A DNA stretch of 36,687 bases from an uncultured PS1 clade bacterium (GTDB lineage Bacteria; Pseudomonadota; Alphaproteobacteria; MED-G09): positions 1-36,687 of the forward strand of contig CACLNZ010000010.1 in the NCBI GenBank assembly GCA_902608415.1, given 5' to 3'. The notes beneath the pieces are model-generated. The model was not told the DNA's origin, searched no databases, and saw only the letters and a program-made list of their open reading frames with translations. Below are positions 1-36,687 of this stretch, one piece after another. Every line of letters starts with the position of its first letter. Position 1 is the stretch's first letter. A program made the position numbers and the translations under genes.

Positions 1-208
1 ATATAATGTTGAAAGAATTTATAAGAAGAAAAGTCGCTTTTCGAATTTTTTACCATTTTTAATCAATGAAATTGGTATAAAAAACGAAACTATAAATAAA
101 AATCTAGATATTGAATACAGGTTCGAAGCTCTTTTTGCTAATATAAAGAACTATAATGATCCAAAGGCATTATATTATCTTTGTGGGACATGTTTATTTA
201 TTAATTAA
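1..208 (+). CDS. C-terminal fragment of an unidentified protein
   Basis: An open frame (codons starting at base 2) enters from the left edge and ends at TAA 206-208, giving about 68 residues ending in YYLCGTCLFIN. The ORF track omits it because it has no start inside the window. It is rich in Lys/Asn/Ile like its neighbours. The ending LCGTCL loosely recalls the CGSLYLAG tail of folylpolyglutamate synthases, but the match is too short to name it. It lies upstream of rpmF on the same strand, separated by a 66-bp gap that holds the rpmF promoter. I do not recognise the family. Confidence 0.5.
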   Translation, partial: YNVERIYKKKSRFSNFLPFLINEIGIKNETINKNLDIEYRFEALFANIKNYNDPKALYYLCGTCLFIN

Positions 209-217
209 TCTTTCCAC

Positions 218-246
218 TTGCCTGCATAGAATTATACATTTATAAA
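218..246 (+). promoter_or_regulatory. sigma70-type promoter for rpmF
   Basis: TTGCCT (218-223) and TATAAA (241-246) are separated by exactly 17 bp and lie 28 bp upstream of the rpmF ATG. The predicted transcript would start near 253 with a short leader holding the TTGGAG ribosome binding site. Confidence 0.5.
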
Positions 247-274
247 ACCACATTGATAATTTGGAGATATAAAA

Positions 275-460
275 ATGGCTGTTCCAAAAAGAAAAGTCAG
301 TCCCTCTAGAAGAGGTAAGAGAAGGTTAGGTCATAAGACTAAGGTACCAACTTTTGTGGAAAATAAGGATTCTGGTGAGCTTCATAGACCTCATCACATC
401 GACCTTAAGACTGGAATGTATAATGGAAAACAAATACTTGCTCAGAAGGATTCTGAGTAA
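275..460 (+). CDS. rpmF: 50S ribosomal protein L32
   Basis: Ribosomal protein bL32 of the large subunit. The 61-residue protein opens with [17 protein letters not shown], the conserved L32 N-terminus, and continues with the PHHID segment; length is normal for the family. No cysteines are present, so this is the zinc-free form. The ATG at 275 has a good ribosome binding site (TTGGAG, about 8 bp upstream). The next gene, a DMT permease, begins within 5 bp of the stop, so the two may be co-transcribed. Confidence 0.97.
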
Positions 461-465
461 ATATT

Positions 466-1392
466 TTGTTAAAAACATACCCCGACAATTTAAAGGGAGC
501 TTTAATACTTTTAATTGCTTCAGTAATTTGGGGTTCAACATTTATACCACAAAAAATTGCCATGGACTTTTGGTCTCCTCTTCAATTTACGGCAATAAGA
601 TTCCTAATTGGAGCATTTTTATTATTAACAATCCTACCATTTTTTGGTTTACCAAAGAAAATATATTCTAAATCCTTGATAATTTATGGTTTTACCCTGG
701 GAACCTTGCTAGGATTTGCTGCATTATTTCAACAGATAGGTCTTGTTACTACAACTGCTACTAATGCTGGTTTTTTTACTAGTTTATATGTTTTATTGGT
801 TCCAATTATAGGAATTTTTTTAGGTTCATCACCACATTTTTTATTATGGTTAGCAGCTCTTGTATGTATCGTTGGTTCAGTCCTTTTGGCCGTACCTGAG
901 GGTAGCTTTATGATAGAAAAAATTAATAAAGGTGATATATGGGTAATATTTGGTTCATTACTATGGGCATTTCATGTTCAAGTACTTTCATATGGTGTTA
1001 AAAAAAATCCAATTATGTTATTAGCTATATTACAATTCTTATTTGCATCTATAGTTTTAATAATTTTCGGTTTTTTATTTTCTCCAAAAGAATTATTTAA
1101 TTTTCCAAATCTTTTTGGAAACCCTCTAGTTTTAATCACTTTGCTATATTGTTCAATTGGATCTGTATGTATTGCTTTTGTGCTTCAAATGATTGGGCAA
1201 AGGTATTCTCCTCCAAATGAAGCAGCAATAATAATGAGCACTGAAGCGATATTTGCAGCTTTTTTTGGATGGTTAATTTTAGCAGAATTCTTCAACGCTA
1301 GAATTTTAACAGGTTCTTCTTTAATTTTTATTGGAATAATAATTTCACAAATTTATCCAATAGAAAAAATCAAAAAATCTAATTTTGAATAA
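466..1392 (+). CDS. EamA/DMT family transporter
   Basis: Inner-membrane permease of the drug/metabolite transporter superfamily, 308 residues with about ten hydrophobic helices arranged as two EamA repeats (roughly residues 9-140 and 150-295). The first repeat has the typical SVIWGSTFIPQKIAM helix. Substrate cannot be deduced; the family exports amino acids, nucleotides or metabolites. The apparent start is TTG (466), since no upstream ATG fits and the next stop is that of rpmF; no strong ribosome binding site is close. Its 3' end overlaps the convergent metW gene by 14 bp. Confidence 0.85.
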   Translation: MLKTYPDNLKGALILLIASVIWGSTFIPQKIAMDFWSPLQFTAIRFLIGAFLLLTILPFFGLPKKIYSKSLIIYGFTLGTLLGFAALFQQIGLVTTTATNAGFFTSLYVLLVPIIGIFLGSSPHFLLWLAALVCIVGSVLLAVPEGSFMIEKINKGDIWVIFGSLLWAFHVQVLSYGVKKNPIMLLAILQFLFASIVLIIFGFLFSPKELFNFPNLFGNPLVLITLLYCSIGSVCIAFVLQMIGQRYSPPNEAAIIMSTEAIFAAFFGWLILAEFFNARILTGSSLIFIGIIISQIYPIEKIKKSNFE

Positions 1393-1984
1393 GAAAAATA
1401 GCTTCTTCAGCAAATATATTTTCTGATTTATTTGGTTTACCAGAAAACCTTTTTTGTTTGTTGGACGCAATAGTAACAGTTTGTTTAATTTTTAGATTCA
1501 ATTGATCACATAAATCTGTAAAATCAGATATTGTGCACAAGTGAATGTTTTCAGTTTCAAACCAAGTTGAGTTTAGTTTTGAAGTTATGGGCATTTTACC
1601 TTTTATTAAAAGATCGAGTCTTACTTTCCAGAAACCAAAATTAGGAATTGAGACAATAACTCTTTTACCTATTCTTGTTAGTTCAGTTAGGATTTTATTA
1701 GGCTCAAGTGTTGCTTGTATAGTTTGGCTAAGAATAACATAATCAAAAGATTGTTCAGGATATAAACCAAGATCCTTATCGGCATCTCCTTGAATAACTG
1801 ATAAACCTTTTGAAACACATTTGTTTACTTTTTTCTGATTAATTTCTAGTCCTTGGATTTTTGAGTTCTTATTTTTACTCAGAAAATTAAGCAATTCTCC
1901 ATTACCACAACCTATATCAATAACTTTAGAGTTATCTTCAACAAGATTTGCTATAAGGTCTAAGTCTTTTCTTAATGTGATCAT
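1379..1984 (-). CDS. metW: methionine biosynthesis protein MetW
   Basis: MetW is a Rossmann-fold, methyltransferase-like protein that pairs with MetX; in several proteobacteria it is needed for full homoserine acyltransferase activity. The 201-residue product has the SAM-binding-like motif VIDIGCGNGELL at about residues 21-32, then QGDAD and the family segment VSIPNFGFWKVR. Length matches MetW (about 200). It begins 16 bp after the metX stop, so the two form an operon. Its function here rests on family and context; no catalytic methyl transfer has been assigned to this family with certainty. Confidence 0.93.
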   Translation of the reverse strand: MITLRKDLDLIANLVEDNSKVIDIGCGNGELLNFLSKNKNSKIQGLEINQKKVNKCVSKGLSVIQGDADKDLGLYPEQSFDYVILSQTIQATLEPNKILTELTRIGKRVIVSIPNFGFWKVRLDLLIKGKMPITSKLNSTWFETENIHLCTISDFTDLCDQLNLKIKQTVTIASNKQKRFSGKPNKSENIFAEEAIFLIQN

Positions 1985-2000
1985 AATTCTAGCTTTTTAA

Positions 2001-3116
2001 TCATAATGATTTAAGAAACCCATCCAGACAAACATCAAATTCAGGCTCATCTAATAAAAATGCATCATGTCCTTTATCGGATTCAATTTCAACAAAACTT
2101 ACATCAACCCCACCTGCGCTGAGAGCCCTAACTATCATTAGGTTTTCAGATGTTGGATAAAGCCAATCTCCAGTAAATGATACAATTAGGAATTTTAAAT
2201 TGCTGTTAGCATATATTTCTGTAAGAGACTTTTTATGAGTTTTTTCTAAATCAAAGTAATCCATTGCTCTTGTTATGTATAAATATGAGTTAGCATCAAA
2301 TCTATCAACAAATGTATGACCTTGATGTCTTAAGTAACTCTCAATTTGAAAATCAGCATCAAAACCAAAACCGAGATCTGTTTTATCTTGCAATTTTCTT
2401 CCAAATTTTTTTGTTAGTGAAGCTTCAGATAAATAAGTAACATGAGCAGTCATCCTAGCAATTGAAAGGCCTTTTGAAGGATTAGTATTTTTATCTTTGT
2501 AATTTCCAGCATTCCAATTTACATCGGCCATTATTGCCTGACGACCTAATTCATGAAAGGCAATATTTTGTGCAGTATGTCTAGGGGAAGTCGCTATTGG
2601 AATTGCTGATTTCAATCTTTCAGGATAGGAAGCAGCCCATTCGAGAGCTTGCATACCCCCCATAGAGCCGCCAATTACGGAAACTAATTTTTCTATTCCA
2701 AAGTTATCTATTAACCTAACTTGCGCTTTAACCATATCAGCTATCGTTATTATCGGAAAATTTACTGCAAATACTTTATTGGTCTCAGGATTAAAAGATG
2801 CTGGTCCTGTTGATCCCATACATCCACCTAAGACATTTATACATATAACAAAAAATCGGTTAGTATCTATTGGTTTATTTTTACCAACCATTCGTTCCCA
2901 CCAGCCCTCTTTTTTGGTGATTGGGTGTGGACTAGCAACATATTGGTCACCTGATAGAGCATGACAAATTAGTATTGCGTTATCTTTTTTTGAATTTAAT
3001 GTCCCGTAGGTTTTATATGCTATATCGTGGCCATTAATTATTTGTCCACTTTCTAGCAATAATGATTCGGGATCATTATAAAATAAACAATCATTTTTTT
3101 TATGTTCTTCATTCAT
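2001..3116 (-). CDS. metX: homoserine O-acetyltransferase MetX
   Basis: Alpha/beta-hydrolase-fold enzyme that acylates homoserine for methionine synthesis in the cytoplasm. The 371-residue protein shows the family motif NVLGGCMGSTGPAS (about 94-107), the nucleophile elbow GGSMGG with Ser151, the acid TGDWLYP and the catalytic His in ESDKGHDAFL near the C-terminus. Acetyl versus succinyl donor is not certain from sequence alone, but MetX of this type is usually acetyl-CoA dependent. It sits between an ompW-like gene (51 bp upstream, same strand) and metW. It may be co-transcribed with ompW from a leader carrying a SAM-type riboswitch. Confidence 0.95.
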   Translation of the reverse strand: MNEEHKKNDCLFYNDPESLLLESGQIINGHDIAYKTYGTLNSKKDNAILICHALSGDQYVASPHPITKKEGWWERMVGKNKPIDTNRFFVICINVLGGCMGSTGPASFNPETNKVFAVNFPIITIADMVKAQVRLIDNFGIEKLVSVIGGSMGGMQALEWAASYPERLKSAIPIATSPRHTAQNIAFHELGRQAIMADVNWNAGNYKDKNTNPSKGLSIARMTAHVTYLSEASLTKKFGRKLQDKTDLGFGFDADFQIESYLRHQGHTFVDRFDANSYLYITRAMDYFDLEKTHKKSLTEIYANSNLKFLIVSFTGDWLYPTSENLMIVRALSAGGVDVSFVEIESDKGHDAFLLDEPEFDVCLDGFLKSL

Positions 3117-3167
3117 AATAATCCCGAATAAAATAATAGATTCTTGTAATTTAAGAAATTACATTTA

Positions 3168-3830
3168 CTAGAATCTCCATCCATAACCTATACTAATTGC
3201 TAATGGATCAAGATCAACATCTGCTGTTGCAATTCCAGCTGCGCCAGCATCCACAACTACATCTGTAGAAAGGTCATACTTTTTTATATCAATATTAAAG
3301 TAATTATTTTCACTTAATACATAATCAAAACCGATATTGAATGCAAAGCCGATTTCATCTTTATAGCTAATACCGACAGCATCACCAGGATTATCATCAT
3401 AGAAAAAAGTATAATTTACTCCAGCACCAATATATGGAAGAAAATTACTTTCACTATTGAAATGGTACTGTAAAGTAAAAGTGGGCGGTAGAACTTTTAC
3501 GGTACCTAAATTAACATTACCTAATGCAGAACCAGCAACAGAAACATTATGCTCTGTTGTTCCAAAAATAGCCTCTATTGCAATATTGTCAGTAATAAAA
3601 TACCTGATATCTAATTCAGGAACAGTATCATCATCTACTTTTGCCTCTCCACCAATTGAAACATTGGAATCAACATCTGGATCAAGATTGAGTACCTTAA
3701 GCCCAACAAGCCATTTGCCTGCGCTTTTAAAAGAAGTACTTTCTTGTGAAAATACTGGATTATTTGTCGATCCAATAAAAGTTAATAAACAAAATATAAA
3801 AAAGATTTTAATAAAATTTAAATTTTTCAT
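3168..3830 (-). CDS. OmpW family outer membrane beta-barrel protein
   Basis: Small outer membrane porin-like protein. The 220-residue product has an N-terminal signal peptide (hydrophobic core IKIFFIFCLLTFIG, probable cleavage near VFSQES) and then alternating beta strands ending in aromatic Phe (GYGWRF), the classic barrel terminus. Family features include the ELDIRYFITDNIAIE strand and LPPTFTLQYHF followed by YIGAGVNYTFFY, typical of OmpW. The ATG at 3830 has the ribosome binding site AGAGAGG 5 nt upstream, which is also the 3' edge of a putative SAM-II/SAM-V-like riboswitch. metX follows 51 bp downstream. OmpW proteins are thought to form hydrophobic channels; the link to methionine is inferred from the leader and neighbours. 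Confidence 0.88.
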   Translation of the reverse strand: MKNLNFIKIFFIFCLLTFIGSTNNPVFSQESTSFKSAGKWLVGLKVLNLDPDVDSNVSIGGEAKVDDDTVPELDIRYFITDNIAIEAIFGTTEHNVSVAGSALGNVNLGTVKVLPPTFTLQYHFNSESNFLPYIGAGVNYTFFYDDNPGDAVGISYKDEIGFAFNIGFDYVLSENNYFNIDIKKYDLSTDVVVDAGAAGIATADVDLDPLAISIGYGWRF

Positions 3831-3836
3831 TTTTTC

Positions 3837-3897
3837 CTCTCTTTAGTGCTTTAAGTAAATCTAGGGCGCACAATCTGAACATCAAATACCCAGCCTT
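3837..3897 (-). promoter_or_regulatory. putative SAM-II/SAM-V-like riboswitch in the ompW leader
   Basis: Read on the minus strand, the leader runs CTGGG, then TATTTGAT, a loop ending in TTGTGC, then CGCCCTAG, then CTTAAAGCACTAAAGAGAGG directly before the ATG. GGG (3891-3889) can pair with CCC (3866-3864), extended by CT/AG across a bulge. GTGC in the loop (3871-3868) can pair with GCAC (3849-3846), forming an H-type pseudoknot. The A-rich TTAAA and CTAAA elements beside the Shine-Dalgarno sequence match the general layout I remember for SAM-II and SAM-V aptamers, known from alphaproteobacteria and marine bacteria. Ligand binding would hide the ribosome binding site. Assignment is from memory of the consensus, not from a covariance search. 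Confidence 0.55.
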
Positions 3898-3917
3898 AAG
3901 TGGCCAGCTCTGTTAAA

Positions 3918-4015
3918 ATTAAGAAAATAAATGAGACCTAATTTTTGCCATTTGGCCGCATATATTACCACCTTCGCACGGTATGCAGGTTGGCAGGGAT
4001 AATCCCTTTCTTAAT
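3918..4015 (-). ncRNA. unidentified structured RNA element
   Basis: A perfect 9-bp inverted repeat (ATTAAGAAA at 3918-3926, TTTCTTAAT at 4007-4015) encloses a relatively GC-rich interior. Inside are a small hairpin GGGATAATCCC (3996-4006) and a longer imperfect hairpin TGCC...GCATA...TATGC...GGCA (about 3946-3995). It would fold on either strand. Minus is preferred because a promoter-like pair (4027-4054) would start transcription just before it, placing it upstream of the SAM-like riboswitch and ompW. It does not match tRNA, SRP RNA, tmRNA, 6S RNA or TPP signatures that I know. Confidence 0.4.
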
Positions 4016-4026
4016 GCATCTTGATA

Positions 4027-4054
4027 TTTATATTATGAAGAAAATAAAAGCAAA
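4027..4054 (-). promoter_or_regulatory. possible promoter for the ompW-metX-metW leader
   Basis: On the minus strand TTTGCT (4054-4049) and TATAAA (4032-4027) are 16 bp apart. Transcription would begin near 4020, immediately upstream of the structured element ending at 4015. In such AT-rich DNA chance matches are common, so this is tentative. Confidence 0.35.
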
Positions 4055-4114
4055 TAAATTATGAATAGAAATAATTACCATTATTATGTTAGTTATTCTT
4101 CAGTGGAGGTTTTT

Positions 4115-4837
4115 TTGAAAGAAGAATTAAATAAACTTAGAGAAAAGATAGATTTAATAGATGATAGGATATTATCTTCGATACTGCAAAGAGCGGAAAT
4201 TGTAAAATCAATTTCCTCAATAAAGGCAACAGAAGGAGTTGATATTCTTAAGCCTGGAAGAGAAATAGATTTATTAGAGAATTTATACAGTAAGGCTAAT
4301 AATCATCTTGATGGTAAGTCTATTTTGTATATCTGGAGAGAAATTATAAGCACTATAACAAATTCTGTTCAATCTTCTTTTGAAATTGTTGTGGCTGATA
4401 ATCAAGGTAGTGAGTTAAGCAAAGAGGTAAGAAATTATTATGGATCAAAAGCAAAACAAACTTTCGGTTATGAAAGCTCTAAAGTTATAAAAGAAATTTC
4501 AGAAAGTAAAAATCTCATCGCAGTTCTTCCAATAGAAAATGATTGGTGGTTAAATTCTTTACCAAAGAATATATATATTTTTGGTTGTTTACCTGTATTT
4601 GAAAATGATTGTCTTGGATTTTTATTAGGCCAAGTTAAACCCGAAAGGGCTCGAAACAATAAAACCATTCTTGTGTGTAATGAAGAAAGTAAAAATTGGA
4701 TATCACAGAAATATAATTTTACAATTATATATAATCTTCAAGATAAGTTTATGATATCAGTTGATGAATATTATGAAGATATTGAAATTAAAGATGTTTC
4801 TATCTTAGGAAGTTTTGGATATATAAAGACTGGATAG
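4115..4837 (+). CDS. chorismate mutase (AroQ class) with a degenerate prephenate-dehydratase-like C-terminus
   Basis: Converts chorismate to prephenate for Phe/Tyr synthesis. The N-terminal 85 residues are an AroQ-type chorismate mutase: LNKLREKIDLIDDRILSSI, then RAEIVKSISSIK and a helix with IWREIIS. The remaining 150 residues resemble a decayed prephenate dehydratase fold, with VVADNQGSEL and LIAVLPIEN recalling the PIEN motif of that enzyme. The ORF track starts at 4061, but TTG 4115 has GGAGG 5 nt upstream and leaves a clean domain start, so I use it (240 residues). hisC follows after 7 bp and tyrA after that, forming an aromatic amino acid operon common in alphaproteobacteria. Confidence 0.85.
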   Translation: MKEELNKLREKIDLIDDRILSSILQRAEIVKSISSIKATEGVDILKPGREIDLLENLYSKANNHLDGKSILYIWREIISTITNSVQSSFEIVVADNQGSELSKEVRNYYGSKAKQTFGYESSKVIKEISESKNLIAVLPIENDWWLNSLPKNIYIFGCLPVFENDCLGFLLGQVKPERARNNKTILVCNEESKNWISQKYNFTIIYNLQDKFMISVDEYYEDIEIKDVSILGSFGYIKTG

Positions 4838-4844
4838 TAAAGTT

Positions 4845-5933
4845 ATGAAAAAACCAGAACCAAAAAAATATTTAAATGCCATTAAGGCATATAAAGGCGG
4901 CATAAGTAAAATTGAAGGTGTTGATAAAATTTATAAATTATCTTCAAATGAGAATCCCTTTGGACCAAGCTCTAATGTAATTGCTGAGTATGAGAAAGTT
5001 TCAAGTGATTTAGGGTTATATCCAGACTCATCAAATGCAGCACTCAAATTGGCTATATCAAGTAAATATTCAATAGATAGCGATAGAATAGTGTGCGGTT
5101 GTGGTTCAGATGAAATACTTCATTTGCTTGCAAGAGTTTATTTAGATGAAGGAAATCAAGGTCTAGTTTCAGAAAATGCATTTGCAGTTTACCCGCTTGC
5201 CATTCAAAGCTCTGGTGCAACAGTCGTTCGTGCGAAAGAAGAAAACTTCCAGCCAAATATCGATAATTTTATTTCATCATTAACCGATGAGACAAAGATT
5301 ATTTATATTGCGAATCCAAACAATCCTACTGGAAGCTATATAAACTTTGATGAAATTAAGAGATTAAATAAATCTGTTCCTGATGATGTATTGTTTGTAA
5401 TAGATGCTGCATATTCAGAATATGTTGAAGAGAAAGACTACTCAATAGGGTTTGAATTAGCAAAAGGCAGCGAAAATATTGTAATTACAAAAACTTTTTC
5501 AAAGGCTTTTGGGCTAGCTGGCTTAAGGGTAGGTTGGGCATATTGCCCCAAAAAAATTGCTGAAAAACTTGATATTCTAAAAGTTCCATTCTCAGTAAAT
5601 ACAGCTGCGCAAATGGCTGCGATAAGTGCTCTAGAAGACGATGATCACATTAATTTTTCTGTAGAGCATAACAGTAAATGGAAAAAAATATTAAATGATT
5701 GTTTTACTGATGTTGGTTTAATTGTGTATCCAAGTCAATGTAATTTTATCCTTGTTGAATTTTTAGAATCTTTTAAATTTTCTGCGAAAGAAGCTTATCA
5801 TCTATTAAGTTCTAAAGGAATAATTGTAAGAGAGATGGAAGAATATAATTTACCAAACTGCTTAAGAATAACCATCGGAAAGGAGGAAGCTAATCTGTTA
5901 CTTATAGAAACAGTTAATGCTTTTAAAAAATAA
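4845..5933 (+). CDS. hisC: histidinol-phosphate / aromatic amino acid aminotransferase
   Basis: Class I/II PLP-dependent aminotransferase of the HisC family, 362 residues. Visible motifs are SSNENPFGPS near residue 33, YPDSS, the ANPNNPTG loop near 166, DAAYSEY around 187-193 and the PLP-binding lysine in TKTFSKAFGLAGLRVGW (Lys220). Its position between chorismate mutase and tyrA suggests that it also, or mainly, transaminates prephenate, phenylpyruvate or hydroxyphenylpyruvate. The ATG at 4845 lies 7 bp after the previous stop without a strong ribosome binding site, consistent with coupled translation. Whether a second hisC exists elsewhere cannot be told. Confidence 0.93.
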   Translation: MKKPEPKKYLNAIKAYKGGISKIEGVDKIYKLSSNENPFGPSSNVIAEYEKVSSDLGLYPDSSNAALKLAISSKYSIDSDRIVCGCGSDEILHLLARVYLDEGNQGLVSENAFAVYPLAIQSSGATVVRAKEENFQPNIDNFISSLTDETKIIYIANPNNPTGSYINFDEIKRLNKSVPDDVLFVIDAAYSEYVEEKDYSIGFELAKGSENIVITKTFSKAFGLAGLRVGWAYCPKKIAEKLDILKVPFSVNTAAQMAAISALEDDDHINFSVEHNSKWKKILNDCFTDVGLIVYPSQCNFILVEFLESFKFSAKEAYHLLSSKGIIVREMEEYNLPNCLRITIGKEEANLLLIETVNAFKK

Positions 5934-5934
5934 T

Positions 5935-6846
5935 ATGGAGGATCCTTTCAAAAAAATAGCAATTATTGGTTTAGGGCTTATAGGTGGATCAATCGGATTA
6001 GCCACTAAAAGGTTTAGTAATAAGATTCATTTACAAGGTTTTGCAAAAAGTGACTTAACAGTTAAAACTGCATTATCAAGAGGATTGGTGTCTGAGGCTT
6101 ATTTAGATTTGAGCCAAATTAATCGTGATATTGATCTAGTAATTTTAGCAACACCATTATCTTCATTTGCGAGTATAGTTAAAGAAATTTCGCCTAACCT
6201 TAAAGATGGATGTGTAATTACTGATACTGGTTCAGCAAAATCTAAAATAATAATTGAGATTGAAGATATTCTGCCTGAATCGATTCATTTTGTTCCTGGT
6301 CATCCAATAGCTGGTACAGAAATGTCAGGTCCAGAGGCAGGTTTCGCAGATTTATTTGATAATCGATGGTGTGTTCTTACTCCTTCAAAAAGAACAAATT
6401 TAGATAAACTTAACGATGTTAAGGCATTTTGGGAAAATTTAGGCGCCATGGTTGAGATTATGGATCCAGAATATCATGACAAAGTTCTTGCTATAACCAG
6501 TCATATTCCCCATTTGATAGCTTACAATATTGTTGGTACGGCAAACGATTTAGCAAATGTTAATAAAAAAGAAGTTGTTAAGTATTCTGCTGGAGGATTT
6601 AGAGATTTTACTAGAATTGCTGCCTCTGACCCCATTATGTGGAGAGATATCTTTATTAATAACAGTGATGCAGTTTTAGAAATGCTGGATTATTTTTCTA
6701 ATGATTTAGATAAATTGAAATCAGCTATTGAAGATAATGACTATGAATATCTCGAAAACTTTTTTAAGAAAACAAGGAATGTAAGAAAGAATATTATTGA
6801 GGCTGGCCAAGATACACAAAAAGTTGATTTTGGAAGAGGTGATTAA
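5935..6846 (+). CDS. tyrA: prephenate/arogenate dehydrogenase
   Basis: NAD(P)-dependent cyclohexadienyl dehydrogenase for tyrosine synthesis. The Rossmann motif GLGLIGGSIG lies right at the N-terminus; GHPIAGTEMSGPEAG carries the catalytic His region, and ITSHIPHLIAYNIV is the helical dimerisation-domain motif. Length of about 303 residues fits the TyrA/TyrC proteins lacking a regulatory ACT domain. The ORF track starts at 5917, overlapping hisC by 17 bp; ATG 5935 (MEDPFKKIAIIG) directly after the hisC stop fits the family N-terminus better, though neither has a clear ribosome binding site. The stop is 1 bp from the convergent DUF2125 gene. Confidence 0.93.
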   Translation: MEDPFKKIAIIGLGLIGGSIGLATKRFSNKIHLQGFAKSDLTVKTALSRGLVSEAYLDLSQINRDIDLVILATPLSSFASIVKEISPNLKDGCVITDTGSAKSKIIIEIEDILPESIHFVPGHPIAGTEMSGPEAGFADLFDNRWCVLTPSKRTNLDKLNDVKAFWENLGAMVEIMDPEYHDKVLAITSHIPHLIAYNIVGTANDLANVNKKEVVKYSAGGFRDFTRIAASDPIMWRDIFINNSDAVLEMLDYFSNDLDKLKSAIEDNDYEYLENFFKKTRNVRKNIIEAGQDTQKVDFGRGD

Positions 6847-6847
6847 T

Positions 6848-7609
6848 TTATTTTAATTTCGGCGCCCTTCCAATTGGAAGAGGTCCTAAAAGTGACATTC
6901 CATCTTCAAAGATTAAATCAATTTTACCTCTATATATTAATAAGTTAGTAATAGGATTTTCTTCGATGTTTATTCCAAAAATTTGAAACAATCTTTTTAT
7001 ATCTTTGGGGTCAGAAAAAGAAAATTCAATATTACCCTCTAAATATTCATTTTGAGTATCAACATAACCTTGAGCAGTAAGTGATGATCTACCTTTATTT
7101 GTTACAATATCAATATTATATACACCTTCATGTTTGATATTTCCTGAAATACCGTCAATTGAGAATGATTTGTTACTATAATTTTCAGAAAAAACTATGT
7201 CATTTCCGAAAATTTTAAATTCTTTATTATTTTTATTATAATTATAAAAATCAATAATCAAATTTGATGGTAGGGCTATAATTTTTATTGAATTTGATAT
7301 TTGATAAGAAATTTTATCATTTATTAATAATCTAATTTGATCAAAGCGCCATGCAAATGTTTTTATATTAATTTCTTTAAGCGTGATTTCTTTAAACAGA
7401 TTATATTTTAATTGTTTTAGATTTATATCAAAATGAAATGGATAACCAGAAATTGTAGAATTTTCATATCTTAAAATATTATCCTTTAAAACTCTATTTT
7501 CAATATATATAGTTCCTAAAAACCAATAGGTTGACCATATGATTAAGATTAAAATGAATGTATAAATAGGTAACTTTGTATACTTGTATAAATTTCTATT
7601 TTTTTTCAT
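6848..7609 (-). CDS. DUF2125 family protein
   Basis: A 253-residue protein with one N-terminal membrane anchor (FILILIIWSTYWFLG, about residues 18-32) and a long periplasmic domain rich in beta strands. The segment ENSTISGYPFHFDINL is the hallmark of DUF2125, a family that occurs next to tyrA/tyrC in alphaproteobacteria. Molecular function is unknown; an envelope role is suggested by the anchor and by co-orientation with plsC and ydcF. It overlaps the plsC 3' end by 14 bp. Confidence 0.82.
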   Translation of the reverse strand: MKKNRNLYKYTKLPIYTFILILIIWSTYWFLGTIYIENRVLKDNILRYENSTISGYPFHFDINLKQLKYNLFKEITLKEINIKTFAWRFDQIRLLINDKISYQISNSIKIIALPSNLIIDFYNYNKNNKEFKIFGNDIVFSENYSNKSFSIDGISGNIKHEGVYNIDIVTNKGRSSLTAQGYVDTQNEYLEGNIEFSFSDPKDIKRLFQIFGINIEENPITNLLIYRGKIDLIFEDGMSLLGPLPIGRAPKLK

Positions 7610-8324
7610 TATTTTTATTTATTAAAAGTTCCTCTGAGGCTGTTTCAATTTTATCCTCCAATAATGATTGAAAATTTTTTTTTGGAAGCCCGGGCTCTAT
7701 TCCTTTTAGAAATTTTACTTTTATTGTACCTTCTTCTCTTTCATATCCTTTTGTTTGCCAATATAGACCAGAGTTTAACGCTACAGGAATACATGGGATA
7801 TCGAGATATTTATATAAAGCAAAACAACCAGATTTATAATCCCCTTTTTCACCAATATTTACTCTTGTTCCTTCTGGAAAGATAACAATTGGTCTATTAT
7901 TGTTAGAGCATTCTTTTGCCATTTTAAGTAATTGTCTCAATGCTTTGCCTTTAGCTTTTCTATCAATCCAAATCATCTTAGCTTTAACTGCATGCCATCC
8001 ATAGGCGGGTAAATAAATTAATATTTTTTTCAGAACCATAGCTGCATCACTAAAATAAGCTGTAAAAAAAATTGTATCCCAGATTGACTGATGCTTCGAT
8101 GCAATAATAAATGGTGTGTCAGGAATATTCTCTTCTCCGATCACTTCCCAATTTAAGCCATCAAATCTTTTAAATAAAAAAAGCATTAATTTAGACCAAG
8201 AGTGGATTAAGAGAGCGGTATATTTTCTTGGGAAAAATAATAAAGGAAGACCTGCTAAGGCTATAATAGCAGTGATTGTAAAAAAAAATGTAATTGATAT
8301 ATATGATAGAATTTTATTTATAAT
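7596..8324 (-). CDS. plsC: 1-acyl-sn-glycerol-3-phosphate acyltransferase
   Basis: Acylates lysophosphatidic acid to phosphatidic acid at the inner membrane. The acyltransferase motifs are clear: SKHQSIWD (HX4D catalytic motif), WIDR, and FPEGTR. The ORF track begins at ATG 8186 (196 residues), but the same frame stays open for 48 more codons up to the in-frame TGA that ends ydcF. That stretch encodes a hydrophobic helix (ITFFFTITAIIALAG) and PRKYTALLIHSWSKL, the usual N-terminus of the family. It has no ATG, GTG or TTG. I place the start at ATT 8324, 4 nt after a GAGG; ATA 8321 is an alternative. Stop-start coupling with ydcF is likely. Confidence 0.85.
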   Translation of the reverse strand: MINKILSYISITFFFTITAIIALAGLPLLFFPRKYTALLIHSWSKLMLFLFKRFDGLNWEVIGEENIPDTPFIIASKHQSIWDTIFFTAYFSDAAMVLKKILIYLPAYGWHAVKAKMIWIDRKAKGKALRQLLKMAKECSNNNRPIVIFPEGTRVNIGEKGDYKSGCFALYKYLDIPCIPVALNSGLYWQTKGYEREEGTIKVKFLKGIEPGLPKKNFQSLLEDKIETASEELLINKNNEKK

Positions 8325-8330
8325 TATACC

Positions 8331-8900
8331 TCATATAATTAAGTATTTAATACGAACAAAACTAAATCTTAAAAATTCCTTTAAAAAATTAATAAAATTA
8401 TTGCTATTAGTTTTAACTGGCCATGATGTGATTTTAATATGATTGGTGTTATTTTGAAATTCTAAAATGCTTCTAGGAAGGTGGATATCTGAAGTAACAA
8501 GAATTGCAGAAATCAAATTATTCTTTTTCATCCATTTTATAACTTCAACAGCATTAGTTTTTGTATTTTTTGCTTCTTTTCCAATAAAAACACAACAGTC
8601 AAATAAACTAATTTTCTCGGTTGAACTGTTAGGAATAATGATTTTTCTTAATTCATTTTTTTTCACGATTGGATTAACTCCAGAAATGAACATTTTTTTG
8701 GAATAATTAGCTTCCAGCAATTCGAATCCTTTTTTTATTCGATCAAATTTCCCAGTTAAAACCACTATTGAATCAAAATTAGTGTTATTTTTTAGTTCCC
8801 AATCATTCTTTTTGGATAACAAATTAAATTCATTTAGTAGTAAAAAAAATAGAAAAATTATTGCGAAAATAATAGTAATTAAAAGTGTCTTAAGTTGCAT
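8331..8900 (-). CDS. YdcF family protein (DUF218)
   Basis: A 189-residue membrane-anchored protein: an N-terminal hydrophobic helix (LLITIIFAIIFLFFLLL) followed by a DUF218 domain. Recognisable parts are DSIVVLTGKFDRIKKGFELL and FISG, KNTKTNAVEVIKWM, and ILVTSDIHLPRSILEF, which is the conserved SAYHLPR-like motif. Relatives include ElyC and SanA, implicated in envelope or peptidoglycan precursor metabolism, but biochemical activity is unsettled. In other alphaproteobacteria ydcF follows ftsEX and precedes plsC; here ftsEX is not next to it. Confidence 0.82.
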   Translation of the reverse strand: MQLKTLLITIIFAIIFLFFLLLNEFNLLSKKNDWELKNNTNFDSIVVLTGKFDRIKKGFELLEANYSKKMFISGVNPIVKKNELRKIIIPNSSTEKISLFDCCVFIGKEAKNTKTNAVEVIKWMKKNNLISAILVTSDIHLPRSILEFQNNTNHIKITSWPVKTNSNNFINFLKEFLRFSFVRIKYLII

Positions 8901-9000
8901 TATACTTTAATATTAATTTTTTTAAGAATATATGCATAGAGTTTTTTCAATCATAAATTTTTTCTTAAAATATTTTGTTAACAATTTTGTATTGTAGAAA

Positions 9001-9885
9001 ATGAAAAAGAAATTACTTCCACTATCATTGCTATTCTTTTTGGGTATTGTTTGGGGTTCAGGATTTGCGATAATTAAGATTATTCTTGTCTCTATTGGCC
9101 CATTATGGATAATGTTTAGCAGAATAGCACTAGGTTCATTAGTTCTATTAATTTGGCTATATCTACAAAATAAATCCCTTACTTTTGATAAAGAATTTTG
9201 GTTTTGGAGTTTTATTATTGGATTTTTGGGATTTAATTTCCCATTTAGTATAATAGCCTGGGGACAGCAGTATATTCCTTCTTCCCTTACAGCAATATTG
9301 ATGGGTATTAACCCTATATTGACGCTTATACTTTCTTATCTTCTTCTAAAAGACGAAAAAATTACCTCTGTTAAAATATTAGGCATAACATTAGGTTTTT
9401 TAGGTCTTATATTATTAATAGGTTTAAATAATTCAGAAATTGTTGATTTAAATTCTATGTTTATGTTTGGACAAATTGCAGTTTTATTAGGAACTTCCTC
9501 ATATGCTTTAGCAACTGTATTGACAAAAAAAATTTCTCATATACCTCCTACTGATAGAGCAATAGGCTCTTTACTAAGCGCATCTTTTATGGGCTTGATC
9601 ACAGCAATTCTTTTTGAACCTTTTCCTGATTTGGCCTTATTAGATACTAAAACTATTCTTTTACTTTTTCTCTTGGGTACTGTTTCAACCGGAGTTGCAA
9701 CATTTGTATGGTTTAAAATAGTTGATTTAGAAGGGCCTATATTTATGTCTATGGTCAATTATTTGATACCAGTATGGGCATTAGTTTTAGGAATTTATTT
9801 GTTAGATGAATCTATAAATTTTGCTATTATTATTGGATTAGCTTTTATTTTTAGTGGTATCTGGCTTATTCAAAGGAAACAATAA
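9001..9885 (+). CDS. EamA/DMT family transporter
   Basis: A 294-residue permease with ten predicted membrane helices in two EamA repeats (about 8-140 and 153-290). Typical motifs are FLGIVWGSGFAIIKI at the N-terminus, ILMGINPILTLILSYLLLKDEKI at the end of repeat one and VWALVLGIYLLDESI near the end of repeat two. Substrate is unknown. It is not closely similar to the DMT permease at 466-1392. The following 149-residue membrane protein starts right after its stop codon, so the two are translationally coupled. Confidence 0.88.
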   Translation: MKKKLLPLSLLFFLGIVWGSGFAIIKIILVSIGPLWIMFSRIALGSLVLLIWLYLQNKSLTFDKEFWFWSFIIGFLGFNFPFSIIAWGQQYIPSSLTAILMGINPILTLILSYLLLKDEKITSVKILGITLGFLGLILLIGLNNSEIVDLNSMFMFGQIAVLLGTSSYALATVLTKKISHIPPTDRAIGSLLSASFMGLITAILFEPFPDLALLDTKTILLLFLLGTVSTGVATFVWFKIVDLEGPIFMSMVNYLIPVWALVLGIYLLDESINFAIIIGLAFIFSGIWLIQRKQ

Positions 9886-10335
9886 ATGAAATTTCTTTAT
9901 TTACCAATATTTTATATAATATCTTCACTCTTGACGGCATCACTTATAATCTTAATTAATTTATCCGCCAACTTAATTTGGTTAACATCTCAAGGTTTTG
10001 ATATTTCAATCAAAATGTTCTTTGAGTTACTTTTAAAAGATATTTCAAATGGCTTTTTATTTTTAGTCATAATTTTAATAACATTTTTTTTAGCATTTTT
10101 AATAACTATGATTGTTAGATATTTTTTTCCAATTAAACGTACTTTATCCTATTCAATTTCAGGATTTGTTAGCGTTTTTTTCATGCTAAAGTTGACAACA
10201 TTGGTGTTTACAGGGGCTATTTTAATTGCTGGAATGAGATCTTATCTTGGACTTTTTCTTTTTTGTGTATCCGGCCTTTTGGGTGGATATTTATATGGAC
10301 TTCTCTTAAATAAGGTATTTAAAAATGAGAATTGA
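9886..10335 (+). CDS. small integral membrane protein, function unknown
   Basis: A 149-residue, very hydrophobic protein with about four membrane helices (near residues 3-27, 55-78, 90-112 and 120-142) and few charged residues. I recognise no family. The ATG abuts the stop of the upstream permease, with AAGGAAAC as ribosome binding site inside the permease gene, and its 3' end overlaps the PQQ sugar dehydrogenase gene by 11 bp. Tight coupling on both sides suggests a role with either the transporter or the secreted dehydrogenase, but this is only inference. Confidence 0.7.
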   Translation: MKFLYLPIFYIISSLLTASLIILINLSANLIWLTSQGFDISIKMFFELLLKDISNGFLFLVIILITFFLAFLITMIVRYFFPIKRTLSYSISGFVSVFFMLKLTTLVFTGAILIAGMRSYLGLFLFCVSGLLGGYLYGLLLNKVFKNEN

Positions 10336-11446
10336 AAACAAATTAAATTATAAATATAGAATATTAGTATTGATCTCTCTTGTAGCCATAGTTCTTGCAA
10401 GACCTCTAATTGCAGCTAATTTAGAATATAATGTTGAGAAAGTTGAACATAATTTTAACCATCCATGGAGCTCAGCCACACTTCCTAATGGAGATATCCT
10501 TGTTACCGAACTTATTGGTAAAATAAAGAGAATAGATATCAAAACTAGAGAGGTTATTGATATTAACGGAATTCCAAATGCCTTGTTTAGAGGCCAAGGT
10601 GGTTTATCAGATATTATTCTTCATCCTGAATTTGAAAAAAATAGTATTGTTTTGATCTCTTTTTCATATGGTGAAAAAAATAAAAATACTCTTAAAGTTA
10701 TTAGTGCAGAGTTAATTAGAAATGAACTCATGAATAAAAAAATAATTTTTGAGGCAAAACCATATAGAAAATCATCAAATCACTATGGCGCGCGCCTAGT
10801 TTTTTTGAATGATAATTCATTAATAATAACATCTGGAGATGGCTTTAATTATCGTGAAGATGCACAAAACCTTGATAATCATTTTGGTAAAATTATTCGT
10901 ATTAATGCTGATGGCTCTATTCCAAAAGATAATCCTTACATCAATACACAAAATGCTTTACCAGAAATTTTTTCATATGGTCATAGAAATCAGCAGGGAA
11001 TAGCTTACGACTCAAAAAATGATATATTATATTCTAATGAGCATGGCCCACGTGGCGGTGACGAGCTTAACTTAATTATTGCTGGTAAAAATTATGGCTG
11101 GCCAGCCATTACTTACGGTATAGATTATAATGGTAGTATAATTTCTCCATTTACAGAAAAGATTGGTATGGAGCAACCCTTAACATACTGGGTACCTTCA
11201 ATAGCACCTTCTGATATGATTTTTTATGATGGAGAAATGTTTCCTGAATTTAATAATAGTTTAATTATAAGCTCTCTTGTTCCCGGTGAAATAAGAAAGA
11301 TTTCTCTTGATAATAATGCATTAGAAGAAGAAATTATTTTTGATGAAATCAAAGGCAGAATTAGAAGTATAAAATCATCAACAAATGGTGCTTTGGTTGT
11401 ATTATCGGATGGGCCAAAGGGGGAGGCCTATATAATTAATAGATAA
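10325..11446 (+). CDS. PQQ-dependent aldose sugar dehydrogenase, YliI/Asd type
   Basis: Secreted six-bladed beta-propeller quinoprotein of the soluble glucose dehydrogenase (GSDH) family, which oxidises aldoses in the periplasm with PQQ. The 373-residue product has an N-terminal signal segment (ILVLISLVAIVLARPLIAAN) and family motifs: NHPWSSATLPNGDILVTE, GQGGLSDIILHPEF, YGHRNQQGIAYD and NEHGPRGGDELN. Length agrees with YliI (about 370). No pqq synthesis genes are in the window, so cofactor origin is unknown. It overlaps the preceding membrane protein gene by 11 bp. Confidence 0.88.
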   Translation: MRIENKLNYKYRILVLISLVAIVLARPLIAANLEYNVEKVEHNFNHPWSSATLPNGDILVTELIGKIKRIDIKTREVIDINGIPNALFRGQGGLSDIILHPEFEKNSIVLISFSYGEKNKNTLKVISAELIRNELMNKKIIFEAKPYRKSSNHYGARLVFLNDNSLIITSGDGFNYREDAQNLDNHFGKIIRINADGSIPKDNPYINTQNALPEIFSYGHRNQQGIAYDSKNDILYSNEHGPRGGDELNLIIAGKNYGWPAITYGIDYNGSIISPFTEKIGMEQPLTYWVPSIAPSDMIFYDGEMFPEFNNSLIISSLVPGEIRKISLDNNALEEEIIFDEIKGRIRSIKSSTNGALVVLSDGPKGEAYIINR

Positions 11447-11470
11447 TGCCTTCTGAAGTATATAGAAATT

Positions 11471-12154
11471 ATGATTATTCAATGTCCAGCATGTAATACA
11501 AGTTTTTCTGTAAGCACAGAAAAATTTGGAACTAAAAATAGAAAAGTTAAGTGTTCTAAATGTTATTTTATTTGGACAGCAAACTCGCAAGGTAAAGCTA
11601 TTGAAGTTCCTCCTCTTTATGAATCCATTAATTCTCAAGGAGGAGTAATTAAAGAAAATAAAAATGAGACATTGGATCCAAATATAAAACCAGATCATCC
11701 ATTACCTGTTACAGTTAAAGAAAAAGATAATGAGAAAGGTGGTTTTTTATCTATTATTATAATACTGGTTCTTTTCTTATCGCTTGGGATGATTTGGTAC
11801 AATAGAATTTTCTTATTGGAAAATTTTCCTATATTAAGACCTGTTTTAGAGTTTGTTGATCCCTCAATAAATATTAGAGGGATAGATATTTATAATTTAG
11901 AATCTCGTGCCACAATTATTAATAATAAAGAGTCTTTAATTGTTTCGGGTTCTTTAATTAATCAGTCAAATTATATGAGAATTGTACCTAATATAATTGT
12001 TAAAATAGTAGGGCCAGATGAAAAAGTTATCATGCAAGAGATTATTGTTTTAAATGATGAGTATTTTGAAATGAATGAACAAAAATCATTTTCAACAAAT
12101 TTTATAAATTACCCAAAGAATGCTAATAAGGTTCTGATCGAGATTATTCCTTAG
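11471..12154 (+). CDS. MJ0042-type zinc-ribbon membrane protein
   Basis: A 227-residue protein that opens with a zinc ribbon (CPAC at 5-8, CSKC near 28-31, as in zinc_ribbon_5/MJ0042 domains). It continues through a polar linker to a single membrane helix (FLSIIIILVLFLSLGMIWY, about 95-113) and a C-terminal extracytoplasmic beta domain resembling DUF3426 (LIVSGSLINQSNYMRIVPNI). This architecture is common in alphaproteobacteria, usually beside ftsE; here ftsEX is absent. Function is unknown. The stop overlaps the convergent lysA stop by 4 bp. Confidence 0.8.
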   Translation: MIIQCPACNTSFSVSTEKFGTKNRKVKCSKCYFIWTANSQGKAIEVPPLYESINSQGGVIKENKNETLDPNIKPDHPLPVTVKEKDNEKGGFLSIIIILVLFLSLGMIWYNRIFLLENFPILRPVLEFVDPSINIRGIDIYNLESRATIINNKESLIVSGSLINQSNYMRIVPNIIVKIVGPDEKVIMQEIIVLNDEYFEMNEQKSFSTNFINYPKNANKVLIEIIP

Positions 12155-13410
12155 TTTTCTTGCCAATCAGCTAAGCTATCCTGATCAATCATTTCTTCTA
12201 TATCCTGCCTCTTCTTTATGACAGAATAACTATCGTCTTTAATAATTATTTCTGCAATTGAAGGCCTCGAATTATAATTTGATGATAAAACAGAACCATA
12301 AGCTCCAACATTTGTAATAGCTAAAAGATCTCCTTCTAAAAGTTGTGAAGTTGTGAAGTTTTTTATAAAAAAATCTCCTGTTTCACAAATAGGGCCCACC
12401 ACATCATAACTTTCTGTAGGTCTTTCTTTGCCACCTTCAATTATTGTAAGAGCATTATGCAATGATCCATATAAAGATGGCCTTATAAAATCATTCATAG
12501 CTGCATCAACGATGATAAATTTTTTAGACTCATTCTCTTTAATATAAATTATTTTTGTTACGAGTATACCTGACTCAGCTGTTAAAAATCTTCCAGGTTC
12601 AATTATGATCTTTTTATTTAATGATCCTAATTTTTTTGAAACTAATGCTGCATAATCTTTAATATTTAGGGCTTTTTCATCAGTATAATTAATTCCTATG
12701 CCTCCTCCTATATCGATTATATCAATATCAATATTCTTTTCTTTTAATTTAATAATAGTTTCAACAATACTATCAAAAGTTTTTTCGAAAGGCTCTAAAT
12801 CATTAATTTGACTTCCAATGTGTACATCAATACCTTTAATTTCAATATTATTTAGATTTGACGCAAGTTCATAAACATCAATCGCCTCTTTAATAGAAAT
12901 GCCAAATTTATCTTGCTTCTTTCCTGTAGAAATTTTTTCATTTCCGCCAGCTTCGATGTCAGGGTTAACTCTTAGTGATATTGGTGCAATCATATTTAGA
13001 TTTGCTGCTTGTGTTGAAATTTGTTTGAGCTCAGAAATAGATTCAACATTAATCATTAATATCTTATTTTTAATTGCAAATATAATTTCGTCAGTATTCT
13101 TACCGACGCCAGAAAAAACAATTTTATTAGGTGGTATTTTTGCTTTTAAAGCTCTTTTAAGCTCTCCAATTGAAACCACATCTGCTCCAGAACCCAATGA
13201 AGAGAATGTTTTTATAATTGATTGGTTTGAATTAGCTTTTAATGAGAAGCAAACAAGAAGGTCTTCTTCTTTAAAAGCATTAGTAAGTTCATTATATTTA
13301 CTTTCAAGTATTTTGGAAGAATAACAATAGAATGGTGAACCAAGTTTTTTCGCCAACTCAATTAAATTTATATTTTCACAGTGAAGATTTTTGTTTTTGT
13401 AAGAATACAT
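12151..13410 (-). CDS. lysA: diaminopimelate decarboxylase
   Basis: Last step of lysine synthesis: PLP-dependent decarboxylation of meso-diaminopimelate. The 419-residue protein shows the PLP lysine in CFSLKAN (Lys58), DVVSIGELKRA, HIGSQI, the glycine-rich phosphate loop DIGGGIG, EPGRFL, and the catalytic Cys in GPICETGDFF. The ATG at 13410 follows the lptM stop by 2 bp and uses GAAGG within lptM as ribosome binding site. The argH-lptM-lysA order is conserved in alphaproteobacteria. Confidence 0.97.
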   Translation of the reverse strand: MYSYKNKNLHCENINLIELAKKLGSPFYCYSSKILESKYNELTNAFKEEDLLVCFSLKANSNQSIIKTFSSLGSGADVVSIGELKRALKAKIPPNKIVFSGVGKNTDEIIFAIKNKILMINVESISELKQISTQAANLNMIAPISLRVNPDIEAGGNEKISTGKKQDKFGISIKEAIDVYELASNLNNIEIKGIDVHIGSQINDLEPFEKTFDSIVETIIKLKEKNIDIDIIDIGGGIGINYTDEKALNIKDYAALVSKKLGSLNKKIIIEPGRFLTAESGILVTKIIYIKENESKKFIIVDAAMNDFIRPSLYGSLHNALTIIEGGKERPTESYDVVGPICETGDFFIKNFTTSQLLEGDLLAITNVGAYGSVLSSNYNSRPSIAEIIIKDDSYSVIKKRQDIEEMIDQDSLADWQEN

Positions 13411-13412
13411 AA

Positions 13413-13541
13413 TTACTTACCTTCGAGGAATATTCCAACAGGGTTAATATTATTTGATGGCGGCGGCAATAAATCTCCTTTTCTGCCGCATCCAGATAAT
13501 AGAATTATAAATATGATAATTATGATGCTATTTTTTTTCAT
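13413..13541 (-). CDS. lptM: LptM (YifL)-like small lipoprotein
   Basis: A 42-residue gene too short for the ORF track, found by reading the minus strand between argH and lysA. It encodes MKKNSIIIIIFIILLSGCGRKGDL and then LPPPSNN: a hydrophobic signal, a lipobox LSGC with Cys18 as lipidation site, and the GRKGDLLPPP tail diagnostic of LptM/YifL proteins. In E. coli LptM assists assembly of the LptD LPS translocon. The ATG overlaps the argH stop by 14 bp and the stop is 2 bp before lysA, so expression is coupled to both. Confidence 0.9.
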   Translation of the reverse strand: MKKNSIIIIIFIILLSGCGRKGDLLPPPSNNINPVGIFLEGK

Positions 13542-14934
13542 TCTGTAATTTTTTTATCCATTTTGCTGCTGATTTTTTTACCATTAATGGAGATGTGCTA
13601 CCAAAGGATTTTTTTTGATTAACAGATTGTTTAGCATCCAGCACATTAAAAATATCATCATTAATCTTTTTATTAAAACTTTTAAGCTCTTTTATTGTTA
13701 GTTCAGATAATTTAATTTTCTTTTTCTCACAATATCTTACTATATTTCCAGTTATTTTATGAGCTTCTCTAAAAGGAATATTTAAGTTAGAAACAAGCCA
13801 ATCTGCTAAATCAGTGGCTGTAGAGTAACTTTTTTGTGCAGCAGAGTATAAATTTTCTTTTTTAGGTTTTAATTTTTTTACGATGGCATTTATTGCTTCA
13901 AGGGAATTCAAAATATTATCTATAGCATCAAAAGTTAACTCTTTATCTTCTTGAAGATCTTTTGAATATGCTAAAGGTAATCCTTTCATAACAACAAGAA
14001 TCGACATCAGTGCTCCAATAACTCTTCCATTTTTTCCTCTAACCAATTCTGCAATATCAGGATTCTTCTTTTGAGGCATTATTGATGATCCTGTCGCAAG
14101 GCTATCGGGCAATTCAATGAAATCAAAACCTTCTGAGACCCAAAGTATAATTTCTTCAGAAAACCTTGAAAGATGAGAAGCAAGTATTGATGAAGCTGCC
14201 AAAGGCTCAATAATGAAATCTCTTGATGAAACTGCATCAATCGAGTTAGCCATTGGATTTGTGAAACCTAGAGCTTTTGATGTCATTTCTCTATCAATTG
14301 GAAAGGTTGTTCCCGCTAATGCCGCTGCGCCAAGAGGGCTTTGGTTGATCCTTTTTAAGGCATCTTGAAATCTATTTTTATCTCTTTCGAGCATTTCTAC
14401 ATAAGCAAGAAGATGGTGACCAAGTGTAACAGGTTGAGCAATTTGCATATGAGTAAATCCTGGCATAATAAAATCATAATATTTACTCGCTTTTTTACTT
14501 AATTCTTTTTGAATCATCGTAATTTTTTTTATGATTTCTTGGCATTTTTTCCTCATATATAATCTCATATCGGTTGCTACCTGATCATTTCTTGATCTAC
14601 CGGTATGAAGTTTTTTAGCTACATTGCCAATTTTTTTTTGAAGGTTTGACTCAATATTCATGTGTATATCTTCTAGAAGTGGATCTAAATTAAAAATACC
14701 CTTTTCAAACTCAATTTTGATTTTTTTTAAACCAGATATAATTTTTTGTGATTCTACCAAAGAAATTATCTTATTTTTTGCTAGCATTTTCGCATGTGCA
14801 ATCGAGGCAGTAATATCTTCAAGATATAGCCTAGAGTCAAATTCAATAGAAGAATTCATTTCAAGCATTATTTTATCTTGATCGGAGTTGAATCTACCTC
14901 CCCACATTTTATTTTTTTGTATTTTTCTAGCCAT
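13528..14934 (-). CDS. argH: argininosuccinate lyase
   Basis: Cleaves argininosuccinate to arginine and fumarate. The 468-residue enzyme contains MWGGRF near the start, the HTGRSRNDQVATDMRL segment, GFTHMQIAQPVTLGHHL, and the superfamily signature GSSIMPQKKNPD with the catalytic serine loop. Length fits the family. Two starts are possible: ATG 14934 or the ATG of MWGGRF nine codons later; I keep the longer. It is divergent from tlpA with only 41 bp between them, so the promoters must overlap. Confidence 0.97.
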   Translation of the reverse strand: MARKIQKNKMWGGRFNSDQDKIMLEMNSSIEFDSRLYLEDITASIAHAKMLAKNKIISLVESQKIISGLKKIKIEFEKGIFNLDPLLEDIHMNIESNLQKKIGNVAKKLHTGRSRNDQVATDMRLYMRKKCQEIIKKITMIQKELSKKASKYYDFIMPGFTHMQIAQPVTLGHHLLAYVEMLERDKNRFQDALKRINQSPLGAAALAGTTFPIDREMTSKALGFTNPMANSIDAVSSRDFIIEPLAASSILASHLSRFSEEIILWVSEGFDFIELPDSLATGSSIMPQKKNPDIAELVRGKNGRVIGALMSILVVMKGLPLAYSKDLQEDKELTFDAIDNILNSLEAINAIVKKLKPKKENLYSAAQKSYSTATDLADWLVSNLNIPFREAHKITGNIVRYCEKKKIKLSELTIKELKSFNKKINDDIFNVLDAKQSVNQKKSFGSTSPLMVKKSAAKWIKKLQNEKK

Positions 14935-14975
14935 ATTTACTTTTAATTTAAAAAAAACCTCTCTATAGAACTCTC

Positions 14976-15533
14976 ATGTTTAAGTCAAAAAAGAAATTTA
15001 TTATATTTTCGTTAATCATCTCCTTTAGCTTGCTGCTAATAGTTTCTTATTCTATTGGTTTGTTCAATAATGACTCAGAACATTTTAAACTTTCTGAGCC
15101 TGATCCATTATCAAAATTTGATATTGTTGAATTTAACGACTCAGAAGGTAACAAGTATAACATATCCGATTTCAGGGGAAAGTTTATCTTGATGAATTTT
15201 TGGGCCACATGGTGTTTACCATGTAGAGTAGAGATGCCTTCACTTGATAATTTACAGGCTGAAATGGGCGATGAAAATTTTCAGGTTATTATTGTGTCTA
15301 TTGAAAGAACAGCTTTTCCTAAAGTTGAAAATTTCCTTAAAGAAATTAACATAAAAAATTTAAGTAGCTACCATGACCCAACTACAATGGTTGGAAAATA
15401 TATTAATGCAAAGGGATTACCAATAACAATTCTCTTCGATAAAAATGGAAAAGAAATCGGAAGATACGATGGTGACTTTGAATGGGATTCAAAAGAGGTA
15501 GTAAAATTTATTGCCGAATTAAAGAGTTCTTAA
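14976..15533 (+). CDS. tlpA: TlpA-like membrane-anchored thioredoxin
   Basis: Thiol-disulfide reductase facing the periplasm. The 185-residue protein has an N-terminal anchor (FIIFSLIISFSLLLIVSYSIGL) and a thioredoxin-fold domain with the active site FWATWCLPC (Cys80, Cys83). The cis-proline motif is KGLPITILFD. Proteins of this type reduce cytochrome c maturation or copper-binding partners. The position next to argH-lptM-lysA is a conserved alphaproteobacterial arrangement, which supports TlpA rather than a DsbE of a ccm cluster. It ends 7 bp from the convergent etfA. Confidence 0.9.
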   Translation: MFKSKKKFIIFSLIISFSLLLIVSYSIGLFNNDSEHFKLSEPDPLSKFDIVEFNDSEGNKYNISDFRGKFILMNFWATWCLPCRVEMPSLDNLQAEMGDENFQVIIVSIERTAFPKVENFLKEINIKNLSSYHDPTTMVGKYINAKGLPITILFDKNGKEIGRYDGDFEWDSKEVVKFIAELKSS

Positions 15534-15540
15534 ATTTAAC

Positions 15541-16470
15541 CTAACCTAATGCTGTTTCTAACTCTGGTATTGCTTTAAATAAATCTGCAACTAAACCATA
15601 ATCTGCTACCTGAAATATTGGAGCTTCTTCATCTTTATTAATAGCGACAATAATTTTCGAATCCTTCATACCAGCTAAATGTTGAATAGCTCCAGAAATT
15701 CCTACAGCGATATATAGTTCAGGAGCAACAACTTTACCTGTTTGACCAACTTGATAATCATTTGGAACAAATCCAGCATCAACAGCTGCGCGTGATGCAC
15801 CAACTGCAGCACCTAATTTATCTGCTATAGCTTCTAATAATACAAAATTGTCTCCTGATTGCATTCCTCTGCCTCCAGATATGATAATTTTAGCTGATGT
15901 AAGTTCAGGTCTGTCTGATTCTGTTAATTCTTCAGATATATACTCAGATAATTCTGGACTAGATGCTGAGTCTACTACCTCAATATCTACTGCTTCTTGA
16001 CCTTCAGCAGCTTGGAAAGCAGTTGCTCTTACTGTAATAACTTTCTTTTCTGCTAATAATTTTACTGTCTCAATAGCATTTCCTGCATAAATCGGATGTT
16101 CAAATGTCTGATTATCAATAACTGATGTTATGTCTGAAACCTGAGGAACATCAAGGAGAGCAGCAACTCTTGGCATAAAATTTTTACTTGTCGTTGTTGC
16201 CGGTGCAATAAATGTATTATAATTACTTGATATAGAAACAATTAGATCTGCATATGGCTCAGCTAAATGTTTTGCATAAATATCATTATCACAAATTAAG
16301 ACTTTATTTACTCCAGAAATTTTTGCAGCTTCTTCTGCAACAGAATTACAATCCTTACCAGCAACTAGTATATCTACCTGTTCACCTATTTCATGAGCTG
16401 CAGTAATGGCTTTCCTTACTGAGTCACCGATACTATTATTATCATGTTCTGCAATCAATAATGTTGTCAT
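15541..16470 (-). CDS. etfA: electron transfer flavoprotein alpha subunit
   Basis: FAD-binding subunit of ETF, which accepts electrons from acyl-CoA dehydrogenases and passes them to ETF-ubiquinone oxidoreductase. The 309-residue protein has the N-terminal ETF fold and the C-terminal FAD domain with ISGGRGMQSGDNF, GASRAAVDAGFVPNDYQVGQ and the signature YIAVGISGAIQHLAGM. It is coupled to etfB by a TAATG overlap. The nearby dehydrogenase at 18502-20133 is a plausible electron donor. Confidence 0.97.
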   Translation of the reverse strand: MTTLLIAEHDNNSIGDSVRKAITAAHEIGEQVDILVAGKDCNSVAEEAAKISGVNKVLICDNDIYAKHLAEPYADLIVSISSNYNTFIAPATTTSKNFMPRVAALLDVPQVSDITSVIDNQTFEHPIYAGNAIETVKLLAEKKVITVRATAFQAAEGQEAVDIEVVDSASSPELSEYISEELTESDRPELTSAKIIISGGRGMQSGDNFVLLEAIADKLGAAVGASRAAVDAGFVPNDYQVGQTGKVVAPELYIAVGISGAIQHLAGMKDSKIIVAINKDEEAPIFQVADYGLVADLFKAIPELETALG

Positions 16471-17219
16471 TAAATAACTCCTACTTCATTTTTTAATTTA
16501 TCCACTAATTCATCAACTGTCTCAACTTTTACCCCAGCTTCTCTTTGAGTGGGTTCTGAAACTTTTATAATTTCTAAATTCTGTTCAATAGAAATATTTA
16601 AATCTTCCGGATTTTTTTCGGTAATCTCTTTTTTCTTAGCCTTCATAATATTCGGAAGTGATGCATATCTAGGCTCATTAAGTCTCAAATCAGTTGTTAC
16701 AATTGAAGGCATGCTAAGTTTTATTGTTTGTAGTCCTCCATCAACTTCTCTAGTTACTAATAATTTATCATTTTCCAATTTTACCTCAGAAGCGAATGTA
16801 CCTTGTGACCAACCCAACAATGCAGATAACATTTGACCTGTTTGATTTGAATCATCATCAATTGCTTGTTTTCCTAGAATTATTAAGTCAGGATTTTCTT
16901 CTTCTGCCACTGCTTTTATAATTTTTGCAACATTTAAAGGCGAAACATTTTGATCTGATTTTATAAGAATCCCACGATCAGCTCCCATAGCAAGAGCTGT
17001 TCTAATTGTTTCTTGTGCTTGTTGAGGCCCTATTGAAAGAGCAATAATTTCTTCAGCAGTTCCCGCTTCTTTTAGTCTAATTGCTTCTTCAACAGCAATT
17101 TCATCAAATGGATTCATTGACATCTTAACATTATCAAGCTCAACACCCGTTTGATCAGATTTGACTCTTATTTTGACGTTGTAGTCTACAACCCTTTTAA
17201 TAGGTACAATTATTTTCAT
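16470..17219 (-). CDS. etfB: electron transfer flavoprotein beta subunit
   Basis: AMP-binding subunit of the ETF heterodimer. Motifs include [14 protein letters not shown] at the N-terminus, [32 protein letters not shown] and [24 protein letters not shown], the family signature. The ORF track adds 22 residues upstream, but ATG 17219 has GGAG 6 nt before it and matches the universal EtfB start, giving 249 residues. The operon continues into etfA; the gap to the upstream adenosyltransferase gene is 110 bp. Confidence 0.97.
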
Positions 17220-17329
17220 TATTAACTCCAAAAAAATTTGAAAATAAATTAACGGGAAATTAAAACCCCTAACATGAAGTGTCAATAACTCAGTTTAAAA
17301 GTTTACGCAATTCTTTTAAATGTATTGCT

Positions 17330-17932
17330 TTACTCCTCCCTTGAGCTTCCGGGTTTCCATAAAACATCTCCTGTTCCACCAATATCAGTTTGATTAGCAT
17401 ATCTTGCTGCTACAAAAAGAAGATCCGAAAGTCTATTAATATATTTTAGGGCTGTATTAGAAACAGAGTTTTTCTCTAAATTATCCATTTTTACCACTAA
17501 TCTCTCTGCCTTACGAACGGCTGTTCTGGCTAAATGCAAGTATGAAGATGCTAATGTTCCACCAGGAAGTATAAAGGATTCAAGATCAGATAGGTTAGCA
17601 TTCAGCTGATCAATTTCATTTTCTAGCCTTTCGATTTGTTTTTCGGTAATCTTGGTTCTTTCTAGCATTTCTATATTTTTATCATTGATAGGAATTGATA
17701 ATTCGGCCCCTAAATCAAATAGCTCATTTTGAATTGTTGCTAAAATATTATCTAGTAATATTAATTCAGCCTGCTTTGTTTTTGTTCTTACAAGACCAAT
17801 AATTGAATTTGCCTCATCAACTGTTCCATAGGCTTCTACTCTATTGTCTTCTTTAGAAACCCTAGAACCGTCTCCAAGGCTTGTTTCACCTTTATCACCT
17901 GTTCTAGTATAAATTTTTGTTAATCGAATCAT
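17330..17932 (-). CDS. PduO-type cob(I)alamin adenosyltransferase
   Basis: Transfers the adenosyl group of ATP to cob(I)alamin, making coenzyme B12 for mutases such as methylmalonyl- or ethylmalonyl-CoA mutase. The protein shows IYTRTGDKGETSLGDGSR (ATP-binding N-terminus), the YGTVDEANS loop, SFILPGG and RTAVRKAERLVV helices of the trimeric ATR fold. The ORF track start at 17947 is extended; ATG 17932 (MIRLTKIYTRTG, 200 residues) overlaps the preceding stop as TAATG and is the family start. Position next to etfBA is a common alphaproteobacterial arrangement. Confidence 0.93.
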   Translation of the reverse strand: MIRLTKIYTRTGDKGETSLGDGSRVSKEDNRVEAYGTVDEANSIIGLVRTKTKQAELILLDNILATIQNELFDLGAELSIPINDKNIEMLERTKITEKQIERLENEIDQLNANLSDLESFILPGGTLASSYLHLARTAVRKAERLVVKMDNLEKNSVSNTALKYINRLSDLLFVAARYANQTDIGGTGDVLWKPGSSREE

Positions 17933-18444
17933 TAATTCAATTTCCAAGCAAATCTTAAACCAACACTTGTAAGCCCTTGATTAGGATCACATAAACTACC
18001 ATTAGACATATGTTGTGCGCTAAGTTGAATCTTTTGTGTATCATTTATATCATAACCAAACGCTATCAGTTCTCTAAAATTTACTTTACAGCCGTATCCT
18101 AGTTCACCATCCTTTATTTCATTATTACCTGTATGAATCGCTGCACCAAAGGCCAGTTCACCAGAAAACCTATTTTTATTAAATAAATTCCAGGTTGATC
18201 CCGCGTAAAATAAGTGAGTATGGTTTGCGAGACTTAGTTGAGTTCCGATGTGAGGATTGCCAGCAAATCTATGCCACCATTCAGGTCTATCGAAAACTTT
18301 CTCAATAGATAAAGCAGGGCCTCCCTCAACTCTTCTCTCAACATCGTGCATTGACAAACCAATACGATATTCTGCTCCTTGTAAGAAACTTAAAGGCAGG
18401 AATAAAGTAATTAGAGCAATTTTAAATATTTTTTTTGTAATCAT
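17932..18444 (-). CDS. PagL-like acyloxyacyl hydrolase (lipid A 3-O-deacylase family)
   Basis: Small outer membrane beta-barrel of the PagL family, about 170 residues. It has a signal peptide (MITKKIFKIALITLFLPLSFLQGAE) and barrel strands, ending with the family motif SAQHMSNGSL, where His and Ser match the PagL catalytic pair HxSN. The third catalytic residue, a Glu twelve residues after the Ser in the Pseudomonas enzyme as I remember it, appears to be Thr here (PNQGLTS). ATG 18444 with GAGAG just upstream is chosen over the track start 18474, which precedes the signal peptide by ten extra residues. It sits between the dehydrogenase and the adenosyltransferase. Confidence 0.72.
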   Translation of the reverse strand: MITKKIFKIALITLFLPLSFLQGAEYRIGLSMHDVERRVEGGPALSIEKVFDRPEWWHRFAGNPHIGTQLSLANHTHLFYAGSTWNLFNKNRFSGELAFGAAIHTGNNEIKDGELGYGCKVNFRELIAFGYDINDTQKIQLSAQHMSNGSLCDPNQGLTSVGLRFAWKLN

Positions 18445-18501
18445 TTTTGTCTCTCGAAAAAGAATATTAAACATAAATCATTTTTCAAAAATTTATAATA
18501 A

Positions 18502-20133
18502 TTATCTATTATTACTTTCGAAAAGTCTTTTTGCAATCACTTGTGCTTGTATTTCTGCAGTACCTTCAAATATACTTAAGATTCGCGAATCTGCTAATAT
18601 CCTGCTTATTGGTGTTTCGCTTGCAAATCCAATCCCTCCATGAACTTGAAGAGCGCTATCAGCTGATGTCCATGCTGTTCTTGCAGCTAATAGCTTAGAC
18701 ATTCCTGCTTCCATATCACATCTTTGTCCTGTGTCTTTAATCCTTGCAGCATATAAAGTCAGTTGTCTAGCTATCATAGTTTCTGCAAACATTGCTGCTA
18801 TTTTTTCACTAATTCGTGAGAAATTTATCAACTCTTTACCAAATTGAACTCTTTCTTGTGAGTATTTTAAAGCCAAATCACAGGCATTTTGTGAAACCCC
18901 TAATGATCTAGCAGCAGTTTGTATCCTTGCAGACTCGAATGTGGACATTAATTGTCTAAACCCTTGGCCTTCTTTTTGACCCAGAAGATTGGCCGATGGC
19001 ACTTCATATCCTTCAAAGGCAATATCATATTCTTTCATTCCTCTATAGCCAATTACATTTATCTCACCGCCCTTAATATTCTGATCTGGAAATGGATTAT
19101 CTTCTGTTCCGGATGTTTTCTCGGCTAATAAAATTGATAAACCGTTATGATCCTTAATATCTTTCTTTGTCCTAACGAGCATAGTCATTAAATTTGCTCT
19201 AGCTCCATGGGTAATCCATGTTTTATTACCAGTAACTTCATAATTATTTTCATTTAATTTTGCTCTGGTTTTTAAATGAGCTAAATCAGAGCCTATATCT
19301 GGTTCAGAAAAAACAGCAGTTGGAAGTATTTCTCCTTTTGCTATTCTTGGAAGAAATTTTTTCTTTTGTTCTTCATTGCCTCCAATAAGGATAAGCTCAG
19401 CAGCAATTTCTGATCTTGTCCCTAGTGAACCTGTTCCGATCCATCCTCTTGATAATTCTTCAGAAACTATGCACATTGCAGTTTTACTTAATCCTAATCC
19501 ACCATACTCTTCTGGAATAGTTAGCCCAAAAACTCCTAATTCTGACATCTCATCTATTATATTAGAAGGGATTAATTCATCGTTTAAATGCCAATTATGA
19601 GCATTAGGAATTATTCTTTCATTAGTAAATTTAGCAAATTCTTGACGAATCTGTTCGTAGGTATCGTCCAAACCAAAATTTGGTGAAATCCCATTATTTG
19701 AATTCTTTTGAATTAATTCGCATAGTTTTTGTTTAGATACAGATAGATTTCCACTTATAAATGCTTTGGAAACTTTTTGGAATTCTTGCATCAACTTGTC
19801 ATCAATTAAAATTTCATTTGGCCTCACGGTTTCACTTTGACTCATTGGAATACCATGGATGATTTGTAAACAGAACTCACCAATACCTACTTTTGCAATT
19901 TCAGATTCATAATCTGTTAAAAGATTTTTTTCTGTTAAATCTTTTATCCAATAATATGTTGTTTCTATTGCTTTAAAATAAGTAGCATACCAGGCAAAAC
20001 CATGAAAATAATGTTGATTATTATCTGAAAATTTTTCTTCAACCGAATTACTATTCTCTCTAGCCGAGTTTAATAAATTAATACCAAAATTGGATATTTT
20101 TTCTAATTCATTTACTATTTGATCTTTATTCAT
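18502..20133 (-). CDS. mcd: acyl-CoA dehydrogenase, probably (2S)-methylsuccinyl-CoA dehydrogenase
   Basis: FAD enzyme of 543 residues, longer than ordinary acyl-CoA dehydrogenases (about 380). The extra N-terminal 150 residues carry YFHGFAWYATYFKAIE and VGIGEFCLQIIHGIPMSQSE, the extension I associate with methylsuccinyl-CoA dehydrogenase of the ethylmalonyl-CoA pathway. The core has PEEYGGLG, FSEPDIGSDLAHLKT, GNKTWITHGARANLM, ARIQTAARSLG and LQVHGGIGFASE. Neighbouring cobalamin adenosyltransferase and etfBA fit, since the pathway needs B12 mutases and the enzyme donates electrons to ETF. No ethylmalonyl-CoA mutase or crotonyl-CoA carboxylase is visible, so the exact substrate is unproven. 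Confidence 0.82.
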   Translation of the reverse strand: MNKDQIVNELEKISNFGINLLNSARENSNSVEEKFSDNNQHYFHGFAWYATYFKAIETTYYWIKDLTEKNLLTDYESEIAKVGIGEFCLQIIHGIPMSQSETVRPNEILIDDKLMQEFQKVSKAFISGNLSVSKQKLCELIQKNSNNGISPNFGLDDTYEQIRQEFAKFTNERIIPNAHNWHLNDELIPSNIIDEMSELGVFGLTIPEEYGGLGLSKTAMCIVSEELSRGWIGTGSLGTRSEIAAELILIGGNEEQKKKFLPRIAKGEILPTAVFSEPDIGSDLAHLKTRAKLNENNYEVTGNKTWITHGARANLMTMLVRTKKDIKDHNGLSILLAEKTSGTEDNPFPDQNIKGGEINVIGYRGMKEYDIAFEGYEVPSANLLGQKEGQGFRQLMSTFESARIQTAARSLGVSQNACDLALKYSQERVQFGKELINFSRISEKIAAMFAETMIARQLTLYAARIKDTGQRCDMEAGMSKLLAARTAWTSADSALQVHGGIGFASETPISRILADSRILSIFEGTAEIQAQVIAKRLFESNNR

Positions 20134-20180
20134 AATTTTTTCTCATAGAACTATTATATTATCAAAATCAAAAGAAAAAG

Positions 20181-20192
20181 GACTAAAAAGTC
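20181..20192 (-). terminator. weak terminator-like hairpin after gluQ
   Basis: On the minus strand GACT-TTTT-AGTC is followed by CTTTTTCTTTT, between the gluQ stop and the mcd start. The 4-bp stem is short, so at best this would attenuate readthrough. Confidence 0.25.
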
Positions 20193-20204
20193 GCAGAAGA
20201 AATT

Positions 20205-21104
20205 TTATAATGGGAAAGGTTCAATTTTATTGATTTCTTTTTTTATATTTTGAACTGAGTATCCATTATTTCTATAGAACTCGATACTATTAGAATTAGA
20301 TGTTTTTGATAATTTAATACCCTCTTTATCTCTGATCAAATTATGATGAAACCATTCAGGTTCAGGGAAGTCGAAAATGATTTGTAATAAACGGTGTATT
20401 GAGGTAGCTGGGTAAATATCAAGACCTCTAGTCACAACAGTAATATTTTGTTCAAAATCATCAACGGTTACCGCTAGATGATAAGAAGTAGGTATATCTT
20501 TTCTTGCAATTATTATATCACCGTATAAATGGGGTTCTGCTAATCTTCTTCCGATGGGCTCTAGACCAACTTCATTAAAAAAGATTTCAGATTTTATTTT
20601 ATTTTGAGCATATTTAATTGCTTTTTCGATATCTAAACGCCAAGAAAAATCTTTACCACTTAACATCATACCTGATCTCTCAGCAGGAGATATATTTTTA
20701 TAGATACCCGGGTATATATATTGTCCATCTGGGTCTATTGGCCAATTTAGATGTTTAATTTTATTATTGTTTATAGTTTTTTTAATTTCTGATCGAGTAG
20801 CCCAACAAGGATAAACTAGATCTAGATCTCTAAGTTTCTTTAAATAAGTTTCATATAAGTCAAAATATTCTGACTGTCTTCTTATATTTTTTTCATCAAA
20901 TTTTAAATTTAACCAATTTAAGTCAAAAAGAATTAATTCTTCATTTTCCTTTGAGCTCCTACCGATATCTATATCTTCAATTCTAACAATAAATTCACCA
21001 CTAAATTTTTTTGCTAATTTTTCTGAAATAATTGCAGAAAAAGCGTGTCCTAAATGCAATTTCCCATTTGGACTTGGTGCAAATCTTGTTCTTTTTAATG
21101 TCAT
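20205..21104 (-). CDS. gluQ: glutamyl-Q tRNA(Asp) synthetase
   Basis: Paralogue of glutamyl-tRNA synthetase lacking the anticodon-binding domain; it attaches glutamate to queuosine in tRNA-Asp. The 299-residue length fits. The class I HIGH equivalent is RFAPSPNGKLHLGHAFSA and the KMSKS equivalent is GIKLSKTS. Other features are FIVRIEDID, and DDFEQNITVVTRGLDIYPATSIHRLLQ, typical of GluQ. The zinc site usually has CxC; here VYPCWATR keeps only the first cysteine, so zinc may be lost. It is the first gene of the minus-strand run leading to etfA. Confidence 0.9.
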   Translation of the reverse strand: MTLKRTRFAPSPNGKLHLGHAFSAIISEKLAKKFSGEFIVRIEDIDIGRSSKENEELILFDLNWLNLKFDEKNIRRQSEYFDLYETYLKKLRDLDLVYPCWATRSEIKKTINNNKIKHLNWPIDPDGQYIYPGIYKNISPAERSGMMLSGKDFSWRLDIEKAIKYAQNKIKSEIFFNEVGLEPIGRRLAEPHLYGDIIIARKDIPTSYHLAVTVDDFEQNITVVTRGLDIYPATSIHRLLQIIFDFPEPEWFHHNLIRDKEGIKLSKTSNSNSIEFYRNNGYSVQNIKKEINKIEPFPL

Positions 21105-21163
21105 TATTTGTTTATTTTTATTTTAAAATTTTCTAGGATTAATTATACATTAATAGAAGATAT

Positions 21164-21733
21164 ATGAATACGACCTTAATAAATAATTCCCACCCTGATT
21201 CATGTCCTGCACTTGTTTTGAATGCAGACTATCAACCTCTTTCTTATTATCCTTTATCTTTATGGTCATGGCAGGATGCGATAAAGGCAGTTTATTTAGA
21301 TAGAGTAAATATTGTTTCTACTTATGATTTAAAAGTAAGGTCACCAAGTACTGAGATTGAAATCCCATCTGTTGTATCTCTGAAAGATTATATTAAACCA
21401 CCAGAATGGCCAGCCTTTACAAGATTTAATGTTTTTTTAAGAGATAAATTTATGTGTCAATATTGTGGTTCAAAAGAAGATCTAACTTTTGATCATTTTG
21501 TTCCAAGATCAAAAGGCGGACTTACCACATGGAGTAATGTTATTACTGCATGTTCTTCTTGCAATTTAAAGAAATCTAACAAATTACATCAAGATATCAA
21601 AATGCACCCAATTCAATTACCTTTTAAACCAAATGTTCATGAACTGCACAGGAATGGTAAAAGTTTCCCGCCTAATTATCTTCATGAAAGTTGGATGGAT
21701 TTCCTATATTGGGATATAGAATTAGAAAATTAG
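21164..21733 (+). CDS. HNH endonuclease family protein
   Basis: A 189-residue protein with a C-terminal HNH domain: CQYCG, then FDHFVPRSKGGLTTWSNVITACSSCNLKK, giving two CxxC zinc-binding pairs and the His-Asn-containing core. The N-terminal part (ALVLNADYQPLSYYPLSLWSWQDAIKAVYLDRV) is the conserved leader of a proteobacterial HNH family often found by coq7. Its substrate is unknown; this type is chromosomal and not obviously linked to restriction or phage. The stop overlaps the convergent coq7 stop by 4 bp. Confidence 0.9.
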   Translation: MNTTLINNSHPDSCPALVLNADYQPLSYYPLSLWSWQDAIKAVYLDRVNIVSTYDLKVRSPSTEIEIPSVVSLKDYIKPPEWPAFTRFNVFLRDKFMCQYCGSKEDLTFDHFVPRSKGGLTTWSNVITACSSCNLKKSNKLHQDIKMHPIQLPFKPNVHELHRNGKSFPPNYLHESWMDFLYWDIELEN

Positions 21734-22263
21734 ATTTTTTCTGATATTTTTATTGCAGTTTTACAACCAATTTTAACAACATCTTTAAATATATTCATCA
21801 TAGGGGAAATTTCATCCATTTCTTCCCTAGCTATCATTTCATGCTCCACCTCTTCTGCATGAAACTCCCTAATAGAGTTTAAAAGAGATTCCTCTTCGCC
21901 AGATTGTTCTAATTCTTCAATTTGGTCGGAGTAGTGTTTATCAATAACCTCCTCAACTGCCTCTGTGCATACCATTATTGCATTTTTACCGTGAATAGCC
22001 GATAAAGCCCCTAATGAGTAACCAGCCATTTTCCAAATAGGTAACAGGGCAGTAGGTCTTATAGATTTATCTTTAATCAATCTATTAAATTCTTTGACAT
22101 GCTTTTTTTCACCTTCTGCCATTTCTTGAATGATTGATATTGTTTTTTCATCGCCAAATAAATTCAAGATATCAAGTGTACCTTTATATATTGATGTTGC
22201 TCCATGCTCTCCAGCATGATCTACTCTAATTATTTCTTCAAGACGAGCTTTATTCATTTTCAT
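21730..22263 (-). CDS. coq7: demethoxyubiquinone hydroxylase (COQ7 family)
   Basis: Di-iron monooxygenase of ubiquinone synthesis that hydroxylates demethoxyubiquinone. The 177-residue protein has four ligand-bearing helices: EIIRVDHAGEHGATSIYKG, EMAEGEKKHVKEF, CTEAVEEVIDKHY and EFHAEEVEHEMIA, which supply the six Glu/His ligands (E...ExxH twice). With coq4 at 23501 it indicates an aerobic ubiquinone pathway. Its start overlaps dsbB by 14 bp. Confidence 0.96.
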   Translation of the reverse strand: MKMNKARLEEIIRVDHAGEHGATSIYKGTLDILNLFGDEKTISIIQEMAEGEKKHVKEFNRLIKDKSIRPTALLPIWKMAGYSLGALSAIHGKNAIMVCTEAVEEVIDKHYSDQIEELEQSGEEESLLNSIREFHAEEVEHEMIAREEMDEISPMMNIFKDVVKIGCKTAIKISEKI

Positions 22264-22714
22264 TCCTTAACAACAAAAAAGTATATATAGACATTATTAG
22301 AGATGAAATAAAGTTATACCCTGCCAAAGATATTCCAAGAAACCTAAAACTTGTTTCATTACATGGTACAAAAGACTGAATACTTTGAATATTTTCTAAT
22401 AAATTATCATGACTCTCAATTTTATTTGCACCAGCTGCGCATGTAGAGGGCCCTTCCCAAAAAGCCCATTCTATTCCAGCATGCCAACCTGCGTATGCAG
22501 CACTTCCAACAAAAAGCAAAAAGATTATGAATTTATTATAAGGATAAATTCTTTTGTTATAAAAAATTGAAACAAAGCTCAAAAAAATTATTAGATACCA
22601 TGGCCATCTTTGATAGATACATAATTGGCATGGAGTAAAACCGATATATTCCAAGTAATGTACAAAAATAATCACGCAAACTGATACAAAAAATATAAAT
22701 AAATTTGGCTTCAT
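22250..22714 (-). CDS. dsbB: disulfide bond formation protein B
   Basis: Inner-membrane quinone reductase that reoxidises DsbA. The 154-residue protein has four helices; the first periplasmic cysteine pair is in FTPCQLCIYQRWPWY (CxxC) and the second pair is in STCAAG and VPCNETSFRF. The motif CQLCIYQRWPWY is diagnostic. It overlaps both neighbours (coq7 by 14 bp and the DedA-like gene by 4 bp), so the three form one operon. Confidence 0.92.
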   Translation of the reverse strand: MKPNLFIFFVSVCVIIFVHYLEYIGFTPCQLCIYQRWPWYLIIFLSFVSIFYNKRIYPYNKFIIFLLFVGSAAYAGWHAGIEWAFWEGPSTCAAGANKIESHDNLLENIQSIQSFVPCNETSFRFLGISLAGYNFISSLIMSIYTFLLLRNENE

Positions 22715-23286
22715 AAGATTATTTCAGATATTAAAATTATTATAATAATTAAGAATAGTAAAAGAGATATGTAAAAGAAATATTTACTTATAATTTTTTC
22801 TGCACTAGCACCAAGCCTGGAACTAAAATATGTAACTATAAAAAATCTTAAACCTCTTGAAAAAAAACTTGCAGTGATAAATATCAAGATTGGAAGGTTT
22901 ATGAATCCTGATCCAATAGCAGCAATTTTATAGGGAACAGGAGTAAATCCTGCAATGAAAATAAAAAGATAACCATATTCAATAATTAGATCAGTGAAAA
23001 GTTTGAATTGATTTTCTAAATTGTAGTAACTGAGTAAGGTTTGACCAATTTCATTAAAGAAATAAAGTCCAATTATATAACCAATTATTCCGCCAAGAAC
23101 AGAAAATATTGTTGTTAATAAAGTAATATAAAGGACTTTATTTTTATTAATAAGTGCAATTGGAATGATAAAAAGATCTGTCGGGATCGGAAAGAAAATA
23201 CTTTCAATAAACGAAATTAAATATAAAAATCTTGAAGAATTTTTATTTTTTACTAATTCTAATATTTTTGTATTTATTTTTTTCAT
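22711..23286 (-). CDS. YqaA/DedA-like membrane protein (VTT domain)
   Basis: A 191-residue inner-membrane protein of the SNARE-associated/VTT (DedA) superfamily. The N-terminal FIESIFFPIPTDLFIIPIAL corresponds to the conserved E-FPxP re-entrant loop, followed by GGIIGYIIGLYF and FIAGFTPVPYKIAAIGSGF, the second re-entrant loop with its proline motif. Such proteins are linked to lipid scrambling or transport and envelope homeostasis; this one's substrate is unknown. It heads the operon with dsbB and coq7 and lies just downstream of tRNA-Leu. Confidence 0.85.
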   Translation of the reverse strand: MKKINTKILELVKNKNSSRFLYLISFIESIFFPIPTDLFIIPIALINKNKVLYITLLTTIFSVLGGIIGYIIGLYFFNEIGQTLLSYYNLENQFKLFTDLIIEYGYLFIFIAGFTPVPYKIAAIGSGFINLPILIFITASFFSRGLRFFIVTYFSSRLGASAEKIISKYFFYISLLLFLIIIIILISEIIL

Positions 23287-23297
23287 TTTTCCACTTT

Positions 23298-23384
23298 TGG
23301 TACGGGTGGGGAGATTTGAACTCCCACTCTGTTGCCAGAACCAGATTTTGAATCTGGCGCGTCTACCAGTTCCGCCACACCCGC
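23298..23384 (-). tRNA. tRNA-Leu(CAA)
   Basis: On the minus strand the 87-nt sequence begins GCGGGTGTGGCGGAACTGG and ends CACCCGTACCA. The anticodon arm CCAGA-TTCAAAA-TCTGG gives anticodon CAA (Leu, codon UUG). A long variable arm (TTCTGGCAACAGAGTGGGA) fits a class II tRNA, and the T arm has GTTCAAATC. The CCA end is encoded. The acceptor stem has one G-U pair at its end. Confidence 0.96.
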
Positions 23385-23500
23385 AATTTATTTAATAAAT
23401 AAGAAATTAATTTAAAAAAGCAATTTGAATATTGTCATAATAATTGCTAATTTTCTTTAAATTTTTGTTTTATTTAATTTTTTTTTTAGTATTTTAAGTT

Positions 23501-24280
23501 ATGGAAAATTTTTTTGATTATTTGAAATCATTATGGGTTAATAGAATAAAGCCTATTAAAGCATTAAAGGCTCTTAGGGCGCTTGCTGCTAATAAGGAAG
23601 ATACCGTTCAAGTCTTTCATGTAATTGATGCTTTAGGTGGTACAAATCGTAAAGCTTTTAGAGATTTCAAAAAAAGTGATGTAGGAAAAAATGTCCTTGA
23701 GAATAAAATACATTTAATTAATACATTAAAGAGAAAAGATTATTTGTCGAAGTTACCCGAAGGATCACTAGGTAAAAATTATTATAATTTTATTTATAAA
23801 GAGAAACTTACTCCCGATGAACTTGTTTCTGCTAGTGAAATAAATTTTGACCCCAATAAAACTGAAGAAGAAAATATTTTCCATACAAGATTACGTGATA
23901 TGCATGATTTATGGCATGTTACAACAGGATATGGTCGAGACTCTCTTGGCGAATTAAGTTTATTAGCTTTTACATATGCACAAGAGAAAAATAGAGGCAT
24001 TGGTGCGATTGTACTTTATGGCTACAGAATAATGGGTAAGGTCACTAGAGAATTAAATTTTAATATTGATTTACGAGATGTTGTTAAAGAAGGATATAAA
24101 TTAGGAAAAGAAGCATCATTTTGGGCATGTGCGGATTGGGAAAATCTTCTAGAAAAGCCAATAACTGAAGTAAGAACTATTCTTAAAGCAGGTAAGCCTG
24201 AGCTTTATAAAGAAGTACTGCAGGAGTTTTCTATTAAGGAAGAAAATCATTTGAGAAAAACCCCCCAAGTAGCGGCATAA
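23501..24280 (+). CDS. coq4: ubiquinone biosynthesis protein COQ4
   Basis: COQ4 family protein, 259 residues, required for ubiquinone assembly; recent work on the family implicates it in C1 decarboxylation/hydroxylation of the ring. The zinc/metal motif HDLWH followed eleven residues later by Glu (in GYGRDSLGELS) is present. FHVIDALGGTNRKAFRDF and LPEGSLGKNYYNF are also family features. The presence of both coq4 and coq7 is consistent with an aerobic alphaproteobacterium. It is followed after 4 bp by the ArsC-like gene. Confidence 0.93.
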   Translation: MENFFDYLKSLWVNRIKPIKALKALRALAANKEDTVQVFHVIDALGGTNRKAFRDFKKSDVGKNVLENKIHLINTLKRKDYLSKLPEGSLGKNYYNFIYKEKLTPDELVSASEINFDPNKTEEENIFHTRLRDMHDLWHVTTGYGRDSLGELSLLAFTYAQEKNRGIGAIVLYGYRIMGKVTRELNFNIDLRDVVKEGYKLGKEASFWACADWENLLEKPITEVRTILKAGKPELYKEVLQEFSIKEENHLRKTPQVAA

Positions 24281-24284
24281 ATCT

Positions 24285-24647
24285 ATGATAAATATATATG
24301 GCTTAAAAAATTGCGATAGTTGCCGAAAAGCAATTAAGTGGCTTAACGATAATAATCATACATATGAGTTTTTTGATATTAAAGTTAATCCAATAAAAAA
24401 AAGTAAAATTAAAGAATGGCTGACTGTTCATGGCATTGACAAAACTCTTAACAAGAAGAGTACAACCTGGAGACAACTTGATCAAAATCTAAAAAATGAT
24501 TTCCAATCTGATGCTTTGACAATATTAGAAAATTTCCCCACTCTTATTAAGAGACCATTTTGGGAAATAAATTCAAAGGTTTCAAAACATTTAGAACCAG
24601 GTTTTTTAGATAAGCAAAAAAAGCATTTAAAAGAATTAAAAAAGTAA
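24285..24647 (+). CDS. ArsC/Spx-like family protein (YffB type)
   Basis: A 120-residue thioredoxin-like protein of the arsenate reductase/Spx family. The N-terminus MINIYGLKNCDSCRKAIKWL holds a CxxC pair (Cys10, Cys13), and ENFPTLIKRPFWE matches the segment with the conserved arginine. This subfamily (E. coli YffB) is present in many proteobacteria and probably acts in glutathione-dependent redox chemistry; arsenate reduction is not implied. The stop overlaps the next ATG by one base (TAATG). Confidence 0.85.
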   Translation: MINIYGLKNCDSCRKAIKWLNDNNHTYEFFDIKVNPIKKSKIKEWLTVHGIDKTLNKKSTTWRQLDQNLKNDFQSDALTILENFPTLIKRPFWEINSKVSKHLEPGFLDKQKKHLKELKK

Positions 24648-26425
24648 TGTTAACAAAAATTAAGAATGAATTAATCTATTTATCTACTCTTAGAAGAATA
24701 CTGTCGTCTTTGAAATCAATTAACAATGATGAAAGCTTAATTATAACAAAAAAAATTGTAGGTTATGCGGATAGTTCACCTGATTCTGTAGCTATATACT
24801 ATGATGATAGAGAGACTACCTATAGAGAATTAATTAATGGTGCAAATCAGTATTCACACTGGTTTCTTGATAATGGGCTGCAAAAGGGTGATGTTGTAGC
24901 ACTTCTTATGGAGAATAGGCCTGAATTCTTGATGGCTTGGATAGGAATTGCTCAGGTTGGCGGAACAACTGCATTAATTAATACAAATCTTACTGGCCAC
25001 CCTTTAAATCATTCTTTAAGTATATCTGGTGCAAGTAAAGTCATTTTAGGAAAAGAATTATTAGAAAATTTTGAAACCACAAATGACTCTATAAAAAGTA
25101 GTTTCCAAGTTTGGATAGAAGGTAGCAATAACAATTCAGAATATATTGATCTAAATGAATCTCTGAATAAGTTAGATATAACTATGCCAAATATTGACTA
25201 CGATGTTACTAATCAAGATGTTGCGCTTTATATTTATACCTCAGGAACAACTGGTGATCCTAAGGCTGCAACAATCACTCATAGAAGGTTAAGATTGATG
25301 CTTATGGGGTTTGTATCTGCTGTTCTTCCTAAAAAAACAGACAGAGTTTATAATGTATTGCCCCTTTACCATTCAGCTGGGGGGATTATTGCCGTAGGAT
25401 TGGCTTTGACAACTGGTGCATCTTTAGTATTAAAAAGAAAATTTTCAGTAAATGATTTTTGGTCTGATGTTAATAAATATAATGTAACTATATTTCAATA
25501 TATCGGAGAATTATGTAGATATTTACTCAATGCGCCCGAACACAAATTTGAGAAAAATCATAATTTAAGAATAGCAACTGGTAATGGTTTAAGGCCAGAT
25601 ATTTGGGATGATTTTAAGAATAGATTTAAAATAAAAAAAATTCTTGAATTTTATGGTGCAACAGAAGGTAATATTTCATTAATTAATTACGATGGGAAAA
25701 GTGGAGCAATAGGGAGAGTACCTAGTTATTTAAAATCAATGTTGAATATTGAAATAGTAAAATTTGATGTTGAAAAAGAAGAGCCATTAAGAGATGAAAA
25801 TGGATTCTGTATCCCTTGTGAAAATGGTGAGGTTGGAGAAGCAATTGGAGAAATCCAAATAGATGCTGCTGGATTTGATGGTTATGTAGATAAACAAGCA
25901 ACACAAAAGAAAATTTTAAGAGATGTATTTGCTAAAGATGACCAGTGGTTTAGGTCAGGAGATTTATTAAGTCGCGATAAGGATGGATATTTCTATTTTA
26001 TAGATAGAATAGGTGACACTTATAGGTGGAAGGGTGAAAATGTGGCTACATCGGAAGTGTCACATGCATTTCAAGGTTTTAGTAATATTGAAGAAGTTAA
26101 TGTTTACGGAGTTGACTTGCCTGGAAATGATGGAAGAGCTGGTATGGTTGCAATTGTAACAAAAACTGATATTGATCTCGAGAATCTATATAATCATCTA
26201 AAGAATTGTCTTCCAAGCTATGCAATGCCGGTTATTTTAAGAGTGCAGAAAGAAATTGAAATAACTGGAACTTTTAAACATAAAAAGGTTGATCTTGTAA
26301 AGGAGGGTTATAATCCTCAAGATGTTTCAGATCCCTTATTTTTTATTGATAATAAAAATAGAAATTATATTAATTTAGACACTAACCTTTATGAAAAGAT
26401 TATTAACAAAGATATAAAATTATAA
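24647..26425 (+). CDS. long-chain/very-long-chain acyl-CoA synthetase, FATP type
   Basis: AMP-forming ligase that activates fatty acids as CoA thioesters. The 592-residue protein has the P-loop YIYTSGTTGDPKAATITH (about 197-214), EFYGATEGN, and WFRSGDLLSRDKDGYFYFIDRIGDTYRWKGENVAT, a C-terminal block specific to the FATP/very-long-chain branch. The final KHKKVDLVKEGYNP includes the adenylation lysine region. It is coupled to the upstream ArsC-like gene. A second, unrelated ligase gene follows. The exact chain length preference is not deducible. Confidence 0.9.
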   Translation: MLTKIKNELIYLSTLRRILSSLKSINNDESLIITKKIVGYADSSPDSVAIYYDDRETTYRELINGANQYSHWFLDNGLQKGDVVALLMENRPEFLMAWIGIAQVGGTTALINTNLTGHPLNHSLSISGASKVILGKELLENFETTNDSIKSSFQVWIEGSNNNSEYIDLNESLNKLDITMPNIDYDVTNQDVALYIYTSGTTGDPKAATITHRRLRLMLMGFVSAVLPKKTDRVYNVLPLYHSAGGIIAVGLALTTGASLVLKRKFSVNDFWSDVNKYNVTIFQYIGELCRYLLNAPEHKFEKNHNLRIATGNGLRPDIWDDFKNRFKIKKILEFYGATEGNISLINYDGKSGAIGRVPSYLKSMLNIEIVKFDVEKEEPLRDENGFCIPCENGEVGEAIGEIQIDAAGFDGYVDKQATQKKILRDVFAKDDQWFRSGDLLSRDKDGYFYFIDRIGDTYRWKGENVATSEVSHAFQGFSNIEEVNVYGVDLPGNDGRAGMVAIVTKTDIDLENLYNHLKNCLPSYAMPVILRVQKEIEITGTFKHKKVDLVKEGYNPQDVSDPLFFIDNKNRNYINLDTNLYEKIINKDIKL

Positions 26426-26431
26426 TCTTTA

Positions 26432-26460
26432 TTGACCTATCTTTTTTGCTGTTTAATAAT
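26432..26460 (+). promoter_or_regulatory. sigma70-type promoter for the second acyl-CoA synthetase
   Basis: TTGACC (26432-26437) and AATAAT (26455-26460) are 17 bp apart, each one base from consensus. The transcript would begin about 15 nt before the ATG at 26482, with AAGGGG as ribosome binding site. Confidence 0.5.
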
Positions 26461-26481
26461 CATCTAAAAAAGGGGTTGCAT

Positions 26482-28044
26482 ATGGATAATTTTCCAGAAA
26501 AAGATACTTTAGTCGATATTTTTAGATGGCGAGTTGAAAAAACTCCAAATGCTTTATTTAGTAAATTTCAAGAACGCGAATTGACTTATACTGACCTGGA
26601 TAATAACGCTAATAAAGTTTCTCAAGGAATTATTAATGAAGGATGTAATCCTGACTCAAGAGTAGCCTTTTTGGCAAAGAATTCAGATCATTTTTGTGAG
26701 TTTTTATATGGAACAATGAAATCCAGGACAGTTTGTGTAGGCATCAATTGGAGATTGGCTCCTCCAGAAGTATCTTATGTTTTAAATGACTCAAAAAGCG
26801 AAATATTATTTGTTGGTCCAGAATTTTATGATCTTATTAAAGAAATTAAAGATGAAATACCAACCGTAAAAAAAATAATAACTATGGAAGAATCTTCATT
26901 AGACTGGGAAGACTATGTTACTTGGAGAGATAGAAATAAAAATGAAGATCCTAATTTTAAATCAAATCCTAATGATGATATAATACAAATGTATACATCT
27001 GGTACTACTGGATACCCTAAAGGGGTTCAACTTACGAATAAAAATTTTGTAGAGGCTCAAAAAACAGTTCTTCAAGTATGGGGAAAGGATTGGCATGAGG
27101 GATCAGTAAACCTTATTTGTTCGCCTATTTTTCATGCTGCGGGAGCAAATATGGTAATTATAGGCATTGTTTTTGGTTGCACTAACATAATTATACCTGA
27201 AGTTGATCCAGAACTAATTCTAAGCTTAGTTGAAAAGGAAAAAATTGAATTAGCGTTGCTTGTGCCAGCTGTAATATTATTTCTAATTCAGCATCCTAAA
27301 GCTAAATCAACGGATTTTAGCTCATTAAGACAAATTGTATATGGTGCTTCACCAATTGCAGAAGATACTTTGCTAAAAGCTATAGATATTATGGGTTGTG
27401 ATTTTTGGCAAGTTTATGGATTAACTGAAACAACAGGATTGGGGGCTACTATGAGTCCAGAGGATCATAATCCAAAAAAAGGAAAATTACGATCCTGCGG
27501 TAAAGCTTATCCAGGAATAGATGTTAAGATTGTTGATGAAAAAGATAATGAATTACCTGTTGGAGATGTTGGAGAAATTCTTTTAAAAGGTGACATTATT
27601 ATGAAAGGGTATTGGAATAAACCTGAAGCAAATCATGAATCTATTGTTGATGGTTGGTTTTATACTGGAGATGCAGGTTATTTTGATGATGAAGGATTTC
27701 TATATATTCACGATAGAGTGAAAGATATGATTGTTTCTGGTGGTGAAAATATTTATCCAGCAGAAGTAGAAAATGCTCTTATGGCACATGAAAATATTTC
27801 TGATGCAGCGGTGATAGGTATTCCTGATGACAAATGGGGTGAAGCTGTCAAAGGTATAGTTGTTATTAATAAAGATTTAAGTGAAGCTGAAATAATTGAG
27901 TTTGCTAGAACAAGAATTGCCGGATATAAGTGTCCAAAATCAATAGATTTTATCAAAGAATTGCCAAGAAATCCTGGAGGAAAGATTTTAAGAAGAGAGT
28001 TACGGACTCCATATTGGAAAGGTAGAGATAGAAATGTCTCTTAA
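26482..28044 (+). CDS. acyl-CoA synthetase / AMP-dependent ligase (FadD-like)
   Basis: A 520-residue ANL-superfamily ligase. Motifs: MYTSGTTGYPKGVQLT (P-loop), QVYGLTETTG, WFYTGDAGYFDDEGFLYIHDRVKDMIVSGGENIYPAEVE, and the C-terminal lysine in LPRNPGGKILRRELR. This is the medium/long-chain fatty acid or aryl/alkyl acid type; no specific substrate can be assigned. ATG 26482 (MDNFPEKDTL) is preferred over the track start 26446 because AGGGG lies just upstream and the family N-terminus begins there. A hydrolase gene follows after 8 bp. Confidence 0.88.
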   Translation: MDNFPEKDTLVDIFRWRVEKTPNALFSKFQERELTYTDLDNNANKVSQGIINEGCNPDSRVAFLAKNSDHFCEFLYGTMKSRTVCVGINWRLAPPEVSYVLNDSKSEILFVGPEFYDLIKEIKDEIPTVKKIITMEESSLDWEDYVTWRDRNKNEDPNFKSNPNDDIIQMYTSGTTGYPKGVQLTNKNFVEAQKTVLQVWGKDWHEGSVNLICSPIFHAAGANMVIIGIVFGCTNIIIPEVDPELILSLVEKEKIELALLVPAVILFLIQHPKAKSTDFSSLRQIVYGASPIAEDTLLKAIDIMGCDFWQVYGLTETTGLGATMSPEDHNPKKGKLRSCGKAYPGIDVKIVDEKDNELPVGDVGEILLKGDIIMKGYWNKPEANHESIVDGWFYTGDAGYFDDEGFLYIHDRVKDMIVSGGENIYPAEVENALMAHENISDAAVIGIPDDKWGEAVKGIVVINKDLSEAEIIEFARTRIAGYKCPKSIDFIKELPRNPGGKILRRELRTPYWKGRDRNVS

Positions 28045-28052
28045 TTCTAGAT

Positions 28053-28961
28053 ATGAAAATTTTATCAGGAAACATTGACCTAGAAGTAAAAGACTTTGGA
28101 CCTAAAGATAATAACCCATTAATTATGATTTCGGGTTACGGGTCTCAACTTATTGATTGGCCAAAGAGTTTTATTAATAAGTTAATTAAATATAAAATAA
28201 GAGTAATAATATTTGACAATCGCGATGTAGGTTTAAGTCATAAGTTTTCAGGCGAAAGTATTGAAGACCCTAAGTTAATTTGGAGATATTCTTACTCTAA
28301 AGAGAAATTAAATAAAGAAACGAAAAAACCAAAAATTCCATACACACTTACTAATATGGCAGAAGATTGTGTAAATATTTTAGACGCACTAGATATTGAT
28401 AAAGCTCATATTCTCGGCACTTCGATGGGCGGAATGATTGCTCAGCTTGTTGCTTTTAATTTTTCTAAAAGATGTAAAAGCCTTATCTCTGTTATGTCTA
28501 CATCTGGTAATCCAGAATTGCCAAGGCCATCAAGGGAGGTAATAGAAGGACTGAATCATCAACCAAAATCATCAAATAAAGAAGATGTTATAGAAAACAA
28601 TCTTATGACAAGAAAATTATGGGCATCTCCAAAATTTTCAACCTCCGAAGGAATATTAAAAGAAAATTTTTCCTATCGTTATGACAGGATGTATTACCCT
28701 GAAGGGCTAATTAGGCAATATGCCGCTATAGGTGATGATGGAGATAGATCTAAAAGATTACAGAAAATTGCTGTCCCAACTCTGGTATTGCATGGGGCTT
28801 CAGATAATCTTGTTCCTGTTGAAGCTGGAATAGATACACAAAGAAATATTTCAGGGTCTAAAATTGAAATCCTTGACGGATGGGGACACGATCTTCCTGA
28901 AGGTACTCATGATTGGATAGTGGATAAGATACATAATCACATAAAATCTTGTAACGAATAA
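28053..28961 (+). CDS. alpha/beta hydrolase
   Basis: A 302-residue alpha/beta-hydrolase. The oxyanion region is MISGYGSQLIDWP, the strand-turn FDNRDVGLSHKF follows, and the nucleophile elbow is LGTSMGGMIAQ (Ser in GTSMGG). The acid lies in LHGASDNLVPVEAG and the catalytic His in DGWGHDLPEG. The order of these motifs resembles esterases and TAP/aclacinomycin-esterase-like hydrolases. It follows the acyl-CoA synthetase by 8 bp and probably shares its transcript, so an ester or thioester substrate in the same catabolic route is plausible but inferred. It ends 2 bp from the convergent glycosyltransferase. Confidence 0.85.
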   Translation: MKILSGNIDLEVKDFGPKDNNPLIMISGYGSQLIDWPKSFINKLIKYKIRVIIFDNRDVGLSHKFSGESIEDPKLIWRYSYSKEKLNKETKKPKIPYTLTNMAEDCVNILDALDIDKAHILGTSMGGMIAQLVAFNFSKRCKSLISVMSTSGNPELPRPSREVIEGLNHQPKSSNKEDVIENNLMTRKLWASPKFSTSEGILKENFSYRYDRMYYPEGLIRQYAAIGDDGDRSKRLQKIAVPTLVLHGASDNLVPVEAGIDTQRNISGSKIEILDGWGHDLPEGTHDWIVDKIHNHIKSCNE

Positions 28962-28963
28962 AA

Positions 28964-29719
28964 TTAATTCTTAAAAAGAATTACCACCCTTTTCCACCTA
29001 TAATAAGCTAATATTAAGGCTGTAATTAATCCCGTTAGCGCGCCAGTAAAATGTCTTCGAATGAAATAATATTTTATAAAGGCAAGAGGAAACTCAATAA
29101 AAATTCTTAAAAATAAAAATATCTTATTTTTATCATTCAAAGTTTTTGATTGAAGTTGAATATAGCTCTCCTCCTTTTCAATTAGATGCTTAAATGATCT
29201 TACGGAATTATGATAAATATGATTTTTAAAATAAAAAACTTTTGAATTGTTTGTTTGTACTGAATCATGAACAGGTGAATTTGAAAACCTTCCAAATCTT
29301 TTATTGTATAATCTTACGCATTGATGAGAGGCAGAGAAAAGTCTAGGCCTTTTCCAATTTGGATAGATCGGGGTGACTTTCATTGAGAAGAAATTGTAAC
29401 CATCATTATTATTATCAAAAGTTTGTAGTATTTCTGATTTAATTTCATCAGATAAATATTCATCTGCATCAAGGTTAAGCAACCATTCATTTCTCGTACA
29501 ATCTTCGCCGAAACGTTTTTGTGGACCGTAACCGTTCCATGTATTGAAAAAAACTTTGCAACCTAATTGTTTAGCTAAATCTTGTGTGCCATCTGTTGAC
29601 CCAGAATCAATAACAATTACTTCATCAACAAAGTCTATAACAGATTCAATCGTATTAGTTATTCTGTCAGATTCATCTTGAGCAATTATAAAACAACTAA
29701 TTGGAAGTTTATTATTCAT
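28964..29719 (-). CDS. family 2 glycosyltransferase, LPS core type (WaaE/KdtX-like)
   Basis: GT-A fold glycosyltransferase, 251 residues, likely adding a sugar to LPS core on the cytoplasmic face. Features are SCFIIAQDESDRI at the N-terminus, VIVIDSGSTDGTQDLA, WLLNLDADEYLS (DxD-type metal motif), KVTPIYPNWKRP, and VHDSVQ. The C-terminus holds hydrophobic segments (TGALTGLITALILAYY) for membrane association. This layout is typical of the WaaE/KdtX group, but the acceptor cannot be named. It is divergent from the PQQ dehydrogenase, with a hairpin between them. Confidence 0.88.
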   Translation of the reverse strand: MNNKLPISCFIIAQDESDRITNTIESVIDFVDEVIVIDSGSTDGTQDLAKQLGCKVFFNTWNGYGPQKRFGEDCTRNEWLLNLDADEYLSDEIKSEILQTFDNNNDGYNFFSMKVTPIYPNWKRPRLFSASHQCVRLYNKRFGRFSNSPVHDSVQTNNSKVFYFKNHIYHNSVRSFKHLIEKEESYIQLQSKTLNDKNKIFLFLRIFIEFPLAFIKYYFIRRHFTGALTGLITALILAYYRWKRVVILFKN

Positions 29720-29732
29720 TTTTTATCCTAAA

Positions 29733-29764
29733 CCATCTTAATATTAACATATAATTTAAGATGG
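29733..29764. repeat. 9-bp inverted repeat in divergent intergenic region
   Basis: CCATCTTAA (29733-29741) and TTAAGATGG (29756-29764) are perfect inverted copies around a 14-bp AT-rich loop. It lies between the divergent glycosyltransferase and PQQ dehydrogenase starts, ending 14 bp from the glycosyltransferase ATG. It could be an operator or a leader hairpin; no T-run follows to make it a terminator. Confidence 0.45.
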
Positions 29765-29812
29765 ATTATTATTTTATTATGTCATAATATTTCTATAACT
29801 ATGGGGATTTTA

Positions 29813-31735
29813 ATGAAGATTTTTATATTAATTTTTTGCTTATTTTTTTCAAATTTTTTAAACGCTGAAAAAATTAATAATAATGAACAAGATTATGTAA
29901 TAGACGAAGATGCTAGAGTTAGAGAATCAACTGATGAGTTAATCGTTAGAGAAATTACTATTGATCCTGAAACACACCCAGGTAATGCTCTCTATCACGA
30001 TAATTGTGCAATTTGTCATGACGGATCTATACAAAAAGCACCAGCAGTTAATTGGCTTGAAATGCTTATTCCTCAGGCTTTATTTAGAACAATGAATGAT
30101 GGTATAATGGCAGAACAATCTGCTCATTTATCAGAAGAAGAAAAAATACAAATTGTTGAATATATTGTAAGAAAAGATAGAAAGGATTTTCCAAAAGAAG
30201 CAGAACTTAATTATTGTAAATCAAATAGAATGCAATTTGACTTAAGAGAGGCTCCTGCACCTTATGGCTGGGGTTATAATACATCTAGATTCATTCCTAA
30301 AAATTCTGGAAAAATTGATTCCAAGAATGTTAAGAATTTAAAACTTAAATGGGCGTTCGGTTTCCCGTATTCTCAGAGGGCTCGATCCCAACCACTTTTT
30401 GCCATGGGTTCAATTTTCGTTGGAAGCCAATCTGGTGACATATATGCACTAGATGTTGAGACTGGTTGTGTAAAATGGAACTTCTCTGCATCTGCTGAGG
30501 TACGCACTGGTATAATCATGGATGAATGGAAAAATGGTACGAAACCAAAGAGGCGTCCATACATTTATTTTGGTGATATACTTGCAAATGAATATGCTCT
30601 CGATGCACAAACTGGTGAATTAATTTGGAAAATCAAAACTGATGATCATCCTAACGCTACTAGAACAGCCACTTCTGCAAAATTTGAAGATATTTTGTTT
30701 GTTCCAGTTTCTGGTCTAGAAGTTATTCCCGCATTTAATAATGATTATGAATGTTGCACTTTTCGGGGAGGTCTTTTGGCAGTAAAAGCTGATACTGGTG
30801 AAATTTTATGGAAAAAATATTCAATTCCTGTTCCTGCAAAATACTCAGGTACAACATCTGTTGGTACAAGAATGTTTGGACCATCAGGTGCGCCAATATG
30901 GACATCTCCCAATATAGATAAAAAGAGGCGATATATTTACATCGGAACTGGTGAAAATTATTCAACTCCTGCTGACGATTCTTCCGATGCTATTATTGCT
31001 TATAATATTGATACAGGTGAAGAAGTTTGGAGAAGACAAACATTAGCTGGGGATGCATGGAATCTTGCTTGTATGGGAAAAGGTTTACCAAATTGTCCCG
31101 AGGAAAATGGTCCAGATATGGATTATTCAGCAAGCTCTATTCTTATAGATTTAGGCGATAGAGATATACTTGTTGCTGGTCAAAAATCAGGATCTGTTTA
31201 CGGAATAAATCCTGATAATGGTGAAATAATCTGGTCAAAAGTTGTTTCAGGTGGTGGTACTCAAGGTGGTATTCATTTTGGCATGGCTTCTGAAGGTGAT
31301 GTTTTATATGTACCATTAAATGATATGAAAGATACTCTTGATGGAAAAGTATGGTTAAATAGAAAACCTGGTATGCATTCACTTAATACTGAAACAGGTA
31401 ATATTTTATGGTCAAAAATTACCGATACGGAATGCAAAGAAATAGATATTAATTGTGATCCTGGAATTTCTGCCGCAGTAACTGCTATTCCTGGTGCAGT
31501 CATTGCAGGACATCTTGATGGAATGATAAGAGTTTATGATAAAGATAATGGAGATATTCTCTGGAGCTTTAATTCTTTAGGAGATTATGAAAGTATTTCT
31601 GGAACTCCAGCATCTGGGGGGAGTTTTAGTGGATCAGGTCCCTCGATTAGAAATGGTTATATGGCTATAAATTCAGGATATGGCATATATAATCATATGC
31701 CTGGTAATGCACTGTTACTGTTTACAATTGATTAG
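29813..31735 (+). CDS. PQQ-dependent quinohemoprotein dehydrogenase with N-terminal cytochrome c (PVA dehydrogenase-like)
   Basis: Periplasmic dehydrogenase of about 640 residues. After a signal peptide (MKIFILIFCLFFSNFLNA) comes a small cytochrome c domain with NCAICHDG (heme CxxCH) and a probable Met ligand in MNDGIM. A PQQ beta-propeller of the BamB/alcohol dehydrogenase type follows, with repeated blades of the IYALDVETGCVKWNF pattern. ECCTFRGG includes vicinal cysteines, which in quinoprotein alcohol dehydrogenases form a disulfide near PQQ. GPDMDYSAS and a domain order with heme first resemble polyvinyl-alcohol dehydrogenase, but the alcohol substrate is unknown. ATG 29813 is preferred over 29801 because GGGGAT precedes it. 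Confidence 0.85.
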   Translation: MKIFILIFCLFFSNFLNAEKINNNEQDYVIDEDARVRESTDELIVREITIDPETHPGNALYHDNCAICHDGSIQKAPAVNWLEMLIPQALFRTMNDGIMAEQSAHLSEEEKIQIVEYIVRKDRKDFPKEAELNYCKSNRMQFDLREAPAPYGWGYNTSRFIPKNSGKIDSKNVKNLKLKWAFGFPYSQRARSQPLFAMGSIFVGSQSGDIYALDVETGCVKWNFSASAEVRTGIIMDEWKNGTKPKRRPYIYFGDILANEYALDAQTGELIWKIKTDDHPNATRTATSAKFEDILFVPVSGLEVIPAFNNDYECCTFRGGLLAVKADTGEILWKKYSIPVPAKYSGTTSVGTRMFGPSGAPIWTSPNIDKKRRYIYIGTGENYSTPADDSSDAIIAYNIDTGEEVWRRQTLAGDAWNLACMGKGLPNCPEENGPDMDYSASSILIDLGDRDILVAGQKSGSVYGINPDNGEIIWSKVVSGGGTQGGIHFGMASEGDVLYVPLNDMKDTLDGKVWLNRKPGMHSLNTETGNILWSKITDTECKEIDINCDPGISAAVTAIPGAVIAGHLDGMIRVYDKDNGDILWSFNSLGDYESISGTPASGGSFSGSGPSIRNGYMAINSGYGIYNHMPGNALLLFTID

Positions 31736-31738
31736 TTT

Positions 31739-32782
31739 CTAAGAGGCGATATTACCATGCTTTTGAAAGGTTTTTTCAATGTCATTCTCTACTTCTTCTG
31801 TCAAATTAACTTCAATTGATGTTACAGCAAGTTTAAGTTGTTCCATGCTTGTTGCACCGATTATATTTGAAGTTACAAAAGGTCTGGTTGTAACAAACTG
31901 GTTTGCCAATTGTGATGGATCAATATTATATTTTTTAGCAATATTAAGGTAAGATTCAATTGCTTCCTCGCTTCCTGCTCCTTCATATCTTTGAAGTCGA
32001 TCAAATAATTCCTTTCTTGATCCTTTTGGCAAATTTCCATTTTGATATTTTCCAGTAAGATAACCTTGAGCAAGAGGTGAGTATGCCAAAAGTCCGACAT
32101 TTTCTCTAAAAGCTATTTCTGAGCCTCCAAATTCAAATATCCTATTAAGTAAATTATAAGCATTTTGAATAGATTGCATCTTAGGTAAATTTTTATCTTT
32201 AGATTGATGAACAAACTCCATTGTTCCCCAGGGAGTTTCATTAGATAATCCAATATTCCTAATTTTACCTATCTTAATTAGTTCAGAAAGCGCATCTAAA
32301 ATAGATTCAATAGAATTAGTTTCTCCTTCGATATGTTGATAATTTATAGAACCACCAAAAAGACTCATTGGTCTGTCTGGCCAGTGAAGTTGATACAAAT
32401 CAATATAATCTGTTTGCAATCTTTCTAGGCTTTTATCAACTGCTTCGAAGATTTGTTTTTTGGTTTGTTCAGTTGGTGTTTCATCATCCCGAAGCCAAGT
32501 GAAAGGAGCTCTCCCACAAACCTTAGTAGCTAGAATAACTTTATCTCTATTTTTTCTTTCATTGAACCAATTGCCAATAATTTTTTCCGTTGATCCCTGA
32601 GTTTCTTTTTTAGGAGGAACTGCGTACATTTCAGCTGTATCAAAGAAGTTTATGCCCATATCAAAAGCATAATCCATCTGTTCAAATCCTTCATCTTGAG
32701 TGTTTTGTTGTCCCCATGTCATTGTACCAAGGCATATTGCGCTTACTTCAATATCAGTAGTACCTAATTTTCTTTTTTCCAT
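31739..32782 (-). CDS. tas: Tas-like aldo/keto reductase
   Basis: NADP-dependent aldo/keto reductase with a TIM-barrel fold, 347 residues. It closely resembles E. coli Tas: LGTMTWGQQN, NFFDTAEMYAVPPKKETQGSTE (catalytic Tyr), ILATKVCG (catalytic Lys), LYQLHWPDRP (catalytic His), GLSNETPWG, and NIIGATSMEQLK. The ORF track starts 47 codons earlier at 32923, but that stretch is a chance open frame; ATG 32782 (MEKRKLGTTDIEVS) has GGAGGG 5 nt upstream. The substrate in vivo is unknown. The leader has a notable stem-loop complementary to this ribosome binding site. It ends 3 bp from the convergent PQQ dehydrogenase. Confidence 0.92.
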   Translation of the reverse strand: MEKRKLGTTDIEVSAICLGTMTWGQQNTQDEGFEQMDYAFDMGINFFDTAEMYAVPPKKETQGSTEKIIGNWFNERKNRDKVILATKVCGRAPFTWLRDDETPTEQTKKQIFEAVDKSLERLQTDYIDLYQLHWPDRPMSLFGGSINYQHIEGETNSIESILDALSELIKIGKIRNIGLSNETPWGTMEFVHQSKDKNLPKMQSIQNAYNLLNRIFEFGGSEIAFRENVGLLAYSPLAQGYLTGKYQNGNLPKGSRKELFDRLQRYEGAGSEEAIESYLNIAKKYNIDPSQLANQFVTTRPFVTSNIIGATSMEQLKLAVTSIEVNLTEEVENDIEKTFQKHGNIAS

Positions 32783-32850
32783 TTTTCCCTCCAAAAAAAT
32801 ACAAAAAAAGAACATGCTACAAATGAAAAATAAATACAAGTAAACTTTTA

Positions 32851-32898
32851 AGCGACCTAAGCTGGAGGGAGTGATGGATTGTAATTGCTTAGGTCGCT
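32851..32898 (-). promoter_or_regulatory. 12-bp stem-loop with anti-Shine-Dalgarno loop in the tas leader
   Basis: AGCGACCTAAGC (32851-32862) and GCTTAGGTCGCT (32887-32898) are perfect inverted copies around a 24-nt loop. Transcribed on the minus strand, the loop contains TCCCTCCA (32870-32863), exactly complementary to the TGGAGGGA that forms the tas ribosome binding site (32793-32786). It lies between tRNA-Arg and tas. No T-run follows on either strand within a few bases, so it is not a classical terminator. It could act in cis on tas or in trans as a small RNA. Confidence 0.5.
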
Positions 32899-32951
32899 CT
32901 ATTAATATGGTTATTAATAACATTTTTTTAGTGGGGCAGAGTGACGCATTA

Positions 32952-33028
32952 TGGCGATCCCGATAGGATTCGAACCTATGACCTTCAGATTAGGAATCTG
33001 ACGCTCTATCCTGCTGAGCTACGGGACC
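32952..33028 (-). tRNA. tRNA-Arg(CCT)
   Basis: On the minus strand, 77 nt from GGTCCCGTAGCTCAGCAGG to CGGGATCGCCA. The anticodon arm CAGA-TTCCTAA-TCTG gives anticodon CCT (Arg, codon AGG). The T arm TAGGTTCGAATCCTA is perfect, and CCA is encoded. The acceptor stem has a single G-U pair. Confidence 0.96.
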
Positions 33029-33047
33029 TAAGAAATATTAAAATAAC

Positions 33048-34196
33048 TTACTTATTACAAAGTTTTTCGATCCAATTATGGTAATGCTGTTGTATAGGTT
33101 CATTTTTTCCAAATAAAAATTCTGTATTAGCTTTGGAGTGAATAGATTCTTGTATTTTAAAATTTATTGGATAATCTTCATCTATTATTGCGGCTCTACT
33201 TAATTCTGCGAATTCTTCAGCTTTTTTTATTTCTTCTTTTGTTTTTGGTTCCTTTAAACATAAAATATATTGTGTTGTAATAGTTTCTTGTAAATCAGGA
33301 GACGGAAAAATTATAGATACTAAACAGTGCTGATTTTGAATTGCTGAAATTGAAGAATTAGGAAAAACTGAATGAATTAATCTTAAATGATTTTCAGGCT
33401 CCCAATCCTTTTCCTCAATATCAGAGAGCTCATTAATATTCTTTAAACCAAAAGCAAATCTCTGATGAGGACCATAAGTATCATGGGCAATTAAGTTAAC
33501 TATAGTATTTTTTCCAACTGTCTCAGGATGGACCATGTGATGATGATAGCCATCTGTATAACCATCCCAACATATTTTCCACATTGGTCCGTTTATTTTT
33601 ATACTTTTAAAAAGGTGCCAGTTTTTTAAATCAATATCATCCAGTTCTGCATCAAACCCATTCATCCATTTATTAAGATCGTATTTTATATCTGGATTTA
33701 AACATACCCAAATAAATCCAGATCTTTCTTCACAAAATAATTCAGTTAGTTTTATTTTTGATTTATCGATATCGCCAAATGTATCTGACTTAAATATATT
33801 TACTAGATTGCCCGTATTGTTATACATCCAGCCATGATAAGTGCAGTTAAATTTTGATTTTCTTCCACTACCCTCTGGACAAACAGGCGCACCCCTGTGT
33901 TTACAGATATTTATAAATGTTCTAACGATACCATCCTCACCTCTTGTTATAAGCAAGGGAGTATCAATTGCTTTTGTTGCCTTATAAGAATTATTTTTTT
34001 TTAATTCCGCACTTAAAGCTACTGGCACAGGGTGATCATAAAAAACTTTATCAACTTCTGAACTAACAATATCATTGTCAATATAGTGAGCTACTGGTTT
34101 AACCATAATATCATCTGCCTGATCAGTAGTTCCATTTAAGTTATGAGCTAATAACCTCTTTGCAAGGCTTATCATTTTATTTCTATCATGAGCCAT
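33048..34196 (-). CDS. Rieske-type aromatic-ring-hydroxylating-like oxygenase, large subunit
   Basis: Non-heme iron oxygenase of 382 residues. The Rieske [2Fe-2S] site is CKHRGAPVCPEGSGRK followed by CTYHGWMY (CxH...CxxH, about residues 97-120). The catalytic domain shows DGYTDGYHHHMVHPETVG, the mononuclear iron motif with the bridging Asp and two His. The layout matches phenylpropionate-dioxygenase-like alpha subunits, but no small subunit or reductase gene is adjacent. The ferredoxin at 35078 is a housekeeping FdxA type and not an obvious partner. Substrate is unknown. It lies 14 bp after carD on the same strand, and tRNA-Arg follows. Confidence 0.88.
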   Translation of the reverse strand: MAHDRNKMISLAKRLLAHNLNGTTDQADDIMVKPVAHYIDNDIVSSEVDKVFYDHPVPVALSAELKKNNSYKATKAIDTPLLITRGEDGIVRTFINICKHRGAPVCPEGSGRKSKFNCTYHGWMYNNTGNLVNIFKSDTFGDIDKSKIKLTELFCEERSGFIWVCLNPDIKYDLNKWMNGFDAELDDIDLKNWHLFKSIKINGPMWKICWDGYTDGYHHHMVHPETVGKNTIVNLIAHDTYGPHQRFAFGLKNINELSDIEEKDWEPENHLRLIHSVFPNSSISAIQNQHCLVSIIFPSPDLQETITTQYILCLKEPKTKEEIKKAEEFAELSRAAIIDEDYPINFKIQESIHSKANTEFLFGKNEPIQQHYHNWIEKLCNK

Positions 34197-34210
34197 ATAC
34201 TAATTATATA

Positions 34211-35008
34211 CTAAATAATTGTATTTTCAGAGGATGTTTTTCTAGTTGCATCATTAAGAATAATTTCGAGTTTCTCAACAGCATTATAGTCATCTGTTTT
34301 TTCAACAACAGCTACTTCTCGTGCCAGTCTATCTCTTGCAGATTCATATAGCTGTCTTTCTGAGTATGATTGCTCTGGTTGATTGCTGTTCCTGAATAAA
34401 TCTCTCACAACTTCTGTTAATTCGGTTAAAATACCAGAATTAATTTTAGCTTCATACTCTTGTGCACGCCTACTCCACATTGTTCTTCTAACTTTAGGTT
34501 TACCCTTTAATATTTCTAAAGTTTTTTTCATCTCATTACGCGATGAAACCTTTCTAATTCCAATTTCTTTTGCTTTAATTGTTGGAATCTTTAAAGTCAT
34601 TTTCTCTTTATCGAATATTACATTATACATTTCTAATTTTTCTTCAGCTATTTCAAATGTTTGTATATCAGTAATTTCTCCAACTCCGTGTGATGGGTAA
34701 ACTATAAAATCCCCAACTGAATATTGTAATTTAATTTTTTTCGGAGACAATTTCTTCGCAGGTATTTTTTTTGATACAGCTTTCTTTGCAGGTGTTTTCT
34801 TCGTAGCTGTTTTCTTCGTAGCTATTTTCTTCGCAGCTGTTTTCTTCGCAGCTGTTTTCTTCGCAGCTGTTTTCTTCGCAGGTGTTTTCTTTGCAGTTGT
34901 TTTCTTAACAGTTGTTTTTTTTGAAACGGCTTTCTTAGTCTTTACCTTAGAAGAATTACTCTTGGATGTTTTAGATTTTTTTTTATTAACTTGCTTTTTT
35001 GATGTCAT
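34211..35008 (-). CDS. carD: CarD-family transcription regulator with a histone-H1-like N-terminal tail
   Basis: CarD/CdnL proteins bind RNA polymerase beta and stabilise open promoter complexes. The C-terminal 170 residues form the CarD unit: YSVGDFIVYPSHGVGEI (Tudor-like RNAP-interacting domain), LKIPTIKAKEIGIRK and a helical DNA-binding part with RRAQEYEAKINSG and SERQLYESARDRLAREVA. The first 93 residues are a basic Lys/Ala/Thr-rich tail of repeated KKTAAKK units, like bacterial histone-H1-like proteins, which would bind DNA non-specifically. Total length 265 is longer than plain CarD (about 160-190). fdxA lies upstream in the same orientation. Confidence 0.9.
   Translation of the reverse strand: MTSKKQVNKKKSKTSKSNSSKVKTKKAVSKKTTVKKTTAKKTPAKKTAAKKTAAKKTAAKKIATKKTATKKTPAKKAVSKKIPAKKLSPKKIKLQYSVGDFIVYPSHGVGEITDIQTFEIAEEKLEMYNVIFDKEKMTLKIPTIKAKEIGIRKVSSRNEMKKTLEILKGKPKVRRTMWSRRAQEYEAKINSGILTELTEVVRDLFRNSNQPEQSYSERQLYESARDRLAREVAVVEKTDDYNAVEKLEIILNDATRKTSSENTII
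34785..34915 (-). repeat. 15-bp degenerate tandem repeat inside carD
   Basis: About eight to nine copies of a 15-bp unit (on the plus strand TTCTTCGCAGCTGTT and variants) encode the KKTAAKK pentad tail of CarD. Copy number is likely to vary between strains through slippage. Confidence 0.8.
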
Positions 35009-35077
35009 TTTTAAATTTCCAAAAGTTATGTAGAGGGCGGTGTAGCAAGAAAAGCTATATTTTGCAAGGAATTAGTA

Positions 35078-35416
35078 TTAATCGCCGTCTCCAGGATCTT
35101 CATTAAAGAATTGTTGATATTTATTTTCTATACCGGAAAATTCTTCTGCATCGGAAGGTTTTTCTTTCGCTTCAGTAATATTTGGCCAGATTTCAGAAAA
35201 TTTTTTATTTATCTCTAACCATATTTCTACTCCATCTTTAGTATCTGGATGTATTGCCTCTTCAGGACATTCTGGTTCACAAACACCACAATCAATGCAT
35301 TCATCAGGGTGAATAACAAGCATATTTTCGCCCTCATAAAAACAATCTACAGGGCAGACTTCTACACAGTCCATGTGTTTACATTTAATACATTGTTCAT
35401 CAACAATATAAGTCAT
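35078..35416 (-). CDS. fdxA: 7Fe ferredoxin FdxA
   Basis: Small electron carrier of 112 residues with one [3Fe-4S] and one [4Fe-4S] cluster. [32 protein letters not shown] carries the first cysteine set and [18 protein letters not shown] the second. The C-terminal extension ([18 protein letters not shown]) is standard for FdxA. In alphaproteobacteria this gene lies between the S4-domain gene and carD, as here. Its redox partners are unknown. Confidence 0.96.
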
Positions 35417-35418
35417 AA

Positions 35419-35856
35419 TTACTTAAATTCCTTTTTTATCTCTCCTGATTGTTTGTCAGTTATATAGAGTAAACCTGATAATCTTCTTGTAAAATTTGAC
35501 TCAAATGGATCTATATTTCCATCAGCATTCACTATTTTACAGGCCAATCTAAAAATATTTAATTTTAAGTTTTCATCACAATTATCATTAACTATCTTCG
35601 TCCATTTATAGATATCTGCAGAAAAATCTTCCTCTTCAATTGCTCTAGAATATAAATTATCAAATTTATCATCTTCAATATTTAAATCTTTGATTGCGAT
35701 ATCTTTTATCATATCTAACTCTAATTCATCCTTAGTACCGTCAATTGAGGAAGCTCTCAAAAGTATAGCTATAATTGCTATATCGAGATCTGAATTATCA
35801 ATTTTGTCAGTAGCCTTCTCTTCTGTACTGAAAAGTTTTTTTAAAAATTTCATCAT
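35419..35856 (-). CDS. TerB-like (COG4103) helical protein
   Basis: A 145-residue all-helical protein of the TerB/DjlA superfamily. Two acidic segments, [19 protein letters not shown] and [19 protein letters not shown], resemble the metal-binding DG-N/D motifs of TerB repeats. Tellurite resistance is not implied by this chromosomal family; function is unknown. It begins with two consecutive ATG codons; the start could be either. It lies 2 bp upstream of fdxA, so the two are co-transcribed. Confidence 0.8.
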
Positions 35857-35872
35857 TTTTTTATCTCATCAT

Positions 35873-36160
35873 CTATAAAACTTTGTAATGTTCTTGAGCA
35901 TTTTTATAGTCTAATCTTCTTTTTGTAAAACCATTAACCAAAACAACTAATGTTTGTTTATTAAGATTTATAGTAATTATATCTCCAGATTTTATTTTTA
36001 TAGCTGGTTTATAAATTTTGCATTTATTAATTCTTACATTTCCTTCTTTAATAATTCTTTGAGCGATACTTCTTGTTTTAATAAGCCTAATTCTATAAAG
36101 CCAATTATCAATTCTTTGTTCAGACATCTCAATATTTTTTTGTGTATCTAAATTTCTCAT
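35873..36160 (-). CDS. S4-domain RNA-binding protein (Hsp15-like)
   Basis: A 95-residue protein with one S4 RNA-binding domain: RIDNWLYRIRLIKTRSIAQRIIKEGNVRINKCKI, then KIKSGDIITI. This is the family of Hsp15 (HslR), which binds stalled 50S subunits carrying nascent chains. The start codon overlaps the helicase stop (ATGA), with the usual S4 sequence starting after 11 residues; a later ATG (MSEQRIDNW) is an alternative start. The helicase-S4-ferredoxin order is conserved in alphaproteobacteria. Confidence 0.87.
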   Translation of the reverse strand: MRNLDTQKNIEMSEQRIDNWLYRIRLIKTRSIAQRIIKEGNVRINKCKIYKPAIKIKSGDIITINLNKQTLVVLVNGFTKRRLDYKNAQEHYKVL

Positions 36161-36687
36161 ATATTAGATAATTTATCTTTTAACTTTTTAATATCTGTAT
36201 CTTTAAAAATGCTATTTTTTGATTCAGAAGGATTTTTTCTGCGAGACTTTTTCTGTGTATATAGTTTTCTGGTTTTTTTTATATCAGCAAACCATATAAT
36301 TTTTTTTGCATCATCATCATCTTTTTTTATTATATAGCCAAGATTGTTAAGTAAATTTTTTAATTCCAGTGCGGAAGTTCCTAACAAGGAAATCATTTTA
36401 TCATTTATATGAAATTGATTCTTATTTTTATTATTTTTTATATTTTCATAAATTATCTTATCAAGTCTTTCTAGTATATCAATTCTAACCGCGTAGTTTC
36501 CTAAAACCTTATATCCACTATACTTGTATAAATTTTTGAACACCTTTTTGTTAATATTACAAGATGTAATTCCTGGCTTAGGCAATGCATTGATTTGATT
36601 TTTGATTTCTTCCAATTTTAAATTTATTTTATTGAAAATCAACCAAAGGCCAGGAATTATTGTGGTATATTGTGGTTTAAGTACATT
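36157..36687 (-). CDS. C-terminal part of a Suv3-like ATP-dependent helicase (partial)
   Basis: The frame stays open to the right edge, so only the last 176 residues are present; the TTG start in the ORF track is artificial. The sequence NVLKPQY...LPKPGITSCNINKKVFK and YSGYKVLGNYAVRIDILERLDKII matches the C-terminal region of the large alphaproteobacterial helicase-related proteins (Suv3/DEXH type). A Lys/Arg-rich tail (QKKSRRKNPSESK) follows. The helicase core lies outside the window. The function is presumably RNA processing or decay, by analogy with Suv3. Confidence 0.8.
   Translation of the reverse strand, partial: NVLKPQYTTIIPGLWLIFNKINLKLEEIKNQINALPKPGITSCNINKKVFKNLYKYSGYKVLGNYAVRIDILERLDKIIYENIKNNKNKNQFHINDKMISLLGTSALELKNLLNNLGYIIKKDDDDAKKIIWFADIKKTRKLYTQKKSRRKNPSESKNSIFKDTDIKKLKDKLSNI

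Follow-up and report, generated by a model that had tools for sequence, protein, structure and literature searches.

Several described systems offer points of comparison for a hairpin loop that resembles the anti-Shine-Dalgarno (anti-SD) sequence. In SD-sequestering pseudoknot leaders of bacterial mRNAs, a hairpin loop is complementary to the downstream SD. The 3'ETS-leuZ of E. coli is a regulatory spacer derived from a tRNA precursor that sponges small RNAs (sRNAs). To our knowledge, little RNA regulation has been described in small-genome ocean bacteria, and we found none on record for the PS1 clade. In Alphaproteobacteria, SmelA075 and SmelA099 (Rhizobiales), CcsR (Rhodobacter) and the 'cuckoo RNA' family carry anti-SD loops that have been proposed to block the ribosome sites of several mRNAs; members of the cuckoo/CcsR/SmelA075 family have two to four hairpins with the motif CCUCCUCCC, CcsR has a DUF1127 partner gene, and the family is often, not always, associated with DUF1127 (CIN1 locus) (PMC3927594; PMC10253847). 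Among rhizobial sRNAs, examples are documented in which the loop carries CCUCCUCCC and the stem varies (PMC3927594). The cuckoo/CcsR/SmelA075 family is further marked by several copies per genome and by expression as processed small RNAs induced by stress.

The hairpin analysed here lies between tRNA-Arg and the tas-like gene in a 36,687-nt stretch of DNA (the window), an alphaproteobacterial contig of the PS1 clade (OCS116), namely C10 of a 1.1-Mb genome (G000) that is 83% complete. It shares with the cuckoo/CcsR/SmelA075 family a hairpin loop with an anti-SD motif (CUCCCUCC), and the likeness to alphaproteobacterial CCUCC-loop sRNAs noticed in the initial annotation is supported by an anti-SD loop whose core is invariant in seven genomes. 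It differs from the family in motif (AUCACUCCCUCC, core AUCACUCCCUC, and CUCCCC in a second hairpin, upstream of a response-regulator gene), in having one anti-SD hairpin, and in adjoining aldo/keto reductase and Rieske/ring-hydroxylase protein genes in a tRNA/tas context. Because motif, hairpin number and DUF1127 neighbour all differ, we do not file the tas hairpin as a member of the family, although it would work like one. As with 3'ETS-leuZ, a putative regulatory RNA stands beside a tRNA and is possibly released by tRNA processing; unlike 3'ETS-leuZ, which sponges sRNAs, the tas hairpin has a loop that mimics the anti-SD. As in SD-sequestering pseudoknot leaders, the loop is complementary to the SD of the downstream gene (8 + 4 bp) with a feasible H-type geometry; unlike in those leaders, loop and SD do not covary here, and the tas leaders of sister genera lack the element. 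The tas hairpin probably adds a new case, restricted to one lineage, to a kind of regulatory RNA already known, and probably dampens translation of tas or other genes. With this conserved hairpin of the tRNA/tas unit and its covarying sister upstream of a response-regulator gene, the use of anti-SD loops would reach past Rhizobiales and Rhodobacterales, and two defined RNAs are gained for searching in marine metatranscriptomes.

Structure, conservation and strand bias of the hairpin

On the minus strand the order of elements is a Rieske protein gene, tRNA-Arg(CCU), a 53-nt trailer, the hairpin, 57 nt, the SD and tas, with the following features:

32952..33028, minus strand: tRNA-Arg(CCU), upstream of the hairpin (ARAGORN and Rfam)
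32899..32951, minus strand: tRNA trailer, with conserved ATGCGTCACTCTGCC adjoining the tRNA end (12 of 15 columns invariant); may pair with 32809-32850
32851..32898, minus strand: RNA hairpin, 12-bp stem and 24-nt loop
32898-32887, minus strand: 5' arm of the hairpin, AGCGACCTAAGC
32886-32863, minus strand: hairpin loop, AATTACAATCCATCACTCCCTCCA
32863..32874, minus strand: 3' half of the loop, (A)TCACTCCCTCCA, with the anti-SD motif
32870-32863, minus strand: anti-SD motif in the loop, UCCCUCCA, an 8-nt match to the tas ribosome site
32862-32851, minus strand: 3' arm of the hairpin, GCTTAGGTCGCT
32809..32850, minus strand: conserved 42-nt block in the interval between hairpin and SD (31 of 42 columns invariant)
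32793-32786, minus strand: tas SD, UGGAGGGA
32780..32793, minus strand: tas translation initiation region, UGGAGGGAAAAAUG, complementary to the loop
32782-32780, minus strand: tas ATG
31739..32782, minus strand: tas-like gene, aldo/keto reductase of 347 aa (Pfam PF00248, 6.5e-69)

The best NCBIfam match of tas is an NADP(H)-dependent aldo-keto reductase, at a score under that model's cut-off.

The elements first described for this hairpin, namely a perfect 12-bp stem, a 24-nt loop and an 8-nt complement of the tas SD about 70 nt away, were all borne out by the sequence (loop-to-SD spacing, 70 nt), and its position 3' of tRNA-Arg was confirmed, at 53 nt and on the same strand. Folding of 32951-32808 gave z = -3.55, and none of 200 shuffles was equally stable. 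Perfect intergenic stems of at least 10 bp (at least 4 G/C) with a loop of at least 9 nt number only three in a 422-kb sample of this genome; the tas hairpin is one of the three, and two of the three have an anti-SD loop. We rejected a dispersed repeat, since the genome has a single copy, and a viral carrier, since the exact stem pattern had no match in viral contigs.

A BLAST search over 96 genomes recovered the hairpin from each of the genus's seven genomes, every time in the interval from tRNA-Arg to tas, and because it is conserved in all seven we regard it as more than chance. The loop core AUCACUCCCUC (ATCACTCCCTC in the alignment) is invariant in 11 of 11 columns, while the 5' half of the loop is invariant in 4 of 11, like the four-fold sites of tas that served as neutral reference (34/104, 33%). 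With independent sites, the neutral rate would yield eleven invariant columns in a row about 5 times in a million, a figure that, given shared ancestry, is a rough guide only. In the stem, 76 of 77 cells are paired (98.7%; 11 pairs common to all seven genomes). In nine stem cells a G-U stands in place of G-C or A-U when the minus strand is read; on the plus strand these would be A-C mismatches. One cell shows the reverse. Because this variation amounts to about six substitutions, all one-sided, with no double compensatory change among the seven genomes, we take the strand signal as suggestive but not as proof. The comparison with relatives proposed in the initial annotation thus bore out conservation of stem and loop, but gave neither loop/SD compensation nor double stem changes. 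Taken together, the alignments support an RNA hairpin that is real and kept by selection, encoded on the strand of tas and the tRNA and bearing an anti-SD loop.

The sequences on both sides of the hairpin are also conserved. The 42-nt block between hairpin and SD may be the tas promoter or the 3' side of an outer stem; a search for a sigma-70 promoter in it by 6-mer enrichment gave no usable motif. An outer stem drawn from the blocks on either side of the hairpin shows two double changes, and 7 of 500 shuffles were as good, a result that hints that the flanking blocks may pair around the hairpin. No intrinsic (Rho-independent) terminator was found, the stem having no following U-run, and for this reason a discrete sRNA end is not evident. 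As a separate observation, the 15-nt block ATGCGTCACTCTGCC directly behind the tRNA end (window 32935-32949, minus strand) is conserved in six of the seven congeneric genomes and looks like the loop motif (TCACTC).

Distribution and origin

A covariance model detected no homologue in 11 other family genomes (sister genera) or in a sample of 385 Alphaproteobacteria, and Rfam 15 gave no match at gathering score over the hairpin, a lax search returning chance-level matches only. Since the hairpin is absent from the sister genera, from the 385 genomes of the class and from Rfam, it looks like a gain in one genus. Weaker matches were examined and discarded: a second covariance match in the same genome (G000:C11, E 0.013) is a different hairpin without a C-rich loop, and weak BLAST matches in other Alphaproteobacteria are coding-like sequence or lack the hairpin. 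In genus g2 a YgjP-like metallopeptidase gene (Pfam PF01863) lies between tRNA-Arg and tas, and in genus g3 tas follows the tRNA after 64 nt, in both cases without the hairpin. In one g2 genome (G017) the YgjP-like gene has in-frame stops by eye.

The tRNA-Arg and tas genes are co-directional neighbours in 17 of 18 family genomes, a count that includes one genome (G012) in which they lie on separate short contigs and their order was deduced; the exception, G010, is rearranged. The kept order fits a shared transcript, and release of the hairpin from the tRNA precursor is possible, given the common strand, the absence of a visible terminator and the order kept in 17 of 18 genomes. Hfq was found in 14 of the 18 family genomes.

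Pairing of the loop and competing readings

The segment CCAUCACUCCCUCC of the loop is the exact complement of the generic ribosome site GGAGGGAGTGATGG. The pairing with tas is longer than 8 nt: CCAU of the loop also matches AUGG at the start codon across a 3x3 internal loop, and the resulting 8 + 4 bp duplex has an energy of -20.3 kcal/mol, compared with -17.7 to -18.9 kcal/mol in five relatives and a weakened -12.9 in G002. When the loop of each genome was ranked by duplex energy against sampled initiation regions of that genome (about a third of G000 and of G005, a fifth of G002), tas ranked 2/396 in G000, 6/359 in G005 and 21/224 in G002, and the single site that outranks it in G000, inside an apparent tRNA gene, is unlikely to be a start site. 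Among orthologue pairs tas ranked 1/62. Part of this rank arises because the tas SD is itself strong (SD strength ranks 26, 20 and 7 in the three genomes). With the invariant core alone, tas ranks 24/396, 27/359 and 13/224; the invariant CAC of the loop is unpaired with tas, and the bases under the strongest constraint in the loop differ from those that pair with tas. The loop of G002 has changed at tas-pairing positions with the SD unchanged, the SD of G004 has changed with the loop unchanged, and no loop/SD compensation was seen among the relatives. The genome holds about 35 GGAGGG-N3-9-ATG sites, vs. 12 for the reversed control, and such a loop therefore has many possible partners. The complement of 14 nt of the loop has no other exact match anywhere in the genome; a single near match (12/14) falls at a start codon, that of an SDR gene.

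We favour, with a probability of about one half, a regulatory role for the hairpin, as an RNA specific to this genus that is encoded between tRNA-Arg(CCU) and tas on their strand and whose anti-SD loop acts on several ribosome sites. The hairpin would most likely be made within the tRNA-Arg/tas transcript, or as a short RNA cut from that transcript; the stem would keep the loop open, and the core would pair with mRNA ribosome-binding sites (GGAGGG...AUG), blocking ribosome entry and so repressing translation. The tas mRNA is probably one target, in cis or in trans, and the loop looks tuned to more than tas. We favour an anti-SD-loop RNA because there is no loop/SD compensation, because the constrained bases miss tas and because the loop of the response-regulator hairpin described below shows no preference for its own SD. 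A switch confined to the tas leader, in which an H-type pseudoknot joins the loop to the SD and start codon, 70 nt further down, and silences tas until a signal opens it, is a possibility that we hold doubtful. Such a pseudoknot was proposed in the initial annotation, and several observations agree with it: the geometry is feasible, with zero bases between loop helix and stem, so that the two can stack; the energy is largely kept in five relatives; tas stands near the top of the sampled ribosome sites in two genomes; and hairpin and tas share a strand, with no terminator between them. The complementarity and these high ranks hint at a pseudoknot, but the third genome does not follow, the G002 loop having lost its pairing with no answering change in the SD, and the unpaired CAC and the low core-only ranks also speak against a dedicated switch. 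Moreover, tas has no such element upstream in two sister genera, and the downstream conserved block may be the tas promoter, which would leave the hairpin outside the tas mRNA.

A purely structural role seems to us improbable, whether in 3' processing or stability of the tRNA-Arg precursor or as a weak terminator or attenuator, with the loop conserved for the sake of a protein and not of base pairing. The distance of 53 nt from the tRNA, the stable stem and the conserved trailer and downstream blocks, which may pair around the hairpin, would suit such a role, but the strong constraint falls in the loop and not just in the stem, the stem is not followed by a U-run, and the same tRNA in sister genera has no such hairpin. 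Very improbable, too, is a plus-strand gene of 25 codons (GGAGGGAGTGATGG...) for which the conserved bases would serve as ribosome site and start codon. That frame has a good SD and ATG and is open in five of seven genomes; it is, however, broken by a deletion in G004 and by loss of the start and a frameshift in G002, its product has no Pfam match, and the stem variants keep their pairing when read on the minus strand but lose it when read on the plus. We rejected this micro-ORF on the broken frames and the stem variants.

Other hairpins with C-rich loops

In about a third of the genome we found two further anti-SD-loop hairpins beside the tas hairpin. The first of these, recovered in a scan of the sampled DNA, has an 18-bp stem and the loop UAAAAGCCUCCCCCAUC, and lies upstream of an OmpR-type response-regulator gene:

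L121:9449-9501 (G000 contig C4), sense strand of the regulator: response-regulator hairpin, with orthologues in L175-L189

This hairpin stands before the gene in all 15 family genomes examined at the leader, in each case with the stem ending 53-55 nt before the ATG and with CUCCCC in the loop. The stems differ between genera, with compensatory changes (strong covariation), and on the sense strand the 15 pairs comprise 206 Watson-Crick, 15 G-U and 1 A-C cells; Rfam gave no match. The covariation argues firmly for a structured RNA, and because the pairing is that of the sense strand the hairpin would be transcribed with the regulator. Its loop pairs with its own SD no better than with the SDs of other genomes, and because of this lack of preference a loop-to-own-SD switch is not a general rule for such hairpins. 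A wider pattern can be put forward tentatively, and we consider it unlikely on the present comparison: that unrelated single sense-strand hairpins shortly upstream of start codons (tas, 69 nt; response regulator, 53-55 nt), sharing only a C-rich anti-SD loop, provide the PS1 family with a distributed damping of translation by ribosome-site mimicry, and are neither dedicated cis switches nor multi-hairpin cuckoo sRNAs.

The other hairpin with a C-rich loop (ATCCTTCCCCCTCCCAACCCTTCAA; L113, G000 contig C2 from 48830, plus strand) lies about 30 nt before a 53-codon ORF that has no Pfam match; it has no good match in the sampled relatives and was seen only in G000. Elsewhere in the window, at 3833-4022 on the minus strand, tandem SAM-I/IV and SAM-V riboswitches precede one gene, the SAM-V match lying barely above the gathering score.
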